Assembly (NCBI RefSeq): GCF_003182275.1
Contig: NZ_QGTR01000009.1
Span: 1 to 64,000 of the forward strand
Length of the DNA stretch: 64,000 nt
Source of the DNA: Hoeflea marina
GTDB lineage: Bacteria > Pseudomonadota > Alphaproteobacteria > Rhizobiales > Rhizobiaceae
Direction of reading: 5' to 3'
The notes below the pieces were generated by a model. The model did not search any database and was not told the DNA's origin. It worked only from the letters and a program-made list of their open reading frames with translations. Each line of letters starts with the position of its first letter. Position 1 is the stretch's first letter. A program made the position numbers and the translations under genes. Positions 1 through 64,000 of the stretch are shown in pieces.

Positions 1-1914
1 CGCACCATCCTGGTGACGCTCAAGGACCCGATCCCGGACGGCATCACCAAGGTGCGGAACCGCGTCGTCAACGACTGCATCATCACCGATGCGGTCACCG
101 GCGCGCCCTGCGAGGTCAACCCGCCGACACCGCCGAAGGTCACTGTGGCCAAGACGCTGAGCGGCGAGAGCAATTTGCCCGCCGACGGCATCGTCCAGGC
201 CGGCGAGACGCTGACCTACGATATGGTGCTGACCAACAGCGGCGGCAGTGATGTCACCGGCTATGTGGTCACCGACCGGTTCGACGCCAACACCAGCTTT
301 GTTGCAGCCAGCGACAATGGCGCCGGAGGCAGCTTCGACACCTCCAACACCGCCGACCACGAGCTGGTCTGGACCGGCACGGTGCCGGCGGGCGGCACGG
401 TGACGCTCACCATCACGGTCAAGGCCGCCGACAGCTTCCCCGACGGCGTGACCGAAGTGGTCAATCTCTGCCTGGTCGACAGCATCGAGCGCTGCCGGGT
501 GAGCAATCCGCCGCAGGGATCGGTCGTTCCGACAAAGGAGCTTGTCGACGAGATCGGCGCCGTCAAGGACGAAGTTGCCCAGCCTGGCGAGACGCTCGTC
601 TACGAGGTCACCGTGACACACACGGGCGGAGCGGCGGTGAACGATTACCGTCTCACCGACCGGTTCCTCCAGGTCGATGCCATCGCTTCGATCAGCAGCA
701 GCGACGGCGGCGTGTCCGATGCATCTACAGGCATCACCACCTGGACGATCGACACGATCCCGGTCGGCGGCGTGGTGACAAGACAGGTCTCCGTGACCCT
801 GAAGGCCGCGCTGCCGGTGGGACTGACCGAGGTCGTGAACCTGACGTTCGAAACGCCACAGGATCCGGACAATCCACCGCCACCCTGCGACCCCTTCAAT
901 CCCCCGCCCTATTGCGTCATCACGCCGATCAATCCGCCGGGAGATGCCGATGTGACGGTGCGCAAGCGGGCTGAAATGCACCAGGTTCAGCGCGGCGACG
1001 CAGTTCCCTACGTGATCACGGTGACCAACAACGCGGCGAATTCCGGTGTCACGCTGACCGTGACTGACCGGATACCCGCCGGGTTCCGATACATCGCCGA
1101 CACTGCCACAATAGATGGCGTCGCAGCGACGCCGACCATTGCCGGCCGCACCCTGTCATTCCCCGGCGTCGTCTTTGCCCCTGGCCAGGAGCGGGAAATC
1201 CGGCTGCGGCTGCTTGTCCTGAGCACTGTCACGCCCGGAACCCACGTGAACTATGCCAATGCGCTGGATCCTGACGGTGACCCGGTGGGGCCGGATGCGC
1301 CAGCGGAAGTGGTCGTCCTTGCAGAAGCGATCTTCGATTGTTCGGAAGTCATCGGCAAGGTTTTCGATGACAGCAACCACAATGGCTACCAGGATCCCGG
1401 CGAACTGGGTCTGCCGGGAGTGCGTCTGGCGACTGTCAACGGCAATCTGATCATCACCGACAAGCATGGCCGCTATCACGTGCCCTGCGCCATGCTGCCC
1501 GACCAGCGCATCGGATCGAACTTCATCCTGAAGCTGGACACACGGACGCTGCCGACGGGATACCGGCTGACCACCGAGAATCCGAGGGTGGTTCGGCTGA
1601 CCGCCGGCAACATGACCAAACTGAATTTCGGGGCGGCCATCGGGCGCGTGGTCCGGCTTGATCTCAATGACCAGGCATTCGAGGGCACCAGCCTGAAGTT
1701 GAAGCCGCAATGGCTGAGCCAGTTGCCGCAGCTGATCAGGATTCTGACCGAAGAGCCCTCACTGGTCCGTCTTAGCTACATCGATAGCCATGCGGACAAG
1801 ACACTCGCCACCCAAAGACTTCGGGCTCTCCAAAAGGAGATCTCGTCGCTCTGGGCACGGAAGGGCGGACCGTATCGCCTGGAATTCGAGAAAATTGTGG
1901 AGATTGGCCAATGA
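1..1914 (+). CDS. DUF11 / SdrD-B-like surface protein, C-terminal part (5' end outside window)
   Basis: The frame is open from base 1, so the true start lies upstream and at least 637 codons are visible. Visible residues form several about 130-residue beta-sandwich repeats of the DUF11 (conserved repeat) type, each with a GET-x-Y/D-x-V-T-x-x-N-type core. They are followed near residues 455-500 by an SdrD B-like segment with the calcium-loop signature DDSNHNGYQDPGE. The last 50 residues (SYIDSHADKTLATQRLRAL) resemble the OmpA-like tail seen on such proteins. The family is extracellular or outer-membrane and structural; no enzymatic motif is visible. The stop overlaps the next gene start by 4 bp (ATGA), so the two are almost certainly one operon and probably work together at the cell surface. 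The exact role is unknown. Confidence 0.8.
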   Translation, partial: RTILVTLKDPIPDGITKVRNRVVNDCIITDAVTGAPCEVNPPTPPKVTVAKTLSGESNLPADGIVQAGETLTYDMVLTNSGGSDVTGYVVTDRFDANTSFVAASDNGAGGSFDTSNTADHELVWTGTVPAGGTVTLTITVKAADSFPDGVTEVVNLCLVDSIERCRVSNPPQGSVVPTKELVDEIGAVKDEVAQPGETLVYEVTVTHTGGAAVNDYRLTDRFLQVDAIASISSSDGGVSDASTGITTWTIDTIPVGGVVTRQVSVTLKAALPVGLTEVVNLTFETPQDPDNPPPPCDPFNPPPYCVITPINPPGDADVTVRKRAEMHQVQRGDAVPYVITVTNNAANSGVTLTVTDRIPAGFRYIADTATIDGVAATPTIAGRTLSFPGVVFAPGQEREIRLRLLVLSTVTPGTHVNYANALDPDGDPVGPDAPAEVVVLAEAIFDCSEVIGKVFDDSNHNGYQDPGELGLPGVRLATVNGNLIITDKHGRYHVPCAMLPDQRIGSNFILKLDTRTLPTGYRLTTENPRVVRLTAGNMTKLNFGAAIGRVVRLDLNDQAFEGTSLKLKPQWLSQLPQLIRILTEEPSLVRLSYIDSHADKTLATQRLRALQKEISSLWARKGGPYRLEFEKIVEIGQ

Positions 1915-4900
1915 CCATCATTGTGAGCAGCGGTGTGGATTTGAGATCCCTGTCGAATTGCCGGAGAAGACCACAATTGCTTCTGCTCGGTGTGGCGATC
2001 GGTGCCGCTCTGGCGGGTGGTTCGTCCGCTTCGGCTCAGTCCGCCGTTACGTCTGCCAGCTGTGCCGGTGTGGGGTGTGGCTGGAACGTCCGCGGCAAGG
2101 CACTCGACAATTCGGCGGTCGGCAACATTGCTGTGGGCGAGAACACCGAGCATGAGAGCGCCGCTGACGAGGGGAGCATCCCTTTTCAAATCAGCGTCGA
2201 CGGGGAGGTGGTTGACGAAAGCGGCCGCCGCGGGCCGCCGGCCCTCGGAACCGCCCAATCGGCCAAGCCGGTCGATCGGCAACGCAAGACGGATGTCGAC
2301 CTCAGTGCCGTCGATATTCAGGTCAAGTTCGACGGCCTGGACCAGACGACATTGCTCAATGTCTCGACAACACCGATACGCCGGACCTATCAGACCGGCG
2401 AAACCGTCCGGTTTCTGGCGACATCGAACTATCCGGCATTCATTGATCGAGCCGAAATTCGCATCCGGAATTCGAGCCGCGTCAACCCGGTCGAACCCGT
2501 CTTCGTCTTGCCGGTGTCCGTCAATGGTGAAGCCAGTTGGGTGATGCCCGAATCCACAGTCTCGGACTTCGACTATGTTCTGCGGGTTTACGATGCTCAG
2601 GGACGCTACGACGAAACGCAACCCTTGACGATTGCGCGCAGCAGCCAGGCATTCGATGCGGCGGCGAAGACCGTGGCCGTGGCACCCGGGATGGCGGGGG
2701 ATCGCACCGCCCTGCGCAACATTCCGGTATATGGCGGCGCCGTGACGGTTTTCGGCCGGAACGTTCCTGTCGGCTATTCGATCGAAGCATTCGGCGAGAC
2801 GATCCCGCTTGATCCCGAGCAGTCCTTCGTGGTGCAACGGATCCTTCCGCCAGGCGATCATGCAGTCGACGTGGCGTTGAAGGGTGCCTCGAAAAGCGGC
2901 GGGCTTGCCTTCTCGCGGGACATCAACATTCCGAAGAATGACTGGTTCTATGTGGCCATCGCCGATCTGACGATCGGCAAGCGTTTCGCGGACAGCGGCA
3001 TCGAGGCGGTGCGTGATGGCGACTATGACAGTGTCTACACCAAGGGCAGGCTGGCCTTCTATCTGAAGGGAAAGATCAAGGGGCGGTATCTTCTCACCGC
3101 CTCCGGCGACACCCGCGAGGATAAGATCGGAAACCTGTTCAAGGGGCTTGATTCCAAGGACGCCGAACAGGTCCTCAACCGGATTGATCCGGAAGATTAC
3201 TATCCGGTCTACGGCGACGATTCCACCGCCTCGCAGGATGCGCCCACCGATGGCAAGTTCTATGTCCGGCTCGAGCGCGGCGACAGCCATGTCATGTGGG
3301 GCAATTTCAGGACAGCAGTCACCGATCCCACGTTCATCGGATCCAGCCGCAGCCTCTATGGGGCAAGCGCCGTCTATCGGTCCGAGGAGGTCACCTCCTA
3401 TGGAGAGCGGCGCAGTGAGGCGAGCGTCTATGCCGCGCAGGGCGGCACGCTTCCGCAGAAGGATCAGTTCCTGGCTACAGGCGGTTCAGCCTATTTCCTC
3501 AAGCGCCAGGACGTCGCCATCGATTCGGAGACGGTTACCGTTGAGATCCGCGACAAGCTGACGGGCAACCTGCTGCAGACAACCACGCTGGTTGCCGGCG
3601 ACGACTACACGGTGAACTACAGCCAGGGCCTGGTGATGCTGGCTCACGCCTTGTCCTCATCAACGATGACGACCGAAGCGGTGCGCAAGAGTGCGCTGGG
3701 CGGCCTCGATGTCTATCTGGTGGTGCAGTACGAATACACCCCTCTGGTGTCGGACACCGACAGCTATGCCTATGGCGGCAGGGCCCAGCATTGGCTTGGC
3801 GAGCATGTCCGCATCGGGGTTACCGGCATGACAGATACGACCGGCGACAGCGACTATGAAGCCATGGGTGCGGATCTTCGCCTCCAGCTTTCGAAAAAGT
3901 CCTTTCTGGAAGCCGAAATCGCGCGCTCCAAGGGATTTGGGTTCACCAGCACGACGTCAACCGACGGCGGGCTTTCGAGTTCTGCTGGCGATCAGATCGG
4001 CACACTGGACGAGGCAGTCGGCGCGTGGCGCCTGAAGGGAACCATTGATCTTGAGGATATCGGGGTGAAGCGGATCAAGGGGTCCGTCTCAGGCTATTAC
4101 GAAGACAGGCCGAAGGGCTTTTCCACTGAGAGCCAACAGACGACGGATGACCGGAAGAGCTGGGGACTGCGCGGTCAGTTCGATATAACCGACAAGATCG
4201 GCATATCCATCGGCCATGACCAACTTCGGGTTGGCGATGGCCAGCTTCGAGATGACACGAACGCCGGGGTGAGCTGGGCGCTCAGCGAAAAGCTGAAGCT
4301 GACGGCGGGCGCCGCCCGTACCGCGATCGTATCGCCGTCGGCGATCCTGGCAGGCAAGTCCGGCTATGACGGTTCGAGAATGGATGGCGGCCTGCGAGCC
4401 GACTATCGAATTGACGACGACCGCTCCGTCTACGCGTTTGCGCAGGCAACAGTGCAGCAGAACGGGGATATTGCGCGAAACGACAGGGCCGGGGTCGGCG
4501 GCAAGATCCAGCTGACCGAAAAGGTCGGGGCATCCGCTGAGATTTCCGGTGGCACGAGCGGCATGGGCGGACTTGCCGGGCTTGAATACAAGCCCACTGC
4601 CGATGACAGCTATTCCGTCGGCTATCGCCTTGATCCCGATCGCGCCTCCAGCCTTGATGCCGCCAACGAGTTGTCCGGAACGGACGGGGGCGCCATTGTT
4701 TTCGGCGCCCGCAAGAAGGTCACCGAGCTCGCATCGGCATACACCGGCAGCAGCCTCGATCTGTACGGGCGTCGGCGGTCACTGACGCAAACCTACGGCA
4801 TCACGTATACGCCGGACACTGTATGGACGATCGATGGCGGAGTGCAGACAGGCTCGATCCACGACACGACGATCGATCCGACCACAGCAAAGGAACGTTC

Positions 4901-5660
4901 GGATTTCACCCGCCAGGGTATTTCCGGCTCGGTCAGCTATAACAATGAAGCGACCGGTTTTCGGGGCCATGTCCGGACCGAATTGCGGCATGAGGACTCG
5001 CAGGACGATACGCGTGACGGAAACACCTATCTTCTGGCATCTGGCTTCACCATCAACAGCAGCCCGAACTGGCGACTGCTGGGGGGCCTGGATCTCATGG
5101 CCTCTCAATCAAAATCCGGCACGTATGATGACGGCACCTATCTCAAGCTGACGACCGGTGCGGCTTACAGGCCGGTCGACAATGACCGCTTCAACGGGCT
5201 ATTCAAATACATCTATCTCTACGACGTGCCGGGCTCGAACCAGATATCCTCGGCAACCACGACAGGCGAGACGCTGCAACAGCGGAGCCATATCCTGTCG
5301 GCCGATCTTTCCTATGACCTCTATCCGTGGCTCACTGTCGGGACGAAGCACGGATTGCGCGTTGGCGAGGTCCGCGGGGGCGATGTCTATCCGGACTGGC
5401 AGGCCTCGATTGCCTATCTGGCGACTGCGCGAGCAGATCTTCACATTGTCAGGAACTGGGATGCGTTGGTTGAGGGGAGGGTCCTCTACATGCCGAGCGC
5501 CAAGACCGCCGACTATGGCGCTCTGGCAGCAATCTACCGCCACATAGGGGACAATTTCAAAGTCGGGGCGGGTTACAACTTCGGTCGCTTCAGCGATGAC
5601 CTCAGTGATCTGACGCTTGATGACGGCGGAGTTTTCACAAACGTTGTCGGCAAATTCTGA
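1911..5660 (+). CDS. Large outer-membrane beta-barrel protein coupled to the DUF11 protein
   Basis: The protein has 1249 residues. A hydrophobic stretch about residues 22-42 (LLLLGVAIGAALAGGSSASA) ending AQS looks like a signal peptide after a long n-region. Residues about 130-250 form a soluble Ig-like segment. From about residue 340 the sequence alternates polar/aromatic strands with short turns, typical of an outer-membrane barrel, and ends in an aromatic residue (VVGKF), as barrels recognised by BamA do. The start ATG overlaps the stop of the DUF11 gene, so translation is coupled. Such DUF11-plus-barrel pairs occur in Alphaproteobacteria, and the barrel could anchor or export the repeat protein; this role is inference. 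It lacks a TonB box and plug motifs, so it is not called a TonB receptor. Confidence 0.75.
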   Translation: MTIIVSSGVDLRSLSNCRRRPQLLLLGVAIGAALAGGSSASAQSAVTSASCAGVGCGWNVRGKALDNSAVGNIAVGENTEHESAADEGSIPFQISVDGEVVDESGRRGPPALGTAQSAKPVDRQRKTDVDLSAVDIQVKFDGLDQTTLLNVSTTPIRRTYQTGETVRFLATSNYPAFIDRAEIRIRNSSRVNPVEPVFVLPVSVNGEASWVMPESTVSDFDYVLRVYDAQGRYDETQPLTIARSSQAFDAAAKTVAVAPGMAGDRTALRNIPVYGGAVTVFGRNVPVGYSIEAFGETIPLDPEQSFVVQRILPPGDHAVDVALKGASKSGGLAFSRDINIPKNDWFYVAIADLTIGKRFADSGIEAVRDGDYDSVYTKGRLAFYLKGKIKGRYLLTASGDTREDKIGNLFKGLDSKDAEQVLNRIDPEDYYPVYGDDSTASQDAPTDGKFYVRLERGDSHVMWGNFRTAVTDPTFIGSSRSLYGASAVYRSEEVTSYGERRSEASVYAAQGGTLPQKDQFLATGGSAYFLKRQDVAIDSETVTVEIRDKLTGNLLQTTTLVAGDDYTVNYSQGLVMLAHALSSSTMTTEAVRKSALGGLDVYLVVQYEYTPLVSDTDSYAYGGRAQHWLGEHVRIGVTGMTDTTGDSDYEAMGADLRLQLSKKSFLEAEIARSKGFGFTSTTSTDGGLSSSAGDQIGTLDEAVGAWRLKGTIDLEDIGVKRIKGSVSGYYEDRPKGFSTESQQTTDDRKSWGLRGQFDITDKIGISIGHDQLRVGDGQLRDDTNAGVSWALSEKLKLTAGAARTAIVSPSAILAGKSGYDGSRMDGGLRADYRIDDDRSVYAFAQATVQQNGDIARNDRAGVGGKIQLTEKVGASAEISGGTSGMGGLAGLEYKPTADDSYSVGYRLDPDRASSLDAANELSGTDGGAIVFGARKKVTELASAYTGSSLDLYGRRRSLTQTYGITYTPDTVWTIDGGVQTGSIHDTTIDPTTAKERSDFTRQGISGSVSYNNEATGFRGHVRTELRHEDSQDDTRDGNTYLLASGFTINSSPNWRLLGGLDLMASQSKSGTYDDGTYLKLTTGAAYRPVDNDRFNGLFKYIYLYDVPGSNQISSATTTGETLQQRSHILSADLSYDLYPWLTVGTKHGLRVGEVRGGDVYPDWQASIAYLATARADLHIVRNWDALVEGRVLYMPSAKTADYGALAAIYRHIGDNFKVGAGYNFGRFSDDLSDLTLDDGGVFTNVVGKF

Positions 5661-5796
5661 TGGCGGCCGTCGCGACGGCGGACGAACGGGCCGCCGACGG
5701 ACAGGAAGGCCGGCAGCGGCCGTCGACTGTTCTTCGCCGGCCCGCGCACACCATTGAATTCACGCAGCGCGATTTGACAGGAACTGGGAAATCGAC

Positions 5797-6330
5797 ATGG
5801 CACAACCGCTTCAATTGAATCCATTCCTTTCTGTTCTCAGGCGGATCATTGATCATGGCTGGAGGTTTGTCCTGCCGTCGGATGAGCAACCTGGCCTGCC
5901 GATGGAAAGGGGAAGCCCGCCCCTGCCTGAGCGCAGCTGCATCGATGTGCTGATCGTCGAAACGGATGAAGTCGACCTGATCATCCTGTCTTATGCATGC
6001 GCATGCATGGGTTACAGTTTCCGGGTCGCGCGTTCGGGAAACGAGTCGGCTGCGTTGTGCGAACTGTTTCAGCCGAGATTGGTGCTGGTGGATCTCAGCC
6101 TGCCGACCCATGAGGTCATGAAGGCCTGCCGAACCTTCCGTGCGCTGTGGCGGGATCCGTCGGACGAGATCGCAATTATCGGGATGTTGTGCCCGGCTGC
6201 GGAAGGGGAGGCCATCCTGCTCCAGGAGACGGGAATAGGTCACGTTCTGTCCAAACCGGTGAGCGCAGTCCGCGTGCGGGAGGTTCTGCAGGGCAGGATC
6301 ACCGCAGGCGTCATTGACATCGCAGCATGA
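5797..6330 (+). CDS. Stand-alone response-regulator receiver domain protein
   Basis: A 177-residue protein whose residues about 49-165 fold as a CheY-like receiver. The acidic pair is E55/D57 (IVETDEVD), the phospho-acceptor is D99 (RLVLVDLSLP) and the conserved lysine is K153 followed by P (VLSKPV). The usual Ser/Thr that couples phosphorylation to conformational change should sit near residue 131, but the sequence there is IIGMLCPA, so it seems replaced. No output domain is present. About 47 extra N-terminal residues are of unknown function. Its stop overlaps the start of the L,D-transpeptidase gene (ATGA), so both are co-translated. It probably acts as a phosphorelay intermediate or a protein-protein regulator of envelope functions; no partner kinase is visible in the window. 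Confidence 0.75.
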   Translation: MAQPLQLNPFLSVLRRIIDHGWRFVLPSDEQPGLPMERGSPPLPERSCIDVLIVETDEVDLIILSYACACMGYSFRVARSGNESAALCELFQPRLVLVDLSLPTHEVMKACRTFRALWRDPSDEIAIIGMLCPAAEGEAILLQETGIGHVLSKPVSAVRVREVLQGRITAGVIDIAA

Positions 6331-7031
6331 CCCGGTGTCCAGGCGCGCCAATGCAGTGGCTGGCAGAGTGCGATCGCCGCCGGTTTCTGCGCGTCGCCGT
6401 CGCCGCTGCGGCGCAAGGGCTGGTCTGCGGCGCAAGGTCGGCCAGCGCGGAAAGCCGGCAGCGAGACGGACAGCCAGATCTCGATGCGGCATTTGATCCG
6501 CGCCTGGTCTATGCGGCAACCCAAGACAATGGAATCCACGTTCCGGCAGTCAATTTCGGCAGGTTGAAGCCGCAATTTCATCGAACGCTGGTTCGTGCAT
6601 CGGAGGACATGCCGGAAAACACCATCGTGATCCGGCTCGCGGAGCATCACCTCTATTTCGTCCGATCCGACAGATTGGCCTTCCGATATGGGATTGGCGT
6701 CGGACGCGACGGGTTCAGCTGGACCGGGGCGGGCATCATCAGCCATCAGAAGGCGTGGCCAAGCTGGACGCCGCCGGGGGACATGATCGAGCGGCTGCCG
6801 GAATTGCAACGCTACAGCAAGGGCATGCCCGGTGGACTGGGCAACCCGCTCGGCGCGCGCGCTCTTTACATCTATCAGGGTGGCGCCGACACGCTCTATC
6901 GTGTCCACGGGACGCCGGAATGGTGGAGCATAGGAAAATCGATGTCCTCCGGCTGTATCCGGATGATCAATCAGGATGCCATTCACCTTGGCCGGCACGT
7001 GGAAAATGGCACTCCCATTATCGTGTCGTGA
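6327..7031 (+). CDS. L,D-transpeptidase (YkuD / ErfK-YbiS-YcfS-YnhG family)
   Basis: A 234-residue exported enzyme. Residues 17-22 (RRRFLR) followed by an alanine-rich stretch look like a Tat signal ending near SASA. The YkuD domain spans about residues 97-233 and carries the catalytic signature: H194 in RVHGTPEW and S208-G209-C210-I-R212 in SSGCIRMIN, with C210 the nucleophile. Family members form 3-3 cross-links in peptidoglycan or attach outer-membrane proteins to the wall. The ATG overlaps the stop of the receiver gene by 4 bp, a rare pairing that links signalling to wall remodelling. With surface-protein genes on either side, anchoring a surface protein is possible but not shown. Confidence 0.9.
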   Translation: MTRCPGAPMQWLAECDRRRFLRVAVAAAAQGLVCGARSASAESRQRDGQPDLDAAFDPRLVYAATQDNGIHVPAVNFGRLKPQFHRTLVRASEDMPENTIVIRLAEHHLYFVRSDRLAFRYGIGVGRDGFSWTGAGIISHQKAWPSWTPPGDMIERLPELQRYSKGMPGGLGNPLGARALYIYQGGADTLYRVHGTPEWWSIGKSMSSGCIRMINQDAIHLGRHVENGTPIIVS

Positions 7032-7598
7032 GAGGTTCGCCTGCGAGTTCTGGTCTGCAGCGTGGCTCGATCTTGGAGTCGGGAGTTGGGGTCCGGTCGG
7101 GCCGGACAGGCAGCCGCGCGGGGCTCGCCGGAGATATAAATTGCCCCCGCCTTGATCCCGGTCGAAGTCACCGGATCAAGACGAGGGCAGCGCTGCTTGA
7201 AAAATTGATAGAGTAAATCTTTCAATCATTTATTGGTCATCAAAATCTTGGCGATCACGCCGGTCTCGGTTGGCGTGGCCGCTGTCGTTGTTGGCGACGG
7301 TCAGATGATCGACGATTTTCAGGTCAAGCGGAATTGCACTCCGGGCAGATGGCTTGTCGTTTTGTGCAATTGTGTCCGCATCTCGAATGGCATGGCCGCA
7401 GCTGCCGCCGCTGCCGGCAGCTGCGCAGCTGTATGCCGCTGAAGCGGGCAGAGACCTCTCCTCTCACAGCTTTCAAATGCGGGCCTGATCGAAAGTTGCA
7501 CATCCCGACAAGCGGACAGCACCCTCAGCCCTTCCGTTGCCGGGTGCTTCCATCGAAACTGCCGGCCAGTGGCTGGTGATCTCGAAGGGAAGTCGATC
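7032..7598. other. 567-bp non-coding stretch with AT-rich promoter-like segment
   Basis: No ORF here has convincing coding character; the annotated-length frames are shadows. It contains an imperfect long hairpin (listed separately), an AT-rich segment at about 7195-7250 that could hold the promoter of the 67-aa/Fis-like gene pair, and a GC-rich run with repeated GCAGCTG elements at about 7397-7430 (CAGCTG palindromes). Confidence 0.5.
7142..7189. other. Long imperfect stem-loop downstream of the L,D-transpeptidase gene
   Basis: CTTGATCC (7151-7158) pairs with GGATCAAG (7173-7180), extended inward by GGT/ACC with one bulged C, and outward by TGCCC (7142-7146) with GGGCA (7185-7189) across a 4-nt internal loop. 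The loop is about 7 nt. No T-run follows on either strand, so a classical rho-independent terminator is not supported. It may stabilise the 3' end of the preceding mRNA, form a small RNA, or act as a processing site. Confidence 0.45.
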
Positions 7599-7802
7599 AT
7601 GGATGACAATGTCCTCAACCCTACGGAAGACGTCATCGAAGATTCCTATCGCGGCGATGTGATCATCGCCATGTGCATTGCTGCGATTTCCGGTGCGGTT
7701 GTCGGATTTATGGCGCGCGGCGAGTTCATGGGCACAGTCGCGGTGGTACTCGGCAGCGTTGCCGGCGCCTGTGTCGGCTGGAAGATACGGCCCGGCCGAT
7801 GA
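7599..7802 (+). CDS. Small membrane protein, 67 aa, unknown function
   Basis: The ATG at 7599 is preceded by a good ribosome binding site (AAGGGAAG, 7585-7592), so I choose it over the in-frame upstream GTG-type start at 7569. The protein has an acidic N-terminus (MDDNVLNPTEDVIED), then two hydrophobic segments at about residues 19-36 and 42-60 rich in Gly/Ala, probably a small inner-membrane hairpin with a basic C-terminus (KIRPGR). The stop overlaps the next gene start (ATGA), so it is co-translated with the Fis-like protein. I do not recognise the family. Confidence 0.6.
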   Translation: MDDNVLNPTEDVIEDSYRGDVIIAMCIAAISGAVVGFMARGEFMGTVAVVLGSVAGACVGWKIRPGR

Positions 7803-8404
7803 ACAGGCCCACCGTGATCCAGGGCAGATTTGGTCGCCGGAAAAAGGGCGAAGCGGACCAGATGTCGGCTCAGCCACGGCCATGCCGGAGTGCCAATGAG
7901 GAACAGTCGCCAGACTGTGCAAGACTTGATGCTCTCGCCGCCGAACTCATCAGACTTTATGGTGAGCCGCCCCTCGACGGAAGAATCCAGATCGAAACCT
8001 GCAAGAGCGCCAGATCGCCCAAGCTGCTCATCCAGAGCAGCAGCGGAGTGCTGCTGACCGTGCAGATAAATCCCGAATCGGGATATTTCATCATGTGTGA
8101 GTGCCTGGCCTCCGATGATTGTGTGGTCATGACCGCCAGCATCGACCGGCTGATCGACCATATTGTCTGCCAGATTTCCCGTCGCCTCGACGATCTCGCC
8201 CCGCGGGTCCTCGACAATGCGGTCGATGTCCTGGTGGGTTGCTCGGTGGCTGAAACCGAAAAGCGGCTGATCTTGAGGACATTGCAGTTCTACAAGGGCG
8301 ATCGCAGGCAATCGGCATTTGCGCTGGATATCCCGATGGAAGATCTGGCCGACAAGTTGAGGGGCTACCTTATATCTGTCGTCCATCTGCGCTCGATGCG
8401 TTGA
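7799..8404 (+). CDS. Hypothetical protein with C-terminal Fis-like helix-turn-helix
   Basis: A 201-residue protein starting at the ATG that overlaps the stop of the 67-aa gene. The longer open frame upstream (to 7673) is rejected because it runs through that gene. The last about 45 residues (EKRLILRTLQFYKGDRRQSA then FALDIPMEDLADKLRGYL) match the pattern of the Fis/NtrC C-terminal HTH: a leading helix, a K/G turn, an A-rich recognition set-up and a short final helix. There is no AAA+ or receiver domain; the N-terminal 150 residues are not recognised. It may be a nucleoid-type or local regulator of the downstream two-partner secretion genes; this is inference from position. Confidence 0.6.
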   Translation: MNRPTVIQGRFGRRKKGEADQMSAQPRPCRSANEEQSPDCARLDALAAELIRLYGEPPLDGRIQIETCKSARSPKLLIQSSSGVLLTVQINPESGYFIMCECLASDDCVVMTASIDRLIDHIVCQISRRLDDLAPRVLDNAVDVLVGCSVAETEKRLILRTLQFYKGDRRQSAFALDIPMEDLADKLRGYLISVVHLRSMR

Positions 8405-8790
8405 AGGCAGCTGCGGGCACCGGGCCGTTCCAGCATGGATTGTGCCCCTGGAATGACATGCGGACTTGGCCGGTCTAGGCCGCAGCGGCCTGACCGGGAA
8501 GACGTTCTGGTCCGCCAGTCTGCGGGAGACCGACGATTGCTTGGCCCGGGCGTTTGCTGGCAGCTCCGCCGCGGTTGCCTGGAGAATATGGACCTCCTGC
8601 ACAAAATGAACCTCCGGGTGCATTCCACGACAACGGCAAGCGAAGAGGCGCGTTGTAGTATGAGCGAAGATGCATGGACCGGAGAAGCGGGTGTGACGCC
8701 GGCATTGGATCCCATCGTTGCTGCAATTGAATTGAAGCCGCTGCAATCGCCCCAAAGGCTGCCGCGAAATGCTTCAAAGGGGTGCAAATC
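8405..8790. other. 386-bp upstream region of the two-partner secretion operon
   Basis: No convincing gene. It should contain the promoter and leader of tpsBA. A GC-rich partial palindrome (AGGCCGCAGCGGCCT) occurs near 8477-8491. The end carries AAGGGG at 8777-8782, which sets the downstream start codon. Confidence 0.4.
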
Positions 8791-10518
8791 TTGAGGAAAC
8801 CGATCTCTGTCCTGACCTGCCTGCTGTCCGCCGGCTTGGCGGTGCCTGCTCTGGCGCAAGACGCTGGCTCCTTGCTGCACCAGCAGCAACAGCGTCAGTC
8901 GGCGCTGGCGCCATCGCGGTTGCCTGCAACCGAAGAGGCGTCGCCCAAGTCCGACGGGATTGTCATTGCCGGCACCGAGAGCGGCCGGACCATCGTGGTC
9001 AAGCATTTGCGCTTCTCAGGCAAGCTCGCGCTGCTGCCCGAAGCCGGGCGGGCGCGCATCCGGGCTGCCGTCGAGGGCAAGCGGCTGGGCATCGCCGGCA
9101 TCAGGGCGATTTCCGATGCGGTCACCATGGCTATCCAGCAGCAGGGCCGAATGCTCGGTTACGCCGTGCTGCCGCCCCAGGACATCACCGAGGGTGTCGT
9201 CACGGTCGAGATCGCCGAGGGCGTGCTTGAGGCGAGCGACTTCGAGCGCCACGGCACCGTGCGCGCCCGCGGCGAGCGGCTTGCAGCCATCCTCGCGGGC
9301 CGCGTCGATCCCGAAAGCGTCACCAAGCCGGACCTGGAGGCGGCCCTGCTGCGGATGAACGACCATGCCGGCGTCACCGCGCGGGCACGTCTGATGTCGG
9401 GCGCCGCGCCGCATTCGAGCCGGCTGGTGATCGGCGTCGAGCAGGCGCCGCTGTTGTCGGCAAGCCTCTGGGGCGACAATGCGGGTTCCGCCTCTACCGG
9501 TCGGGCCGAGGCCAGCGCCATGGTGACGATCACCGATCTCAGCGGCTATGGCGACCGGACGCAGCTGACATCAACCGTGTCTGAAGGCCAGCGTTTCGGC
9601 CAGCTCGGCTTCAGCCTGCCCATCGGCACAACGGACTTCACCATCAACGCCAATTACGGCTATCTAGACTATGCCAACATCGATGATGTCGGAAAGGCAT
9701 TGGGGCTGGAAGGCTACGCCCACTATGCCGGATTGGAACTGTCCTACAGCCTCGTCCGCTCGCGTGATCTCAATGTCTGGCTCTCCACCGCGCTTAACGG
9801 CAAGGCGCTCGTCGATGACAGCCTGCTTGGCCGGTTGCAGGACAAGCGCCTAGTCTCCGGCCGGCTCGGCATCGACGGCGAACGCCGTGACGCAATGTTT
9901 GGCGGCGGGCTTGGCAACTGGTCGCTGGGCTGGACCTATGGCGATCTCGACCTGTCGGGCGAGCCCAGCGCGCTCGCCATCGATCAGGCAAGCCTGAAGA
10001 CGCAGGGTGACTTTCATGTGCTCGACGCGCGAGTCTCGCGGCTGCAGCAACTGCCCGGCGCCTTCTCGCTGTTCGGCAGCGTCTCGGGCCAGTGGGCAAG
10101 CACGAATCTCGACAGTTCGCAGGATCTCTCGCTTGGCGGCCCCGGCGGCGTCCGCGGCTATCCGGTGGGCGAGGGACGCGGCGACATGGGCGCGGTCGGA
10201 ACGCTGGAGCTGCGCTACGACACGCCGTTGCCCGAGGCCTGGGGAGAGCTGCAACTGGCCGGCTTCCTCGACGCCGGCCATGTCTGGCTCAACCGCAACG
10301 CCGGCAGCGTGGCGAGCGTCAATGCCTGCGGCTGCAACGACTACTCGCTTGCCAGCGCCGGCCTGTCGGCACGCTGGGCCCGCGATGCCATGAACCTTTC
10401 GGTCTCCTGGGCCGCGGGACTCGGCGACAATCCCGGCCGCTCCGCGCTCACCGGCGAGAACGCCGACGGCGGCACCAGCAGCCAGCAGTTCTGGCTGCAG
10501 GGCTCCATCAAATTCTGA
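8791..10518 (+). CDS. TpsB two-partner secretion transporter (ShlB/FhaC/HecB family)
   Basis: An outer-membrane Omp85-type porin that secretes the neighbouring TpsA. I place the start at TTG 8791 because AAGGGG (8777-8782) lies 8 nt before it and gives a clean signal peptide (MRKPISVLTCLL...ALAQ); a GTG at 8782 is the in-frame alternative. From residue about 45 there are two POTRA domains: the first includes KHLRFSGKLALLPEAG, the second LEASDFERHGTVRARGERL. Then comes a 16-strand-type barrel. LRGYP-like motif VRGYPVGEGRGDMG lies near residue 455 and the C-terminus ends in KF. The size of about 575 residues matches the family. tpsA follows 10 bp downstream, consistent with one operon. Confidence 0.92.
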   Translation: MRKPISVLTCLLSAGLAVPALAQDAGSLLHQQQQRQSALAPSRLPATEEASPKSDGIVIAGTESGRTIVVKHLRFSGKLALLPEAGRARIRAAVEGKRLGIAGIRAISDAVTMAIQQQGRMLGYAVLPPQDITEGVVTVEIAEGVLEASDFERHGTVRARGERLAAILAGRVDPESVTKPDLEAALLRMNDHAGVTARARLMSGAAPHSSRLVIGVEQAPLLSASLWGDNAGSASTGRAEASAMVTITDLSGYGDRTQLTSTVSEGQRFGQLGFSLPIGTTDFTINANYGYLDYANIDDVGKALGLEGYAHYAGLELSYSLVRSRDLNVWLSTALNGKALVDDSLLGRLQDKRLVSGRLGIDGERRDAMFGGGLGNWSLGWTYGDLDLSGEPSALAIDQASLKTQGDFHVLDARVSRLQQLPGAFSLFGSVSGQWASTNLDSSQDLSLGGPGGVRGYPVGEGRGDMGAVGTLELRYDTPLPEAWGELQLAGFLDAGHVWLNRNAGSVASVNACGCNDYSLASAGLSARWARDAMNLSVSWAAGLGDNPGRSALTGENADGGTSSQQFWLQGSIKF

Positions 10519-10528
10519 GGATACGGAC

Positions 10529-13500
10529 ATGAACAGACTTTATCGTCACATCTGGTCGAAGATCCTCGGGCGCCTCGTGGTGGTGCCGGAATGCGCCCGC
10601 GGCGGCGGTGGCGGCAAGAGTGGGCGGCGCAGGAACCGGCAGCGGCCGGGAGCGCTCACATCAGGCACGATGAGTTCCGGGCCTGGGTCGGCCTGCCACA
10701 CTGTTCCCGACTTCTCGCTGACCCGGGCGGTCAACACCCTGCTCGCGGTGCTGGTCAGCAGTTCGATGCTGACGCAGCCGCTGCATGCCCAGGACCTGCT
10801 GCCGACCGGCGGCCAGGTGGTGTCGGGAGCGGCCACCATCGCCTCGAGCGGCGGCGCCATGGTGATCAACCAGTCCTCCGACCGGATGATCGCCAACTGG
10901 CAGGGCTTTTCCATCGGCGCCGGCAACTCCGTCACCTTCAACCAGCCCGGCTCGTCCTCGGTGGCGCTCAACCGCGTCACCGGGCAGTCGGCGAGCCAGA
11001 TTCTCGGCAGCCTCAACGCCAATGGCCAGGTCTTCCTGATCAATCCCAACGGCATTGCCATCGGCGCCGGCGGCAGCGTGCAGACCGGCGCCTTCGTCGC
11101 CGCGACGCTGGGGCTGGGCGACGCGGACTTCCTGTCCGGCGACTATAAGTTCTCGGGCACCGGCGGCGCGATCAGCAATGCGGGCGCCATCGAGGGCACA
11201 ACCGTGGCGCTGATTGCCCCCAATGTCTCCAACACCGGCACGATCCGCGGCAACACGGCGCTGGCGGCCGGCACCGGCGTGCTGCTCGATTTCGATGGAG
11301 ACGGCCTGCTCTCGGTCGAGGTCACGGAGTCGACCATGGCGACGCTGGTCGAGAACAAGGGCGTGATCGCCGCCGATGGCGGCGTGGCGATCCTCACGGC
11401 CAAGGGCGCCTCGGCGGCCAGGAAGGGCGTGGTCAACACCACCGGCACGATCGAGGCAAGTTCGATCGGCACGAGGGATGGCCGCATCCTGCTGCTTGCC
11501 GACATGGACACAGGCGAGGTCAAGGCTGGCGGCAGGCTCAGGGCCCGATCCGTGGAGACCTCGGCGGCGAAGGTGACGCTCGACAGGGATCTCAAGGTCG
11601 ACACCGATGGCGGCCACTGGCTGATCGATCCGATCGACATTCTCATCGACGCGGCGTCTGCCGCAGCGATTGAGACCGGCCTTGCCAGCGGCAACGTCAC
11701 GGTCTCGACCTACAATGGCGGCGCCGGCGCGGAACCCGGCAACATCACCGTCGACGCGGCGATGTCGTGGGACGCCCATGTGCTGACGCTGCGCGCCGAC
11801 AACGACATCGCCATCAATGCCAGCCTGACCTCAAGCGGCACGACCGCAAGCGACGGTCTGGTGCTGCAATACGGCCAGACAACGGGCACCGGCAGCTACA
11901 CCATCAACGCGCCGGTCAATCTCGCCTCGGGCAGCCTGTTTCAGACAAAGAGCGGCACCGATGCGGCCGTCACCTGGACGGTGCTCACCGGGCTTGGCGC
12001 CGAAGGCAGCACCAGCGGCGCCGACCTGCAGGGCATCAGCGGCAATCTCTCCGGGCATTTCGTGCTCGGCGCCGACATCGACGCGTCCGCCACAGCAGGC
12101 TGGAACGGCGGCGCCGGCTTTGATCCGCTCGGCAATGCGGGGGCTATCATTTTGGGGGATCCGTCAACGAACTTCACGGGCAGTCTTGACGGGCTCGGCC
12201 ACACGATCAGCGGCCTGACCATCAACCGGCCCGGCGAAGGATTTGTCGGATTGTTCGGCGTCGCCAATGGTGCGCCGATCCGCAACCTTGGCCTGGTCGG
12301 CAGCTCTATTGTTGGAAACTACGATGTCGGCGGGCTAGCAGGCCATCTTTCTGACACCGAAATCAGCAATGTCTATTCAATCGGCACCGTCAGCGGCATC
12401 TCGAGAGTTGGCGGGCTGGTTGGCTTTGGCCGAAGTACCTTCAGCAATGTCCACTCCGCCGGCTCGGTAACAGCGGCCAACTGGGATGCCGGCGGGCTGA
12501 TCGGCGCTGCCGATTCAGGCACCCGGGTCATCAATTCCCATAGCACGGCTGCGGTGACGGCCGGGGTTAGCACAGCGGGCGGCCTGATCGGAGAAACGCA
12601 AGCTACCGAGATTGTCAATTCCTACGCTACGGGAGCCGTGAGTGGAGCGGTCTCGACCGGAGGCCTGGTGGGCCACGCGCACAATGCGACCAGCATAGAT
12701 GGTTCCTATGCTTCCGGCACGGTTGCCGGGAGTGAAAACGTTGGCGGTCTGGTCGGCTGGCTGGAAAATTCGAGGATCACCCAATCCTATGCGACAGGCT
12801 CCGTCAGCGGTGACACCATTGTCGGAGGCCTCGTCGGGCGTGCAGAAGATCATGGCACCAACGTTACAGGTATTGCCAACGCCTATGCCACCGGCCTGGT
12901 GAGCGGCACCGAGTCGGGTGGATTGATTGGGCAAGTTTATGTGTCCGATCCGACATCCTCGGTCGAGATCGCAGATAGTTTCTGGGACATGGACACGACC
13001 GGTCAGTCTGCCGGTTGCGGTTCGGGCGATTGCACCGGTGCCACCGGTCTCTCCACCGCCGGCGCTCTGACCCAGGCCGCCTATGCGGGCTTCGACTTCA
13101 CCAATGACTGGTTCATGATCGAGGGTTCGACGCGGCCGTTCCTGCGCTCGGAATATTCCACCACCATCACCAACACGCATCAGCTGCAGCTGATGGCGAT
13201 GGACCTGTCGGCGAGCTATCTGCTCGGCAACGACATCGACTTCGGCAACGATTTCAGCGATGGCAGCCGTTCCGACATGTGGGCGACTTCGGCCGGTGCC
13301 GGCAGCGGCTTCGATCCCGTCGGCGATCTGGCAGCCAGATTCACCGGCGGCTTCGATGGCCGGGACCACACCATCTCCAACCTCGGCATCAATCGGGCCG
13401 GCGACGGCTTCGTGGGCCTGTTCGGCTATGCCTCGGGTGCCAGCATCGGCCATGTCGGCCTGGTCGGCGGCTCGATCCTTGGCAGTTCCAAGGTCGGTGC

Positions 13501-16500
13501 GCTGCTCGGCCGCGCCGATGACAGCGACATCATCGATGCCTATGCCACAACCTCGGTCACCTCCATAGCCAACAAGGCGGGCGGGCTGATCGGCTATGCC
13601 GTCGGCGGCTCGATCACCGGTTCCCACGCCGGCGGCGCGGTTGGCGGTGTGGACAATGTTGGCGGTCTTGTCGGGCAAGCGGATGAGGTCACGATCACCG
13701 ATGCCCATGCCAGCGGCACCGTCAGCGGCCGAGCGACAGTCGGTGGCCTGGTCGGCTACGGCGCCAACCTCACGGTCGACGATGCCTATGCCGAGGGGGC
13801 GGTTGACGGGACCGGCGACTATGTCGGCGGCCTGATTGGCGTCGTTGCCACGGGCGGTACGCTGACCCGAACCCATGCCACGGGCGACGTCACCGGCAAC
13901 GCCCAGGTCGGCGGGCTTGTCGGCGGAACCAGCGGTGTCACCATCAGCGATGGCTATGCCACTGGAACGGTCTCTTCCGTGAGCGGCGCCAGCATCGGCG
14001 GCCTCATCGGCTATGCCGAAGGCGGGTCGATCACCGGTTCGCATGCCAGCGGCGACGTTTCCGGCGAGGACCAGGTCGGTGGACTTGTCGGCGGTGCAGC
14101 CCTTGTCACGATCAGCGATGTACATGCGGAAGGCAGTGTTGGCGGCAACCAGGGTATCGGCGGGCTGGTTGGCCGCGCCTTTGACAGCGCCATCAGCGCT
14201 GCATACGCGACGGGTGCCGTTGTTGCCACTGGCGTGAGCGGCAGCAGCAGCCAGATTGGCGGACTGGTTGGCCTGGTTTTCGGTGGCACGCTGACCAGCT
14301 CGCATGCCGGCGGTGATGTCACCGGCGACACCCAGGTCGGCGGGTTGGCCGGTTATGCCGATAGCGTCGCAATCAGCGACGTCTACGCCGAAGGCGCGGT
14401 CACCGGCACCGGCTCGAGCGTCGGCGGCCTGGTGGGCTACGCCAATGGCGGGTCGATCAGCGATGCGCACGCCACCGGCGCGGTCGGAGGCAGCACACAG
14501 GTTGGCGGTCTGGTCGGCTTTGCCCAGGCGAATGAAATCAGCGACGCTTATGCCAGCGGTGCGGTCAGCTCGAGCGGGCACAATGATGCCGGCGGGTTGG
14601 TCGGATATGCCGAGGAGGCCACGATTACCGACGCCTATGCCACAGGTACGGTCGGCGGCCATCAGGCTGTTGGCGGTCTGGTCGGATATGCCTATGACAG
14701 CATCATCAGCAGGGCTTTTGCCAGCGGTACGGTCACGGGCAGCGGAATTTATGTCGGCGGACTGGCCGGTGTCGCCAATGCAGGCGCGATCAGCGATGCC
14801 TATGCCAGCGGCGCGGTCAGCGGCAGCGATTACGTCGGCGGGTTGACCGGGTTTGCCCGCGACGGAACGATCAGCAAGACCTATGCCAGCGGCCTGGTCA
14901 GCAGCGGCGGCACGAATGTCGGCGGGCTGTCCGGCTATCTGCTCGACGGCAGCATCGACTTGAGCTTCTGGGATCTGGAAACCACCGGCCAGGCACAGGC
15001 CTGCGGATTCGGGGTTTGCGGCGCCACCGGCCTGACCACGGCAGCGATGAACAATCCCTTCAGCTTCATGGACGCCGGTTGGGATTTCTCTTCGGTGTGG
15101 GGCAAGCTCAAGTCCGGCGGTGCGCCGGTGCTGCGCACGCTCGCCGCGGATCCGGTCTATGATTATTATGTCCGGCTGTCGGGCAACGTTATCAGCACGT
15201 ATGGCGACGTGGCGCCGACCGACGGCGTCACGCTCGACGGCATAGGCGTCGACAATGTCGGCCTCGCCTTCTCCACCGGCACCAATGCCGGCAGCCACGC
15301 TTTCAGCGAAAGCGGCGTTGTCACACTGAGCTACGCGACCGGCACGGCCGCGGACTATTATGTCGACTATGGCAGCGGCGCCGTCACCGTCAACAAGCGG
15401 GTGCTGGATCTCTCCGGCGGCCGCGCCTATGACGGCACCACCACGGTGGGCGCGGGCGCGCTGACGCTCGGCAACCTCGCCAATGGCGAGGCGCTGATCC
15501 TGTCGGGCGCCGGATCGGTGGCCGACAGGAATGTGGGCACCGGCAAGGAGATTGCGCTGGGTACGCTCGGGCTTGCCGACGGCACCGGGCTCGCCTCGAA
15601 CTACACGCTCACCGGCGGCACCGCCACGCTCGACATCGCCAGGGCGCTTCTGACGCTGGCAGGCTTCACCGCGGACAACAAGACCTATGACGGGACCACA
15701 GCGGCGACAATCGCTGAGACGGGCACGTTGTCCGGGCTGATCTCGGGCGACGACGTCTCGTTCTCCGGCACAGGGGCGAGCTTCGCCGACAAGAATGCCG
15801 GCAGTGGCAAGACAGTGACGCTTGTCGGCATCGGGCTGTCGGGTGCGGATTCGGCCAATTATTCGATCTCCGCCACCGCCACCACCACGGCCGACATCGC
15901 CAAGGCGCTGCTGACGCTGGCGGGCTTTACCGCAGACAACAAGACCTATGACGGCACCAAATCGGCGACCATCGCCGATGCGGGTGCCTTGACGGGGCTC
16001 ATCTCCGGCGACGACGTGTCCTTTGCCGGCACCGGCGCAAGCTTTGACGACAGGAACGCCGGCAGCGGCAAGACCGTGACGCTCGGCGGTATTTCGCTTT
16101 CGGGAGCTGACGCCTCAAACTACTCGGTCGCCGCCACTGCTGTGACGACGGCCGACATTGCCCGGGCGGTGATCTCCGCCGTAACCGGCATCGTTGCCTC
16201 GAACAGGACCTATGATGGCACCACGGCAGCGACGCTGGACACTTCCACCGCAGGCTTCACCGGCATCATCTCGGGCGACGAGCTGACGGTGGCGAGCGCC
16301 AGCGGCGCATTCGACGACAAGAACGCCGCCAGCGGCAAGACGGTGCGGATCACCGGGCTCGGCCTCGGCGGCGGCGATGCCGGCAACTATACGCTGGCCT
16401 CGAGCGTCGCCACCACGACAGCCGACATCGCCAGGGCGGTGATCTCTGCGATCACCGGGATCGCGGCCTTGGACAAGACCTATGACGGCACCACCGATGC

Positions 16501-18250
16501 GACGCTGGACGCCGCCTCTGCGGGTTTCACCGGCATGATCTCGGGCGACGATCTCGCCGTAACCGGCGCGACCGGCGCGTTCAACGACAAGAACGCGGGG
16601 ACAGGCAAGAGCGTGGCGATCTCCGGGCTCAGCCTCGGCGGTGCCGATGCAGGCAACTACACGCTGGCTTCGACCACGGCCACCGCGACCGCCGATATCG
16701 CCAGGGCGCTGCTGACGCTGGCGGGCTTCACGGTCGAGAACAAGACCTATGACGGCACCACCGATGCAACCATCGCCGACGCCGGAACGCTGTCCGGACT
16801 GGTCTCGGGGGACGACGTGACCTTCGCCGGCACCGAGGCGAGCTTCGCGGACAGAAATGCCGGCACGGGCAAGACCGTCACGCTCGCCGGGGTTTCGCTG
16901 TCGGGCGCGGACGCCGCCAATTATGCGATCGCCGCCACGGCCACCACGACCGCCGACATCGCCCGCGCGGTAATCTCTGCCATCACCGGTATCGTCGCCT
17001 CGAACAGGACCTATGACGGCACCACGGCAGCGACGCTGGACACTTCCACCGCAGGCTTCACCGGCATCATCTCGGGCGACGAGCTGACGGTGGCAGGCGG
17101 CACGGGCGCGTTCGAGGACAAGAATGCCGGAGCCGGCAAGACGGTGGGGATCACCGGGCTCGGCCTCGGCGGCGGCGATGCCGGCAACTACACGCTGGCC
17201 TCGAGCCTCGCCACCACGACCGCCGACATCGCCCGGGCGGTGATCTCGGCGATCAGCGGCATCATCGCCTCGGACAGGACCTATGACGGAACCACCGACG
17301 CAACGCTGGACACCGCTTCCGCCGGCTTCGCCGGCATCATCTCGGGTGACGAGCTGACGGTGGCAGGCGGCACGGGCGCGTTCGAGGACAAGAATGCCGG
17401 AACCGGCAAGAGCGTTGACATCACCGGACTGACATTGGGCGGCGCCGACGCAGGCAACTACACGCTCGGCTCGACGGTTGCGTCCACCACGGCCGATATC
17501 GCCAAGGCGGTGATTTCTGCCATCAGCGGGATCGCGGCCTCGGGCAAGACCTATGACGGCACCACCGAAGCGACGCTGGATACCGCCTCTGCGGGCTTCA
17601 GCGGCATGATCTCGGGCGACGATCTCGCGGTAGCCGGGGCCACCGGCGCGTTCAACGACAAGAACGCCGGGACAGGAAAGAGCGTGGCGATCTCCGGGCT
17701 CGGCCTCGGCGGGGCCGACGCAGGCAACTACACGCTGGCTTCGACCACGGCCGCCACGACCGCCGACATCGCCCGGGCGGTGATCTCGGCGATCACCGGC
17801 ATCGTCGCATTCGATAAAGCCTATGACGGCACGACGGCGGCGACGCTGGATACTGCTTCGGCGAGCTTCACTCAAGTGATCCCTGGCGATGTGCTGACGG
17901 TAGCGACGGGTTCTGGCACCTTCTCAGATGGCAGCGCCGGTAGTGGCAAGACAGTGCGGATCACCGGCCTGTCGCTTGGTGGCGTTGACGCTGGAAATTA
18001 CACACTTGCCGATACGACTGCGTCAGCGCTCGCTACCATCAGTGGTCAAACGCAGGTGCCAGAACCCCAAGCGCTGCCACTCTTGAGACCAGAACTTGAA
18101 AGTGCATCGGCTGAAACCAGTGACTTTGACCGATGTATTTCATCTGAATTTCTATTGACGCCCGCACCGCTCATAAGCTTCGTCACATCCCAATTGTCGG
18201 CCGAAACTGCCGGCCCCAATTCTCCTTGCAAAGGAGACCCTGTTCAGTGA
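10529..18250 (+). CDS. TpsA large exoprotein: haemagglutination-activity (TPS) domain, GLUG and YDG repeats
   Basis: A 2573-residue secreted protein. The N-terminus (MNRLYRHIWSKILGRLVVV) is an extended signal peptide region (ESPR); the hydrophobic core is at about residues 65-85 and cleavage likely after HAQ. The TPS secretion domain (about 90-340) carries the NPNGI motif (VFLINPNGIAIG). From about 570 to 1490 there are many GLUG motifs (VGGLVGYA-type), interrupted by two SFWD-x-TTGQ segments. An MBG-like region follows near 1550, then about ten YDG repeats (KTYDGTT...ANY) from 1624 to 2500, and a short Cys-containing tail without a barrel. Such proteins are adhesins or biofilm matrix proteins; no toxin domain is visible at the C-terminus. 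It is secreted by the TpsB encoded 10 bp upstream. Confidence 0.93.
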   Translation: MNRLYRHIWSKILGRLVVVPECARGGGGGKSGRRRNRQRPGALTSGTMSSGPGSACHTVPDFSLTRAVNTLLAVLVSSSMLTQPLHAQDLLPTGGQVVSGAATIASSGGAMVINQSSDRMIANWQGFSIGAGNSVTFNQPGSSSVALNRVTGQSASQILGSLNANGQVFLINPNGIAIGAGGSVQTGAFVAATLGLGDADFLSGDYKFSGTGGAISNAGAIEGTTVALIAPNVSNTGTIRGNTALAAGTGVLLDFDGDGLLSVEVTESTMATLVENKGVIAADGGVAILTAKGASAARKGVVNTTGTIEASSIGTRDGRILLLADMDTGEVKAGGRLRARSVETSAAKVTLDRDLKVDTDGGHWLIDPIDILIDAASAAAIETGLASGNVTVSTYNGGAGAEPGNITVDAAMSWDAHVLTLRADNDIAINASLTSSGTTASDGLVLQYGQTTGTGSYTINAPVNLASGSLFQTKSGTDAAVTWTVLTGLGAEGSTSGADLQGISGNLSGHFVLGADIDASATAGWNGGAGFDPLGNAGAIILGDPSTNFTGSLDGLGHTISGLTINRPGEGFVGLFGVANGAPIRNLGLVGSSIVGNYDVGGLAGHLSDTEISNVYSIGTVSGISRVGGLVGFGRSTFSNVHSAGSVTAANWDAGGLIGAADSGTRVINSHSTAAVTAGVSTAGGLIGETQATEIVNSYATGAVSGAVSTGGLVGHAHNATSIDGSYASGTVAGSENVGGLVGWLENSRITQSYATGSVSGDTIVGGLVGRAEDHGTNVTGIANAYATGLVSGTESGGLIGQVYVSDPTSSVEIADSFWDMDTTGQSAGCGSGDCTGATGLSTAGALTQAAYAGFDFTNDWFMIEGSTRPFLRSEYSTTITNTHQLQLMAMDLSASYLLGNDIDFGNDFSDGSRSDMWATSAGAGSGFDPVGDLAARFTGGFDGRDHTISNLGINRAGDGFVGLFGYASGASIGHVGLVGGSILGSSKVGALLGRADDSDIIDAYATTSVTSIANKAGGLIGYAVGGSITGSHAGGAVGGVDNVGGLVGQADEVTITDAHASGTVSGRATVGGLVGYGANLTVDDAYAEGAVDGTGDYVGGLIGVVATGGTLTRTHATGDVTGNAQVGGLVGGTSGVTISDGYATGTVSSVSGASIGGLIGYAEGGSITGSHASGDVSGEDQVGGLVGGAALVTISDVHAEGSVGGNQGIGGLVGRAFDSAISAAYATGAVVATGVSGSSSQIGGLVGLVFGGTLTSSHAGGDVTGDTQVGGLAGYADSVAISDVYAEGAVTGTGSSVGGLVGYANGGSISDAHATGAVGGSTQVGGLVGFAQANEISDAYASGAVSSSGHNDAGGLVGYAEEATITDAYATGTVGGHQAVGGLVGYAYDSIISRAFASGTVTGSGIYVGGLAGVANAGAISDAYASGAVSGSDYVGGLTGFARDGTISKTYASGLVSSGGTNVGGLSGYLLDGSIDLSFWDLETTGQAQACGFGVCGATGLTTAAMNNPFSFMDAGWDFSSVWGKLKSGGAPVLRTLAADPVYDYYVRLSGNVISTYGDVAPTDGVTLDGIGVDNVGLAFSTGTNAGSHAFSESGVVTLSYATGTAADYYVDYGSGAVTVNKRVLDLSGGRAYDGTTTVGAGALTLGNLANGEALILSGAGSVADRNVGTGKEIALGTLGLADGTGLASNYTLTGGTATLDIARALLTLAGFTADNKTYDGTTAATIAETGTLSGLISGDDVSFSGTGASFADKNAGSGKTVTLVGIGLSGADSANYSISATATTTADIAKALLTLAGFTADNKTYDGTKSATIADAGALTGLISGDDVSFAGTGASFDDRNAGSGKTVTLGGISLSGADASNYSVAATAVTTADIARAVISAVTGIVASNRTYDGTTAATLDTSTAGFTGIISGDELTVASASGAFDDKNAASGKTVRITGLGLGGGDAGNYTLASSVATTTADIARAVISAITGIAALDKTYDGTTDATLDAASAGFTGMISGDDLAVTGATGAFNDKNAGTGKSVAISGLSLGGADAGNYTLASTTATATADIARALLTLAGFTVENKTYDGTTDATIADAGTLSGLVSGDDVTFAGTEASFADRNAGTGKTVTLAGVSLSGADAANYAIAATATTTADIARAVISAITGIVASNRTYDGTTAATLDTSTAGFTGIISGDELTVAGGTGAFEDKNAGAGKTVGITGLGLGGGDAGNYTLASSLATTTADIARAVISAISGIIASDRTYDGTTDATLDTASAGFAGIISGDELTVAGGTGAFEDKNAGTGKSVDITGLTLGGADAGNYTLGSTVASTTADIAKAVISAISGIAASGKTYDGTTEATLDTASAGFSGMISGDDLAVAGATGAFNDKNAGTGKSVAISGLGLGGADAGNYTLASTTAATTADIARAVISAITGIVAFDKAYDGTTAATLDTASASFTQVIPGDVLTVATGSGTFSDGSAGSGKTVRITGLSLGGVDAGNYTLADTTASALATISGQTQVPEPQALPLLRPELESASAETSDFDRCISSEFLLTPAPLISFVTSQLSAETAGPNSPCKGDPVQ
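12236..14980 (+). repeat. GLUG-motif repeat block within tpsA
   Basis: Dozens of degenerate about 24-30-codon units with the core VGGLVG followed by a short polar stretch and DAYA-x-G-x-V, building a beta-helix or fibre-like region. The block is split into two similar arrays: each begins with a GDGFVGLFG-type unit (about 12,236 and 13,405) and ends with an SFWD-x-TTGQ-x-x-x-CG segment (about 12,980 and 14,965). This suggests an ancient duplication of the whole array. Confidence 0.8.
15640..18040 (+). repeat. Tandem YDG-domain repeats within tpsA (260-273-bp units)
   Basis: Nine near-regular DNA units begin around 15,645, 15,905, 16,165, 16,434, 16,707, 16,968, 17,236, 17,505 and 17,776, a period of 260-273 bp; one more divergent unit precedes them at about 15,400. 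Two unit types alternate: type A starts LLTLAGFT (first, second and fifth units), type B starts VISA-I-x-GI (the rest). Neighbouring type B units share long stretches of near-identical DNA, so homologous recombination could change the repeat number. Confidence 0.85.
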
Positions 18251-18387
18251 CAGCCACCGGCCATTTTGCCGAGTTCTCTCGTATCGGAGCGAAAGCCATT
18301 GCGTTTGCCGTCGCCATTTGTGCCGCATCTGTTGCGGTCTCCATGCCCTTGGCCGGAGGTCTGGGTTCGCTTGTTCGCCAGACGTAG
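18247..18387 (+). CDS. Possible 46-aa membrane/secreted peptide coupled to tpsA
   Basis: A GTG at 18247 overlaps the tpsA stop (GTGA), and AAGGAG lies at 18231-18236, 10 nt upstream, so there is a plausible translation start inside the end of tpsA. The frame encodes 46 residues with a basic/polar N-terminus, a hydrophobic core (AIAFAVAICAASVAVSMPL) and a short tail ending RQT. It could be a signal-peptide-like or single-span membrane peptide. I recognise no family, and the size leaves chance coding possible. Confidence 0.4.
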   Translation: MTATGHFAEFSRIGAKAIAFAVAICAASVAVSMPLAGGLGSLVRQT

Positions 18388-19066
18388 CAGCGTGCAGTTG
18401 TGAAGCTGCGGTCCCGAGCAAGATCAGACTCTATCCATTCAGTGGACATTGGCGCCGCTTCAGATCCCATCAAGGGCGAAGCAACTAACAAGCCTCTGTG
18501 CAATCAGGCCCCCGCAGCCAGACCAAACCAAACAAGTCACCGCAAACGCCTCCCGCAGGGAGGCTTTCTGTGTTCAAGACATCTGAAAGCGGGATTCAGA
18601 CGACTGCCGAAAGGTCGCCAATCCCCCGCGAAGCCCCGGGCGTAAGAGGAGTCGCGATCGGCACGATAAGGTCAAGGCCAGAATCGCTTCCGAGAGCCTG
18701 CGGTTAACGCGCGGCAGGGCAAGCTCGTTTTGCCCCCACCCGATAACGGAATAGAATTCACAGCTGTGCTCATCGAGCCCCTGCCTCCTGACCGCCGATG
18801 AAAGAACCCAGCCGCGCCAAGATGACAGTCTGTCACGATTCGTCTTGCCGGCCCTGATTCGGCTTCGTCCCACCCGGTGCGGAACGACCGCGCCGCCGCT
18901 GTCGCCGTGCGACGAACCGGACGCGTGGAGGGGTTGCGCGCCCAGGACTCTGCGTTCGCACGAATCAATCTCGGCGAACGCTGCACTTTCCGTGGCGCCG
19001 AGGCGGACTGCCGTGACGTCCCACATGTTCGACCCTCTGCGGGATCCCAGGCCGCAGCGCCTGTTG
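18388..19066. other. 679-bp intergenic region between tpsA unit and dipeptidase gene
   Basis: Apart from the hairpin terminator at 18548-18571 I see no gene, RNA or strong repeat. Overlapping ORFs on both strands here lack ribosome binding sites and protein-like composition. The two flanking operons converge on it. Confidence 0.5.
18548..18571 (+). terminator. Rho-independent terminator after the tpsBA unit
   Basis: Perfect 7-bp stem GCCTCCC (18548-18554) / GGGAGGC (18558-18564) with a GCA loop, followed by TTTCTGT. It lies about 160 bp beyond the last possible codon of the small ORF and would end the plus-strand transcript. Confidence 0.75.
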
Positions 19067-20461
19067 TCAGGGTGCCAGTTCGGAGAGCAGTCGCACCCAG
19101 CTTCGAATGCCCTTGCGCAGGCGCTCGGTATCGAACCTCTCGTTGGGCGCGTGGATGGCATCGCCGGCCAGGATGAAGCCGAAGCTCACGCAGTCGATCC
19201 CGAGCGCCGCCGACAACCAACCGACGACGGGAACGGTTCCGCCGGTTCCCTTGATCAGTGCGGGCTCGGACCACTCGGCATCGAGCGCCCGCCGCGCGGC
19301 GCCTATATAGGGACCGGTTTCCTTCATCGAGACCGGCGCCGTTCCATATTCACCCTCGAACTCCGCCCGGCATCCTGCAGGGAGCTGGTCCTCGACAAAT
19401 GCGCGGAACAGTAGACGCAAGCGTTCGGGCTGCTGCCTGCCGACGAGGCGAAACGTCAGCCTGGCCGATGCGGTGCCCGGCAGCACCGAGCGCTCCGTCG
19501 GACCGGTATTGCCGCCCCAGATGCCGTTGATGTCGATCCCTGGACGGCCCCACATCAATTCGATCGGCCCGAGGCCGCCTTCATCGGGGCCACCCTCTAT
19601 CGATACGCCGGCGAGCGCCTCTGTGACGTCAAGCGTTTCCCACTGGGCGCGCAATTCGGGCGAAACCGACTCGACGCCGTGGTAAAATCCGTCGATCGAC
19701 ACGACGCCGTCGTCATCATGGATCGCGCCGAGAATTTTCGTGAGAATGCGCAGCGGATTGGCCGCCACATTGCCGAAATGGCCGGAGTGGAGGTCGCCGT
19801 GCGGGGTGACGATGGTGACTTTCTCGTGAACAAGGCCCTTGAGGCTGGTGGTGATCGCCGGTCGCGTGGGAGACCACATCTCGCTGTCGCTGTTGAAGGC
19901 CACGTCGCAGGCAAGGGTCTGCCTGTGGGATTCGATGAAGGCCGGAAGGCTCGACGAACCGAACTCTTCTTCCCCTTCGAGCATCACGGTGACATTGACC
20001 GGCCAACCGCCGCGGGCTTCTTTCCAGGTCCGCAAGGCTTCGATCACGGTCCAGAGCTGCCCTTTGCTGTCGGAAGCGCCGCGGGCGTAGATCCGGGTCA
20101 GGCCATCCTCTTGTTTGAGCGCCGGCTCGAAGGGGGGCGTATCCCAGTCCGCCAACGGCTCAGGGGGCTGGACATCGTAATGCCCGTAGAAAAGCACCGT
20201 GGGACGGTCCGGCTTGCGCTCGGATCGCGCCATGACGATGGGGTGACACTCGGTTGCGACGACATCCGCCTGAAGCCCGATGTCCCGGAGCTGGTGGGCG
20301 AGCCAGTCAGCGCAGGCGGCGATGGCCGCGCTTCCCGCGGGTTCGCTGGAGACGGAGGGTATCTGCAGAAGCGCGATCAGGCGGTCGATGGAGCCGCCCA
20401 GACCGTCCTCCACCTGCTGGAGAACGTCGTCGATTGAAGCCTTGTCTTCCATGCCTGTCAC
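19067..20461 (-). CDS. M20 family metallopeptidase (dipeptidase-like)
   Basis: A 464-residue cytoplasmic zinc peptidase. Metal-site motifs are visible: H94/D96 in [13 protein letters not shown]131 in GASDSKGQ, the general-base/ligand pair in LEGEEEFGS (about 162-169) and a late His in [11 protein letters not shown]. Length and the GHYDVQP signature fit the CNDP-like dipeptidase branch of M20. Its start overlaps the stop of the ABC ATPase gene by 4 bp, so it is the last gene of the amino-acid uptake operon and probably hydrolyses a dipeptide or N-acyl amino acid taken up by that transporter. An internal ATG three codons in is an alternative start. Confidence 0.88.
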
Positions 20462-21237
20462 AGGACCTTCGAGAGAAATGCCTGCGTCCGCTGTTCCCGG
20501 GCATTGCCGAGGAGCTCCGAGGGCCTGCCTTCCTCGACGATCACGCCCTCATCCATGAAGATGACATGATCGGCGACTTCCCGCGCAAAGCCGATCTCAT
20601 GGGTGACGAGCATCATCGTCATTCCGGCGCTCACCAGTGACTTGATGACCTCGAGCACCTCGCCCACCAGCTCCGGATCGAGCGCCGAGGTCGGTTCATC
20701 GAACAGCATGACTTCCGGCTCCATCGCCAGCGCCCGTGCAATGGCCACGCGCTGCTGCTGGCCACCCGAGAGCTGGGCGGGATATCTGTCGCCCAGACCG
20801 GCCAATCCGACGCGGTCCAGCAAGGCAAGACCCCGCTGGCGCGCCTCCGCCTTCCGTTCCCCGTTGACGTGCACCGGCCCTTCGATGACGTTCTGCAGGG
20901 CGGTCATGTGCGGAAACAGGTTGAAACGCTGGAACACCATTCCGGTCCGCCGCCGTTGGCGGGAAACCTGCCCCGGCGAAAGCGGATAAAAGCTGCCGTC
21001 GCGTTCCCGGTAGCCCTGGAGCTCGCCGTTTATTTTCACGCGGCCGCCGGAAATCGATTCGAGCTGGTTGACGCATCGAAGCAGGGTCGATTTGCCGGAG
21101 CCGGATGGGCCGATCGCTACACAAATCTCACCCTTGGCGACCTTCAGGTCGACCCCGCGCAAGGCATGGTATTGGCCATAGTGTTTGTGAACGCTGTCCA
21201 TCTCGACGCTGAGCGTGTGTGTGCTGTTGCTCATCAT
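20458..21237 (-). CDS. Polar amino-acid ABC transporter ATP-binding protein
   Basis: A 259-residue ABC ATPase of the GlnQ/HisP type. It has Walker [10 protein letters not shown] (about 44-52), the Q-loop in [11 protein letters not shown], signature LSGGQQQRV, Walker [14 protein letters not shown] and the switch His in VTHEIGFA. The start overlaps the permease stop (ATGA); two adjacent ATG codons are possible. It energises uptake with the permease and binding protein encoded upstream in the operon. Confidence 0.93.
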
Positions 21238-22154
21238 CTTACACCCTCCTTCGGCATGTCGTGGCCGCGGCCGTAATGGCGTTCAAGGTAGTATTGGCCG
21301 ACCATCAGGATGGAGGTGATGAAAAGGTACCAGGTCGCCGCCACCAGCAGGAGCGGAACCGGGAGATAGGTGCGGTTGGCGATCGCATTGGTGGCGAAAG
21401 TCAGATCCAGCGTGAAGGGAACTGCAAGGACCAGCGAAGTCAGCTTCAGCACGCCGATGGTCTCGTTGCCCGTGGGAGGGATGATGATTCGCATCGCCTG
21501 GGGGATGAGGATGCGGGTCCATATCTTCGGCTTCGTCATGCCGATCGCCTGGGCGGCCTCTGTCTGGCCCCGATCGATGGCGCGGAACCCCGCGCGAAAG
21601 ATTTCGCTCAGATAGGCGGTTTCATTGAAGCTCAGGCCGGCGATGGCCGCCACGGCCGGGGTGACGACCCAGCGGCTGTCGACCGAGAGAAGCTCAGGTC
21701 CGAAAGGGACCGCGACAGAGATCCTCGGAAACAGCACCGCGAACAGCCCCCAGAAGGCAAGCTGCGTATAGATCGGTGTGCCGCGGAAGAACCAGACCCA
21801 GAACCAGGCTACGCCCTGAAGGATCGGATTTTCGTTCTCGCGCATGATGACGAGGGCGAGGGCGAGGGGGATCGAAATCGCCATCGAGACGACGGTCAGC
21901 AGCAGCGTCCAGCCCACCCCGCGCAACACGAAGGGGGAGAACAGGTAAGTGAAATAGGTATCCCAATGGAAATTGGGGTTGTTTGCCATGCCCTGGCCGG
22001 CTTGCAGAGCGATGATCACGATCAGGATGGCGACCAGCCAGCGTCCCGGGTGGCGCCTTTGCACCACCCGGTTCTGCACGACATCGACATTGCAGGGTGC
22101 CGCCGCGTTCGGTCGGCGCCCATCCTGCAGCTCATTGATGTCGTCTTTTGTCAC
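21234..22154 (-). CDS. Polar amino-acid ABC transporter permease (HisM/GlnP type)
   Basis: A 306-residue inner-membrane protein. A cytoplasmic N-terminus of about 45 residues precedes a first membrane span ([15 protein letters not shown]), then an about 210-residue BPD_transp_1 region with the EAA-like loop [20 protein letters not shown] that contacts the ATPase. Only one permease gene is present, so a homodimer is likely. It sits 1 bp after the binding-protein gene and overlaps the ATPase gene by 4 bp. The relatively long N-terminal extension is usual for the YecS-like subgroup. Confidence 0.92.
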
Positions 22155-22155
22155 G

Positions 22156-23061
22156 TCAATGCTCCGGATCGGGGTTGATCTCGATCTTCTTGATGCCGAC
22201 GCCGCTCATGCCCCAGGCGTCGAGAATGGCGCCATAGGTCCCGTCCTCGATCATCGCGGTCAACGTATCGGCGATCAGTTCGGTCAGTTCCATGTCTGCC
22301 TTGGCCACCGGAATGCCGTTCAGGCCCCGGAAGTTGAGCGTGTCGCCCACAGGGGTCACGGTTTCAAGCACGCCATCCGACTTGAATGCGGCATAGTAGG
22401 CTGTCGCGCTGCCGGTCATGGTGGCGTCTGCTCCGCCCGCCGCCACCCGGGTCACCGCTTCTGTCTGGTTCTGGAAGGGCAGGAATTCCATTTCCGGCTT
22501 TCCGGACGCCACGCAATCCTCATTGACGATGTGCAGCTTCTTTTCATGGTCGGTTCCGCTTTGGACGGCAATCTTGCGGCCGCAGATGTCGACCGGATCA
22601 AAGCCGTCCGGATTGCCGGCGCGGATGACCCATTCATTGCCGGTTTCGGTGTAGGAGACGAAGTTGACGACCTTCATCCTCTCGGCGGTGATCGAGAACG
22701 CGTTGAGGCCGATATCGTAATTGGCTCCGAGCGCGGGAATGATGGTGGTGAACTGGGCGGTGCGCGATTCGTATGTCAGTCCCAGCTTGGCGGCGATCGC
22801 ATTGCCGATGTCGATGTCGATCCCTTCGGGCGTCTGGCCATCGTCGCCGGCCATGTATTCCCAGGGGGCGTAGTTGTTGTCCGATCCGCCCACGAGCACG
22901 CCCGCCTGGCGAATGCGTTCGGGGACGCGGGCGGCAAGTTCTTTGTCCACCTTGATGCCCGAGGTGTCGTACCCCTCTGCGCCTGCCGGACCGGAGAGGC
23001 TTGTCATCATGAAAATCGCGATTGCCGATGCAGCGGTCATCCATTTATGTCGAGTTGTCAT
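22156..23061 (-). CDS. Amino-acid ABC transporter substrate-binding protein (SBP_bac_3)
   Basis: A 301-residue periplasmic protein. I choose the ATG at 23061 because AAGGGG precedes it by 7 nt; an ATG two codons earlier is too close to that site, and a longer frame to 23202 lacks a start signal. The signal peptide is MTTRHKWMTAASAIA... ending near GPAGA. The mature part follows the family plan (YAPWEY..., PEGIDIDIGNAIAAKLG, then FNAFSITAERMKVVNF). First gene of the transporter set; the 148-bp gap to the PLP-enzyme gene could hold its own promoter. Substrate is not identifiable from sequence alone; the neighbours suggest a sulfur or dipeptide-like amino-acid compound. Confidence 0.9.
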   Translation of the reverse strand: MTTRHKWMTAASAIAIFMMTSLSGPAGAEGYDTSGIKVDKELAARVPERIRQAGVLVGGSDNNYAPWEYMAGDDGQTPEGIDIDIGNAIAAKLGLTYESRTAQFTTIIPALGANYDIGLNAFSITAERMKVVNFVSYTETGNEWVIRAGNPDGFDPVDICGRKIAVQSGTDHEKKLHIVNEDCVASGKPEMEFLPFQNQTEAVTRVAAGGADATMTGSATAYYAAFKSDGVLETVTPVGDTLNFRGLNGIPVAKADMELTELIADTLTAMIEDGTYGAILDAWGMSGVGIKKIEINPDPEH

Positions 23062-23209
23062 TGTCATTCCCCTTACATGATTTGGTGGCCACAGGATCTG
23101 AAGTCCTCCCTTTGCAGGACGGGAGGAGGCCACGTCGCCCCCCGCCTGAATGAGCCTGCCGTCGGGGTGACCGGTCGTTGGGTGCCGGATCATCCCTTCC
23201 AAGCCGCAA

Positions 23210-24406
23210 TCAAATTCCCACGGCGATGCCTCCGCTCGAATCCGGTGCTGAGAGCGCGCGGAAAAACCGTTCGAGGTCGGCGCGGATATCGTCCGGATGC
23301 TCCATGCCGAGGCTAATCCGCAGAAGGTGATCGGCGCCGGTCCAGGGCACGGCCGTTCGCTGGCTCTTCACCGACGCGGGCGCGATCAGGCTGCGGGTGC
23401 CGCCCCACGATGCGCCGATCGAGAGCAGTTCGAAGGCGTCAAGCGCGGCGAAAATCCGCCCGGCGACGGAGGAGTCGACGGTGAAGGTGAAGACGCCGCA
23501 GGCGCCCTTGAAGTCGCGCTGCCAGATCGCATGGCCGGGGTCCGATGGCAGTGGCGGATAGAACACCCTGTCTACCAAGGGATGGTCCGCCAGCCATTCG
23601 GCGATCGCAAGGGCCGAAGAGGAGGCGCGGGCAAGGCGGACGGCGAGCGTTTCTATCCCCCTGAGAACCAGAACGCAGTCGTCGGGGGAGACGCCGATGC
23701 CAAGGCGTCCAAAGGCCGCCTTCAAGCGACGGCCCAGCTCCTCGTCGCGGACGGTGACCGAGCCCATCAGAATATCGGAATGCCCGCCGAAATGCTTGCT
23801 GAGAGCCTCGACTGCGATATCCGCGCCATTCTCGAGTGGGCGAAAATTGAGCGGCGAAGCCCAGGTGTTGTCGCATCCCAGCAGCGCCCCGGCGTTATGG
23901 GCGAGCTCCGCGATCCGCGGCATATCCTGCATTTCCATGGTGATGGAGCCGGGAGATTCGACCCAGACAAGCCGCGTCCTGTGCTCGAGATGACCGGCGA
24001 GCGCGCCGAGATCCATCGGGTCGTAGAAGACCGCCTCAATGCCGAGCGACCTGGCCTCATTGACCGCGAAATCCCGCACAGGACCATAGGTGGCGTCCGG
24101 GATGAGAATGCGGTCGCCGTGGCAGAGGATCGACAGCAGCGTCATGGTGATCGCTGCCTGGCCCGAAGGGGCGAGGACCGTGCGCGCACCGCCATGCAGT
24201 TCGCTGATCTTGAACTCGAGATGACGATGGGTCGGCGTGCCGTAGAGGCCATAAACATAGCTGTCGGCGTCGCGTTCGAAGCGGGAGGCGAAAGCTGTCG
24301 CGTCGGGGTAACGGATGGTTGACGCCCGGTAGATCGGCACTGTCAGGCTGTCGAAGCCGTCCAGGCTGACCGGGGAAGGGACCACGCAACGCGTTTCGTC
24401 ATGCAT
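23210..24406 (-). CDS. Cys/Met metabolism PLP-dependent enzyme (cystathionine beta-lyase-like)
   Basis: A 398-residue enzyme of the gamma-family (fold type I). Start chosen at ATG 24406, preceded by AAGGAG at 9 nt. It shows YGLYGTPTH (about 52-60), PLP-site D179 in LLGCDNTWASP and the Schiff-base lysine K204 in ALSKHFGGHSD. ASWGGTRSLIAPAS near residue 345 matches the C-terminal substrate region of cystathionine beta-lyases. It likely performs beta- or gamma-elimination or exchange on a sulfur-containing amino acid. It is divergent from a LysR gene, the usual arrangement for its own regulator, and lies upstream of the amino-acid transporter in the same orientation. Confidence 0.88.
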   Translation of the reverse strand: MHDETRCVVPSPVSLDGFDSLTVPIYRASTIRYPDATAFASRFERDADSYVYGLYGTPTHRHLEFKISELHGGARTVLAPSGQAAITMTLLSILCHGDRILIPDATYGPVRDFAVNEARSLGIEAVFYDPMDLGALAGHLEHRTRLVWVESPGSITMEMQDMPRIAELAHNAGALLGCDNTWASPLNFRPLENGADIAVEALSKHFGGHSDILMGSVTVRDEELGRRLKAAFGRLGIGVSPDDCVLVLRGIETLAVRLARASSSALAIAEWLADHPLVDRVFYPPLPSDPGHAIWQRDFKGACGVFTFTVDSSVAGRIFAALDAFELLSIGASWGGTRSLIAPASVKSQRTAVPWTGADHLLRISLGMEHPDDIRADLERFFRALSAPDSSGGIAVGI

Positions 24407-24449
24407 GCGGACATTCTCCTTGATTGAGGAGAAAGTTGACATGCCCATA

Positions 24450-24487
24450 CCTATTCTGTCTAACATTAATGAATAGGCATTCTATTC
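24450..24487. promoter_or_regulatory. Candidate LysR operator between the PLP-enzyme gene and lysR
   Basis: CCTATTC (24450-24456) and GAATAGG (24471-24477) form an inverted repeat around AT-rich DNA, and a further CTATTC half-site follows at 24482-24487. This places three half-sites in the 102-bp divergent intergenic region, as expected for LysR-type binding and activation sites. Confidence 0.5.
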
Positions 24488-24508
24488 GGTTTGGTTATAG
24501 GATTGAAA

Positions 24509-25393
24509 ATGGATGTTCGACAGATCGAGACCTACCAGGCGGTGATGACCTTCGGCACCACGTCGAAGGCGGCGGAGGTGCTCGGCATGTCGCAACCGGC
24601 GGTCAGCAAGGCCATCATGACGCTGGAGCGGTCGATCGGATTCAAGCTCTTCGATCGCGAGAAGGGACGGCTGACGCCGTCCGCCGAGGGACAGCTGTTC
24701 TACCGCGAGGTGCAGGCCTCGCTGGCGGGGATCGCCAAGCTGAGGAGTTCGGCTGCGCGCATTCGTGACTATGGGTCGGGTGATATCCGGGTCGCCTGCC
24801 TGTCGGCCTTCAGCACGAACATCACGCCGCGCGCCATCGCCAGCTTCCGCAAGCGGCATCCAGACATCGCGGTCACGCTCACGGTGGCGGCTTCCTCCGT
24901 CATCCGGGACATGGTCGCCGCCAATCAGGTCGATATCGCCATCACGGCCGACGAGGTCGAGACCACCGGTATCGAGGTGGCCCCGTTCGTGAATGTACCG
25001 GCAGCCATCGCGCTGCCGCCGCACCACCCGTTGATCGCCAAGCAGCTCATCAGGCCCGAGGATCTTGACAGTATCGACTTCGTCGCGCTTGCGCCCGAGG
25101 ATACGACGCGGCAGGAGGCCGAAGCCATTTTCGCCCAGCATGGCGTTGCGCCGAAGGTGATCGTTGAAACCGCCTATTCGTCGGTGGTCTGCGCGCTCGT
25201 GCTCGAAGGCGTCGGCTGCGGGATCGCCGATCCGGTCACGGCAGTCGGATACGTGGAACGCGGCCTGGTCATCCGGCCGTTCGAACCTGCGATCAGCTTT
25301 CGGACCCTGCTTCTGTTTCCGCCGCGAAAGAAATCACGTCTGGTACAGGAAATGGCGGATATGCTCCGGGCCGAAGCCGCGAAGATGACATGA
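24509..25393 (+). CDS. LysR-type transcriptional regulator, divergent from PLP-enzyme/transporter operon
   Basis: A 294-residue regulator starting MDVRQIE. The HTH is at about residues 3-62 (VMTFGTTSKAAEVLGMSQPA then VSKAIMTLE), followed by a LysR substrate domain (about 88-290). The ATG at 24509 is preferred over a TTG six codons upstream because the domain begins right at MDVRQIETY. It is divergent from the PLP-enzyme gene and converges with a second LysR gene 16 bp after its stop. It most likely controls the amino-acid uptake operon in response to its substrate. Confidence 0.92.
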   Translation: MDVRQIETYQAVMTFGTTSKAAEVLGMSQPAVSKAIMTLERSIGFKLFDREKGRLTPSAEGQLFYREVQASLAGIAKLRSSAARIRDYGSGDIRVACLSAFSTNITPRAIASFRKRHPDIAVTLTVAASSVIRDMVAANQVDIAITADEVETTGIEVAPFVNVPAAIALPPHHPLIAKQLIRPEDLDSIDFVALAPEDTTRQEAEAIFAQHGVAPKVIVETAYSSVVCALVLEGVGCGIADPVTAVGYVERGLVIRPFEPAISFRTLLLFPPRKKSRLVQEMADMLRAEAAKMT

Positions 25394-25409
25394 GGAGACG
25401 GCGTGGCAG

Positions 25410-26309
25410 TCAGGCGGGCGCCGCGGCCAGCACGCTTTGCCGAAAGCGGCGGGCGACGCCGGAGAGCGTCTCCAGGCCCAGGTGCGCCACGACGATCTTC
25501 TGGCTATCCTCGCGCGTGGCCAGTGGCCGGCAGACAAGCACCGAGCCATCGTAACTGTGATCTGACATTGGCCGGACGCAGGAAAGCCCGACCCCCCAGC
25601 CGCTGGCCACGAGGCCGCGTTGCATCTCGAAGCTGGAAACCTTCTGGACATTGTCGGGCTCGATCTGGTGTGCCCGGAAAATGCCGAGAAAATAGTCGAG
25701 CGTGATCGGAAAATCCTCGATGATCACCCGCTCGCCGCGCAGCGCCTCGAGTGGGATCGTGCCTTGGTCGACGAGCGGATGCGCTTCTGCCATCATTGCA
25801 TAGGGCTCGAGCGCGTCAATCGGCTCCAACTCGATCTCGCTGCCCGCAAGGCCGGTGGCGTAGGTAATGGCGATCTCGCTTCTACCATCAAGCAACTGGG
25901 CGCGGATTTCCGCCAGGTCGCCCTCGATCATCCGATATTCGACGCCGGGATTGGTCTTTGCAAAGCGCGTCAGCAATCTGGGCAGATACATCGGCCCTAT
26001 ATCGCGAAAGCAGCTGATCGAAAGGCGATTGCTCTCGAGCCAGCGCCCGTCCTCGCCGGCAATGTCCGCGGCCTGGGCCAGCATGCTCCGCGCCCGCAAC
26101 AGGAGGCGACGGCCGGCTTCGCTGATCGCCAGACGTTGTCCGGCTCGGCGCAGGAACAGCTTTTGACCGATGACTTCCTCGAGATCGGAAATCGCGACGG
26201 AGATGGAGGGTTGGGAGACATGCCGCGCCGCTGCGGCGGCGGTGACGCTGCCGTGCTCCACGACCGAGATGAAATATTCGAGCTGGCGAAGAGTGAAGGG
26301 TATAGGCAT
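25410..26309 (-). CDS. LysR-type transcriptional regulator, divergent from the dioxygenase gene
   Basis: A 299-residue LysR protein. The HTH lies at about residues 5-65 (LRQLEYFISVVEHGSVTAAA, then VSQPSISVAISDLEE), and the effector domain covers about 93-295. The gene is divergent from the phytanoyl-CoA-dioxygenase-like gene across 89 bp that hold two palindromes, so regulation of that gene is likely. It is distinct from the neighbouring LysR protein (little identity outside the HTH). Confidence 0.92.
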   Translation of the reverse strand: MPIPFTLRQLEYFISVVEHGSVTAAAAARHVSQPSISVAISDLEEVIGQKLFLRRAGQRLAISEAGRRLLLRARSMLAQAADIAGEDGRWLESNRLSISCFRDIGPMYLPRLLTRFAKTNPGVEYRMIEGDLAEIRAQLLDGRSEIAITYATGLAGSEIELEPIDALEPYAMMAEAHPLVDQGTIPLEALRGERVIIEDFPITLDYFLGIFRAHQIEPDNVQKVSSFEMQRGLVASGWGVGLSCVRPMSDHSYDGSVLVCRPLATREDSQKIVVAHLGLETLSGVARRFRQSVLAAAPA

Positions 26310-26318
26310 TGTCTATGC

Positions 26319-26352
26319 AACTTTCGGAAAGTTTTAATTTTCACCTATAGGT
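26319..26352. promoter_or_regulatory. Paired palindromes in lysR/dioxygenase divergent promoter
   Basis: AACTTTCGGAAAGTT (26319-26333) is a perfect 7-bp inverted repeat around one base, and ACCTATAGGT (26343-26352) is a perfect 10-bp palindrome. Between them lies AT-rich DNA. These are the best candidates for binding sites of the adjacent LysR regulator. Confidence 0.5.
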
Positions 26353-26398
26353 TAACAGCCTAGGCTTCCGCTCATCAACCACGCAGAGGAGACAAACG

Positions 26399-27256
26399 GT
26401 GCCTGTCATGACCGCCGAACATGCAACCGAACGGGCCAAAGCGCTCGTCGGCCCCAAGGAACTCGAAGCCTACCGCCGCGACGGCGCGGTCTGCGTTCGC
26501 CAGCTCTTCACGCCGCAGCAAGTCGAGACCGGCCGAATGGGGATCGATGAGAATATGGCCGTGCCGAGCGAAAGGGCCAATGTCGCCAGTTCTCCCGACG
26601 ATCCGGGCTACTTCATCGAAGATTTCTGCAACTGGCGGACCAATCGCCACTATCACGACTTCATCTTCAATTCCGCTGCGGCTGCCGTGGCGGGGCTCTT
26701 GATGGAGACCGCTCAGGTTCGTCTTTACCACGACCATCTTCTCGTCAAGGAGCCCAACACGCGGCAGAAGACACCCTGGCATCAGGACCAGCCCTACTAC
26801 AACATCGAAGGCCGGCAGAACTGCAGCATGTGGGCGCCCATGGATCCGGTGGCCCGGGCCGCGACACTCGAATTCGTGGCCGGTACGCATGAAGGCCCCT
26901 GGCTCATGCCGCGGTCGTTCCTGTCCAACGAGGCGAAATGGTTTCCCGATGGCGCGCTCGCCGAGCTTCCGGATATCGATGCCGATCGGAGCGACCATAA
27001 TATTCTCGGATGGGATCTCGAGCCAGGCGACGCGGTGTTCTTCCACATGCTGACGCTGCATGCGGCCGCGGGCGCCGGCGCCGGACGGCGGCGGGTCCTT
27101 TCCGTCCGCTTCCTCGGCGACGATATCCGTCACGCCCCGCGCCAGTGGAAGACTTCGCCCGCGTTTCCCGGACTGGAGGATGCCCTGCCTGCCGGCGCGC
27201 CGATGGATCATCCGCTCTTTCCGGTGCTCTGGACGAGGGAAAAGGACGCGGCTTAG
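26399..27256 (+). CDS. Phytanoyl-CoA dioxygenase (PhyH)-family Fe(II)/2-oxoglutarate enzyme
   Basis: A 285-residue cytoplasmic enzyme. GTG at 26399 is preceded by AGGAG at 7 nt, so I keep it; an ATG three codons later is the alternative. The iron triad is visible as H128-x-D130 (PWHQDQPYY) and H221 (LTLHAAAG), and R231/R232 can bind 2-oxoglutarate. Members hydroxylate small molecules from acyl-CoAs to ectoine. Substrate unknown; it is probably regulated by the divergent LysR, and the neighbouring transporter and PLP-enzyme genes suggest an amino-acid-derived substrate. Confidence 0.85.
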   Translation: MPVMTAEHATERAKALVGPKELEAYRRDGAVCVRQLFTPQQVETGRMGIDENMAVPSERANVASSPDDPGYFIEDFCNWRTNRHYHDFIFNSAAAAVAGLLMETAQVRLYHDHLLVKEPNTRQKTPWHQDQPYYNIEGRQNCSMWAPMDPVARAATLEFVAGTHEGPWLMPRSFLSNEAKWFPDGALAELPDIDADRSDHNILGWDLEPGDAVFFHMLTLHAAAGAGAGRRRVLSVRFLGDDIRHAPRQWKTSPAFPGLEDALPAGAPMDHPLFPVLWTREKDAA

Positions 27257-27521
27257 GTCAGCCGGCTGCGAAGCTACGTCGTCTGAGATCGCAATCGCGG
27301 CTGTCCCATCCGGCCGGCACATCACCGATCGGCGGCCCGATGGCAAGGCCGCACGGTGGGTTCCCTCGGCAAAGTTGCGCGCGGTGCGCTGACCTACGCG
27401 TCAGCCGAGCCTCATTCAGGGGTTCCCGCCCGGAGCGCGGCGTTTCAGTTAGCGAAGCGCTCTGTATTTCTGATTCACTGTTTTTCGGCCGGAGGTGAAG
27501 CCCGCTCCCGCCGGAAATACT

Positions 27522-28949
27522 CTATGCCGCGGCTTCCGCCACGGCATGACCAAGGCCTCCGCGGCTCCATGTCCAGCGCAGCATCAGCCCGATCGCCACC
27601 AGCACGGCCGCGATCTGCACCGCGAAAACCGCCTGATAGGCATGGGTTGTTTCCAGCCCCGCCAGCTTGCTCGACTGGAAGACCACTTCAAGGATTTCGA
27701 TTCCCGCTTCGGTGCCGAACATGATGATGAAGGCGGGCGCGAGTGCGATGATCCTGTTCTGCGCCGCCATGCCGGCGACGATGCCGATCACGGAGGCTGT
27801 CGCCATGCCGATGCCGATGCTCGAGAGCACCTTGGAGACGTAGAACAGGCTGACATTGATGTCCTGGTAGGGGTAAAAATAGATCGCGACCATCCCGGCG
27901 AGCAGGAGCGGCAGCGACAGCGCCAGCATGTTGATGCCCCAGTTCGGATTGCGCACCAGCACCGCGCCCGTGCCAAAGACCGCAAGGATCTGGCTGGCAG
28001 CGGCCAGCGTGGCACGGTTGTCGATCAGGTCCGATGAACACAGATGCCGTACCAGATAGGCGGTGTCGTAGAAGCCAGTTGTCGGTATTTCCAGAACAAA
28101 GAGCATGCCCAACAGAAACACCGCCAGTGGCGGGACGGCCGCCGCGCCGCGGGTGAGATGCTTTTGCCTTGAATAGAGTGCCACACAGATGAGGATGAAC
28201 AGGCCGAGAAATGCCAGGCTGATCGGGCTGGCGATGCCGACAAATGAATTGGATGCGGTCCACGCCTCGAAGGCCAAGATGGCAATCACCAGCGGCAGGA
28301 CGCGCTTCCATGCGGGCGCTGCTTCCGGCGGGGCGGATGACGCAATTGCGGTAGCCTCGGCCCTGCCGAAGACGAAGGGAATGAAGAGGAGAAAGACCAT
28401 CGGCATCGCCGCCAGGATGAGGAAGTAATTGCCGGTGCCGATATCGAAGGCGACATACTTGACCAGTTGTGGGGTCAGCAGGAAGGCGATCGGCTGGGCC
28501 GATATCCAGACAGTCGTCAGCCGGGCGCGCGTGGCCGGATCCTCCTCACCGTTGATGGCGAGCTGCGCCAGCGGGGCGAAGAAGGCGACCGAAAATCCGC
28601 TGAAGGCGAAGCTGGCGATGACGACGATCTCGCGCACATCGAGTGCCGGGTCGAGCAGCATGGTGATGCCGACCATGGCGTAGCAGATCGTGGTGATGAT
28701 GGCGAAGATCACCGCCACCTTCCTGGCATTGCGCACAGTCAGCACGAAGGGCGCCACAGCAAGCGCGATCACCGCGCCGCCGAGCAGGAGTTCGATGAGC
28801 ACGTCGGTTTTCTCGACCGAGATGTTGAGAAAACTCGCGAATTCACTTTGCGACACCGATACGGTGGTGGTGCTGATCGATCGCAACCCGTTCCCGAGAA
28901 GCACGAAGACCGCCAGGATCAGACCCTGGAGCGCTAATAACCGTTTCAT
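27522..28949 (-). CDS. Polytopic membrane transporter (MFS-like), end of the multicopper-oxidase operon
   Basis: A 475-residue hydrophobic protein with about 12-14 predicted spans, starting with an N-terminal span (LLALQGLILAVFVLLGNGL). A polar loop of about 25 residues near 200-220 (RAEATAIASSAPPEAAPAWK) separates two halves, as in MFS proteins. No strict MFS signature motif (GxLaDrxGrkr) is evident, so the family call is tentative. It starts 7 bp after the GMC large-subunit gene stop and is the last cistron of the operon. It may import the oxidised product or export a factor needed by the periplasmic enzymes; both are inference. Confidence 0.65.
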   Translation of the reverse strand: MKRLLALQGLILAVFVLLGNGLRSISTTTVSVSQSEFASFLNISVEKTDVLIELLLGGAVIALAVAPFVLTVRNARKVAVIFAIITTICYAMVGITMLLDPALDVREIVVIASFAFSGFSVAFFAPLAQLAINGEEDPATRARLTTVWISAQPIAFLLTPQLVKYVAFDIGTGNYFLILAAMPMVFLLFIPFVFGRAEATAIASSAPPEAAPAWKRVLPLVIAILAFEAWTASNSFVGIASPISLAFLGLFILICVALYSRQKHLTRGAAAVPPLAVFLLGMLFVLEIPTTGFYDTAYLVRHLCSSDLIDNRATLAAASQILAVFGTGAVLVRNPNWGINMLALSLPLLLAGMVAIYFYPYQDINVSLFYVSKVLSSIGIGMATASVIGIVAGMAAQNRIIALAPAFIIMFGTEAGIEILEVVFQSSKLAGLETTHAYQAVFAVQIAAVLVAIGLMLRWTWSRGGLGHAVAEAAA

Positions 28950-28956
28950 GCTGGTC

Positions 28957-30561
28957 TCATTTCCCGAGGTTGTTGATCATGCGGCCGGCGGCGCGGATGG
29001 CGAGTGCCGCGATCGTCAGCGACGGTGCATTGACCGGGGCGGTGACGTGGGCGCTGGATCCGAGAATGTAGAGATTGCGGTGGTCGTGGGCGACGAGATC
29101 GGTGTCGACGACCGATGTCTTGGGATCCGTTCCCATCCGCGCCGTGCCGCCGATGATGGCGTTGGAGAGATAGGGATCGTTGCTTTCGACGTCGCTTGCG
29201 GCCATCGCCGAGAAGATCTGGCGATTGACCTCCATCGCCTTGGCAAGCCCGTTCCTTGTGTAGTCGTCCATCCGGAAGGTCACCTTCGGCTTGGGCACGC
29301 CCGAACTGTCGGCGACGTCGGCCAGTTCGATCCGGTTGTTCCAGTCCGGCAGCACCTCGGCCGAGGAATTGAGCCGGAGATGGCGGGCAACCTGATGGTT
29401 GACCTGGCGCGCCAGTTCCGCTCCGGTCATGCCCTTGGCGATCAGCTTCCTGGCAAGCCCCGTGGCGTCGGAATTGCCTGACCAGCCGCTGTTCATGAAC
29501 GATGTTCCGGCCGCCGCATATTCGCTGCGGAATTCGCCGTCGCGGAGTTCGAGAAGTCCGCCCGTCTGCTGCGGGCCGCGATAGGGATAGACCGGCTCGG
29601 GCATCATCGCCCAGACGTCCTGATTGGCCTGGGTCAGCAGGTACCGGCCGACCGCGCCCGATGAATTGGCAACGCCGTTCTGGGCGCCGTCCTGCTTCGA
29701 GTTCAGAAGCAGTCTCGGATTCTCGATCGCATGGCAGCACAGCGCAAAGACATCGCCTTCGACCCAGAAGGTCTCGCCATCGGGACGCCGAACCTTGACG
29801 CGGCTGACATTGCCGTCCGCTGCAAGTTCGATGAAGGTGACGAGCGAATCGGTGATGAAGCGCGCTCCCGCGGCCTCGGCCTTCTCCGCGTGCACCGACG
29901 CATCATATTTGGCGCCGATCGGGCAGATCGGCACGCAGGTGTTGTTGCCACAGCAGGCGGGACGGCTGTCGAATACTTCTGAATTGCGCGCATGCGAAAA
30001 CCGGCCGGCATGCAGGCCCAACTTGTCGAGCGCCTTGATCACCTGGTGATCCATGTAGCTGTGGGGGATCGGCGGCATCTGGTAGGGCGTCTCGCCGCGC
30101 GGCGCGCCCCAGTCGAAAGCAGGATCGCCGGCCACGCCCCAGCGCTTCTCGGCTTCCTCGTAGAAACCGACGAGCGACTGGTAGTCAATCGGCCAGTCCT
30201 CGGCCACGCCGTAGTCGGATTTCATGCGGAAGTCGGCCGGGCGCAGGCGGTCGGCAAAGCCGGTCCAGTGCCAGCTGGTGCCGCCATAGAGCCGCAGATA
30301 GGCGCCGATGAATTTGTCGGCGCCGCCCTGGACGTAGAAATCGTCATACTTGCCGTCTTCCGGATGCGGCGCGGAGGCGACACTGGGATAAGGCGATTGC
30401 GGCCCCTTGACCGGATTGTCGTAGAAAGTTCGCACATTGCTGGCGCGATCGCGGCGCGGACCGGCCTCGAGCACCAGCACATCGACGCCCTTCAGTGCCA
30501 ATGTATAGGCCAGATGGGCGCCGGCCATGCCGGAGCCGATGACGACGACGGAAGCGCGCAT
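28957..30561 (-). CDS. GMC-family FAD dehydrogenase large subunit with [3Fe-4S] cysteine motif
   Basis: A 534-residue flavoprotein. It starts with the ADP-binding fold VVVIGSGMAGAHLAY and ends with the GMC C-terminal domain (GGTARMGTDP, then LYILGSSAHVTAPVNAPSLT). Near residue 200 the run CCGNNTCVPIC gives C-x5-C-x3-C, the spacing that binds the [3Fe-4S] cluster in bacterial FAD glucose/fructose/sorbitol dehydrogenase complexes. The ATG at 30561 shares one base with the small-subunit stop; a longer frame upstream is rejected. It has no signal peptide and would be exported together with the Tat-signal small subunit. It likely oxidises a sugar or alcohol and passes electrons to cytochrome c. 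The substrate is unknown. Confidence 0.85.
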   Translation of the reverse strand: MRASVVVIGSGMAGAHLAYTLALKGVDVLVLEAGPRRDRASNVRTFYDNPVKGPQSPYPSVASAPHPEDGKYDDFYVQGGADKFIGAYLRLYGGTSWHWTGFADRLRPADFRMKSDYGVAEDWPIDYQSLVGFYEEAEKRWGVAGDPAFDWGAPRGETPYQMPPIPHSYMDHQVIKALDKLGLHAGRFSHARNSEVFDSRPACCGNNTCVPICPIGAKYDASVHAEKAEAAGARFITDSLVTFIELAADGNVSRVKVRRPDGETFWVEGDVFALCCHAIENPRLLLNSKQDGAQNGVANSSGAVGRYLLTQANQDVWAMMPEPVYPYRGPQQTGGLLELRDGEFRSEYAAAGTSFMNSGWSGNSDATGLARKLIAKGMTGAELARQVNHQVARHLRLNSSAEVLPDWNNRIELADVADSSGVPKPKVTFRMDDYTRNGLAKAMEVNRQIFSAMAASDVESNDPYLSNAIIGGTARMGTDPKTSVVDTDLVAHDHRNLYILGSSAHVTAPVNAPSLTIAALAIRAAGRMINNLGK

Positions 30562-31013
30562 CACATGGCTCCCGGCTGGGGAGCGTTTTCCCAATGGCCG
30601 AAGCCCGGGCCGCCGCAGGCCCCGGGCGCCGTTGCAAAGGTCACCGCCTGCCAGGACAGGCACCAGGGATAGTATTTCGCGCTGACAACGCCGTCGCGCG
30701 TCACTTCGCCGGTGTAGAGAAACAGCGCCACAAAGGCAGCCTGCGCCTTCAGTGCCGGATTGGCCTGGTCCAACCTGTCTCCGAGCGCGCCGCTGCCGAA
30801 TGCGCGGACAAATTCGACCTTGGCGGCCTGCCCGTAGGCCAGGTCGAACTCGTACTCTGCTGCCTCTATCAGGTAGGGGGACACTGAGGAAACGCCACCG
30901 ATCTGGCGGGCGATCTCGGCGAAGGCTTCATCCTGTCCGCCGAGCACCCGCGCCCGTGCAGCCCCCGGCAGCAGCGGCATCGCCGCCATGAAGATGCGGC
31001 GGCTGATGTTCAT
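30561..31013 (-). CDS. Tat-exported small subunit of FAD-dependent dehydrogenase (gluconate 2-dehydrogenase subunit 3 / SLDH-like)
   Basis: A 150-residue protein beginning with a twin-arginine motif (MNISRRIFMAAMPLL) and a short hydrophobic core. Length, the YPWCLSWQAVTFATAPGACG C-terminal region and the position immediately before the GMC large subunit match the hitchhiker small subunits of fructose, sorbitol and glucose dehydrogenase complexes, which carry the flavoprotein across the membrane and aid its folding. Overlaps: 4 bp with the C83 peptidase gene upstream and 1 bp with the large-subunit gene downstream. Confidence 0.75.
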   Translation of the reverse strand: MNISRRIFMAAMPLLPGAARARVLGGQDEAFAEIARQIGGVSSVSPYLIEAAEYEFDLAYGQAAKVEFVRAFGSGALGDRLDQANPALKAQAAFVALFLYTGEVTRDGVVSAKYYPWCLSWQAVTFATAPGACGGPGFGHWENAPQPGAM

Positions 31014-31705
31014 CGCGTCACCACCACAAGGCCGCGCAGCTTGTTGGAACCGGTGTCCGTGGTCGCCATCGCCTTGTAGAGATCGGCAATGGTCATCCAG
31101 ACGGGCGGATATTTGTATTTGGCGACATCGAGCACCAGCACCCGGTCGGTGTCCGCATCGTAGGCGGCGACCGGCGAGATATGGCCGTCACCCTTCTGGC
31201 CGATCGGCTTGCGCGAATAATTGATCACCAGCCGCTTCGCAGGATCGGCGAGTACCTTCTTCACCGTATCGCGAAGACCTGCTTCGTCGAATTCATCGGC
31301 ATGCCTGAACTCGGCGGAGACGCCGAGATTGGTGAAGAATTGGGCAAGCTGGCTCAGCACCAGGCCTTCATGCTCGACCATCGGATAGGACTTCACCTTC
31401 TCATTTTCCGCGCTGAAGATGTTCTCCTGGTTGAAGAACGGCCAGGGATAGAGCCGCTGCGCCACCGGGCGGTCGCCGCCGAGGCTGTTCATAACAGCTG
31501 CAATGGTTGCGGGTCCGCAAAACGTGAGGATGTGCTCGCTGTCGAGATAGCTGGCCAGCGAGAAATAGGGCGCGTCGAGCTCTGCGCCCTTGAACAGTTC
31601 CATGCCCCCGGCGTCGGGCAAATAGATCAGCTCGTCGGCGAAGGCGGCCACGGGTGCCAGGGCCAGCAGGCCAAAGCACACCGAATTCTTGAGAAATCGC
31701 TTCAT
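31010..31705 (-). CDS. Secreted phytochelatin-synthase-like cysteine peptidase (C83)
   Basis: A 231-residue protein with a Sec signal peptide (MKRFLKNSVCFGLLALAPVA, cleavage near AFA). The phytochelatin-synthase catalytic core is visible: C63 in LTFCGPATIA, H175 in GDGHISPVAAYD and D193 in VLVLDVAKYKYPPVW, spaced like the plant C-H-D triad. It lacks the C-terminal metal-sensing domain, as in prokaryotic PCS-like proteins, which mainly cleave glutathione or gamma-glutamyl peptides. An exported PCS-like protein inside an oxidase/dehydrogenase operon is unexpected; it may process thiols or help load copper, but this is inference. ATG overlaps the cytochrome gene stop by 4 bp. Confidence 0.88.
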   Translation of the reverse strand: MKRFLKNSVCFGLLALAPVAAFADELIYLPDAGGMELFKGAELDAPYFSLASYLDSEHILTFCGPATIAAVMNSLGGDRPVAQRLYPWPFFNQENIFSAENEKVKSYPMVEHEGLVLSQLAQFFTNLGVSAEFRHADEFDEAGLRDTVKKVLADPAKRLVINYSRKPIGQKGDGHISPVAAYDADTDRVLVLDVAKYKYPPVWMTIADLYKAMATTDTGSNKLRGLVVVTR

Positions 31706-32031
31706 TTCTGATCTCCAAACCAGGCCGACAGTGCGGCTATGTCATCATCGCTCAGATCCTTGGCGATCTCTTGCATGACGATGGCACGCCCGCCGCCGCG
31801 CAGGCCGCTGCGATAGGCGTTGAGGGTGTCCTGCAGATATTCCGGCTGCTGACCGGCGATGATGGGCACGGCAGACAGGCTCGGATTGCCGTCGGCGCCG
31901 TGACACGAAAAGCATTGCGACGCCCGGTCGGGCGGCGAGGCTGGGCCGTCCGCTCGTGCCGGCAGGGCGGAGCCTGCAATGAGAAACGTCAGCACCAGCC
32001 GGCGGACGGCGGTGGCGGAAATCCGATGCAT
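31702..32031 (-). CDS. Periplasmic class I c-type cytochrome
   Basis: A 109-residue mono-haem cytochrome. The ATG at 32031 has GAGG 7 nt upstream and lies 2 bp after the multicopper oxidase stop, so I prefer it to a TTG two codons earlier. Signal peptide to about ARA (residues 26-27), haem site C40-F-S-C43-H44 and probable axial M86 (RAIVMQEIA) fit the cytochrome c553 type. It is the natural electron carrier between the GMC flavoprotein and either the multicopper oxidase or the respiratory chain. Confidence 0.88.
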   Translation of the reverse strand: MHRISATAVRRLVLTFLIAGSALPARADGPASPPDRASQCFSCHGADGNPSLSAVPIIAGQQPEYLQDTLNAYRSGLRGGGRAIVMQEIAKDLSDDDIAALSAWFGDQK

Positions 32032-32033
32032 GC

Positions 32034-33575
32034 TCAATCCTCGATGTTCACATTGATCATCATGCCGGTGTCTTCATGCGGCAGGATGTGACAGTGCATG
32101 ACGTAGCGACCGGAAAAATCGGTAAACCGTGTGCGAAACCTGACCGTGCCCGCGGCAGGCACGGGAACAGTGTCCAGCCAGGGCTTGCGCGGATCGGGCA
32201 CGCCGTTGACATCCATCAGCTGGAACGGATTGACGTGGATATGCAGCGGATGCGGGAAGGGCGTGGTGTTGACCAGCGTCCACTCTTCCACGGCTCCGAC
32301 CTTCGAGACCACGTCGTCGCGGCGCGGATCGAAGGGCTTGCCGTTGATGGTGAATTCGGTGTCGTGGAAGAACCCCTTGACCTCGGACACACCAAGAATG
32401 AACTGCCGGCGTCCGGTTATCTCCTCATCGGTGATGTCGGTCAGGATGCTGTTCTTCGGCAACGGCCCGGTCGGCAGGTCGCGCCCGAACGGCACGTCGG
32501 CTGCAACCCGGCTGTCATCGGCGGCCAAAACAATGACTTCGGCCAGAAGAATATCGGGAAGCGGCTGCTTGCCCTGGCTGAAGGCCGGGCGATGCAATTC
32601 GTAGGTGCCGACTTTCGGCGCCTTGACCAGCAGATTGACGCGGTTGCCCGGCGCCAGTTCGACCTTATCGACCTGGGCCGCCTCGGGCAGCGGATTGCCG
32701 TCGCGGCCGACTTCGTGCAGTTCCAGGCCCTCCGCGGTCAGCGGCAGGAATTGCGCGTCGCCGGCGTGCAGCACCCGCCAGTGCTGGATCTCGCCCTCGC
32801 GCATGTAGATGCGCGGGCGGTAATTGCCGTTGATGAGGAAGTTGCGTTCTGCATCCAATGCCCAGATCGGCTCTTCGCTGGTCAGCAGCTTTTCGAGACC
32901 GGGAACAGGGGCCTGCACGACCATGACGCGTTCGACCATGGCTGCGATTTCCGGCACGCTGTCGAGTGCGCCGCCAATGATCGCCATGCCTGCCGCACCC
33001 GAGGCTACCTGGGCCGCCACCGATCCGTGCCGATGCGGGTGGTACCAGTAATTGCCTGCGGGATGATCCTGTGGGATCTTGACCACGTAATTGAAATGCT
33101 GGCCGGGATCGATGTTCAGATAGACATTGTCGCTGTTGCCGCGCGGGCTGACATGAAAGCCGTGATAATGGACATTGGTGGTGTTGAAGCGGTTGGGGGT
33201 GTTCGTGACCACCTGGTCTGTGTCCGGGTTTGGGGGCATCCGGTTCTCGAAGGCGACTTCGAGTGTGTCGCCGGGGGACAGGCGCAAGGTCGGGCCGGGC
33301 AACTGGCCGTTGAAGATGCGCAGCTTCGCCGGCCCCGAAGGCAGTTCCACCTCCGTCACCGCCATGTGGAGTTTTGCTCTCAGGCGGCCGGAAACGCTGC
33401 GCAGTTCGGCGGGATTGGCGAGATCGTCATCCAGGCCAAGCGGCGAGACCGCCGGCGTGACTTCGCTGGTGGCGGCGAATGCCGTGCGTGGAGAGGACAG
33501 GGAAAGCCCACCGCCGCCAAGGAGGGCAACCGTCGCGGACCGTTGCAGGAAAATTCGTCGTGAAAGAGCGTGCAT
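32034..33575 (-). CDS. Tat-exported multicopper oxidase
   Basis: A 513-residue three-domain copper oxidase, first gene of the operon. The N-terminus has a Tat motif (SRRIFLQRSATVALLGGGG). Copper ligands are all visible: HYHGFH (about 130), WYHPHRHG (about 172), HPLHIH (about 450) and HCHILPHEDTGMM near the end, which supplies type 1, 2 and 3 sites with a Met axial ligand. There is no Met-rich insert of the CueO type. Family members oxidise phenols, metals or reduced cytochromes and reduce O2 to water. The gene order suggests it may accept electrons from the adjacent cytochrome; a copper-detoxifying or laccase role is the alternative. Confidence 0.92.
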   Translation of the reverse strand: MHALSRRIFLQRSATVALLGGGGLSLSSPRTAFAATSEVTPAVSPLGLDDDLANPAELRSVSGRLRAKLHMAVTEVELPSGPAKLRIFNGQLPGPTLRLSPGDTLEVAFENRMPPNPDTDQVVTNTPNRFNTTNVHYHGFHVSPRGNSDNVYLNIDPGQHFNYVVKIPQDHPAGNYWYHPHRHGSVAAQVASGAAGMAIIGGALDSVPEIAAMVERVMVVQAPVPGLEKLLTSEEPIWALDAERNFLINGNYRPRIYMREGEIQHWRVLHAGDAQFLPLTAEGLELHEVGRDGNPLPEAAQVDKVELAPGNRVNLLVKAPKVGTYELHRPAFSQGKQPLPDILLAEVIVLAADDSRVAADVPFGRDLPTGPLPKNSILTDITDEEITGRRQFILGVSEVKGFFHDTEFTINGKPFDPRRDDVVSKVGAVEEWTLVNTTPFPHPLHIHVNPFQLMDVNGVPDPRKPWLDTVPVPAAGTVRFRTRFTDFSGRYVMHCHILPHEDTGMMINVNIED

Positions 33576-33596
33576 GATGCCTCCATTACAACCCTA

Positions 33597-33661
33597 CAAG
33601 AGCATCGCGAATCATTAAAGCATTGTTAATTTTTCATATTTCAATGACTGTTGAACACAGT
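33597..33661 (-). promoter_or_regulatory. Putative promoter and operator of the multicopper-oxidase operon
   Basis: The 135 bp before the oxidase gene are AT-rich. On the minus strand TTGAAA and a TTTAAT hexamer lie about 19 nt apart and could be -35/-10 elements. Just upstream is an inverted repeat ACTGT-N5-ACAGT (33647-33661). No known regulator binding consensus is claimed. Confidence 0.4.
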
Positions 33662-33710
33662 TTCCACCTGCATGCGCGGACGCAATCCACACCCGCCCCG
33701 CCCAGCGGCA

Positions 33711-34865
33711 TCAGCCCAATCTCAGGGTCATGAGCAGATTGGAGAGCAGCGCGGTGCGCGGCGCCAGGCTTGAGACGAGGACATGCTCTTTGAAAGTATG
33801 CGCGCCGGCGCCGTCCGCGCCGAGGCCATCGAGCGTCGGCACGCCGAGCGCGGCGGTGAAATTGCCGTCCGAGCCGCCGCCGGTGGCGACCCCCTTGAGT
33901 TCCATGTCGAGATCGGAGGCAAGCTGTCGCGCGTGCTCGAAGAGCTGCCGGCCGGCCTCGGATGGCGGGAAGGGCGGCCGGTTGAGACCACCGGAGATCT
34001 CCAGTCGGATGTCCGGGTCGCCGGAGCCCAGCGCCTCGATCCGCCCGAGAATGTCGTCGGCTGCGGCTGCGTCGGGAAGCCGGACATCGACCAGCATGCG
34101 GCATTCGGCCGGGATCACGTTGCGCCCGGTGCCGCCCTGAATGGTGCCGACCGTCACTGTGACGCCGCGGTCGGGATCGTTCATATCCTCGAGCGCCAGC
34201 ACCAGCCGGGCAGCCTCGCGGATGGCGCTGCGCCCGTCCCCGGGGCGCATGCCGGCATGGGACGCACGGCCATGGACTGCAATGTCGTACATCGCCACAC
34301 CCTTGCGGGCGGTGACGATGCTGCCGCCGTCGCGGGCGGGCTCCATCACGAGCGCGAAGCCGGCGCTGCGGGCAAGTGCGTCGATCACCGGGCGCGAGCT
34401 TTTGCTGCCCATCTCCTCGTCGGGGACGAAGAGGATCTCCACGGGCAGCATGCCTGCCGGTTCGCGCGCCTGGGCCAGTCCGAGCGCGGTGAGCGCCATC
34501 AGCGCCCCGGATTTCATGTCGTAGACGCCCGGCCCGTACAGCCGGTCGGCTTCGCGACGGAGCGGCAGCTCCGCACTGAGCGTGCCGGCGGCGTGCACGG
34601 TGTCGAGATGGGCGAGGACGAGGATGCCCTTCCTCTCCGGCGTCGACCGGGCCCCGCCGCGCACGATGAGCGTGTCGCCGAAGCCCATCGTGCCGGCGAT
34701 GCGCTCGCTTGCAAGCCCCAGGCCTGCGGCGGCGACCTGGACATGAGCGACCATGCGGTTGACCGCGGCGGCGTCCGGCGTGGGACTCTCGATACCGACC
34801 CAGACCTTCAGATCGGCAATGAGCGCGGATTCGTCGATGTCCGCAGCCGTCAGCAGGCCGGTCAA
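33711..34865 (-). CDS. M20 family metallo-carboxypeptidase / amidohydrolase
   Basis: A 384-residue enzyme, last gene of the long operon. No ATG fits near the upstream gene end; TTG at 34865 overlaps the acylase stop (TTGA) and begins the recognisable fold (MTGLLTAADIDESALIADLK), so I choose it. Metal-site residues: H86-x-D88 (LVLAHLDTVH), D116 (GPGVYDMKSG) and E150/E151 (FVPDEEMGS), with a late His in GAHTFKEH. The pattern fits the carboxypeptidase G2/glutamate carboxypeptidase branch. It probably cleaves an amide or peptide product released by the upstream acylase. Confidence 0.85.
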   Translation of the reverse strand: MTGLLTAADIDESALIADLKVWVGIESPTPDAAAVNRMVAHVQVAAAGLGLASERIAGTMGFGDTLIVRGGARSTPERKGILVLAHLDTVHAAGTLSAELPLRREADRLYGPGVYDMKSGALMALTALGLAQAREPAGMLPVEILFVPDEEMGSKSSRPVIDALARSAGFALVMEPARDGGSIVTARKGVAMYDIAVHGRASHAGMRPGDGRSAIREAARLVLALEDMNDPDRGVTVTVGTIQGGTGRNVIPAECRMLVDVRLPDAAAADDILGRIEALGSGDPDIRLEISGGLNRPPFPPSEAGRQLFEHARQLASDLDMELKGVATGGGSDGNFTAALGVPTLDGLGADGAGAHTFKEHVLVSSLAPRTALLSNLLMTLRLG

Positions 34866-37285
34866 GATGCGGGACCGCCTGCGGCACGATTCGAAGCAGG
34901 CAGCAGCCGGATGCGAGTGACGGTTTGCGCCTCGATCAAAGCGTTGCTGTAGAGCATCGGGACATAGGTCCCGCCGGACCAACCCGCGGCGAGATCGGCA
35001 TAGTGCGGCGAGCGCGGGTCGCCGGACTGTCCCGGGGTGTTGATGCAGACGGAATTGTCCCAGTCGCCGACATCCATCACCAGCCGCACGGAGGCGCCGG
35101 CGGTGACGCGGAAATCGCCGAGCCGATAGCCGGCATGCATCACAGTCGAGCGGCTGCCGCCCATCGGCAGCGGACCGACGTCCCAATCCGCGGCCCCGGC
35201 CTCGCCGCGACTCGCGCGAACCCGGCTGGTGGCGTGTTCGAATGTGGCCTGGTGCAGCTTGCCCCAGGCCCAATCCTCCGGATCGGCGCCGAGCCGCTTG
35301 AGGCAGTCGGCAAAGCCGGCTTCCAGCGTGGCCAGAAGCAGTGCGTCGCGCTCGATCGGGGTCCAGTGAAGGGCGCTCGCTTCCGGCGCCGAAAGAAGGT
35401 CGAGCAGCGTGTCGACATCGCCCGGCAGGAGCAGCGGCCGCACTTTTTCATCAGCGAAGCGGGCGAGCAGCGCCGGGCGCAGATGCTTCATCCACCAGAC
35501 CTCGAACAGCGCCGCGGCGCCGCTGCCTGCCGCCAGGCAATGGTCCCAGCCGTCCAGCAGGGCGGCGGCGCGAGCCTGATGTCCGGCGAGACCGGAGCGC
35601 CCGGCCAGCGTTTCGGCAAGCACGAAACAGATGACCTGGGCCGGACGGGAATGCACATCCGTCTGCAGCGCGCAGGCCGCGGCCACCGAATGCCTTTCGT
35701 CGGCGGCGAGCACCGCCTTGATTCGCTCCGCCCGACTGGGCTCGGTCCATTCATGGCCGATGGTCGGTGCATCGGCGGGCCGATCGGTGGGCAGGTTCAT
35801 CTCGTTGGCGGTGGCCACGAAGCCTGCCTCGGGATTGATGCTGCGCGGCAGTTGGTCGGCAGGCAGGAAGCCCTGCCATTCGTGGCTGCCGTCGCCCGGA
35901 ACGGGCAGCAGGCCCTGCCAGCCGTCGCGCATCGGCGTGAAGCCGGCGGTGAACCAGCCGGTGTTGCCTGCGGTGTCGGCGCAGACATGATTGACCGACG
36001 GCGAGCCCCAGGCGCCGAGTGCCTCGCCGAACTCGGCGACACTGCCGGCGCGCATCGCGCTCAGGCTGCCGAGATAGGCAGCCGATCCGGGAAAGGCCCA
36101 GACCGATCGCAGCGCGATGACCGTGCGCTTCTCCGCATCCTCGTGCAGCACCGGGCCATGGCGGGTGTAGGAGAGCGTGAGCGTCTGCTGCGCATAGCCC
36201 CTGACCTCGAAAGGCTCCTCAACGCGCCGGATCGCCTCCCAGCCGTCGAGATGGCGGTAGAGGTCCGGTTCGCCGGGCTTGGTCTCGTAGACATAGACGT
36301 CTTCCTGGTCCATGCCGAAAATGGTGAGGCCGAACGCGGTGGTGCCGTTGTGGCCGAGCGAGACGCCCGGCGCGGTGGGCTCGCCGGTGCCGATGGCGTT
36401 GAAGCCGGGCGCTTCGAGATGGACGAGGTAGCGCAGCGACGGCACGGCGTGGGCGCGGTGCGGGTCGCTCGCCAGGATCGGCCGGCCGGTCTGCGTGCGG
36501 GCGCCGCCGACCACCCAGTTGTTGGAGCCTTCCTCGCTGACGGCGCGGACCACATCGCCCAGATCGGTGACGTCGACCCAGTCCCATGCCTTATCAAGGG
36601 TAGCCTCGAGCCGCTCCGGCTCGAATGTGACGGGAGCGGTGGCGAGCTTGAACAGCCTGAGTGCCGCGATCGGAATGTCGGCAAGCACCACGCCATCGGC
36701 CACCTCGAGATCAACCGGCGGCTCGATCTTGGTGCGCAGCAGATCGGTGTCGGCGCCGGCGAGCGCCATCACGTTCGCGCGCAGGATCTCGGAGACGCCG
36801 TTGCGGGTCAGAGCGTGGCTACGGATGCGCACAACGTCCTCGGGCTTCCAGCGCGAGGGCGCGGTACCGAAGACGGAAAATTCCGGCGGCAGGCGTTCGG
36901 GCTCTGCCTCGCAGAGCGCCAGATAGGCATTGATGCCGGCGGCAAACGCGCTGCAGATCTCTTCGGTGTCGGGGGCATAGGACGCCCATTCCGGCGCCAT
37001 CCGGCCCTGGTAGAGGAAATGCCGGGCCGCATGGTCCTGCGCCAGGTAGCCGGGACCGAAATCGGCGGACAGCAGACCCAGGCCGCGCTTGCGCCAGAGG
37101 TCGATCTGCCAGAGCCGGTCGCGGGCCGCGTTGAAGCCCTGGGTGAAGAACAGGTCTGCCTCGCTGCCGGCGCGGATGTGCGGAATGCCCCAGCGGTCGA
37201 TTCGGATTTCGGTGGGAGACTGGAGGCCGTCGACGGTCAGGGTCTCGTTGGCGATGGTCTCGGTCATGGGGGTACTCTCAGACAT
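34862..37285 (-). CDS. Penicillin acylase family Ntn-hydrolase
   Basis: A 807-residue precursor of the S45 acylases. The alpha-chain part (1 to about 253) includes RDRLWQIDLWRKRGLG. The autocleavage nucleophile S254 is in EEGSNNWVVGG, and the beta-chain holds ASDPHRAHAVPS and GHNGTTAFGLT. Length fits the heterodimeric acylases. No signal peptide is visible, unlike periplasmic penicillin G and AHL acylases, so it is probably cytoplasmic and acts on imported substrate. Starts at 37285 or 37267 are possible. It overlaps the ABC ATPase end by 8 bp and the M20 gene by 4 bp. Which acyl group it removes is unknown. Confidence 0.88.
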   Translation of the reverse strand: MSESTPMTETIANETLTVDGLQSPTEIRIDRWGIPHIRAGSEADLFFTQGFNAARDRLWQIDLWRKRGLGLLSADFGPGYLAQDHAARHFLYQGRMAPEWASYAPDTEEICSAFAAGINAYLALCEAEPERLPPEFSVFGTAPSRWKPEDVVRIRSHALTRNGVSEILRANVMALAGADTDLLRTKIEPPVDLEVADGVVLADIPIAALRLFKLATAPVTFEPERLEATLDKAWDWVDVTDLGDVVRAVSEEGSNNWVVGGARTQTGRPILASDPHRAHAVPSLRYLVHLEAPGFNAIGTGEPTAPGVSLGHNGTTAFGLTIFGMDQEDVYVYETKPGEPDLYRHLDGWEAIRRVEEPFEVRGYAQQTLTLSYTRHGPVLHEDAEKRTVIALRSVWAFPGSAAYLGSLSAMRAGSVAEFGEALGAWGSPSVNHVCADTAGNTGWFTAGFTPMRDGWQGLLPVPGDGSHEWQGFLPADQLPRSINPEAGFVATANEMNLPTDRPADAPTIGHEWTEPSRAERIKAVLAADERHSVAAACALQTDVHSRPAQVICFVLAETLAGRSGLAGHQARAAALLDGWDHCLAAGSGAAALFEVWWMKHLRPALLARFADEKVRPLLLPGDVDTLLDLLSAPEASALHWTPIERDALLLATLEAGFADCLKRLGADPEDWAWGKLHQATFEHATSRVRASRGEAGAADWDVGPLPMGGSRSTVMHAGYRLGDFRVTAGASVRLVMDVGDWDNSVCINTPGQSGDPRSPHYADLAAGWSGGTYVPMLYSNALIEAQTVTRIRLLPASNRAAGGPAS

Positions 37286-38255
37286 GGTGGCAGGCGACTG
37301 TCGATCCATCGGCGCGCGACGTCAATTCCGGTCGCACGCGCGAGCAGATTTCCGTGGCCAGCGGGCAGCGGGTGTGGAAGGCGCAGCCTGGGGGAATGTT
37401 GGACGGGCTCGGAAGCTCGCCAGTGAGGATGAGGCGTTCGCGGGAGCGCTGCAGCCTCGGATCGGCTTCCGGCACCGCCGACATCAGCGCTTTCGTATAG
37501 GGGTGCTTCGGATTGGCAAAGAAGGTGTCGCGGTCGGCGATCTCGACGAAGCGGCCCAGATACATCACCACGACGCGGTCGCAGATGTGACGGACGACGG
37601 AGAGATCGTGGGAGACGAAGAGATAGGCCACGCCGGTACGCTTCTGCAGCGCCACCAGAAGGTTGAGGATCTGCGCGCGGACCGAGACGTCCAGCGCCGA
37701 AACCGGTTCGTCGCAGACCACCAGTGCCGGCTCCAGCGCAAGCGCCCGGGCAATCACCACGCGCTGTCGCTGGCCGCCGGAGAACTGGTGCGGGTAGCGA
37801 TCGGCATGTTCGGGGCGAAGGCCGACCTCGGTCAGCAGCTTGGCGATGCGGCTCTTCAGCGCCTCGCCGCGGGCGATGCCGCGAACGATCAGCGGCTCGG
37901 CAATCGCGGCGCCGATTGTCGAGCGCGGATCGAGCGAGAGAGCGGGATCCTGGAAGATCATCTGCACCTTGCGGCGGATGTCGTTGAGCGCCTTGCCGCG
38001 GGCGCCGACAACCTCCTCGCCGGCGATGCGGATGCTGCCCTCGACCGGCTGCTGCAGCCCGACGATGGTGTTGGAAAGGGTCGACTTGCCGCAGCCCGAT
38101 TCGCCGACCAGCGCCACGGTCTCGCCGGCGGCGATGTCGAGCGAGACACCGTTGACCGCCTTGACGACGAATTGCGAGCGGCCGAACAGTCCGGACCGGC
38201 CGTTGAAGTGGACCGCGACATCGCGGATTTCGAGGACCTGGTGCGTGTCGCTCAT
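37278..38255 (-). CDS. Peptide-type ABC transporter ATP-binding protein (OppF/DppF type)
   Basis: A 325-residue ATPase: Walker [10 protein letters not shown], signature FSGGQRQRV, Walker B LVVCDEPVSALDV, and the C-terminal oligo/dipeptide domain with GCAFHTRCPLATEIC. The ATG at 38255 overlaps the OppD stop (ATGA); the longer frame to 38771 is a shadow of OppD. It pairs with the preceding ATPase to drive the two permeases. Confidence 0.93.
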   Translation of the reverse strand: MSDTHQVLEIRDVAVHFNGRSGLFGRSQFVVKAVNGVSLDIAAGETVALVGESGCGKSTLSNTIVGLQQPVEGSIRIAGEEVVGARGKALNDIRRKVQMIFQDPALSLDPRSTIGAAIAEPLIVRGIARGEALKSRIAKLLTEVGLRPEHADRYPHQFSGGQRQRVVIARALALEPALVVCDEPVSALDVSVRAQILNLLVALQKRTGVAYLFVSHDLSVVRHICDRVVVMYLGRFVEIADRDTFFANPKHPYTKALMSAVPEADPRLQRSRERLILTGELPSPSNIPPGCAFHTRCPLATEICSRVRPELTSRADGSTVACHHV

Positions 38256-39265
38256 GGCAGCATCCCCGTGATTTCGGCAATCCGGTCGATATGCCAGCAG
38301 GCCGAGCGGTGCCCGTAGCCCTGCGCAAACAGCGGTGGCTGTTCGACACGGCACTTGTCGGTGACCAGTGGACAGCGGCTGGCGAAATGGCAGCCGGGTC
38401 CAAATTCCTGCGGCGTGGGCACCGATCCCTCGATGGTGGCCAGATCCGCCTTCGGCGCCACGTCGAGACGCGGCACGCTGGCCAGAAGCAGCGCCGTGTA
38501 GGGATGGGCCGGGTGGTCGAACAGGTCCTGCACCGGCGCGATCTCGGCGATACGGCCGGCATACATCACCGCCACATGGTCGGCGATGTCGGCGACCACG
38601 CCCATGTCGTGGGTGATCAGCACGATGGAGGTGCCGTGGTCGGCCACGAGTTTCTTCATCAGGTCGAGGATCTGCGCCTGGATGGTGACGTCGAGGGCGG
38701 TGGTGGGCTCGTCGGCCACCAGCACGCGCGGTCCGCAGATCAGGGCGATGGCGATCATGATGCGCTGGCACATCCCGCCGGAGAGCTCGAAGGGGAACTG
38801 GTCGAGCCGCCGGTCGGGATCCGGAATGCCGACATCGACCAGCATCTGCCGGGCCTTCTCGAAGGCATCGGCGCGGCTGGCGCCGGTGTGGATGCGGTAG
38901 GCGTCGGCGATCTGCGAGCCGACGCTGGCCAGCGGATCGAGCGAGGCGCTCGGCTCCTGGAAGATGATCGAGATGTCCTTGCCGCGGGCCTTGCGCAGCT
39001 GGCGTTCGCTGAAGGTCGCCAGATCTCGGTCCCCGAGCAGGATCCGCCCCTCGGTCCGCCGCGCCACCGAGGGCAGCAGTCCCAGCATGGCGAAGGCGGT
39101 CAGCGACTTGCCGCAGCCCGATTCGCCAACCAGCGCCATCACCTCGCCGGGCGCCACGGTGAAGGATACCCCGTCGACCACCCTGGCGCCGTCGATGTCC
39201 ACGGTGAGGTCGCTCACGTCGAGCAGCGGGCGGATCGGTTCATGCATGGCGGTCCTGCCTGTCAT
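38252..39265 (-). CDS. Peptide-type ABC transporter ATP-binding protein (OppD/DppD type)
   Basis: A 337-residue ATPase: Walker [11 protein letters not shown]-loop [12 protein letters not shown], signature LSGGMCQRI, Walker [14 protein letters not shown], and C-terminal [15 protein letters not shown]. The ATG at 39265 overlaps the SDR stop; an ATG at 39247 with AGGA upstream is an alternative. The Leu in place of the usual Thr/Ser after GKS is a normal OppD variation. Confidence 0.93.
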
Positions 39266-40059
39266 CGGATCGCGGCGGTTCCGGGCGTCGCCCCGAGCTG
39301 GCCGCTCTCGAACGTGCCGATGGAATTGCCGCCGTCGACGCTGAGCACCGCGCCGGTGATGAAGCTCGCCTTGTCGGAGCACAGAAAGCCGATGGCGTTC
39401 GGCGCATCGTCCGGGCCGCTGGAGCGGCCAAGCGGAATTCGCTTGAGCATGCTTGCGACATAGTCGTCCGACAGCGTGCTGACCGAGCTGCCGGGGGCGA
39501 AGCCGGGCTCGACCACGTTGACGCGGATGCCGTGCGGCGCGAGCTCGAGCGCAAACCCCTTCGACAGCCGCTCGAGAGCCGACTTGGAGGTGCAGTAGGG
39601 CACCGAGCCGTTGCGCATCTGGCGCGCCGCACCCGAGGAGATGTTGATGATCGAGCCCCTGCGGTTCTCGGCGATCATCAGCTTCGCCATTTCCCGCGTC
39701 AGCACGAAGGGCGCGCGGAAATTGACGTCATTGACCCGGTCCCAGTCCTCGAAGCTCATCTCCAGCAAGCCGAACTTGGTGTAGATGCCAGCATTGTTGA
39801 CAAGAATGTCGGGCGCCTTCCATTTCATGCGCACCAGCTCGATGAGTTCGAGGAGTGAGGCGTGATCGGTCAATTCCGTGACGTGCCGCAGCGTATTGTC
39901 CGCATCCAGCCCGAGCTCGCCGACCACCGCCTCAAGCGCGTCGCCGCGCCGATCGGAGAGGCAGAGCGTGGCGCCTTCTGCGGCGAAATGGGCGGCGATC
40001 CAGCGGCCGAAGACGCCGGCGGCGCCGGTGATGACGACAGTCTTGTCTGCAAATTGCAT
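39262..40059 (-). CDS. Short-chain dehydrogenase/reductase (SDR)
   Basis: A 265-residue oxidoreductase inserted between permease and ATPase genes of the transporter. ATG at 40059 has GAGG 6 nt upstream; the longer frame is rejected. Cofactor motif TGAAGVFG (11-18), NNAG (88-91), catalytic S-Y-K with Y155 and K159 (VPYCTSKSA). Classical SDR length. D36 after the second strand (LSDRR) favours NAD(H). It is probably a catabolic enzyme acting on an alcohol or keto intermediate of the transported compound. Confidence 0.88.
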
Positions 40060-40066
40060 TTGGGCC

Positions 40067-40939
40067 TCAGCGGGTACGGGAGCGCGGGTCGAGCTGGTCG
40101 CGAAGCCAGTCCCCGAGCAGATTGACGGAAAAGACGAGGAAGAAGAGCGACAGGCCGGGGAACAGCACGATCCACCAGGCGCGTTCGACATATTCGCGAC
40201 CGACGCTCATGATCGATCCCCAGCTGGGCGTGGGAGGCTGGATGCCGAGACCGAGGAAGGACAGGCCAGCTTCGGTGAGGATCATCAGACCGAATTCGGC
40301 GGTCGCCACCACCAGAACCGGGCCGGCAATGTTGGGCAGGACGTGGTGGAACAGGATCCGCGCGGCGCCGGCGCCGGCCAGTTCGGAGGCCTTGATGAAC
40401 GGGAGGTTGGCCACCTGCAGCGTCTGGCCGTAGGCGACGCGGGTGTAGCGCGGCCAGCGGGTGAGGCCCAGCACCAGCACCAGCTTGAGAAATCCCGGCC
40501 CGAGAACCGCCACGGTGAGCACCGCCAGCAGCACGGCGGGAATAGACATCATGATGTCGACCAGCCGCATGATCACCACCTCGACCCAGCCGCGGAACCA
40601 GCCGGCGATCATGCCGAGCGACACCCCGACGAGCGTGGAGACGATGACGGACAGGAGCGCCACGCCGAGCGACACGCCGGCGCCATAGAGCACGCGCGAA
40701 AGCAGGTCGCGGCCGAGATCGTCGGTGCCGAACCAGTAGGTGATGCCGCTGCGGCCGACGAAGCCCGGTGGCTTGAGGCGGGCAAACAGGTCCTGCCGGG
40801 ACGGATCGGCCGGTGCGATCCAGGGCGCAAGCGCCGCCAGCAGCACCATGGTGATCAGGATCGCGATCACCGCGAGGATCGGCAGGGGAATGCGTCGGAA
40901 GCGGGCACTGAGCGATGTCGAGAGGGTTGCCAGGGTCAT
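40067..40939 (-). CDS. Peptide-type ABC transporter permease (DppC/OppC type)
   Basis: A 290-residue inner-membrane protein with an N-terminal span (ILAVIAILITMVLLAALAPW), the DppC-type linker (YWFGTDDLGRDLLSRVLYGA) and a BPD_transp_1 domain with EAA-like loop ELAGAGAARILFHHVLPNI. The start lies 4 bp after the upstream permease stop. It forms the channel with the DppB-type permease. Confidence 0.92.
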   Translation of the reverse strand: MTLATLSTSLSARFRRIPLPILAVIAILITMVLLAALAPWIAPADPSRQDLFARLKPPGFVGRSGITYWFGTDDLGRDLLSRVLYGAGVSLGVALLSVIVSTLVGVSLGMIAGWFRGWVEVVIMRLVDIMMSIPAVLLAVLTVAVLGPGFLKLVLVLGLTRWPRYTRVAYGQTLQVANLPFIKASELAGAGAARILFHHVLPNIAGPVLVVATAEFGLMILTEAGLSFLGLGIQPPTPSWGSIMSVGREYVERAWWIVLFPGLSLFFLVFSVNLLGDWLRDQLDPRSRTR

Positions 40940-40943
40940 CTCC

Positions 40944-41864
40944 TCACCGGGCCAGACGGATGCGTGGGTCGACGATGGCGTAGATGAAGTCCGCCAGCAC
41001 CGCGGTGATCACGTAGACGAAGGAGATCAGCAGCACGATGACCTGGACAATGAGGAAGTCGCGCGCCTGGATCGACTGGATCGCCAGCTGACCGATGCCC
41101 GGCCAGGCAAAGACCGTCTCGATGATGACGGCTCCGGCGAGCAGGTTGCCGATCTCCAGCGCCGCGATCGAGATTACCGGGATCGAGGCATTGCGCAGCA
41201 CGTGACGGACGATGATCTTTGGCATCGGCAACCCGCGGGCGCGGGCGGCGCGGACATAGTCCTTGCTCAGCTCGTCGGCGACCGAAATCCGGGTCATGCG
41301 GGCGAAGGTCGACATCGACAGGGCGCCGAGCGCGATGGACGGCATCACCAGATTGGAGAGGCCGCCGATGCCCGAGGCCGGAAGCCAGCCAAGCGTGACG
41401 GCGAAGACGAAGATCAGCAGGATGGCGGAGAGGAAAGTGGGCACGCTCTGGCCGGTGACCACGACCGCGGTCAGCACCCGGTCAAGCCACCCGCCGCGCC
41501 GGGTGGCCATCAGGATGCCCGCCGGAATGCCGACGCCGATGGCCACCGTGAGCGCGCCGGCGGCGAGCTGGATCGTGTAGGGCAGGCGGGACGCGACAAT
41601 GTCGATCGCCGGCACACGCTGCACCACCGATTCGCCGAAATCGAGATGGATGAGATCGTTGAGATAACCGACATACTGCACCCAGAGCGGCCGGTCGAAC
41701 CCCAGCTCGCGACGCAGATCGGCAATCATCTCCGCCGACGCGCCCTGCGGCACGAGCAGCAGGGTCGGGTCGCCGGAGAGATGCATCACGATGAAGACGA
41801 TCGTCAGCACGCCGAAGATCGCAATCATCGCCTGGAGAAGCCGCTCACCCACATATCTCAGCAT
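40944..41864 (-). CDS. Peptide-type ABC transporter permease (DppB/OppB type)
   Basis: A 306-residue permease beginning MLRYVGERLLQAMIAIFGVL, the typical DppB N-terminus, with GDPTLLLVP, RRELGFDRPLWVQY and EAA loop RAARARGLPMPKIIVRHVLR. It starts 22 bp after the binding-protein stop in the same operon. Confidence 0.93.
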   Translation of the reverse strand: MLRYVGERLLQAMIAIFGVLTIVFIVMHLSGDPTLLLVPQGASAEMIADLRRELGFDRPLWVQYVGYLNDLIHLDFGESVVQRVPAIDIVASRLPYTIQLAAGALTVAIGVGIPAGILMATRRGGWLDRVLTAVVVTGQSVPTFLSAILLIFVFAVTLGWLPASGIGGLSNLVMPSIALGALSMSTFARMTRISVADELSKDYVRAARARGLPMPKIIVRHVLRNASIPVISIAALEIGNLLAGAVIIETVFAWPGIGQLAIQSIQARDFLIVQVIVLLISFVYVITAVLADFIYAIVDPRIRLAR

Positions 41865-41886
41865 GACGGCCTCTCCAGATCAGGGG

Positions 41887-43383
41887 TTACTGCTGCCAGC
41901 TCATGTCCATGATGAACATGGATTCGTTGGCCGTCGGTTCCCAGTTGAGTTTCGCATTCGCGCCATAGACCGCAAACGCCTGGTAGAGGCCGAGGCCGGG
42001 CACGTCTTCGCGCAGGATCTCATAGGCCTTCTTGTAGTCGGCCATGCGCTGGTCCTTGTCCAGCGTCGAGCGGGCGGAATCCACCAGCGCGTCGTAGTCC
42101 GGATTGGCGTATTTCGCCCACTGGCTGCCGCTGCGGAACAACGGGAAGATGATGCCGTCGGCGTCCTGGCAGGCGCACGACCAGGCGCCGAAGGCCAGCG
42201 AGCCGGCATTTTCCGGATTACCCTGGCGGCGCTTGAGGAAGGTGGCCTGGTCGCTGGCCGAAATCGAGACATCGAAGCCGACATCGTTGAGCATCTGCTG
42301 GATGGCCTCGACCAGGGCGCGGCTGTAGGAGGGCGAGGTCAGGAATTCGAGCTTGGCGCCCTCGGCGCCGGCTTCCTTGATCAGTTCGCGCGCCTTGTCG
42401 GGGTCGTAGTCATAGCCGGCAACCTCGTCGGTGTAGCCGAACACCGGCGGCGCGCCGATGATGTTGACCTGGGCGCCGTAGCCCTGCAGCAGCGCCTCGA
42501 TGAGGGCGCTGCGGTCGATGGCATAGGCGATGGCCTGGCGCACGCGGACGTCGGTCGTCGGACCGGCCTGGGCATTGATGTACATGTATCCGACTCGTTC
42601 GGTGGCAACCGAGAGCACCTTGGTGTTCTCGGTCTCCTTGATGCTGTCGGTCTGGTCAGGCGAGAGGTCGCGGATCAGGTCGGCCTTGCCGGTCTTCAGG
42701 TCGGCAATGCGGGTGGAGACATCCGGCACGGCGCGGAAGACGACGGTCTCGAACGGCGGCTTGGCGCGCCAGTAGCCGTCATTGGCCTTGAGCTCGGTCT
42801 GCACGCCCTTCTGCCATTCGCCCAGCGCATAGGGGCCACTGCCGATCGGCTTGACGTTGAATTCCTGGGCTCCGACCTTTTCCATGTAGGCCTTGGGAAC
42901 GATCGACAGCTTGACGAGCTGCGCCAGCAGCGCCGGGTAGGGAGACTTGGTGGTCATCTTGACGGTCGTGGCGTCGGTCGCCACCGCGGTGTCGATCTGG
43001 TTGAACTGCGACAGCTGCGGGCTTTTCAGCGCCGGGTCGATGATGCGCAGGATCGAGTAGGCGACGTCCTCGGCGGTGAGCTTGGTGCCATCCTGGAAGC
43101 TCACGTCGTCGCGGATCTTGAACTCGATGGTGGTGTCGTCGAGATAGGTCCACTCGGTGGCGATCTGGCCGACGATCTCGCCGGAGACGTCGCGCGTCAG
43201 CAGATTGTCGAAGATGTTGCGGTAGACCGAGTAGCTGTCGGTGTTCCACTGCAGATGCGGATCGAGTGTTGCCGGCTCGTTGGGCAGGTCGATGGTCAGC
43301 GTGGTCTTGGCCGACTGCGCCAGGGCGGTGGAGGCCAGCAGCGCGAAGGCCAGTGCGGTGAGCGTGGTTCTTACAGCGGTCAT
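41887..43383 (-). CDS. Peptide-type ABC transporter substrate-binding protein (SBP_bac_5)
   Basis: A 498-residue periplasmic protein with a signal peptide (ALAFALLASTALAQS). It follows the family-5 plan: LPNEPATLDPHLQWNTDSYS at the N-terminus, FKIRDDVSFQDGTKLTAEDV, and AVYGANAKLNWEPTANESMF at the end. Family 5 proteins bind peptides, nickel, sugars and other amides, so the ligand cannot be read directly. The neighbouring acylase, imidase-like and peptidase genes suggest an N-acyl or cyclic amide compound. Confidence 0.92.
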   Translation of the reverse strand: MTAVRTTLTALAFALLASTALAQSAKTTLTIDLPNEPATLDPHLQWNTDSYSVYRNIFDNLLTRDVSGEIVGQIATEWTYLDDTTIEFKIRDDVSFQDGTKLTAEDVAYSILRIIDPALKSPQLSQFNQIDTAVATDATTVKMTTKSPYPALLAQLVKLSIVPKAYMEKVGAQEFNVKPIGSGPYALGEWQKGVQTELKANDGYWRAKPPFETVVFRAVPDVSTRIADLKTGKADLIRDLSPDQTDSIKETENTKVLSVATERVGYMYINAQAGPTTDVRVRQAIAYAIDRSALIEALLQGYGAQVNIIGAPPVFGYTDEVAGYDYDPDKARELIKEAGAEGAKLEFLTSPSYSRALVEAIQQMLNDVGFDVSISASDQATFLKRRQGNPENAGSLAFGAWSCACQDADGIIFPLFRSGSQWAKYANPDYDALVDSARSTLDKDQRMADYKKAYEILREDVPGLGLYQAFAVYGANAKLNWEPTANESMFIMDMSWQQ

Positions 43384-43407
43384 GTTCGTTCCCTCATTCT
43401 CTTGATT

Positions 43408-44340
43408 TTACGATTGAAAGTCAGGGGTCTGCGGTGTCGTGAGTCCGGCTTCCGCCGCACAGTAGGCTGCCAGTTCGGCATGCGTCGTGAACCAGACATC
43501 CTGTTTCGACTGCGCCAGGCGAATAATCTCCTCCAGGATGAAGATCCGCGACCGGTGTCCGATGTGGTGCGGATGCATGGTCAGCTGGAACAGGCCGCCT
43601 TCCTCGTAAGCGAGCTCCAGTTCGCGCCGGAATATGTCGAGCAGCATGGTCGGCGCGCCATAGGGGCGGGCGCCGGTCATGCGGTCCATGTTGACATAGG
43701 GTGCGTCGTCGCGGATCCATTCGACCGGAATTTCCACGATGCCCGTCGGCTGGTCGTCCTCGAGCAGTTCGTAGGGCTCGTCGTCGGCCATCAGCGATGA
43801 ATCATAGATCAGGCCCATCTCGCGCGCGATCTTCAGCGTGCTGGGGCTGAAATCCCAGGATGCGGTGCGCATGCCGACGGGACGGATGCCGGACACACGT
43901 TCCAACGCATCGGCCGCTCGCAGCGCCAGGTCGCGCTCTGTACCCTCGTCGAGCGTCGAATTGAACTCGTGAATCCAGCTGTGGATGGCGAGCTCGTGGC
44001 CGGCGCCGACAACGGTCCTGACCTCTTCGGGGTGGATCATCGCGGCCACCGCCGGCATGAACACCGATGCGGGCACCGCGTATCGGTCGAGCAGGGACAG
44101 GATGCGCGGCATTCCGGCGCGCGCGCCGTATTCGCCCTGGCTCATGCGGCCGATGGACCGCGCGCCGTTGCGCAGTTCTATGGTTTCGTGGTCGGCGTCA
44201 AACGAAAGGGCCACTGCCATGCGGGCCCCGTTCTTCCAGATCCCGGGCTTGAGCGACCGGCCGGCGCGCACCTTGCCGATGCTTTTGCGCCAGGCCTTTT
44301 CGGGCCAGAGCCACGGTTTGTCGGGAGACGCATCTGTCAT
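43408..44340 (-). CDS. NodB-domain hydrolase, PuuE/PgdA-like (amidohydrolase or cyclic imidase candidate)
   Basis: A 310-residue protein with a polysaccharide-deacetylase (NodB) fold but no signal peptide. Metal ligands are readable: D48/D50 in LSFDADHE, and H120/H124 in AIHSWIHEF. GMRTASWDFSP and FQLTMHPHHIGH match later motifs. This short cytoplasmic form belongs with allantoinase PuuE and HpPgdA-like proteins, some of which hydrolyse cyclic imides or ureides rather than sugars. ATG at 44340 is used instead of a TTG six codons earlier. It is the first gene of the operon, facing the IclR gene, and may open a ring in the imported compound. Confidence 0.8.
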   Translation of the reverse strand: MTDASPDKPWLWPEKAWRKSIGKVRAGRSLKPGIWKNGARMAVALSFDADHETIELRNGARSIGRMSQGEYGARAGMPRILSLLDRYAVPASVFMPAVAAMIHPEEVRTVVGAGHELAIHSWIHEFNSTLDEGTERDLALRAADALERVSGIRPVGMRTASWDFSPSTLKIAREMGLIYDSSLMADDEPYELLEDDQPTGIVEIPVEWIRDDAPYVNMDRMTGARPYGAPTMLLDIFRRELELAYEEGGLFQLTMHPHHIGHRSRIFILEEIIRLAQSKQDVWFTTHAELAAYCAAEAGLTTPQTPDFQS

Positions 44341-44432
44341 CGGGGCCGGTGCTCGCAATTCGCTATGGGCAAAGGAGAGACCCGCAATGGAACGGGAAAC
44401 CGCTTCACGTCTGGCTACAATCTAGGCAGGAT

Positions 44433-44450
44433 GGTATGAGCATAAATACC
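44433..44450. promoter_or_regulatory. Candidate operator in iclR / catabolic operon divergent region
   Basis: GGTAT (44433-44437) and ATACC (44446-44450) form an inverted repeat spaced by 8 nt, just before the iclR start. A second, imperfect IclR-like palindrome (TGGAACGGG...CCGCTTCA) lies at about 44388-44407. Either could be bound by the IclR protein for autoregulation and operon control. Confidence 0.4.
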
Positions 44451-44458
44451 GGGCAACA

Positions 44459-45304
44459 ATGGGGAGTTTGTTCACGTATATGAACCACGAGGTCAAGAGC
44501 GCCGGCCGAATCCTGGATATCCTTGAATACATGACGACGCTGCGCGACGGGGTCTCGCTGTCGCAGGTGATGCGCGATCTGGGATTTCCCAAGAGCAGCA
44601 CCCATGGCCTGCTCCAGACGCTGATGGCGCGCGGGCACGTGGTCCAGAACAGTGCCGGCAAATACATTCTCGTGGAAGCAAGCCGCCGCGGGTTTCCGTT
44701 CCGGCGCAACGAGGAGCCGCTGGTGGTGCTGGCGATGCCGTTCATGCAGCAACTGCGCGACCGATGCGGCGAGACCGTGCTGCTGGCCACCATGAACGCC
44801 AATTGCGACATCCGACGGCTGGCCAAGTGCGTGAGCCACCATCCAGTGCGCTACGATGTCAACATGGACTCGGCCATCGTGCCCTACTGCACGGCCATCG
44901 GGCGCGTCCTGCTTGCCCACGGCGCGGAGGAAGCGGTCGAGGCATATCTGGCCCGCACCACCTTCCTGTCCTACACGCGGTTCACCGTGACCAACCGTGA
45001 TCAGATCCGCAGGCTGCTCATAAAGGTCCGCCGCGACGGCTACGCCGTCAACGACCAAGAGTTCGTCACAGGCTCAACCGGCCTCGCCGCACCGCTTTTC
45101 GACGCCGGCGGGGAGGCGGTCGCTGCGGTCAATCTGGGCACGCTCACCAGTCGTTACCTTGCCCGCCGCGAGGAACTGTTGCTGATGCTTCGCGACACCG
45201 CCGACCAGATCAGCCAGTCGCTCGGCAGTCTGTCGGAGGATCCGCGGCGCGATCCTGTGGCAGGCCGAGAGCAGGAGCCCCGCCGGGAACCCGATCGGCG
45301 CTGA
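44459..45304 (+). CDS. IclR-family transcriptional regulator of the acylase/ABC operon
   Basis: A 281-residue regulator. The winged HTH lies at about residues 12-70 (VKSAGRILDILEYMTTLRDG, then GFPKSSTHGLLQTLMARGHV). The IclR effector domain covers about 85-260 (CTAIGRVLLAHG, GYAVNDQEFVTGSTGLAAPL). ATG 44459 is used; an ATG at 44480 just before the HTH is possible. It is divergent from the 11-kb operon, so it is the likely specific repressor or activator. Confidence 0.9.
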   Translation: MGSLFTYMNHEVKSAGRILDILEYMTTLRDGVSLSQVMRDLGFPKSSTHGLLQTLMARGHVVQNSAGKYILVEASRRGFPFRRNEEPLVVLAMPFMQQLRDRCGETVLLATMNANCDIRRLAKCVSHHPVRYDVNMDSAIVPYCTAIGRVLLAHGAEEAVEAYLARTTFLSYTRFTVTNRDQIRRLLIKVRRDGYAVNDQEFVTGSTGLAAPLFDAGGEAVAAVNLGTLTSRYLARREELLLMLRDTADQISQSLGSLSEDPRRDPVAGREQEPRREPDRR

Positions 45305-45547
45305 TGTTCCGATCGGACACCCGAGCCACTGCATATCGACGGACGCGCGCAGCGGTCTCGGTCCAGGACATGCATGCTGACACAGGGTGTGCAAAACGCC
45401 GTTCCGCGCGGCCGCAACGGTCGGGGTTGCACCCCCGCCGCGGCGCCGCACCGATCGATTTGCAATGTCGGGACTGCTGCGCTAATAAAACATGATAAAT
45501 AGACACCAGTTTAATCTTTCGGGATCGTCTCCCGGGAGCCACGCTCC

Positions 45548-46447
45548 ATGGCAGCTGCCGCAATGACATTCCAGCCGCGAATGAACAACGACATCAGGGG
45601 GTTTTCGGTGATCGGCGATCTTCATCGGCGAAGCTGGAACGGCATCGTCGCCGATGTCTGGAGCGTGGATTGCGCCCCGTCCGCCGGTGGTCGCTATATC
45701 TCGGCCGACCCGCGCCTTTTCGTCATGCTCGAGGCGCGCGGCGGCCGAAACTGCAACATCCGCATATCTCCCAAAGACATCGGCACGGTGCAGGACTACA
45801 GCCGGCAGGCGATTTCCTATGTTCCGGCCGAGATGGAGCTGTGGGCCGAGGCGCTCGACATCGAGTTCGCCCGCCATCTCGACGTTCATTTCAATGTCGA
45901 TCATCTCGGCGCCCGCCTGCAGCAGGATCTCGATGCACGCCGGCTTTCCACGCCGCGGCTCATGTTTTCCGATCCGCGGCTTCTCGGCCTGGCGCATCTG
46001 ATCGCCGCCGAATGCGCCAATCCGCAGCCGCTCCATGACCTCTATGGCGACGGACTGGCGGTGGCCCTGTTCATCGACCTGATGCAACTGGCGCCGCCGC
46101 CGCCGCGGCGCCGCGGCGGGCTTGCCGGCTGGCAGTTGCGCCGCGCCACCGGCCACATCGAGGAGCATTGCCTGCGCAACATCCGGCTCGGTGAGCTCGC
46201 CGCGCTCGCCGGCCTGTCGCCATCCCATTTCAGCCACGCCTTCAAGGCCTCGACCGGCATGGCCCCGCATCAATGGCAGATGCAGGCTCGTATCGAACGC
46301 GCCAAGACGATGCTGATGAAGGCGGATCTGCCGCTGACCGGGATCGCCGCCGAGACCGGATTTTCCGATCAGGCGCATTTCACCCGCGTCTTCCGCAAGA
46401 CCGTCGGCACCACGCCGGCAAACTGGAAGAAGTCGCGCACCGACTGA
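45548..46447 (+). CDS. AraC-family transcriptional regulator
   Basis: A 299-residue protein with GGGAG 9 nt before its ATG. An N-terminal effector/cupin-like part (1 to about 180) is followed by a proline-rich linker (LAPPPPRRRGG) and a double HTH AraC domain (about 195-297) with IRLGELAALAGLSPSHFSHA and LTGIAAETGFSDQAHFTRVF. It lies 190 bp upstream of the TonB receptor gene in the same direction. AraC regulators next to siderophore receptors often sense the imported siderophore, so it probably activates that gene. Confidence 0.9.
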   Translation: MAAAAMTFQPRMNNDIRGFSVIGDLHRRSWNGIVADVWSVDCAPSAGGRYISADPRLFVMLEARGGRNCNIRISPKDIGTVQDYSRQAISYVPAEMELWAEALDIEFARHLDVHFNVDHLGARLQQDLDARRLSTPRLMFSDPRLLGLAHLIAAECANPQPLHDLYGDGLAVALFIDLMQLAPPPPRRRGGLAGWQLRRATGHIEEHCLRNIRLGELAALAGLSPSHFSHAFKASTGMAPHQWQMQARIERAKTMLMKADLPLTGIAAETGFSDQAHFTRVFRKTVGTTPANWKKSRTD

Positions 46448-46550
46448 AGCAAGGCGCTGTCTTGGCGGCGCTACCAAAAACGCCCGAAAGACGAAGAATC
46501 GCCAAGAATGTTCAATTTCCGGGGATCGCGACAAGCCGAAGCTATAAACT

Positions 46551-46565
46551 TGACATAGATACTCA
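46551..46565 (+). promoter_or_regulatory. Candidate iron-responsive (RirA/IRO) box before the TonB receptor gene
   Basis: TGACATAGATACTCA has the TGA-N9-TCA form of the iron-responsive operator used by RirA in rhizobia. It lies 73 bp before the receptor start and overlaps a possible TTGACA promoter element. The motif is short, so chance cannot be excluded, but the position before an iron-uptake-type gene supports it. Confidence 0.5.
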
Positions 46566-46637
46566 TCTTCTAAGTCAGACACACGGTTCGGGCCGCCTTG
46601 CGGCGGTTCGCACCCTTGGGCCGGGGAAGACAGATCA

Positions 46638-48803
46638 ATGCAGCAAACCACCACACAACCGCGGATGAGGGCGATGCTGATGGCCGGCGTCGCAATCGCC
46701 ACGCTTGCCTTGCCCATGTGGGCCGCGGCGCAGGACGCCGGCGTCACCCGGCTTGACCGCATTGCCGTCGAGGGTGGCGTGGCGGCGGAGCAGGACGGCG
46801 CCGGGCCGGTCGAGGGCTACGTCGCCAAGGCCACCGCCACCGGTTCCAAGGCGGCAACGCCGCTCAAGCTGGTGCCGCAATCGGTCTCCGTCGTCGGCGG
46901 CGAGGAACTCTCCGACCGCGGCGTGGTCAACAAGGTCGATGAGGCGCTGCGTTACACGCCCGGGGTCACGGCCGAGCCCTTCGGCACCGATCCGGACACG
47001 GACTGGTTCTACATCCGCGGCTTCGACGCCACCCAGACCGGCGTGTTCCTCGATGGTCTCAACCTTTTCAGCTACGGCTTCGGGGGCTTCCAGATCGATC
47101 CGCTGGCGCTCGAACGCATCGAGGTGCTGAAAGGCCCGGCTTCGGTTCTCTATGGCGGCGCCAATCCAGGCGGCATCGTCAACATGGTGCGCAAGCGGCC
47201 CTCCGGAGAGCCCTATTTCTACACCGAGATCGGCGTCAACAGCGATTTCAACGCGTTCACCGGATTCGATGCCTCAGGCAGGCTCAACGAGGAGGGCACG
47301 CTGACCTACCGGCTCACCGGCAAGGTCAGCGGCGGCGACAACTATAGCGATTTCTCCGAGGACCTGCGCGGCTTCGTCATGCCGCAGGTCACCTACTCGC
47401 CCGACGCCGCCACCAGCCTGACCGTCTACGGCTATTTCTCGGGACTCGACCAGGTTCACGTCGGCAACGGCTTCTTTCCCTATGAAGGCACTGTCGTCGA
47501 CGCCAGTTTCGGCCGCATCGACCGGGACGCCTTCTACGGCGAGCCCGACATCGACAGCGGCAAGGTGACCCAGAAGATGGTCGGCTACGAGTTCGAGCAT
47601 GAATTCGACAACGGCATCAAGTTCAGCCAGTCCGCCCGCTACGGCACGCTGCACAAGACCGAGTCCGGGCCTTACACCTACGGCTACACGGACGACACGC
47701 AAACGGAATTCAACCGCATCGGTTTCGATGCGACAAGCGACGTCGACAGCATTGCCGTCGACAACCGCGCCGAGACCGGGTTCGATCTCGGCGCCACCAG
47801 CCACACGCTTCTTGCCGGCATCGACTACAGGTACTACCGCCTCGACCATGTCCAGGCCTGCTGCGGCGCCACCCCGATCAGTGTCACTGACCCGGTCTAT
47901 GGCGAGCCGCAGGGTGCCAATTTCGTCTATCTCGACCAGACGCTGACCCAGCAGCAGATCGGCGCCTATGTCCAGGACCAGATCCGCTTCGGCGGCGGCT
48001 GGCTGGCGACGCTGAACGGCCGCTATGACTATGTCGACACGGAATCAGACTCGCAACCGGGCCTTGGGGTCAGCTACACGTCCAACGATTCAGCCCTGAG
48101 CGGCCGCGCCGGCCTGGCCTATGAATTCGACAATGGCGTGACCCCCTATCTGAGCGCCGCCACCTTCTTCAATCCGATCATCGGCGTCAGCGCCACCACC
48201 GCCTTCGTCCCCGAGACCGGCCACCAGTTCGAGGCCGGGGTGAAATATGAGCCGTCGGGCTTCGACGGGATGGTCACGGCATCCGCGTTCCAGATCACCA
48301 AGCAGAATGTCGTCGTCACGGTCGCAGGGCCGCCTTCCAGCCAGGAGCAGCTCGGCGAGGTCCGTTCCACGGGGCTGGAACTGGAAGCCAAGGCCAATCT
48401 GACGAGCAACTGGAAGATCCTCGCTGCTGCCTCCTACACTGACATGGAAGTGACCCGGGACACCAACGCCAGCCTCATCGGCAAGTCGCCGGTGCTGATC
48501 CCCGGACTGCAGGCCTCGCTGTGGCTCGACTATTCGGTGACCCAGGGCAATCTCGAGGGGCTCAGCCTCGGCGCGGGCATCCGCCATCAGGGCGAATCCT
48601 GGGCCGACGTCGACAACACCGCCAAGGTGCCGTCGGCCACGCTGGTCGATGCCGCCATTCGCTTCGAAAAGAACGACTGGACCGCCGCGCTCAACGTCGC
48701 CAATGTCTTCGACACCGTCTACGTCAAGGGCTGCCAGGGACTGCTGACATGCGGCTATGGCGAAAGCCGCACCGTCACGCTGAAGCTGTCGAAGAAATGG
48801 TAA
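46638..48803 (+). CDS. TonB-dependent siderophore-type outer-membrane receptor
   Basis: A 721-residue receptor with GGGGAAG 8 nt before its ATG. Signal peptide MQQTTTQPRMRAMLMAGVAI ending near AAAQ, then the TonB-box region (VTRLDRIAVEG). The plug (about 60-200) shows PQSVSVVGGEELSDRG, VDEALRYTPGV and IEVLKGPASVLYGGANPGG. The 22-strand barrel ends in VTLKLSKKW. Motifs fit the FhuA/FpvA ferric-siderophore group. Ligand unknown. The upstream AraC gene and IRO-like box suggest iron- and ligand-dependent expression; a terminator follows immediately. Confidence 0.92.
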   Translation: MQQTTTQPRMRAMLMAGVAIATLALPMWAAAQDAGVTRLDRIAVEGGVAAEQDGAGPVEGYVAKATATGSKAATPLKLVPQSVSVVGGEELSDRGVVNKVDEALRYTPGVTAEPFGTDPDTDWFYIRGFDATQTGVFLDGLNLFSYGFGGFQIDPLALERIEVLKGPASVLYGGANPGGIVNMVRKRPSGEPYFYTEIGVNSDFNAFTGFDASGRLNEEGTLTYRLTGKVSGGDNYSDFSEDLRGFVMPQVTYSPDAATSLTVYGYFSGLDQVHVGNGFFPYEGTVVDASFGRIDRDAFYGEPDIDSGKVTQKMVGYEFEHEFDNGIKFSQSARYGTLHKTESGPYTYGYTDDTQTEFNRIGFDATSDVDSIAVDNRAETGFDLGATSHTLLAGIDYRYYRLDHVQACCGATPISVTDPVYGEPQGANFVYLDQTLTQQQIGAYVQDQIRFGGGWLATLNGRYDYVDTESDSQPGLGVSYTSNDSALSGRAGLAYEFDNGVTPYLSAATFFNPIIGVSATTAFVPETGHQFEAGVKYEPSGFDGMVTASAFQITKQNVVVTVAGPPSSQEQLGEVRSTGLELEAKANLTSNWKILAAASYTDMEVTRDTNASLIGKSPVLIPGLQASLWLDYSVTQGNLEGLSLGAGIRHQGESWADVDNTAKVPSATLVDAAIRFEKNDWTAALNVANVFDTVYVKGCQGLLTCGYGESRTVTLKLSKKW

Positions 48804-48842
48804 CTTGACACCTGTAATCATCTTATAGTCAACCAGGGCAAC

Positions 48843-48872
48843 GGGAGCGGCGCGAGCCGCTCCCCGCTTTTT
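48843..48872 (+). terminator. Rho-independent terminator after the TonB receptor gene
   Basis: Perfect 9-bp stem GGGAGCGGC / GCCGCTCCC with a GCGA loop (48843-48864), followed by CGC and five T residues. A textbook terminator separating the receptor from the ABC exporter. Confidence 0.9.
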
Positions 48873-49155
48873 GCAGCGGCAGACAATCGCGTGGCCATCG
48901 CGCAACAGTCGGAGGGCTGGTATGACGGGCTGTCTCGAAGCGGTCATCCGCACGTGACGCGCCCGACGACCGCGGCATCCGGATGGCCGGCGAGCGGGAC
49001 GAGGCCGCCGCGATCCGGCAGAAGCGGCGCGAGGACCGCGGCTTCGGCGGCAAGAATCACGTGATTGCAACCTGCTGGCGCCGCTTGACCACCAACGAGC
49101 CGGGCCTGCACTGATCCCGGCTGCCGTTGCAGGCAAACCTGATGAAAGCTACCTG
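48873..49155. other. Intergenic region before the ABC exporter gene
   Basis: With the terminator it makes a 352-bp gene-free stretch. A 43-codon frame from ATG 48982, rich in Arg/Glu (MAGERDEAAAIRQKRRE), is open but has no ribosome binding site, so I do not call it a gene. Nothing else is seen. Confidence 0.4.
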
Positions 49156-50868
49156 ATGCGCGCGCTTGTCTCCCGATTCTTTGCCTATTATCGGCCGCAC
49201 CGACGGCTGTTCCTTCTCGACTTCGGCTCGGCGGTCACGTCGGGCCTGCTGGAGCTCGGCTTTCCCATCGCGGTCAAGCTGTTCATCGACGTGCTGCTGC
49301 CGACCGGCCAGTGGGGCGTGGTGGCCATGGCGTCGGCCGGGCTGATGCTGATCTATCTGGTCAATGGCGGGCTGATGGCGGTGGTCACCTATTGGGGCCA
49401 CATGCTCGGCATCAACATCGAGACCGAGATGCGCCGCAAGGCCTTCGATCACCTGCAGAAGCTGTCCTTCGGCTACTTCGACAACCAGAAGACCGGCCAC
49501 CTGGTCGGCCGGCTGACCAAGGACCTCGAGGAGATCGGCGAAGTCGCCCACCATGGGCCGGAAGATCTGTTCATCGCCATCATGACCCTGATCGGTGCGC
49601 TCCTGCTGATGCTGTCGGTCAACACCGAACTGGCGCTGATCACCGTGCTGGTGCTGCCGCTGACGGCGTGGCTGACCACCCGCTATGGCGGCCGCATGAC
49701 CCGCAACTGGCACGCCCTTTACGGCCGGGTCGGCGATTTCAACGCGCGCATAGAGGAAAATGTCGGCGGCATCCGCGTCGTCCAGGCCTTCGGAAACGAG
49801 GATCACGAGCGCGGGCTGTTCGACCTGGACAACCAGCGCTACCGCTCCACCAAGCTCGACGCCTACCGCATCATGGCGGCCTCGACGACGCTGAGCTACC
49901 TCTCGATGCGCTTCGTGCAGATGGTGGTGCTGGTCGCCGGCAGCTATTTCGTCATGCAGGAGGAGCTCAGTGCCGGCGGCTTCGTCGGTTTCCTGCTGCT
50001 GGTCAATGTCTTCTTCCGGCCGGTCGACAAGATCAACTCGGTGATCGAGAGCTATCCCAAGGGCATCGCCGGCTTTCGCCGCTATGTCGAGTTCCTCGAC
50101 ACCCATCCCGACATCGCCGACGGCCCCGACGCCCGACCCTGCGGCGATCTCCGCGGCGCCATCCGCTACGACCATGTGCGCTTCGGCTACAGGGCGGGGC
50201 AGTCGATTCTCGAAGATCTCGACCTGTCGATCGAGCCGGGCGAGACGGTGGCCTTTGTCGGTCCCTCGGGCGCGGGCAAGACCACTCTCTGCGCCATGCT
50301 GCCGCGCTTCTATGATGTCACCGGCGGCTCGATCCGCATCGACGGCACCGACATCCGCGCCATGACGCTGAACTCCTTGCGCGGCCAGATCGGCATCGTC
50401 AGCCAGGACGTGTTCCTGTTTTCGGGCTCGGTGCGCGAGAACATCGCCTATGGCCGCATCGGTGCCTCGGAGGCCGAGATCGTCGAGGCGGCGCGGCGGG
50501 CGCGGCTGGAGGATGTCATTGCCGCGCTGCCCGACGGCATCGACACCATCGTCGGCGAGCGCGGCGCCAAGCTTTCGGGCGGACAGAAGCAGCGGCTGGC
50601 AATCGCCCGCATCTTTCTCAAGAACCCGCCGATCCTGATCCTTGATGAGGCCACCTCGGCGCTCGACACCGAGACCGAGAAGGCGATCCAGCTGTCGCTC
50701 GCGGAATTGTCGAAGGGGCGCACCACGCTGGTCATCGCCCACCGGCTCGCCACCATCGCCAAGGCCGACCGCATCATCGTGCTCAACAACGGCCGCATCG
50801 TCGAGGATGGCCGGCATGAGGAGCTGATGAGCCGGAACGGCGCCTACCGGCGGCTCAACCAGGTCTAG
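49156..50868 (+). CDS. ABC exporter half-transporter (fused membrane and ATPase domains)
   Basis: A 570-residue type IV ABC exporter. Membrane domain (1 to about 310) with spans near the N-terminus and LSFGYFDNQKTGHLVGRLTK; nucleotide-binding domain (about 335-568) with Walker A GPSGAGKTT, signature LSGGQKQRL, Walker B ILILDEATSALD and H-loop IAHRLATIAKA. Works as a homodimer exporting lipid, peptide or drug. No strong ribosome binding site precedes the ATG. Its position after a siderophore-type receptor hints at siderophore or lipid export, but a terminator lies between them, so the link is weak. Confidence 0.9.
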   Translation: MRALVSRFFAYYRPHRRLFLLDFGSAVTSGLLELGFPIAVKLFIDVLLPTGQWGVVAMASAGLMLIYLVNGGLMAVVTYWGHMLGINIETEMRRKAFDHLQKLSFGYFDNQKTGHLVGRLTKDLEEIGEVAHHGPEDLFIAIMTLIGALLLMLSVNTELALITVLVLPLTAWLTTRYGGRMTRNWHALYGRVGDFNARIEENVGGIRVVQAFGNEDHERGLFDLDNQRYRSTKLDAYRIMAASTTLSYLSMRFVQMVVLVAGSYFVMQEELSAGGFVGFLLLVNVFFRPVDKINSVIESYPKGIAGFRRYVEFLDTHPDIADGPDARPCGDLRGAIRYDHVRFGYRAGQSILEDLDLSIEPGETVAFVGPSGAGKTTLCAMLPRFYDVTGGSIRIDGTDIRAMTLNSLRGQIGIVSQDVFLFSGSVRENIAYGRIGASEAEIVEAARRARLEDVIAALPDGIDTIVGERGAKLSGGQKQRLAIARIFLKNPPILILDEATSALDTETEKAIQLSLAELSKGRTTLVIAHRLATIAKADRIIVLNNGRIVEDGRHEELMSRNGAYRRLNQV

Positions 50869-50903
50869 GATGAAGGACTGACTTCGTCTGGAGATGCTGT
50901 GGC

Positions 50904-50934
50904 GACGGCACTGCCGTCACGGACAGCTTTGTCC
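50904..50934. terminator. Pair of small hairpins between convergent exporter and ABC permease genes
   Basis: GACGGC/GCCGTC with a 3-nt loop (50904-50918) is followed by GGACA/TGTCC with a GCTT loop (50921-50934). No T-run follows on either strand, so termination is plausible only because the flanking genes converge here. Confidence 0.35.
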
Positions 50935-50980
50935 GGCGCAGGGAGCCGCCCCGCCTGCCGGGCCGCTGTCCGGAGCCGTC

Positions 50981-51991
50981 CTACCGCGTCCGGCGCAGGA
51001 GCGTCGCGACGACGAAGAACGCGCCGATGGAACTCGTCACCACGCCGACAGGCAGTTCCTGAGGCGGCAGCAGCGTGCGGGCCAGCAGATCGCTGCCGAG
51101 CAGCAGGGCTGCGCCGAGGAGTGCGCAGGCCACCGTCAGGCGGGCGTGCAGCGGTCCGGCGAAGGCGCGGGCCATGTGCGGAATCATCAGGCCGATAAAG
51201 CCGATCACGCCGGTGATGGAGACCAGCAGCGCGGTGGAGAAGCTGGCGACGAGGAAGGTCATGTTGCGAAGGCGTGCGACGGAGATGCCGAGGCTTTCGG
51301 CCGTCTGTTCACCGCCGAGCAGCGCATCGAGCCGGCGGTGACGCAGCAGGGCATAGCCGATGACGAATACCGCGCCGACAATGCCGATGGCGATGTTCTG
51401 CCAGGTGGCAAGGCCAAGCCCGCCCATCGTCCAGAACAGCACCGAATGGGCCGCCCTCTGGTCGCCGGAAAAGACCAGGTAATTGGTCAGCGCGGTGAAC
51501 AGAAAGGAGACCGCAAGCCCCGCAAGCACGAGGCGCTCGGGCCCGTAGCCCTGCGCGCGGCGGATCAGGACCAGGACCACCGCGGTTGCGCACATGCCGC
51601 CGGCGAAGGCGGCAATCGGCAGTGTGAGCACTCCGAGGCGATCGCCGATGCGGGTGATGACGGCGACGGCTCCGGCCGCCGCGCCCGCCGAGAGGCCGAA
51701 CAGGAAGGGATCGGCAAGGTCATTGCGCGTCACCGTCTGCAGCAGCAGGCCGATGACGCCGAGGCCCGCCCCGACGGCGATCGCCAGGATGGCGCGGGGC
51801 AGCCTGAGGTCCACGACGATCCGGTCGACGGGGGTGATCACCCCGTCCTCAATCCAGCCGACCGCCCGGGCGATGGATTGCACGACCTGCGAGAGGGGAA
51901 TGACGGTCGGGCCATAGGCGACAGAGGCACAGGCCAGAACCGTCACGGCGGCAATGGCCGCCGTGACTCCGAGAGCAAAGCGGCGGTCCAC
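50981..51991 (-). CDS. BtuC/FecCD-family ABC permease
   Basis: A 336-residue inner-membrane permease with about 10 spans, starting at GTG 51991, 2 bp after the binding-protein stop. Family signatures: RLPRAILAIAVGAGLGVIGL, LLQTVTRNDLADPFLFGLSA, and GVIGFIGLMIPHMARAFAGP. With the binding protein and ATPase upstream it forms a type II importer for B12, haem or ferric siderophores. The cobalamin riboswitch before the operon favours B12, another corrinoid or cobalt complex. Confidence 0.92.
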   Translation of the reverse strand: MDRRFALGVTAAIAAVTVLACASVAYGPTVIPLSQVVQSIARAVGWIEDGVITPVDRIVVDLRLPRAILAIAVGAGLGVIGLLLQTVTRNDLADPFLFGLSAGAAAGAVAVITRIGDRLGVLTLPIAAFAGGMCATAVVLVLIRRAQGYGPERLVLAGLAVSFLFTALTNYLVFSGDQRAAHSVLFWTMGGLGLATWQNIAIGIVGAVFVIGYALLRHRRLDALLGGEQTAESLGISVARLRNMTFLVASFSTALLVSITGVIGFIGLMIPHMARAFAGPLHARLTVACALLGAALLLGSDLLARTLLPPQELPVGVVTSSIGAFFVVATLLRRTR

Positions 51992-51993
51992 GC

Positions 51994-52941
51994 TCAGAAG
52001 GCTTCCGGGTGCAGGGCCCTGGCGATCTTGCCGATGGCCGCGACATTGTCCGGACCGGGGGTCAGTTCCTCGTAGCGCAGCGCCACGAAGCGCTCGTTCT
52101 TGACCGCGTCGGTTTCCTTCATCGCCGGATGGGACTTGAGAAAGTTCAGGAGCTTCAGGTAGCCGGTGTCGTCCTGGTAATCGAGAAGCACCAGGAATTC
52201 CGGGTTGCGCGTCGCCACCGTCTCCCAGTCGGTCGTCCCCCAGCTCGTCTCCATGTCGGCCATGATGTTGTGGCCGCCGGCGGCTGCGATCATGGCGGTG
52301 GGAATGGCGAACTTGCCGGCGGTGAAGGGCTTGTCCTCACCCGAATCGAAGAGAAACACCCGGCTGCCCGTGTCCTTGCCCACTTTCTCCTCAATGCTTG
52401 CGAGTTCGGCCTTCCAGCCCTCGATCAGCTTTGCTGCTTCAGCTTCCCTGCCGAAGATCCTGCCGAGCTTGTCGATGTCGCCGAACAGCAGCTCCATGGA
52501 AGCGGCCGGCCGGGCCTTGTCGAGATGCACGCAGCTTTCGGTCAGCACGAGTGTCTTGATGCCGTGGGGGGCGAGCGTGTCGGGAGTCACGTCGCCGCCG
52601 GGCTTCATGCCGTAGTACCAGCCGGCGAAGAAGAAATCGGGATTGGCCGCCAGCAGGTTCTCCATGGTCGGGTATTTCGGCGCAAGTTCCGGGATGGAGC
52701 CCTGCAGACGCTTGAATTCGTCATCCAGCTTGTACCAGCCGCTGATGCCGGTGACGCCGACCATCGACGGCTGCAGCCCGAGCGCGAACGCCATTTTCGA
52801 CATGTTGATGTCCTGGACCACCGCTCTCGTCGGAGCGCTGTCGAAGGTCAGCGGCGTGCCGCAATTGTCGACCGTCACCGGGAAAGCAAGGGCGGAGGTG
52901 GCTCCGAGCGAAAGGAACAAGGCAAGGATCCTGGTCTTCAT
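51994..52941 (-). CDS. BtuF/FhuD-like periplasmic binding protein (TroA superfamily)
   Basis: A 315-residue protein with signal peptide MKTRILALFLSLGATSALA. N-terminal VTVDNCGTPLTFDSAPTRAV and MENLLAANPDFFFAG are typical of the iron/B12 binding family. Overlaps the ATPase gene by 4 bp. It delivers ligand to the BtuC-like permease. Riboswitch control suggests a corrinoid or cobalt ligand, but a siderophore cannot be excluded from sequence. Confidence 0.9.
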   Translation of the reverse strand: MKTRILALFLSLGATSALAFPVTVDNCGTPLTFDSAPTRAVVQDINMSKMAFALGLQPSMVGVTGISGWYKLDDEFKRLQGSIPELAPKYPTMENLLAANPDFFFAGWYYGMKPGGDVTPDTLAPHGIKTLVLTESCVHLDKARPAASMELLFGDIDKLGRIFGREAEAAKLIEGWKAELASIEEKVGKDTGSRVFLFDSGEDKPFTAGKFAIPTAMIAAAGGHNIMADMETSWGTTDWETVATRNPEFLVLLDYQDDTGYLKLLNFLKSHPAMKETDAVKNERFVALRYEELTPGPDNVAAIGKIARALHPEAF

Positions 52942-53738
52942 GGGTGATTGGCTCCGATGTCAGTGGTGAGTGGAATGTCAAAAACGGTGATCTCGCGGTC
53001 CTCGTGGGGATGGGGAAGCCGCAGCAGGTCGATGCCGAAGACGGATCGGACGGTGGCGCGCGAGAGAGCTTCGGGTGCCGGCCCGTAGGCGACGAGGCCG
53101 CCATGCTGCAGCACCGCGACCTGGGTGGCGAAACGCGGCACGAGGTGCAGGTCATGCAGCACCGCAATCACCGTCAGGTCCAGTTCGGCCACCAGTTCCA
53201 GGAGCGTGCCTCGGGCGCGCGGATCGAGGTGATTGGTCGGCTCGTCGAGAAACAGGATGCGGGGCTCCTGGGCGAGCGCCCGGGCGATCTGGGCGCGCTG
53301 GCGCTCGCCGCCCGACAGCGACCCCATCTCGCGGTTTGCCAGGGCGACAAGCCCGGTGCGCTCCAGCGCTTCCGAAACGAGTGCGGCATGGGCGCTGCGG
53401 GAGAGTCGGCCGGCATGCGGGATGCGGCCCAGTTCGACATAATCGCGCACCTCGATGCGGCGATCAGGCTGGTCGGACTGGCCGACAACGGCGACGATGC
53501 GCGCCCGCTCGGAGGGAGGCATGGCGGCGATCGGCCGGCCCAGCAGGCTGACCGAGCCGGCGCCGGGCAGGGCCATGCCGCTCAGGAGCCGCAGCAGGGT
53601 CGTCTTGCCTGCGCCGTTCGGCCCGATGATCGCCAGCCGGTCGCCGACGGAAATGTCGAGCGAAATGTCCTGGAGGATCGGCTCGCCGGCCGCGGTGGAA
53701 AACCCCAGGGCACTTGCGGACAGAAGGGGGACGGTCAT
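52938..53738 (-). CDS. BtuD/FecE-like ABC ATP-binding protein
   Basis: A 266-residue ATPase: Walker A GPNGAGKTT, signature LSGGERQRAQIARAL, Walker B ILFLDEPTNHLD, H-loop VLHDLHLVPRF. The ATG at 53738 overlaps the DUF1636 stop by 4 bp; the longer frame to 53816 is rejected as it runs through that gene. It powers the B12/siderophore-type importer. Confidence 0.92.
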   Translation of the reverse strand: MTVPLLSASALGFSTAAGEPILQDISLDISVGDRLAIIGPNGAGKTTLLRLLSGMALPGAGSVSLLGRPIAAMPPSERARIVAVVGQSDQPDRRIEVRDYVELGRIPHAGRLSRSAHAALVSEALERTGLVALANREMGSLSGGERQRAQIARALAQEPRILFLDEPTNHLDPRARGTLLELVAELDLTVIAVLHDLHLVPRFATQVAVLQHGGLVAYGPAPEALSRATVRSVFGIDLLRLPHPHEDREITVFDIPLTTDIGANHP

Positions 53739-54091
53739 TGGCCGAGCCCGGCGATGAAGGGAATCCGCGCCAGGGTCTTGCCGCGAAGTCCCGCGGGCCT
53801 TTCGCTTTCCCGGCACCAGCCGTCATCCAGCCCGCGGTACAGTTCGGCGAACGACAGCAATGCCGGGACATCCTCGATCGGATCGATGTCGCCGAACAGG
53901 AAGGAGGCCTTGCCCGGCGCGGTGAAGGCGACGGCAAGCGGCCGCTCGCATCCGGCGAAGCAGGCGACGCTCTCGACGCGGAATCCCTTGCCGGCGCCGG
54001 GTGACGCAAGGCGGGCGGCGAGTTCGGCGCCCGGACGGGTGCCTGATCCGCAGCGGCTGCAGATCGCGATGGCAAAACTTGATTCGGTCAT
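53735..54091 (-). CDS. DUF1636 small cysteine protein, first gene after the cobalamin riboswitch
   Basis: A 118-residue protein. Start at ATG 54091 with GAGGGG just upstream; the longer frame to 54484 runs through the riboswitch and is rejected. Four cysteines in two pairs, C11-x-x-C14 (AICSRCGSG) and C44-x3-C48 (VACFAGCERP), resemble the metal site of thioredoxin-like ferredoxins; DUF1636 proteins are described as predicted metal-binding. It overlaps the ATPase gene by 4 bp. Being first under the riboswitch points to cobalt/B12 homeostasis, perhaps as a metal carrier or sensor; this is inference. Confidence 0.8.
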   Translation of the reverse strand: MTESSFAIAICSRCGSGTRPGAELAARLASPGAGKGFRVESVACFAGCERPLAVAFTAPGKASFLFGDIDPIEDVPALLSFAELYRGLDDGWCRESERPAGLRGKTLARIPFIAGLGQ

Positions 54092-54200
54092 GTCACCCCT
54101 CGGCAGGCGGAGCTGGAGAAGGATGAGAGCTGGCGCAGGGGACAGGCCGCGGGAACGCTTCTCAACGCTTCCCGAAACACCCCGTCCGGTTGCTGCATCT

Positions 54201-54388
54201 GGTGACGGCAGGTCTCCTGGCTCGCGGGTCGAAGGTGCTGCCGGCCTTCCCGGTCTTTCGACCAGTGGCATGGATGGCAGAACCTCACCGCTTACAGTTG
54301 CGGGGGCAGCCACGGTTTCGGCCCCATTCGGGTCGTCCTCACCGTGTTCCCTATTAATCCCTCCGGCTTGGCCTCGGGAACCGTCACC
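54201..54388 (-). promoter_or_regulatory. Cobalamin (B12) riboswitch controlling DUF1636-btuDFC-like operon
   Basis: On the minus strand the conserved core motifs occur in order: GGGAACACGGTG, AACCGTGGCTGCC, CCCCGCAACTGTAAGCGG, a GCCACTGG segment and the B12 box GCCAGGAGACCTGCC. Outer P1 pairing GGTGACGG/CCGTCACC closes the element. It ends about 110 bp before the DUF1636 start; no clear terminator hairpin with a T-run follows, so control of translation initiation (GAGGGG site) is the likelier mechanism. B12 should repress the operon. Confidence 0.93.
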
Positions 54389-54480
54389 CGCAATTAGGAG
54401 GCGTGCGGCTCGTCTGTCAAGCAGCGACGCGCCCGGTCCGACATTTCGGTTCATTCCATCCCCTGTTGCAAAGGCCCGGG

Positions 54481-55683
54481 TCATGCCGCCTTGCGGTCCC
54501 AGCTTGCGAAGGGATCTGGCAGATCGCGCCAGAGTTCGGGGGTGAAGACTGGACTGTCGATCAGGCAGGCGTCGAGATCGGCGCGGATCCTGACCTCGTC
54601 CATCGGATCGGCACCGATGAAGACGATCTCCTGGCGGCGGTCGCCCCAGACGGGATCAAGATACGGTCGCATCATGTCGAGAAATCCCTGGTCCTGCGGC
54701 CATTGTGCGGGCGGCATGGAAGCCCACCAGAGTCCGGTCTTGCCGGTTCTCACCAACGCGCCCGCCTGACTGATCTCGCCCACATGATGCGGCCGCGTCG
54801 CCAGCCAGAAAAAGCCCTTGGCCCGAATCACGCCAGGCCAGGAGCTGTCGACGAAGGCCTGAAAGCGCATCGGGTCAAACGGCTTCCTGGCGCGATAGAC
54901 GAAGGAGCGAATGCCGTAGTCCTCGGTTTCCGGGACGTGGTCCCTGAAGCCGTGCAGTTCCTTGAACCAGAGCGGATGCGTCTCGGCCCTTGCGAAATCG
55001 AATCGGCCGGTGCCCAGAACCTCCTTCAAGTCGACCTTGCCGAAGTCGGTCTCGATGAGCCTTGCGTCCGGGTTGAGACCGAAGATGATCTTGCGGGCGG
55101 CATCGCGCTCACCGGGCGTGGCGGTGCCCACCTTGTTGAGGACGACGACGTCGGCGAACTCGATCTGTTCGACGAGGAGATCGACAAGGGTGCGGGTGTC
55201 GCCGTCGCCCGCTGTTTCACCGCGGTCCGAGAGGAAATCGGCCGAGCTGTAATCCTTCAGGAGATTGGCGGCATCGACGACCGTGACCATCGTGTCGAGC
55301 CTGGACACGTCGGCCAGGCTGCGGCCGCTCTCGTCGCGGAAGTCGAAGGTTGCCGCCACGGGCAGCGGTTCGGCGATGCCGGTGGATTCGATGAGCAGGT
55401 AATCGAAGCGGTCCTGCTCGGCCAGGGCCCGGACTTCCTTCAGGAGATCGTCGCGCAGGGTGCAGCAGATGCAGCCATTGGTCATCTCGACGAGCTGCTC
55501 CTCTGTCCGCGACAGGTTGGCATCGCCGTCGCGCACCAGCGCGGCATCGATGTTGATCTCGCTCATGTCGTTGACGATGAGCGCCACCCGCAGGCCTTCG
55601 CGGTTGGCGAGAATGTGATTGAGCAGTGTCGTCTTGCCGGCGCCGAGGAAGCCGGAAAGGACGGTGACGGGGAGCTTCTTCAT
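54481..55683 (-). CDS. COG0523 (CobW-family) GTPase, ZigA/YciC-like
   Basis: A 400-residue metallochaperone GTPase. Start at ATG 55683 with AGGA upstream. Walker [10 protein letters not shown], the metal motif C-I-C-C ([10 protein letters not shown]), switch [11 protein letters not shown], base motif VVLNKVGT and a CobW C-terminal domain from about residue 270. The long form and the SEIN-type sequence after strand 2 ([10 protein letters not shown]) match the zinc-limitation GTPases YciC/ZigA rather than the cobalamin-synthesis CobW. Downstream of the periplasmic AztD-like gene on the same strand. Likely hands zinc to essential enzymes when zinc is scarce. Confidence 0.88.
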
Positions 55684-55872
55684 GCGCGTGGTCCTGTTCG
55701 TGAACAGTTGGGGTGTCGGGGTCAAGGCGACCATGGGCGGGGCGCGCGCGATAGGTCGTGCTCAATCGCAGTTGGCGCAGGCCCCCGGATGCCGATGAAC
55801 TGCGCCACCGCCGGGGGGTGTTCGCCCTGCTCCGGAACCGCGGCGGCAATTCCGGAGCAGGATGTCATCGCG

Positions 55873-57111
55873 TCAGTGCACGGCGCCGGAGCCGCCGACG
55901 GCGACGATCGAGAAGGGCTGGCCTTCGACCGAAATGGTGCGTGTCTCCTCAAGGGTATCGGCGTCGATGATCCGGACCAGGGAATGGCGCGGATCGGTGA
56001 TCGCGACCTGCCCGTCGGCGACGGCGAGGCGCGGGCGCGGATCGCGCCAGTGGCCATCCTTGCTGTAGGGTTCGGTGACCCTGGCGCTGCGCACGATGGC
56101 GCCCTTGATGACATCAAGGACATGCAGGTTGCCGTCTTCGGTCAGGATGTAGGCATTGCGGGGTGTTGCCGGATCGAGGAGAAAGTCGACGCGGCGGGTC
56201 GGAAGCTCGATCAGGCGGAAGGGCACGTCGGCATCCGCGTCGACAAGGACGACCCTGTCTTCGCCGTAGTTGCCGAGAAAGAACTGCATTGCCTTGCCGC
56301 CAAGAAGCGTGCCGGTGTCGCCCTTCGGGAATTCCGCGGGGTAGGCAAGCATCTCCAGTTCGGGTCCGTCGATGCCGCCCGGCCGCGCGACGAGGATCCC
56401 TTCCTTGCAGCCGAAAGCAACCAGACGCGCCGAAGTGGCCTCGCCGTGCAGGTCTGTGCAGGTCGATACCTCGCCTATCTGTCGGCCGGTTTCATCGACA
56501 ACCCGAAGGCCGACACGGGGCGGCAGTTCGTCCGGCTTGGTCTCGATCGCCGTGTCGGGCACCGATACCAGGACATGACGACCCATCGTCACGGCCACGC
56601 CGTGATGGGGCATTGTGGTGTTGATCGTCTTCACGACGGCCCTGCCCTCGAGAAGCGACGCCTCGTCGATGAGGTCGGCCTTGCCGCCACGGTCATAGAA
56701 GAGAATGACATGGTCATCGTGCGGCACGACGTGAAAGGGACGCTTGCCTTCGAAGGTGAGCGGCAGCAGCCCGACGTCCGAGACGCCAAGGTCGCGATGG
56801 TCGCCATGATCCGAAAAGTCGATCCCGGTCCTGATGACATGGACGATGTCATGCTCGGACTGGGTGGCGAACACGGTGCGACCCGACGCGCTGGCGGTCA
56901 GGGCCGCATGGCCCTTGACATCGTAGCGCGCGAGTTCGGTGCCGTCGACAAAGTCGATGGCACGAACGAGCGGCTGCGCATGATCGGCGATGAAGAGGCG
57001 CCAGGCCTGCTTCGTGTCGCGATCGTTGTCAGCCATCGCGCCGGGAGCGAAAAGAAGCACCATGGCGGCGGCGGCCGCGGTGATGCGGTTGGGTGTCTGC
57101 GACGAAGTCAT
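55873..57111 (-). CDS. aztD: AztD-like secreted zinc metallochaperone (beta-propeller)
   Basis: A 412-residue periplasmic protein. AAGGA lies 6 nt before the ATG. Signal peptide to about AMADN (residues 24-28). The rest repeats WD40-like blades, e.g. LFIADHAQPLVRAIDFVDG and ISVEGQPFSIVAVGGSG. Histidines in conserved blade loops (FSDHGDHRDLG, HHGVAV, VVPHDDHV) are suited to zinc binding. In Paracoccus AztD passes zinc to the AztC binding protein, and here an AztC-like gene lies on the other side of the operator. It is the middle gene of the minus-strand unit, between two CobW-family genes. Confidence 0.85.
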   Translation of the reverse strand: MTSSQTPNRITAAAAAMVLLFAPGAMADNDRDTKQAWRLFIADHAQPLVRAIDFVDGTELARYDVKGHAALTASASGRTVFATQSEHDIVHVIRTGIDFSDHGDHRDLGVSDVGLLPLTFEGKRPFHVVPHDDHVILFYDRGGKADLIDEASLLEGRAVVKTINTTMPHHGVAVTMGRHVLVSVPDTAIETKPDELPPRVGLRVVDETGRQIGEVSTCTDLHGEATSARLVAFGCKEGILVARPGGIDGPELEMLAYPAEFPKGDTGTLLGGKAMQFFLGNYGEDRVVLVDADADVPFRLIELPTRRVDFLLDPATPRNAYILTEDGNLHVLDVIKGAIVRSARVTEPYSKDGHWRDPRPRLAVADGQVAITDPRHSLVRIIDADTLEETRTISVEGQPFSIVAVGGSGAVH

Positions 57112-57157
57112 TGGAAATCCTTCTTGACGAACTGTCTGTCTTGTGGAGTTGGGCTGA

Positions 57158-58147
57158 TCACTCGGCCGCCTGCCGAATGGCGCGGCATTTCAGAAAGCCG
57201 TCACTGATGATGTCCCTGGGCAGATCGCGTCCGATGAAGACCATGCGCGTGACGCGGTCCTCACCCTCTTTCCATGGTCGCTGGTGGTCGCCTTCCAGCA
57301 GCATGTGCACGGCCTGGACTACGAACCGGTCGTCGTCGTCGGAAAAGGCGATGATCCCCTTCATCCGCAGCATGTCCATGCCGAACGCCTGGACCGTCAT
57401 TTGCAACCAGTCGAGGAACTTGCCGGGGTCCATGGGCCCGCGTTCGACCAGCGAAAAGCTGGTGACGTGGTCATCATGCTCGTGATCGTGTTCCTCCTCG
57501 AGAAAGCCGGGCTCAACCTCTAGGATGCGGTCGAGATCGAATGCCTTGCGGTCCAGCAGGCTGGCGATGTCGATGTCGCAACGCTGGGATCTCAGGATGC
57601 TGGCGGTGGGATTGATCCGCCGGATGCGCTGCTCCACCGCGGCGATCTCCTCGCCACTGACCAGATCGATCTTGTTGAGGATGATCGTGTCCGCAAAGGC
57701 AAGCTGCTCCTGCGCTTCATGCGCCCTGTCGATTTCGCCGAGAAGATGCATGGCGTCGACCACGGTGATGATCGAATCCAGCCGGGTTTTCGACCTGACG
57801 TCCGCGTCAACGAAAAAGGTCTGGGCCACGGGCGCCGGGTCGGCAAGCCCGGTGGTCTCGATCAGGATGCCGTCGAAGCGATGGGGGCGGCGCATCAGCC
57901 CCTCGATGATGCGGATCAGATCGCCGCGCACCGTGCAGCAGATGCAGCCGTTGTTCATTTCGAACACGTCCTCGTCGGATTCGACGATCAGGTCGTTGTC
58001 GATGCCGACTTCGCCGAATTCGTTGACGATGACGGCATATCTCCTGCCGTGCGGCTCGGTCAGGATGCGGTTGAGGAGCGTTGTCTTGCCTGCGCCTAGG
58101 TAGCCTGTCAGCACCGTCACGGGTGTCGGATTGCTTTGTTTGGACAT
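57158..58147 (-). CDS. COG0523 (CobW-family) GTPase next to the zinc operator
   Basis: A 329-residue GTPase. ATG 58147 is chosen because GGAGGA lies 7 nt upstream; the longer frame to 58267 would cross the operator. Walker [10 protein letters not shown] (15-23), metal motif C68-I-C70-C71 (NNGCICCTV), [10 protein letters not shown] switch, base motif ILNKIDLV, a His/Asp-rich linker ([11 protein letters not shown]) and a CobW C-terminal domain. Metal-limitation GTPases of this type distribute zinc. It is the first gene of the minus-strand unit facing the azt transporter. Confidence 0.9.
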
Positions 58148-58190
58148 GATGGGTTCCTCCATTGGCGAGCCCGCCGGGTTGGGATTGATT

Positions 58191-58231
58191 ATGTTATTAC
58201 GTAACATTTCGTTTGACGAACGTAATAACAT
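58191..58231. promoter_or_regulatory. Candidate bidirectional Zur operator
   Basis: ATGTTATTACGT (58191-58202) and its perfect reverse complement ACGTAATAACAT (58220-58231) face each other across 17 nt. The left arm continues into ATGTTATTACGTAACAT (58191-58207), an ATGTTA-N5-TAACAT palindrome like alphaproteobacterial Zur sites; the right arm continues into GTAATAACATTAC. They sit between the divergent cobW2 and ABC ATPase genes, so one Zur-type repressor could silence both units when zinc is sufficient. Confidence 0.7.
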
Positions 58232-58266
58232 TACATATGCAGTCCCTGTCAATCCCCGAGGACGCA

Positions 58267-59073
58267 ATGAACGACACCTGTCTCGAATTCAGAAATCTGA
58301 CGCTCGGCTACGACGGCCACGCCGCGGTCCATCACCTCAACGGGGCGGTGGAGCGCGGTTCTCTGACCGCGGTTCTGGGCGCGAACGGGTCGGGAAAGTC
58401 GACCTTGATGAAAGGGATCGCCGGCATTCTCAAACCGCTCGGCGGCGGCTGCGTTTCCTCGGCCAGGCGGCTTGCCTATCTCCCGCAGCTGTCCGAACTC
58501 GATCGCAGCTTTCCGGCCCGCGTGGTCGATCTGGTGTCGCTGGGCTTCTGGCAGCAAAGGGGGCTGTTCGGCCGCGTCACCCGGGACGACAAGGGCAGGC
58601 TTTCCGGCTGTCTCGATGCCGTGGGGCTTTCGGGTTTTGAAGCGCGGCCGCTTGACAGTCTCTCCGGCGGGCAGATGCAGCGGGCGCTGTTCGCCCGCAC
58701 CATGCTGCAGGACGCGGATCTGATCCTGCTCGATGAGCCCTTCAATGCGGTGGACGATGAGACCATGCGCGATCTCCTGGCCGTGGTCGCGCAATGGGCC
58801 GGGGAAGGCCGCACGGTCTTCTGCGTGCTGCATGACCATGCGCTGGCGCGCGCGCATTTCCCGCAGGCGCTGCTGATGGCCCGAAAGCAGGTGGCCTGGG
58901 GTCGCACGGAAGAGGTGATGACGTCGGACAATCTTTCGCGTGCGCGCAGCTTTCAGGAGGCCTGGGACGACACGGCGGGCTGGTGCGAAGAGCCGCGGGG
59001 CTTGCAGCGCCACCTGCATGGCGATGGCGCGGGTCCGGATGCTTCAGTCCGGAAAGCAGCCGCCCATGGTTGA
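58267..59073 (+). CDS. aztA: Zinc/manganese ABC transporter ATP-binding protein (AztA/ZnuC-like)
   Basis: A 268-residue ATPase. Start at ATG 58267 with GAGG 5 nt upstream; earlier in-frame ATGs lie in the operator. Walker [10 protein letters not shown], signature [12 protein letters not shown], Walker [15 protein letters not shown]-loop [12 protein letters not shown]. It overlaps the permease gene by 8 bp. Placed directly beside a Zur-type operator and before an AztC-like binding protein, it is called the zinc transporter ATPase. Confidence 0.88.
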
Positions 59074-59932
59074 GTGGCTGGTCTCCCCCTTCCTTGAATA
59101 TGGCTTCATGCAGCGGGCGCTGTTCGGATCCGTCGTCCTGTCGGTGAGCTGCGCGCCGGTGGGCGTGTTCCTGATGCTGCGTCGCATGAGCCTGACCGGC
59201 GATGCGATGTCGCATGCCATCCTTCCCGGGGCGGCGCTCGGCTTTCTGCTGTTCGGTCTCGAGATCCTGCCGATGACAATCGGCGGACTGGTCGTCGGAC
59301 TGCTCGTGGCACTCGGGTCCGGCTTGGTGTCGCGCTTTACCGTGCAGAAGGAGGATGCCTCCATGGCCGCCTTCTATCTCATCTCGCTTGCCGTCGGCGT
59401 GCTGCTGGTCTCCTGGCGCGGCTCAAGCGTCGACCTGATGCATGTCCTGTTCGGCTCGGTGCTCGCCCTCAACAACGAAGCCCTGGGCGTCATTCTCGGC
59501 ATCGCCGTCGCGACCTTCATCGCCCTGGGCCTGTTCTGGCGCGCGCTGGTGGCGGAATGCCTCGATCCGCTGTTTTTGCGCTCCGTCAGCCGCATCGGCG
59601 GACCGGCGCACTTCCTGTTCCTGGTGCTCGTCGTCCTCAACCTGGTCGGCGGCTTCCAGGCGCTGGGCACGCTGCTTTCGGTCGGGCTGATGATGCTGCC
59701 GGCCGCTGCCTCCCGCTTCTGGTCCAACGATGTCCGGGCGCTGTGCCTGATCGCCATTGCGATCGCCGTCGCCTCGTCGCTGAGCGGCCTGCTGCTGTCC
59801 TATCACGCCTCCATGCCGTCCGGCCCGGCGATCATCATGGTCGCCGGCGTCGCCTACATGTTTTCCGCTCTGTTCGGCCGAAGGGGCGTGCTGGCCAGTG
59901 CGCTTCCCTCGCGCCGTCACAAGGCCGCCTGA
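59066..59932 (+). CDS. aztB: Zinc/manganese ABC transporter permease (AztB/ZnuB-like)
   Basis: A 288-residue membrane protein with about 8-9 spans, starting [20 protein letters not shown]. Family motifs LMLRRMSLTGDAMSHAILPG and GGFQALGTLLSVGLMMLPAA are those of the ABC-3 permease family. The start lies inside the end of the ATPase gene; the longer frame to 58940 is rejected. It forms the membrane channel for zinc with the binding protein 18 bp downstream. Confidence 0.9.
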   Translation: MVEWLVSPFLEYGFMQRALFGSVVLSVSCAPVGVFLMLRRMSLTGDAMSHAILPGAALGFLLFGLEILPMTIGGLVVGLLVALGSGLVSRFTVQKEDASMAAFYLISLAVGVLLVSWRGSSVDLMHVLFGSVLALNNEALGVILGIAVATFIALGLFWRALVAECLDPLFLRSVSRIGGPAHFLFLVLVVLNLVGGFQALGTLLSVGLMMLPAAASRFWSNDVRALCLIAIAIAVASSLSGLLLSYHASMPSGPAIIMVAGVAYMFSALFGRRGVLASALPSRRHKAA

Positions 59933-59950
59933 TCACCAAAGGAGATTCCC

Positions 59951-60946
59951 ATGTTCAGGACACTACGTTTCGCAACCTGTGCAAGTCTTGTCGCCCTCGC
60001 CGCCTCCGCTTCCAGCGTGTCCGCGGCGGAACTCAAGGTCGTCGCAAGCTTTTCCATCATCGCCGATCTCGCCAGCAATGTGGGAGGGGACCGCGTGGAG
60101 ATCTCCACCCTCGTGCCCGTCGACGGCGACGCCCATGTCTATGACCCGCGGCCGGCCGATGCGGCCGCGCTCGAAGCGGCCCAGGTCGTTCTCGTCAACG
60201 GCCTCGAGTTCGAAGGCTTCATGTCGCGCCTGATCGAGACCAGCGGCACCAAGGCTGCGATCGTCGAAGTCAGCAAGGGCGTCGAGCCTCTGAAGACAGC
60301 CGAGGAGGAGCATGGGCACCAGAGTGAGGCCCACAAGGAGGCCGCGCATGATGAAGACGCGGGGGAAAAGGCCGAGGCCGGCGACGACCACGGTCATGAA
60401 GGCCACCATCACGGCGAATTCGATCCGCATGCCTGGCAGTCGATTGAGAACGCGGAGATCTATGTGAAGAACATCGCCGCCGCATTCTGCGATGCGGAAC
60501 CGGCGGGCTGCGCAACCTACACGGCCAACTCAGAGGCCTATCTGGCCAAGCTCGATGAGCTGGAGAACGAGGTGAAGGCGGCTGTCGCCTCCATTCCGGA
60601 AGGCAGGCGCACCATCATCACCTCCCATGATGCCTTCGGCTATTTCGAGCATGCCTACGGACTGAAGTTCATCGCGCCGGAGGGCGTCTCGACGGAAGCG
60701 GAAGCCTCCGCGGCGGACGTGGCGAGACTGATCGATCAGGCGAAGGAGGACAAGGCCTCGGCCATTTTCGTCGAGAACATCACCAATCCGCGCCTTGCCG
60801 AGCAGATCGCCCGGGAAGCCGGCCTGACCGTCGGCGGCACGCTCTATTCCGACGCGCTCTCCGGCGAGGGCGGCCCGGCGGCCACCTATATCGACATGGT
60901 CCGCTACAATGTGACCACGATCACGAAAGCCGTTCTCGGCAGCTGA
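59951..60946 (+). CDS. aztC: Zinc-binding periplasmic protein (AztC/ZnuA-like)
   Basis: A 331-residue cluster A-I binding protein with signal peptide to about VSAAE (residues 23-27). Zinc ligands predicted at H62 (GDAHVYDP), H160 (FDPHAWQS), H226 (ITSHDAFG) and D301 (LYSDALSG). A flexible His/Asp/Glu-rich loop at 119-155 (GDDHGHEGHHHGEF part) is the hallmark of zinc rather than manganese proteins. Expected to receive zinc from AztD and give it to the permease. Confidence 0.92.
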   Translation: MFRTLRFATCASLVALAASASSVSAAELKVVASFSIIADLASNVGGDRVEISTLVPVDGDAHVYDPRPADAAALEAAQVVLVNGLEFEGFMSRLIETSGTKAAIVEVSKGVEPLKTAEEEHGHQSEAHKEAAHDEDAGEKAEAGDDHGHEGHHHGEFDPHAWQSIENAEIYVKNIAAAFCDAEPAGCATYTANSEAYLAKLDELENEVKAAVASIPEGRRTIITSHDAFGYFEHAYGLKFIAPEGVSTEAEASAADVARLIDQAKEDKASAIFVENITNPRLAEQIAREAGLTVGGTLYSDALSGEGGPAATYIDMVRYNVTTITKAVLGS

Positions 60947-61017
60947 TCCGGCGGCGCCCGCCCGACACCGTCCGGGCGGGACCGTTCCACGGCCCACCAA
61001 ACGAGAGTGATTGCGAC

Positions 61018-62145
61018 ATGATCGGCAGATTGTTCAAGCGGCGAGCCCGGATGCCCGAGGCGCCGGAGCCAGAGATGGACGACGTCCACGGCTCCGTCCC
61101 GGTCACCCTCCTGACCGGCTTTCTCGGTTCGGGAAAGACGACGCTGCTCAACGCATTGCTCGCCGATCCGCGCATGGCGGGCACGGCGGTGATCGTCAAC
61201 GAGTTCGGCACGGTCGCCATCGATCATGGCCTGGTCAGCACAGGCGCCGAGACAGTCCTCCGGACGACGACCGGCTGCATCTGCTGCACGGCGACCAGCG
61301 ATATTCGGCAATCGCTCCATGATCTGCATGAGGCGGGCATCGATGCCGGGAAACCGGCCATTTCCCGCGTGGTGATCGAGACCACCGGTCTCGCCGATCC
61401 GGCGCCGGTCATCAACAGCCTCATTGCCGGCGGCGCGCCGGTCACAAGCCTGCGCGACCAGGTCGTGGCGCGCCATTTCCGCCTCGCCGGCGTCATCACC
61501 GCCTTCGATGTCATCAACGGTCGGGCCAGCCTCGACAGCTTCCTCGAAGGCTGGAAGCAGTTGGCCTTCGCCGATCATGTGGTGCTGACCAAGACCGACA
61601 TGGCCGACGGCCCGCATGACTGGGCGGCGGAGCTTGCGCCGCTCAACCCGGCGGCCCGGTTTCACGACAGCCACAAGGCGGGATTCGACCTCCATGCCCT
61701 GGTGGGCGCCGGAAGCTATTCGACAGCCGGAAAGGCCGAGGACGTGCCGGGCTGGCTCGCCATGGAAGCACTGGTCCGTCATGGCGACCATGCCCACGAC
61801 CCCAGCCGGCACGGCGACGGGATCGGGGCCTTCAGCCTCGCCCATGACGTGCCGCTCCGGCCGGAGGCTGCCGAGACTTTTCTCCGTATCGTCACCAGCA
61901 CCATCGGATCAGGTCTTCTGCGACTGAAGGGCCTGTTCTGCCTTGCGGACGATCCGGAGCGGCCGCTGGCAGCCCACGCGGTGCAGAACCGGCTCTACCC
62001 GCTTCAGCGCCTTGACGCCTGGCCCGATGGCGACCGGCGCAGCCGCGTCGTCCTGATCGGACGGGACATGCCCGAAAAGCCGATCCGCGACCTCTTCGCG
62101 GTGCTTGTGCCGCGTCCGGCGAGACCGCCGCGGAGACCGGCATGA
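61018..62145 (+). CDS. Third COG0523 (CobW-family) GTPase
   Basis: A 375-residue GTPase with a 25-residue basic/acidic N-terminal extension. Walker A GFLGSGKTT, metal motif [20 protein letters not shown] switch, VVLTKTDMAD base motif, and a C-terminal CobW domain with HGDHAHDPSRHGDG, a His-rich loop. It follows the zinc-binding protein gene by 71 bp and overlaps the next gene by 4 bp. As part of the azt unit it probably takes zinc in the cytoplasm. Confidence 0.88.
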   Translation: MIGRLFKRRARMPEAPEPEMDDVHGSVPVTLLTGFLGSGKTTLLNALLADPRMAGTAVIVNEFGTVAIDHGLVSTGAETVLRTTTGCICCTATSDIRQSLHDLHEAGIDAGKPAISRVVIETTGLADPAPVINSLIAGGAPVTSLRDQVVARHFRLAGVITAFDVINGRASLDSFLEGWKQLAFADHVVLTKTDMADGPHDWAAELAPLNPAARFHDSHKAGFDLHALVGAGSYSTAGKAEDVPGWLAMEALVRHGDHAHDPSRHGDGIGAFSLAHDVPLRPEAAETFLRIVTSTIGSGLLRLKGLFCLADDPERPLAAHAVQNRLYPLQRLDAWPDGDRRSRVVLIGRDMPEKPIRDLFAVLVPRPARPPRRPA

Positions 62146-62429
62146 TCGGCGCCTTCGTCAATCCGCTGGCGCGCGGTGCGCACGGCGTTGCGGGCAGGGC
62201 CCGCGCCATCAAGGACTGGACCCGTGCCGCGCTCGGCCTTGCCGAGGAGGCTGTGGTGTCGGTGAATGAACTTTCCTGCCATCTGCCGGGCTGTCCACCG
62301 AAGGAAACGGTCATCCTGGTGATGCACCAGGGCGAGACAAGGCAGGCGTCGATCCACAAGTCCATGCTCGAAGTCACGCAGGACGACATCGTCCCAGCCT
62401 TCCACGGTTGCACAGACGGAGCGAACTGA
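62142..62429 (+). CDS. Small cytoplasmic protein, unknown function, coupled to CobW GTPase
   Basis: A 95-residue protein whose ATG overlaps the GTPase stop (ATGA). It has no signal peptide or membrane span. Two close cysteines and a His (ELSCHLPGCPPKETVILVM) could bind metal, and there are a further Cys and His near the end (FHGCTDG). Composition and coupling support a real gene. I do not recognise the family; the context suggests a role in zinc or metal-enzyme maturation. Confidence 0.7.
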   Translation: MIGAFVNPLARGAHGVAGRARAIKDWTRAALGLAEEAVVSVNELSCHLPGCPPKETVILVMHQGETRQASIHKSMLEVTQDDIVPAFHGCTDGAN

Positions 62430-62475
62430 GACTTCCACACCCATTCATCAGACGGGAGATTGCAAGGCGTATCAT

Positions 62476-62630
62476 GAAAGCGTTTTCCTCACACTGGCGC
62501 TCGGCGGTTCCATCCAGGCCAGCGCCGTCCACGCCGAGAGCCTCAATGTCGCGGGCCCGTGGGAAATCACCGGTGTCGACTCGGAGGCGCCCATGACAAT
62601 GCCGCCTGTGAACACCGCAGGATCCTCTCC
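62476..62630 (+). pseudogene. N-terminal remnant of a periplasmic binding protein (SBP_bac_5-like)
   Basis: A signal-peptide-like stretch (FLTLALGGSIQASAVHAES) is followed by LNVAGPWEITGVDSEAP, which resembles the start of mature family-5 (nickel/peptide) binding proteins. The only ATG at 62474 is in another frame, so a frameshift separates start and signal peptide. Similarity ends after about 40 codons, and a cobalamin riboswitch follows. It is most likely a leftover of a deleted metal-uptake gene. A small hairpin (CAGAAG...CTTCTG, 62659-62692) and repeated CTTGACTGGC (62650, 62671) follow it. Confidence 0.4.
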
Positions 62631-62704
62631 AGGACTGGCCTTGACCGGTCTTGACTGGCAGAAGTCCGGCCTTGACTGGCCGCGGGCTTCTGCTCTAACT
62701 GGCC

Positions 62705-62912
62705 GTGACGGTTCCCCTACCCAAGAAGTGGAGGGGAATAATAGGGAACACGGTGCGGATGACCCGAATGGGGCCAAAACCGTGGCTGCCCCCGCAACTG
62801 TAAGCGGATTGCCGTCCATCCTCGTGGCGCGAATGCGTCATGCCACTGCACCAGCTGGTGCGGGAAGGCAGATGGACAGCAGATATTCGTGAGCCAGGAG
62901 ACCTGCCGTCAC
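62705..62912 (+). promoter_or_regulatory. Second cobalamin (B12) riboswitch, upstream of BtuF-like gene
   Basis: Core motifs GGGAACACGGTG, AACCGTGGCTGCC, CCCCGCAACTGTAAGCGG and the B12 box GCCAGGAGACCTGCC are all present, closed by GTGACGG/CCGTCAC. The core is nearly identical to the riboswitch at 54,201-54,388, while the peripheral stems differ. It leads into a 27-codon ORF and then the BtuF-like binding-protein gene. Confidence 0.93.
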
Positions 62913-62960
62913 CCATCGATCCACAGTCACAGGCGGGGATGCCTGGAACAGGAGCATTGT

Positions 62961-63044
62961 ATGAAGATCACCAGCGCCTTGCTGCGCGAATTGACGCTGC
63001 TTTTCCCGAATCCTGCCGATTGTCCGATCGCGCGGATGGCTTGA
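62961..63044 (+). CDS. Possible 27-aa leader ORF between riboswitch and binding-protein gene
   Basis: ATG 62961 has AGGAG 5-6 nt upstream, a better ribosome binding site than that of the following gene. The frame encodes 27 residues (MKITSALLRELTLLFPNPAD, then CPIARMA) and stops 64 bp before the binding-protein start. It could be a leader peptide coupling riboswitch state to downstream translation, or a decayed gene start. No family is recognised. Confidence 0.35.
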   Translation: MKITSALLRELTLLFPNPADCPIARMA

Positions 63045-63108
63045 CCGCCGTCCGTGTCGTTCCTCCATGCCGTCTTGCGCGGCCTCCAGTCCTATTCGGG
63101 GATTTTCC

Positions 63109-64000
63109 ATGACATCGTTTTTTAGAATACCGCTCAAGGCGGCCCTCCTTCTCGCGTGCCTTGCGCCAGCCGGCTTCGCCGCCTGGGACGCCCAGGCCGC
63201 GGAGACCAGCTATCCGCTGACACTCGAAAACTGCGGCCGGCAGGTGACAATTCAGACTGCGCCGGCGCGGACCGTCTCGATCGGCCAGAGCAGCACCGAA
63301 ATCCTCTATCTCCTGGGGCTGGCCGACAAGGTCGTCGGCACCGCGCGCTGGGTTGGTCCGGTCCTGAAAGGCTTTGAGGAGGTCAATGCCAGGGTCGAGC
63401 GCCTGGCAGACAACGATCCAAGCTTCGAGAGCGTGCTCGCCAGGAAGCCGGACATCATCGCCGTTCAGTTCCAGGGGCAGGTCGGCCCCGAGGGTGCGGT
63501 GGCCAAGCCCGAGCAATTCGAGGAGCTGGGAATCCCGGTCTACACGTCTCCGTCCGATTGCGTCGGAAAGGAAAACGCCAATGCCGGCGACGGGGTGCGC
63601 CATCAGGTCTTCACCATGGATCTTGTCCATCAGGAGATCCGCGATCTTGCGCAAATCTACAATGTCCAGGACAAGGGCGAAGACGTCGTCGCGGATCTGA
63701 AGACGCGGGAGGAAGCCGCCCGCGCCAGGATCGCGTCAGCCGAGGGCAAGCTGTCGGCGGTCTTCTGGTTTTCCAGCGCCGCCGACGCCGATCCCTATGT
63801 GGCGGGAAAGAACGGTGCGTCAGGCTACATCATGTCGGCGCTGGGCATCCAGAACATCATCACCACCGAGGAGGAATGGCCGACGGTGGGCTGGGAGACC
63901 ATCGCCAAGTCTGCGCCAACCATGATTGTCGCCGGCTCCATGGAGCGCCGCCGCCATCCGCAGGACAGCCTTGAGGCAAAGCTCGCCTTCCTCAAATCCG
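63109..64000 (+). CDS. BtuF/FhuD-like periplasmic binding protein (3' end outside window)
   Basis: The frame from ATG 63109 is open to the window end (297 codons visible). Signal peptide MTSFFRIPLKAALLLACLAP, with the likely cleavage after AQA. The mature part begins YPLTLENCGRQVTIQTAPAR, then SIGQSSTEILYLLGLADKVV and ESVLARKPDIIAVQFQGQV, typical of the iron/B12 binding family. It is only distantly similar to the paralogue at 51,994-52,941. The upstream cobalamin riboswitch points to corrinoid or cobalt-complex uptake; a permease and ATPase are expected just beyond the window. Confidence 0.9.
   Translation, partial: MTSFFRIPLKAALLLACLAPAGFAAWDAQAAETSYPLTLENCGRQVTIQTAPARTVSIGQSSTEILYLLGLADKVVGTARWVGPVLKGFEEVNARVERLADNDPSFESVLARKPDIIAVQFQGQVGPEGAVAKPEQFEELGIPVYTSPSDCVGKENANAGDGVRHQVFTMDLVHQEIRDLAQIYNVQDKGEDVVADLKTREEAARARIASAEGKLSAVFWFSSAADADPYVAGKNGASGYIMSALGIQNIITTEEEWPTVGWETIAKSAPTMIVAGSMERRRHPQDSLEAKLAFLKS

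Follow-up and report, generated by a model that had tools for sequence, protein, structure and literature searches.

Do the closely packed genes between positions 27522 and 33575 of this DNA work together, and if so, on what kind of substrate? The window, the whole 64,000-nucleotide stretch of Hoeflea marina DNA analysed here, holds in this interval a six-gene unit on the minus strand (open reading frames read from the window sequence), in which genes for a multicopper oxidase (MCO), a cytochrome c, a phytochelatin synthase (PCS)-like peptidase, a Tat-type small subunit, a GMC flavoprotein and an MFS transporter follow one another in that order (Table 1). The cytochrome c gene, if begun at ATG 32031, leaves a 2-bp gap to the MCO gene, and the transporter gene begins 7 bp downstream of the GMC gene. 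Signal peptides, Tat-like or Sec-like, were assigned by eye throughout. A preliminary description of the locus had listed tightly packed genes with these products, and we find all of them where it placed them, on the minus strand. It also had a transporter gene closing the unit; that gene is indeed present (27522-28949), but the range given ended at 28957 and excluded it.

Table 1. Genes of the six-gene unit, listed in gene order.
Feature	Coordinates	Strand	Basis
Laccase-type multicopper oxidase (MCO), 513 aa	32034..33575	-	Pfam Cu-oxidase_2/3 and Cu-oxidase
Monohaem cytochrome c (CFSCH)	31702..32031 (ATG); alternative TTG start 32037	-	Pfam Cytochrom_C
PCS-like C83 peptidase, 231 aa	31010..31705	-	PF05023; Alr0975 match
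Putative Tat-type small subunit (hitchhiker, gamma-type) of GMC dehydrogenase	30561..31013	-	Order, 1-bp overlap with GMC, fold ranking
GMC flavoprotein, [3Fe-4S]-type	28957..30561, ATG at 30561	-	PDB matches BcGDH 6a2u, FDH 7w2j
MFS-type transporter, 475 aa, final gene of the unit	27522..28949	-	MFS_1 matches in homologues

The preliminary description had made its reading depend on the linkage of PCS, MCO and dehydrogenase genes recurring in other genomes, and it does recur. Among 19 loci fetched by PCS alone, all six genes are colinear in 14, three are interrupted by contig ends, and the two from Mesorhizobium hold the PCS gene (with its Glu57, discussed below, kept) and a cytochrome remnant without the other genes. 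The same order is found on a Salipiger plasmid, in four genomes reached via a GMC search (a lower bound, as the GMC surveys scored three candidates per genome; one of the four, G551, is the same contig as locus L038, and another, G967, has a PCS identical to that of L024), and in G1010, from the window's own genus, where presence or absence of the cassette was judged from a transporter search alone. Across 18 cassettes the protein distances of the six genes correlate (r 0.83-0.98), and none of 500 permutations reached the observed correlation for any of the 15 gene pairs. The six genes are kept together across several orders, in scattered soil and marine bacteria. They form one co-inherited module, which is probably transferable. 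Their recurrence supports the earlier view of an FDH/GDH-like redox unit of exported type that is inherited together with an MCO and a PCS.

Outside the cassette, clustering of 21 loci gave no flanking gene family that is common across genera, counting families present in three or more loci. Those flanking families that are shared are confined to Kiloniella-like or Thalassospira loci. As for regulatory motifs, neither the few named patterns sought nor any exact 6-bp palindrome is widely shared among 17 regions upstream of the MCO gene, some of them placed by start codons taken from tblastn ends. The parts of the cassette can also be uncoupled, because the Mesorhizobium PCS occurs without the other five genes and a relative from the window's genus, G1003, has a 35% identical transporter standing alone (transporter search). 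Among the open-licence papers listed, none deals with the six-gene cassette.

What sort of dehydrogenase does the cassette encode? The GMC flavoprotein matches BcGDH (6a2u; E 2.8e-114, residues 2-527) and FDH (7w2j) in the PDB. Its Cys203, Cys209 and Cys213 form the C-x5-C-x3-C pattern already pointed out in the preliminary description, with Cys204 in addition, and the [3Fe-4S] cysteines are kept in every aligned cassette GMC row that spans the site; in BcGDH the cluster ligands are C212, C218 and C222, according to PMC6719666. His98 aligns with BcGDH His105. PMC6719666 also leads one to expect a His/Asn or His/His pair in GMC enzymes, but BcGDH His476 and Asn519 are replaced by Ile469 and Ala512 in the window protein (numbered from the ATG) and by Ile and Ala or Pro in all 23 cassette GMCs, which include the G631 variant (L075). 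The pair is intact in each of five non-cassette GMC relatives. A neighbouring loop of the cassette GMC carries an invariant His505 and Asn511; for the Asn, a shift of the register by one residue, instead of a loss, might account for the change.

The small subunit contains SRRIFM, a Tat-type RR motif (by eye), and an invariant Cys133. The three best Foldseek matches of its model are the BcGDH and FDH small subunits (weak, at E 0.92-1.1 and prob 0.69-0.77, with no match at E <= 0.001), and PF12318 (FAD-SLDH) is hit at 1.5e-10 by a single one of the 16 homologues aligned, the window protein itself having no Pfam match. The RR motif, gene order, fold ranking and PF12318, none of them strong alone, jointly suffice to call it a putative Tat hitchhiker small subunit. 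Its profile also gave five weak matches to PDB sequences, the best being S20 at 0.011, which we do not believe. One might take all this for an ordinary sugar dehydrogenase operon, like those for FDH, GDH or glucoside-3-dehydrogenase, that also contains passenger genes: the GMC protein and small subunit resemble those of GDH and FDH, and the Salipiger small-subunit homologue is in fact annotated 'sugar dehydrogenase complex small subunit'. We consider this very improbable in view of the linkage of the six genes over several orders, the lack of a multihaem membrane cytochrome c subunit in the six-gene unit, and the Ile found at the His476 position of 23 out of 23 cassette GMCs.

The PCS-like protein has a Sec-like signal (by eye), scores 178.1 bits against PF05023 (cut-off 24.9) and matches Alr0975 at 3.9e-40. 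The triad C63/H175/D193, as named in the preliminary description, aligns with the Alr0975 site, and the NsPCS cavity residues Arg173, Lys206 and Tyr207 have identical counterparts in Arg165, Lys198 and Tyr199. The oxyanion position (Gln64 in NsPCS, Gln50 in AtPCS1) is occupied by Glu57. In PMC3855540, this Gln is strictly conserved among the PCS compared, and a Q50N substitution leaves no activity. All 27 cassette-clade PCS rows have Glu at this position, and Gln stands in each of the 26 other rows as well as in Alr0975. Flanks were fetched for 23 of the Gln rows (not G573, G650 or G361) and are short for L109, a 3.5-kb contig, and L042, which ends 0.6 kb past the PCS gene. Dropped before these counts and those for the GMC were L039 (PCS truncated, without residue 57; GMC not compared), L037 (GMC truncated), L105 (short match, left out of the alignment) and L089 (the genome of L076). 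Near-duplicate rows are L074, which is the contig of L038, L076, whose PCS is identical to that of L024, and L090, L096 and L097, which repeat L073, L074 and L072. Judging from the PCS tree, which leaves out L039, L096, L097, L090, L023, L028, L095, L104 and L106, each active-site signature (PCS and GMC) probably arose once, and therefore the rows are not independent events.

In papain, a Gln19Glu change reportedly gave nitrile hydratase activity, and by analogy a Glu at the oxyanion position may change PCS chemistry. The absent GMC His/Asn pair and the absent PCS oxyanion Gln had both escaped the preliminary description. With these two features gone, family-standard chemistry should therefore not be assumed for either enzyme. 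With residues that serve catalysis in related proteins exchanged in two of its enzymes, the cassette probably has a substrate not yet known.

Alternatively, the PCS could hydrolyse periplasmic glutathione and the MCO could handle copper, the two forming a thiol and copper protection pair to which the dehydrogenase is unrelated. The retained triad and cavity residues agree with such a role, which nevertheless appears improbable given the oxyanion Glu, the lack of a common flanking family beyond the cassette across the 21 loci, and the retention of the PCS in four genomes in which only distant MCOs were found (two of the four being 85-86% complete). The suggestion in the preliminary description that the PCS protects copper sites is likewise weakened, because the PCS persists in those genomes.

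Where would the electrons go? The MCO has a Tat-like N-terminus (SRRIFLQ, by eye) and four copper motifs (HYHG, HPHRHG, HPLHIH and HCHILPHEDTGMM). Its His, Cys and Met ligands are retained in all 21 loci compared (L074 repeating L038), with only Y/F, L/I, I/V and T/L changes between them. Its closest PDB relative is a Thermus laccase, and it falls below the curated NCBIfam cut-offs for CueO (134.8 of 525 bits) and CopA (93.3 of 478.95 bits). The cytochrome c (111 aa, one CxxCH, Sec-like signal by eye) has cytochrome c4/c554 as PDB relatives and retains its CxxCH in 17 of 17 loci compared. In a second version of the cassette the PCS, cytochrome, small subunit, GMC and MFS genes are present and the MCO gene is absent, which shows that the rest of the unit can do without the MCO. 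The two proposals of the preliminary description, that the cytochrome reduces the MCO and that the unit works independently of the membrane chain, are conjectural. A 487-aa CxxCH protein of this version has no Pfam or NCBIfam match, a chance-like PDB result (E 0.74) and an uninformative structure model (pLDDT 33). In G631, a related GMC and small subunit adjoin an MFS protein of weak similarity and another MCO (34-38% identical), with neither cytochrome nor PCS beside the GMC and MCO genes; its PCS gene lies on a separate contig and has an in-frame TAG.

It is a serious, if tentative, possibility that the MCO is a laccase or metal oxidase of the same pathway, acting for example on a phenolic or on Cu(I), and that the cytochrome feeds an ordinary terminal oxidase. 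The closest solved relatives are laccases, the copper motifs are intact, and the second version loses the MCO yet keeps the cytochrome. The co-varying distances of MCO, cytochrome and GMC point the other way, as does the gene order, the MCO standing immediately before the cytochrome in all 14 full cassettes, though neither is decisive.

The transporter holds the same place in all 14 full cassettes. Of the 17 rows in the transporter alignment, 14 match MFS_1 (PF07690); the window transporter itself has no Pfam match, PF07690 included, and matches no phage record, and its profile finds nothing in the PDB at E <= 0.01.

From the gene content, order, co-inheritance and residues observed, we propose, with confidence that is evenly balanced, an exported oxidation module of FAD, [3Fe-4S] and cytochrome c with a rebuilt active site, in which the MCO is the probable sink and the PCS and MFS proteins handle substrate or product. 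The cassette appears to encode a pathway of oxidation that lies beyond the inner membrane. To go by homologues in the matter of cofactors, export and the FAD to [3Fe-4S] to haem route, the GMC protein and small subunit would be exported together via Tat, the flavin would oxidise the substrate in an active site where the canonical His/Asn is gone and His505 and Asn511 are new, and electrons would pass to the [3Fe-4S] cluster and on to the small monohaem cytochrome c. For the step from cytochrome to MCO, the class of substrate and the direction of transport, what follows is pure inference. The MCO would likely be the final acceptor, reducing O2, in this version, and another acceptor would serve in its place in the MCO-less one; the PCS-like hydrolase would cleave or trim the compound that the flavin oxidises, or the product of that oxidation, which might be a gamma-glutamyl-cysteine compound or some other small amide; and transport of substrate or product over the inner membrane would fall to the MFS protein. 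A bolder form of this proposal, which we think rather unlikely, is a previously undescribed exported pathway in which a GMC enzyme with relocated His/Asn oxidises a gamma-glutamyl-cysteine-type or similar thiol or amide substrate, a Glu-oxyanion PCS cleaves the same compound, and a dedicated cytochrome c feeds an MCO serving as a soluble periplasmic terminal oxidase.

Two expected catalytic features, the GMC His/Asn pair and the PCS oxyanion Gln, are both replaced within one conserved six-gene unit. If the MCO takes electrons from the cytochrome, periplasmic dehydrogenases would have in it a soluble terminus at which O2 is reduced. The cassette would also place in a defined pathway some bacterial PCS-like proteins, the role of which is unsettled.

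Among known systems, BcGDH (6a2u, 8grj, 8hdd) and Gluconobacter FDH (7w2j, 8jej) share with the cassette the GMC fold, the [3Fe-4S] cysteines, a Tat small subunit, the His aligned with BcGDH His105 and a separate cytochrome c. Their cytochrome is a membrane subunit with three haems, whereas that of the cassette is monohaem and of exported type; the cassette also lacks the catalytic His/Asn pair and has an MCO, a PCS and an MFS protein. Rhizobium-type glucoside-3-dehydrogenase, compared by description, resembles the cassette in its GMC protein, small subunit and monohaem cytochrome c, but is not known to have an MCO or PCS. Nostoc Alr0975/NsPCS (family C83) likewise consists of a half-size PCS domain with a Cys-His-Asp triad and the cavity Arg, Lys and Tyr; the cassette PCS differs in having Glu for Gln64 and in sharing an operon with a dehydrogenase and an oxidase. 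Finally, bacterial laccases and MCOs such as the Thermus thermophilus laccase (2xu9) and CueO also have all four copper motifs, but the cassette MCO scores far under both the CueO and the CopA cut-offs, and it differs from the laccases and CueO in the place of its gene, which in all 14 full cassettes adjoins that for a cytochrome c.

The cassette consists of six genes on the minus strand that almost abut one another (see table). The nearest PDB sequences are a Thermus laccase for the multicopper oxidase (MCO), cytochrome c4/c554 for the small cytochrome with its single haem site, Nostoc Alr0975 (NsPCS) for the phytochelatin-synthase-like peptidase (PCS), and B. cepacia glucose dehydrogenase (BcGDH), followed by fructose dehydrogenase (FDH), for the [3Fe-4S]-type flavoprotein (GMC). 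The MCO copper ligands are complete in all 21 loci compared; export signals were judged by eye. Of the two cassette proteins left unmatched by a Pfam scan, the transporter is, going by its homologues (14/17 alignment rows match), an MFS protein. For the other, the small subunit, one of 16 homologues matched PF12318, and in a structure search with a predicted model (pLDDT 69, with residues 11-25 and 124-150 poorly modelled) the top three matches were small subunits of BcGDH and FDH, weak ones at E 0.92-1.1.

Genes of the Hoeflea marina cassette in order of transcription
Gene	Coordinates	Strand	Junction with preceding gene	Pfam match
MCO	32034-33575	minus		MCO domains
Cytochrome c	31702-32031 from ATG; alternative TTG 32037	minus	2 bp past MCO stop	Cytochrom_C
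PCS-like	31010-31705	minus	4-bp overlap	PF05023, 178 bits
Small subunit	30561-31013	minus	4-bp overlap	none of its own
GMC	28957-30561	minus	1-bp overlap	GMC_oxred_C
MFS-type transporter	27522-28949	minus	7-bp gap	none of its own

Upstream of the cassette (33711-37309, minus strand) lie M20-type peptidase and penicillin-acylase-like genes, named by eye, with a G+C of 0.68-0.70 in 2-kb steps against ~0.63 in the cassette. Downstream (26399-27256, plus strand) is a phytanoyl-CoA dioxygenase-like gene, also named by eye. Its sole match among 28 loci searched is a 43% identical gene near the cassette of genome G594 (locus L072, 14228-15013); another gene of similar appearance, noticed by eye next to the PCS of genome G631, went unmatched in that search. 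The presence of such genes near cassettes may be chance.

The linkage of these genes, noted in the preliminary description, is real and recurs in other genomes. We fetched 19 loci from a genome collection with exact peptide patterns of the window PCS (P0003), which pick up close relatives only, and tblastn of the six proteins found the full order MCO-cytochrome-PCS-small subunit-GMC-MFS on one strand in 14 of them (six Kiloniella, three Thalassospira, three Rhizobium/Agrobacterium, one Neorhizobium and one Rhodospirillales MAG). In three more (Sneathiella, Comamonadaceae and Polaromonas MAGs) the contig stops within the locus, and the part that fits is present. The remaining two, Mesorhizobium L034 and L035, carry PCS without the other five genes (L035 extends only 2.2 kb downstream). 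These are decayed cassettes, because frame-broken pieces, cytochrome-like by eye, stand just upstream of PCS: APIIAGQQPLYL... and QEIVKDAADADIKALADWVGAQQ in L034, and ...KDAADADIKALADWVGAQQ in L035. The PCS reading frames themselves (L034 9758-10690, L035 8087-8977) stayed open.

Full cassettes were also found on the Salipiger plasmid NZ_CP014600, by GMC search in genomes G594, G454, G967 and G551 (the last on the same contig as L038), and by transporter search in G1010, a member of the window's own genus. The latter search matched three of 18 genomes of that genus, namely the window's, G1010 and G1003, which has the transporter only; identity between G1010 and the window ranges from 33-34% (small subunit, MFS) to 63% (MCO, GMC). 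At E <= 1e-120, GMC occurs in 7/385 genomes of the class sample (the window's own, G594, G454 and G551 with the cassette, G631 with a variant, G374 and G555 without) and in 5/398 of the phylum sample (own, G454 and G967 with, G874 and G935 without). PCS at E <= 1e-10 occurs in 19/297, 15/385 and 9/398 genomes of the order, class and phylum samples. Across these samples, which overlap and were drawn around the window's genome, at least ~1% of genomes have the full cassette. Horizontal transfer of the cassette is suggested by its patchy occurrence and by the copy on a plasmid. Apart from Kiloniella with its near MAGs, no flanking family (present in >=3 of 21 clustered loci) was common to several genera.

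When pairwise distances among the window and 17 loci were compared gene by gene, the six proteins gave correlations from 0.83 to 0.98, and for none of the 15 gene pairs did any of 500 permutations attain the observed value. Because the permutations ignore relatedness, the correlation shows a shared history and is not a test of rates. GMC (0.26) and MCO (0.30) have the lowest mean distances, the small subunit and MFS (both 0.49) the highest.

Two versions differ in their MCO. The first, in L044 (genome G098) and L052 (G120), has none; it comprises PCS, a divergent cytochrome c, a protein of 487 to 497 aa containing a single CxxCH, a GMC 60% identical to that of the window, the small subunit, a weakly Kelch-like protein and MFS_1. 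Pieces of this set are found in G181 and G224 on separate or short contigs. In a search of all four genomes (97-98% complete for G098 and G120, 85-86% for G181 and G224), every MCO match was distant, with 33-47% identity on short stretches and 27-33% on longer ones. In the second version, in G631, a GMC (52%), a small subunit and an MFS protein of weak similarity (29%, 63 bits) adjoin a different MCO (34-38% identical); PCS is on another contig with one in-frame TAG. GMC and the small subunit are thus common to all three versions, and MFS probably is as well, while MCO can be exchanged or dispensed with. This argues against PCS serving the copper of the MCO, although protection of copper sites was among the roles that the preliminary description considered for it.

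The ~490-aa family with one CxxCH near the C-terminus (L044 10987-12450, L052 7678-9171, L087 3925-5592, L088 9073-10872) accompanies the MCO-less version, L088 carrying a diverged paralogue; the members scanned had no Pfam or NCBIfam match. The weakly Kelch-like protein is ~510 aa (L044 14753-16282, L052 3912-5471). Right after PCS, L044 also encodes a phosphatidylserine-decarboxylase family protein with a signal-like N-terminus (8560-9663; PF02666, 153 bits).

Position 57 of the window PCS aligns with Gln64 of Alr0975, the equivalent of Gln50 of AtPCS1. In the comparison presented in PMC3855540, this Gln is strictly conserved as part of the oxyanion hole, and AtPCS1 Q50N is described there as without activity. 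Our first alignment (43 rows) has Glu at this position in 27 rows, which take in the window, MCO-bearing and MCO-less versions and both Mesorhizobium loci; Gln is found in 14 other loci and Alr0975, and one row has no residue. Fifteen further rows gave 12 Gln and three Glu, the latter from cassette genomes counted before. Glu is also present in PCS of G1010 and, by eye, G631. No other cassette gene was found near a Gln-type PCS in the flanks of 14/14 and 9/12 loci, a few of them short. In the 43-row alignment, every cassette row spanning the respective sites keeps the Cys-His-Asp triad as well as Arg165, Lys198 and Tyr199, whose equivalents are the remaining cavity residues named in PMC3855540. 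Because the Glu rows group in a quick PCS tree (50 rows; a branch of SH-aLRT 96 has the 26 Glu rows on the same side), the Gln to Glu exchange probably happened once and was kept since; with one long-branch Gln row (L091) on the Glu side, the tree has a minimum of two changes.

The GMC active site is altered as well. According to PMC6719666, catalysis in BcGDH probably depends on the pair His476/Asn519, C212/C218/C222 are the [3Fe-4S] ligands, and C213 bridges to the small subunit. The window GMC (numbered from ATG) has Ile469 and Ala512 at the pair, and all 23 cassette GMCs, a count that includes the G631 variant and near-duplicates, have Ile at the His position and Ala or Pro at the Asn position; G1010 has the same motifs. 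BcGDH has both His and Asn, as do all five relatives compared from outside the cassette (L077-L081, 40-46% identical). What the cassette GMCs have in common instead is His505 and Asn511, located in the loop H-[VIL]-[TS]-x-P-[VI]-N-[AP]-P-[ST]-L-T, along with further private residues. Since this segment has the same length in both types, a compensated one-residue shift placing Asn511 onto Asn519 is possible; the His476 to Ile change sits in a clear alignment block. Cassette GMCs retain the cluster cysteines, the adjacent Cys and the His aligning with BcGDH His105; Cys133 of the small subunit is invariant. Because the redox relay and gene unit are preserved, a natural reading of these sequences is that the active site was rebuilt rather than that the enzyme lost its activity. 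Given the altered sites, glucose or fructose is unlikely to be the substrate.

The electron path of the preliminary description, from substrate through FAD and [3Fe-4S] to haem c, MCO and O2, is plausible as far as the cytochrome. Compared with enzymes of the FDH/GDH kind, the cassette has no multihaem membrane subunit, and its GMC also misses a second defining feature, the His/Asn pair. Judged from its sequences, the cassette is probably a variant form of this kind and works like one.
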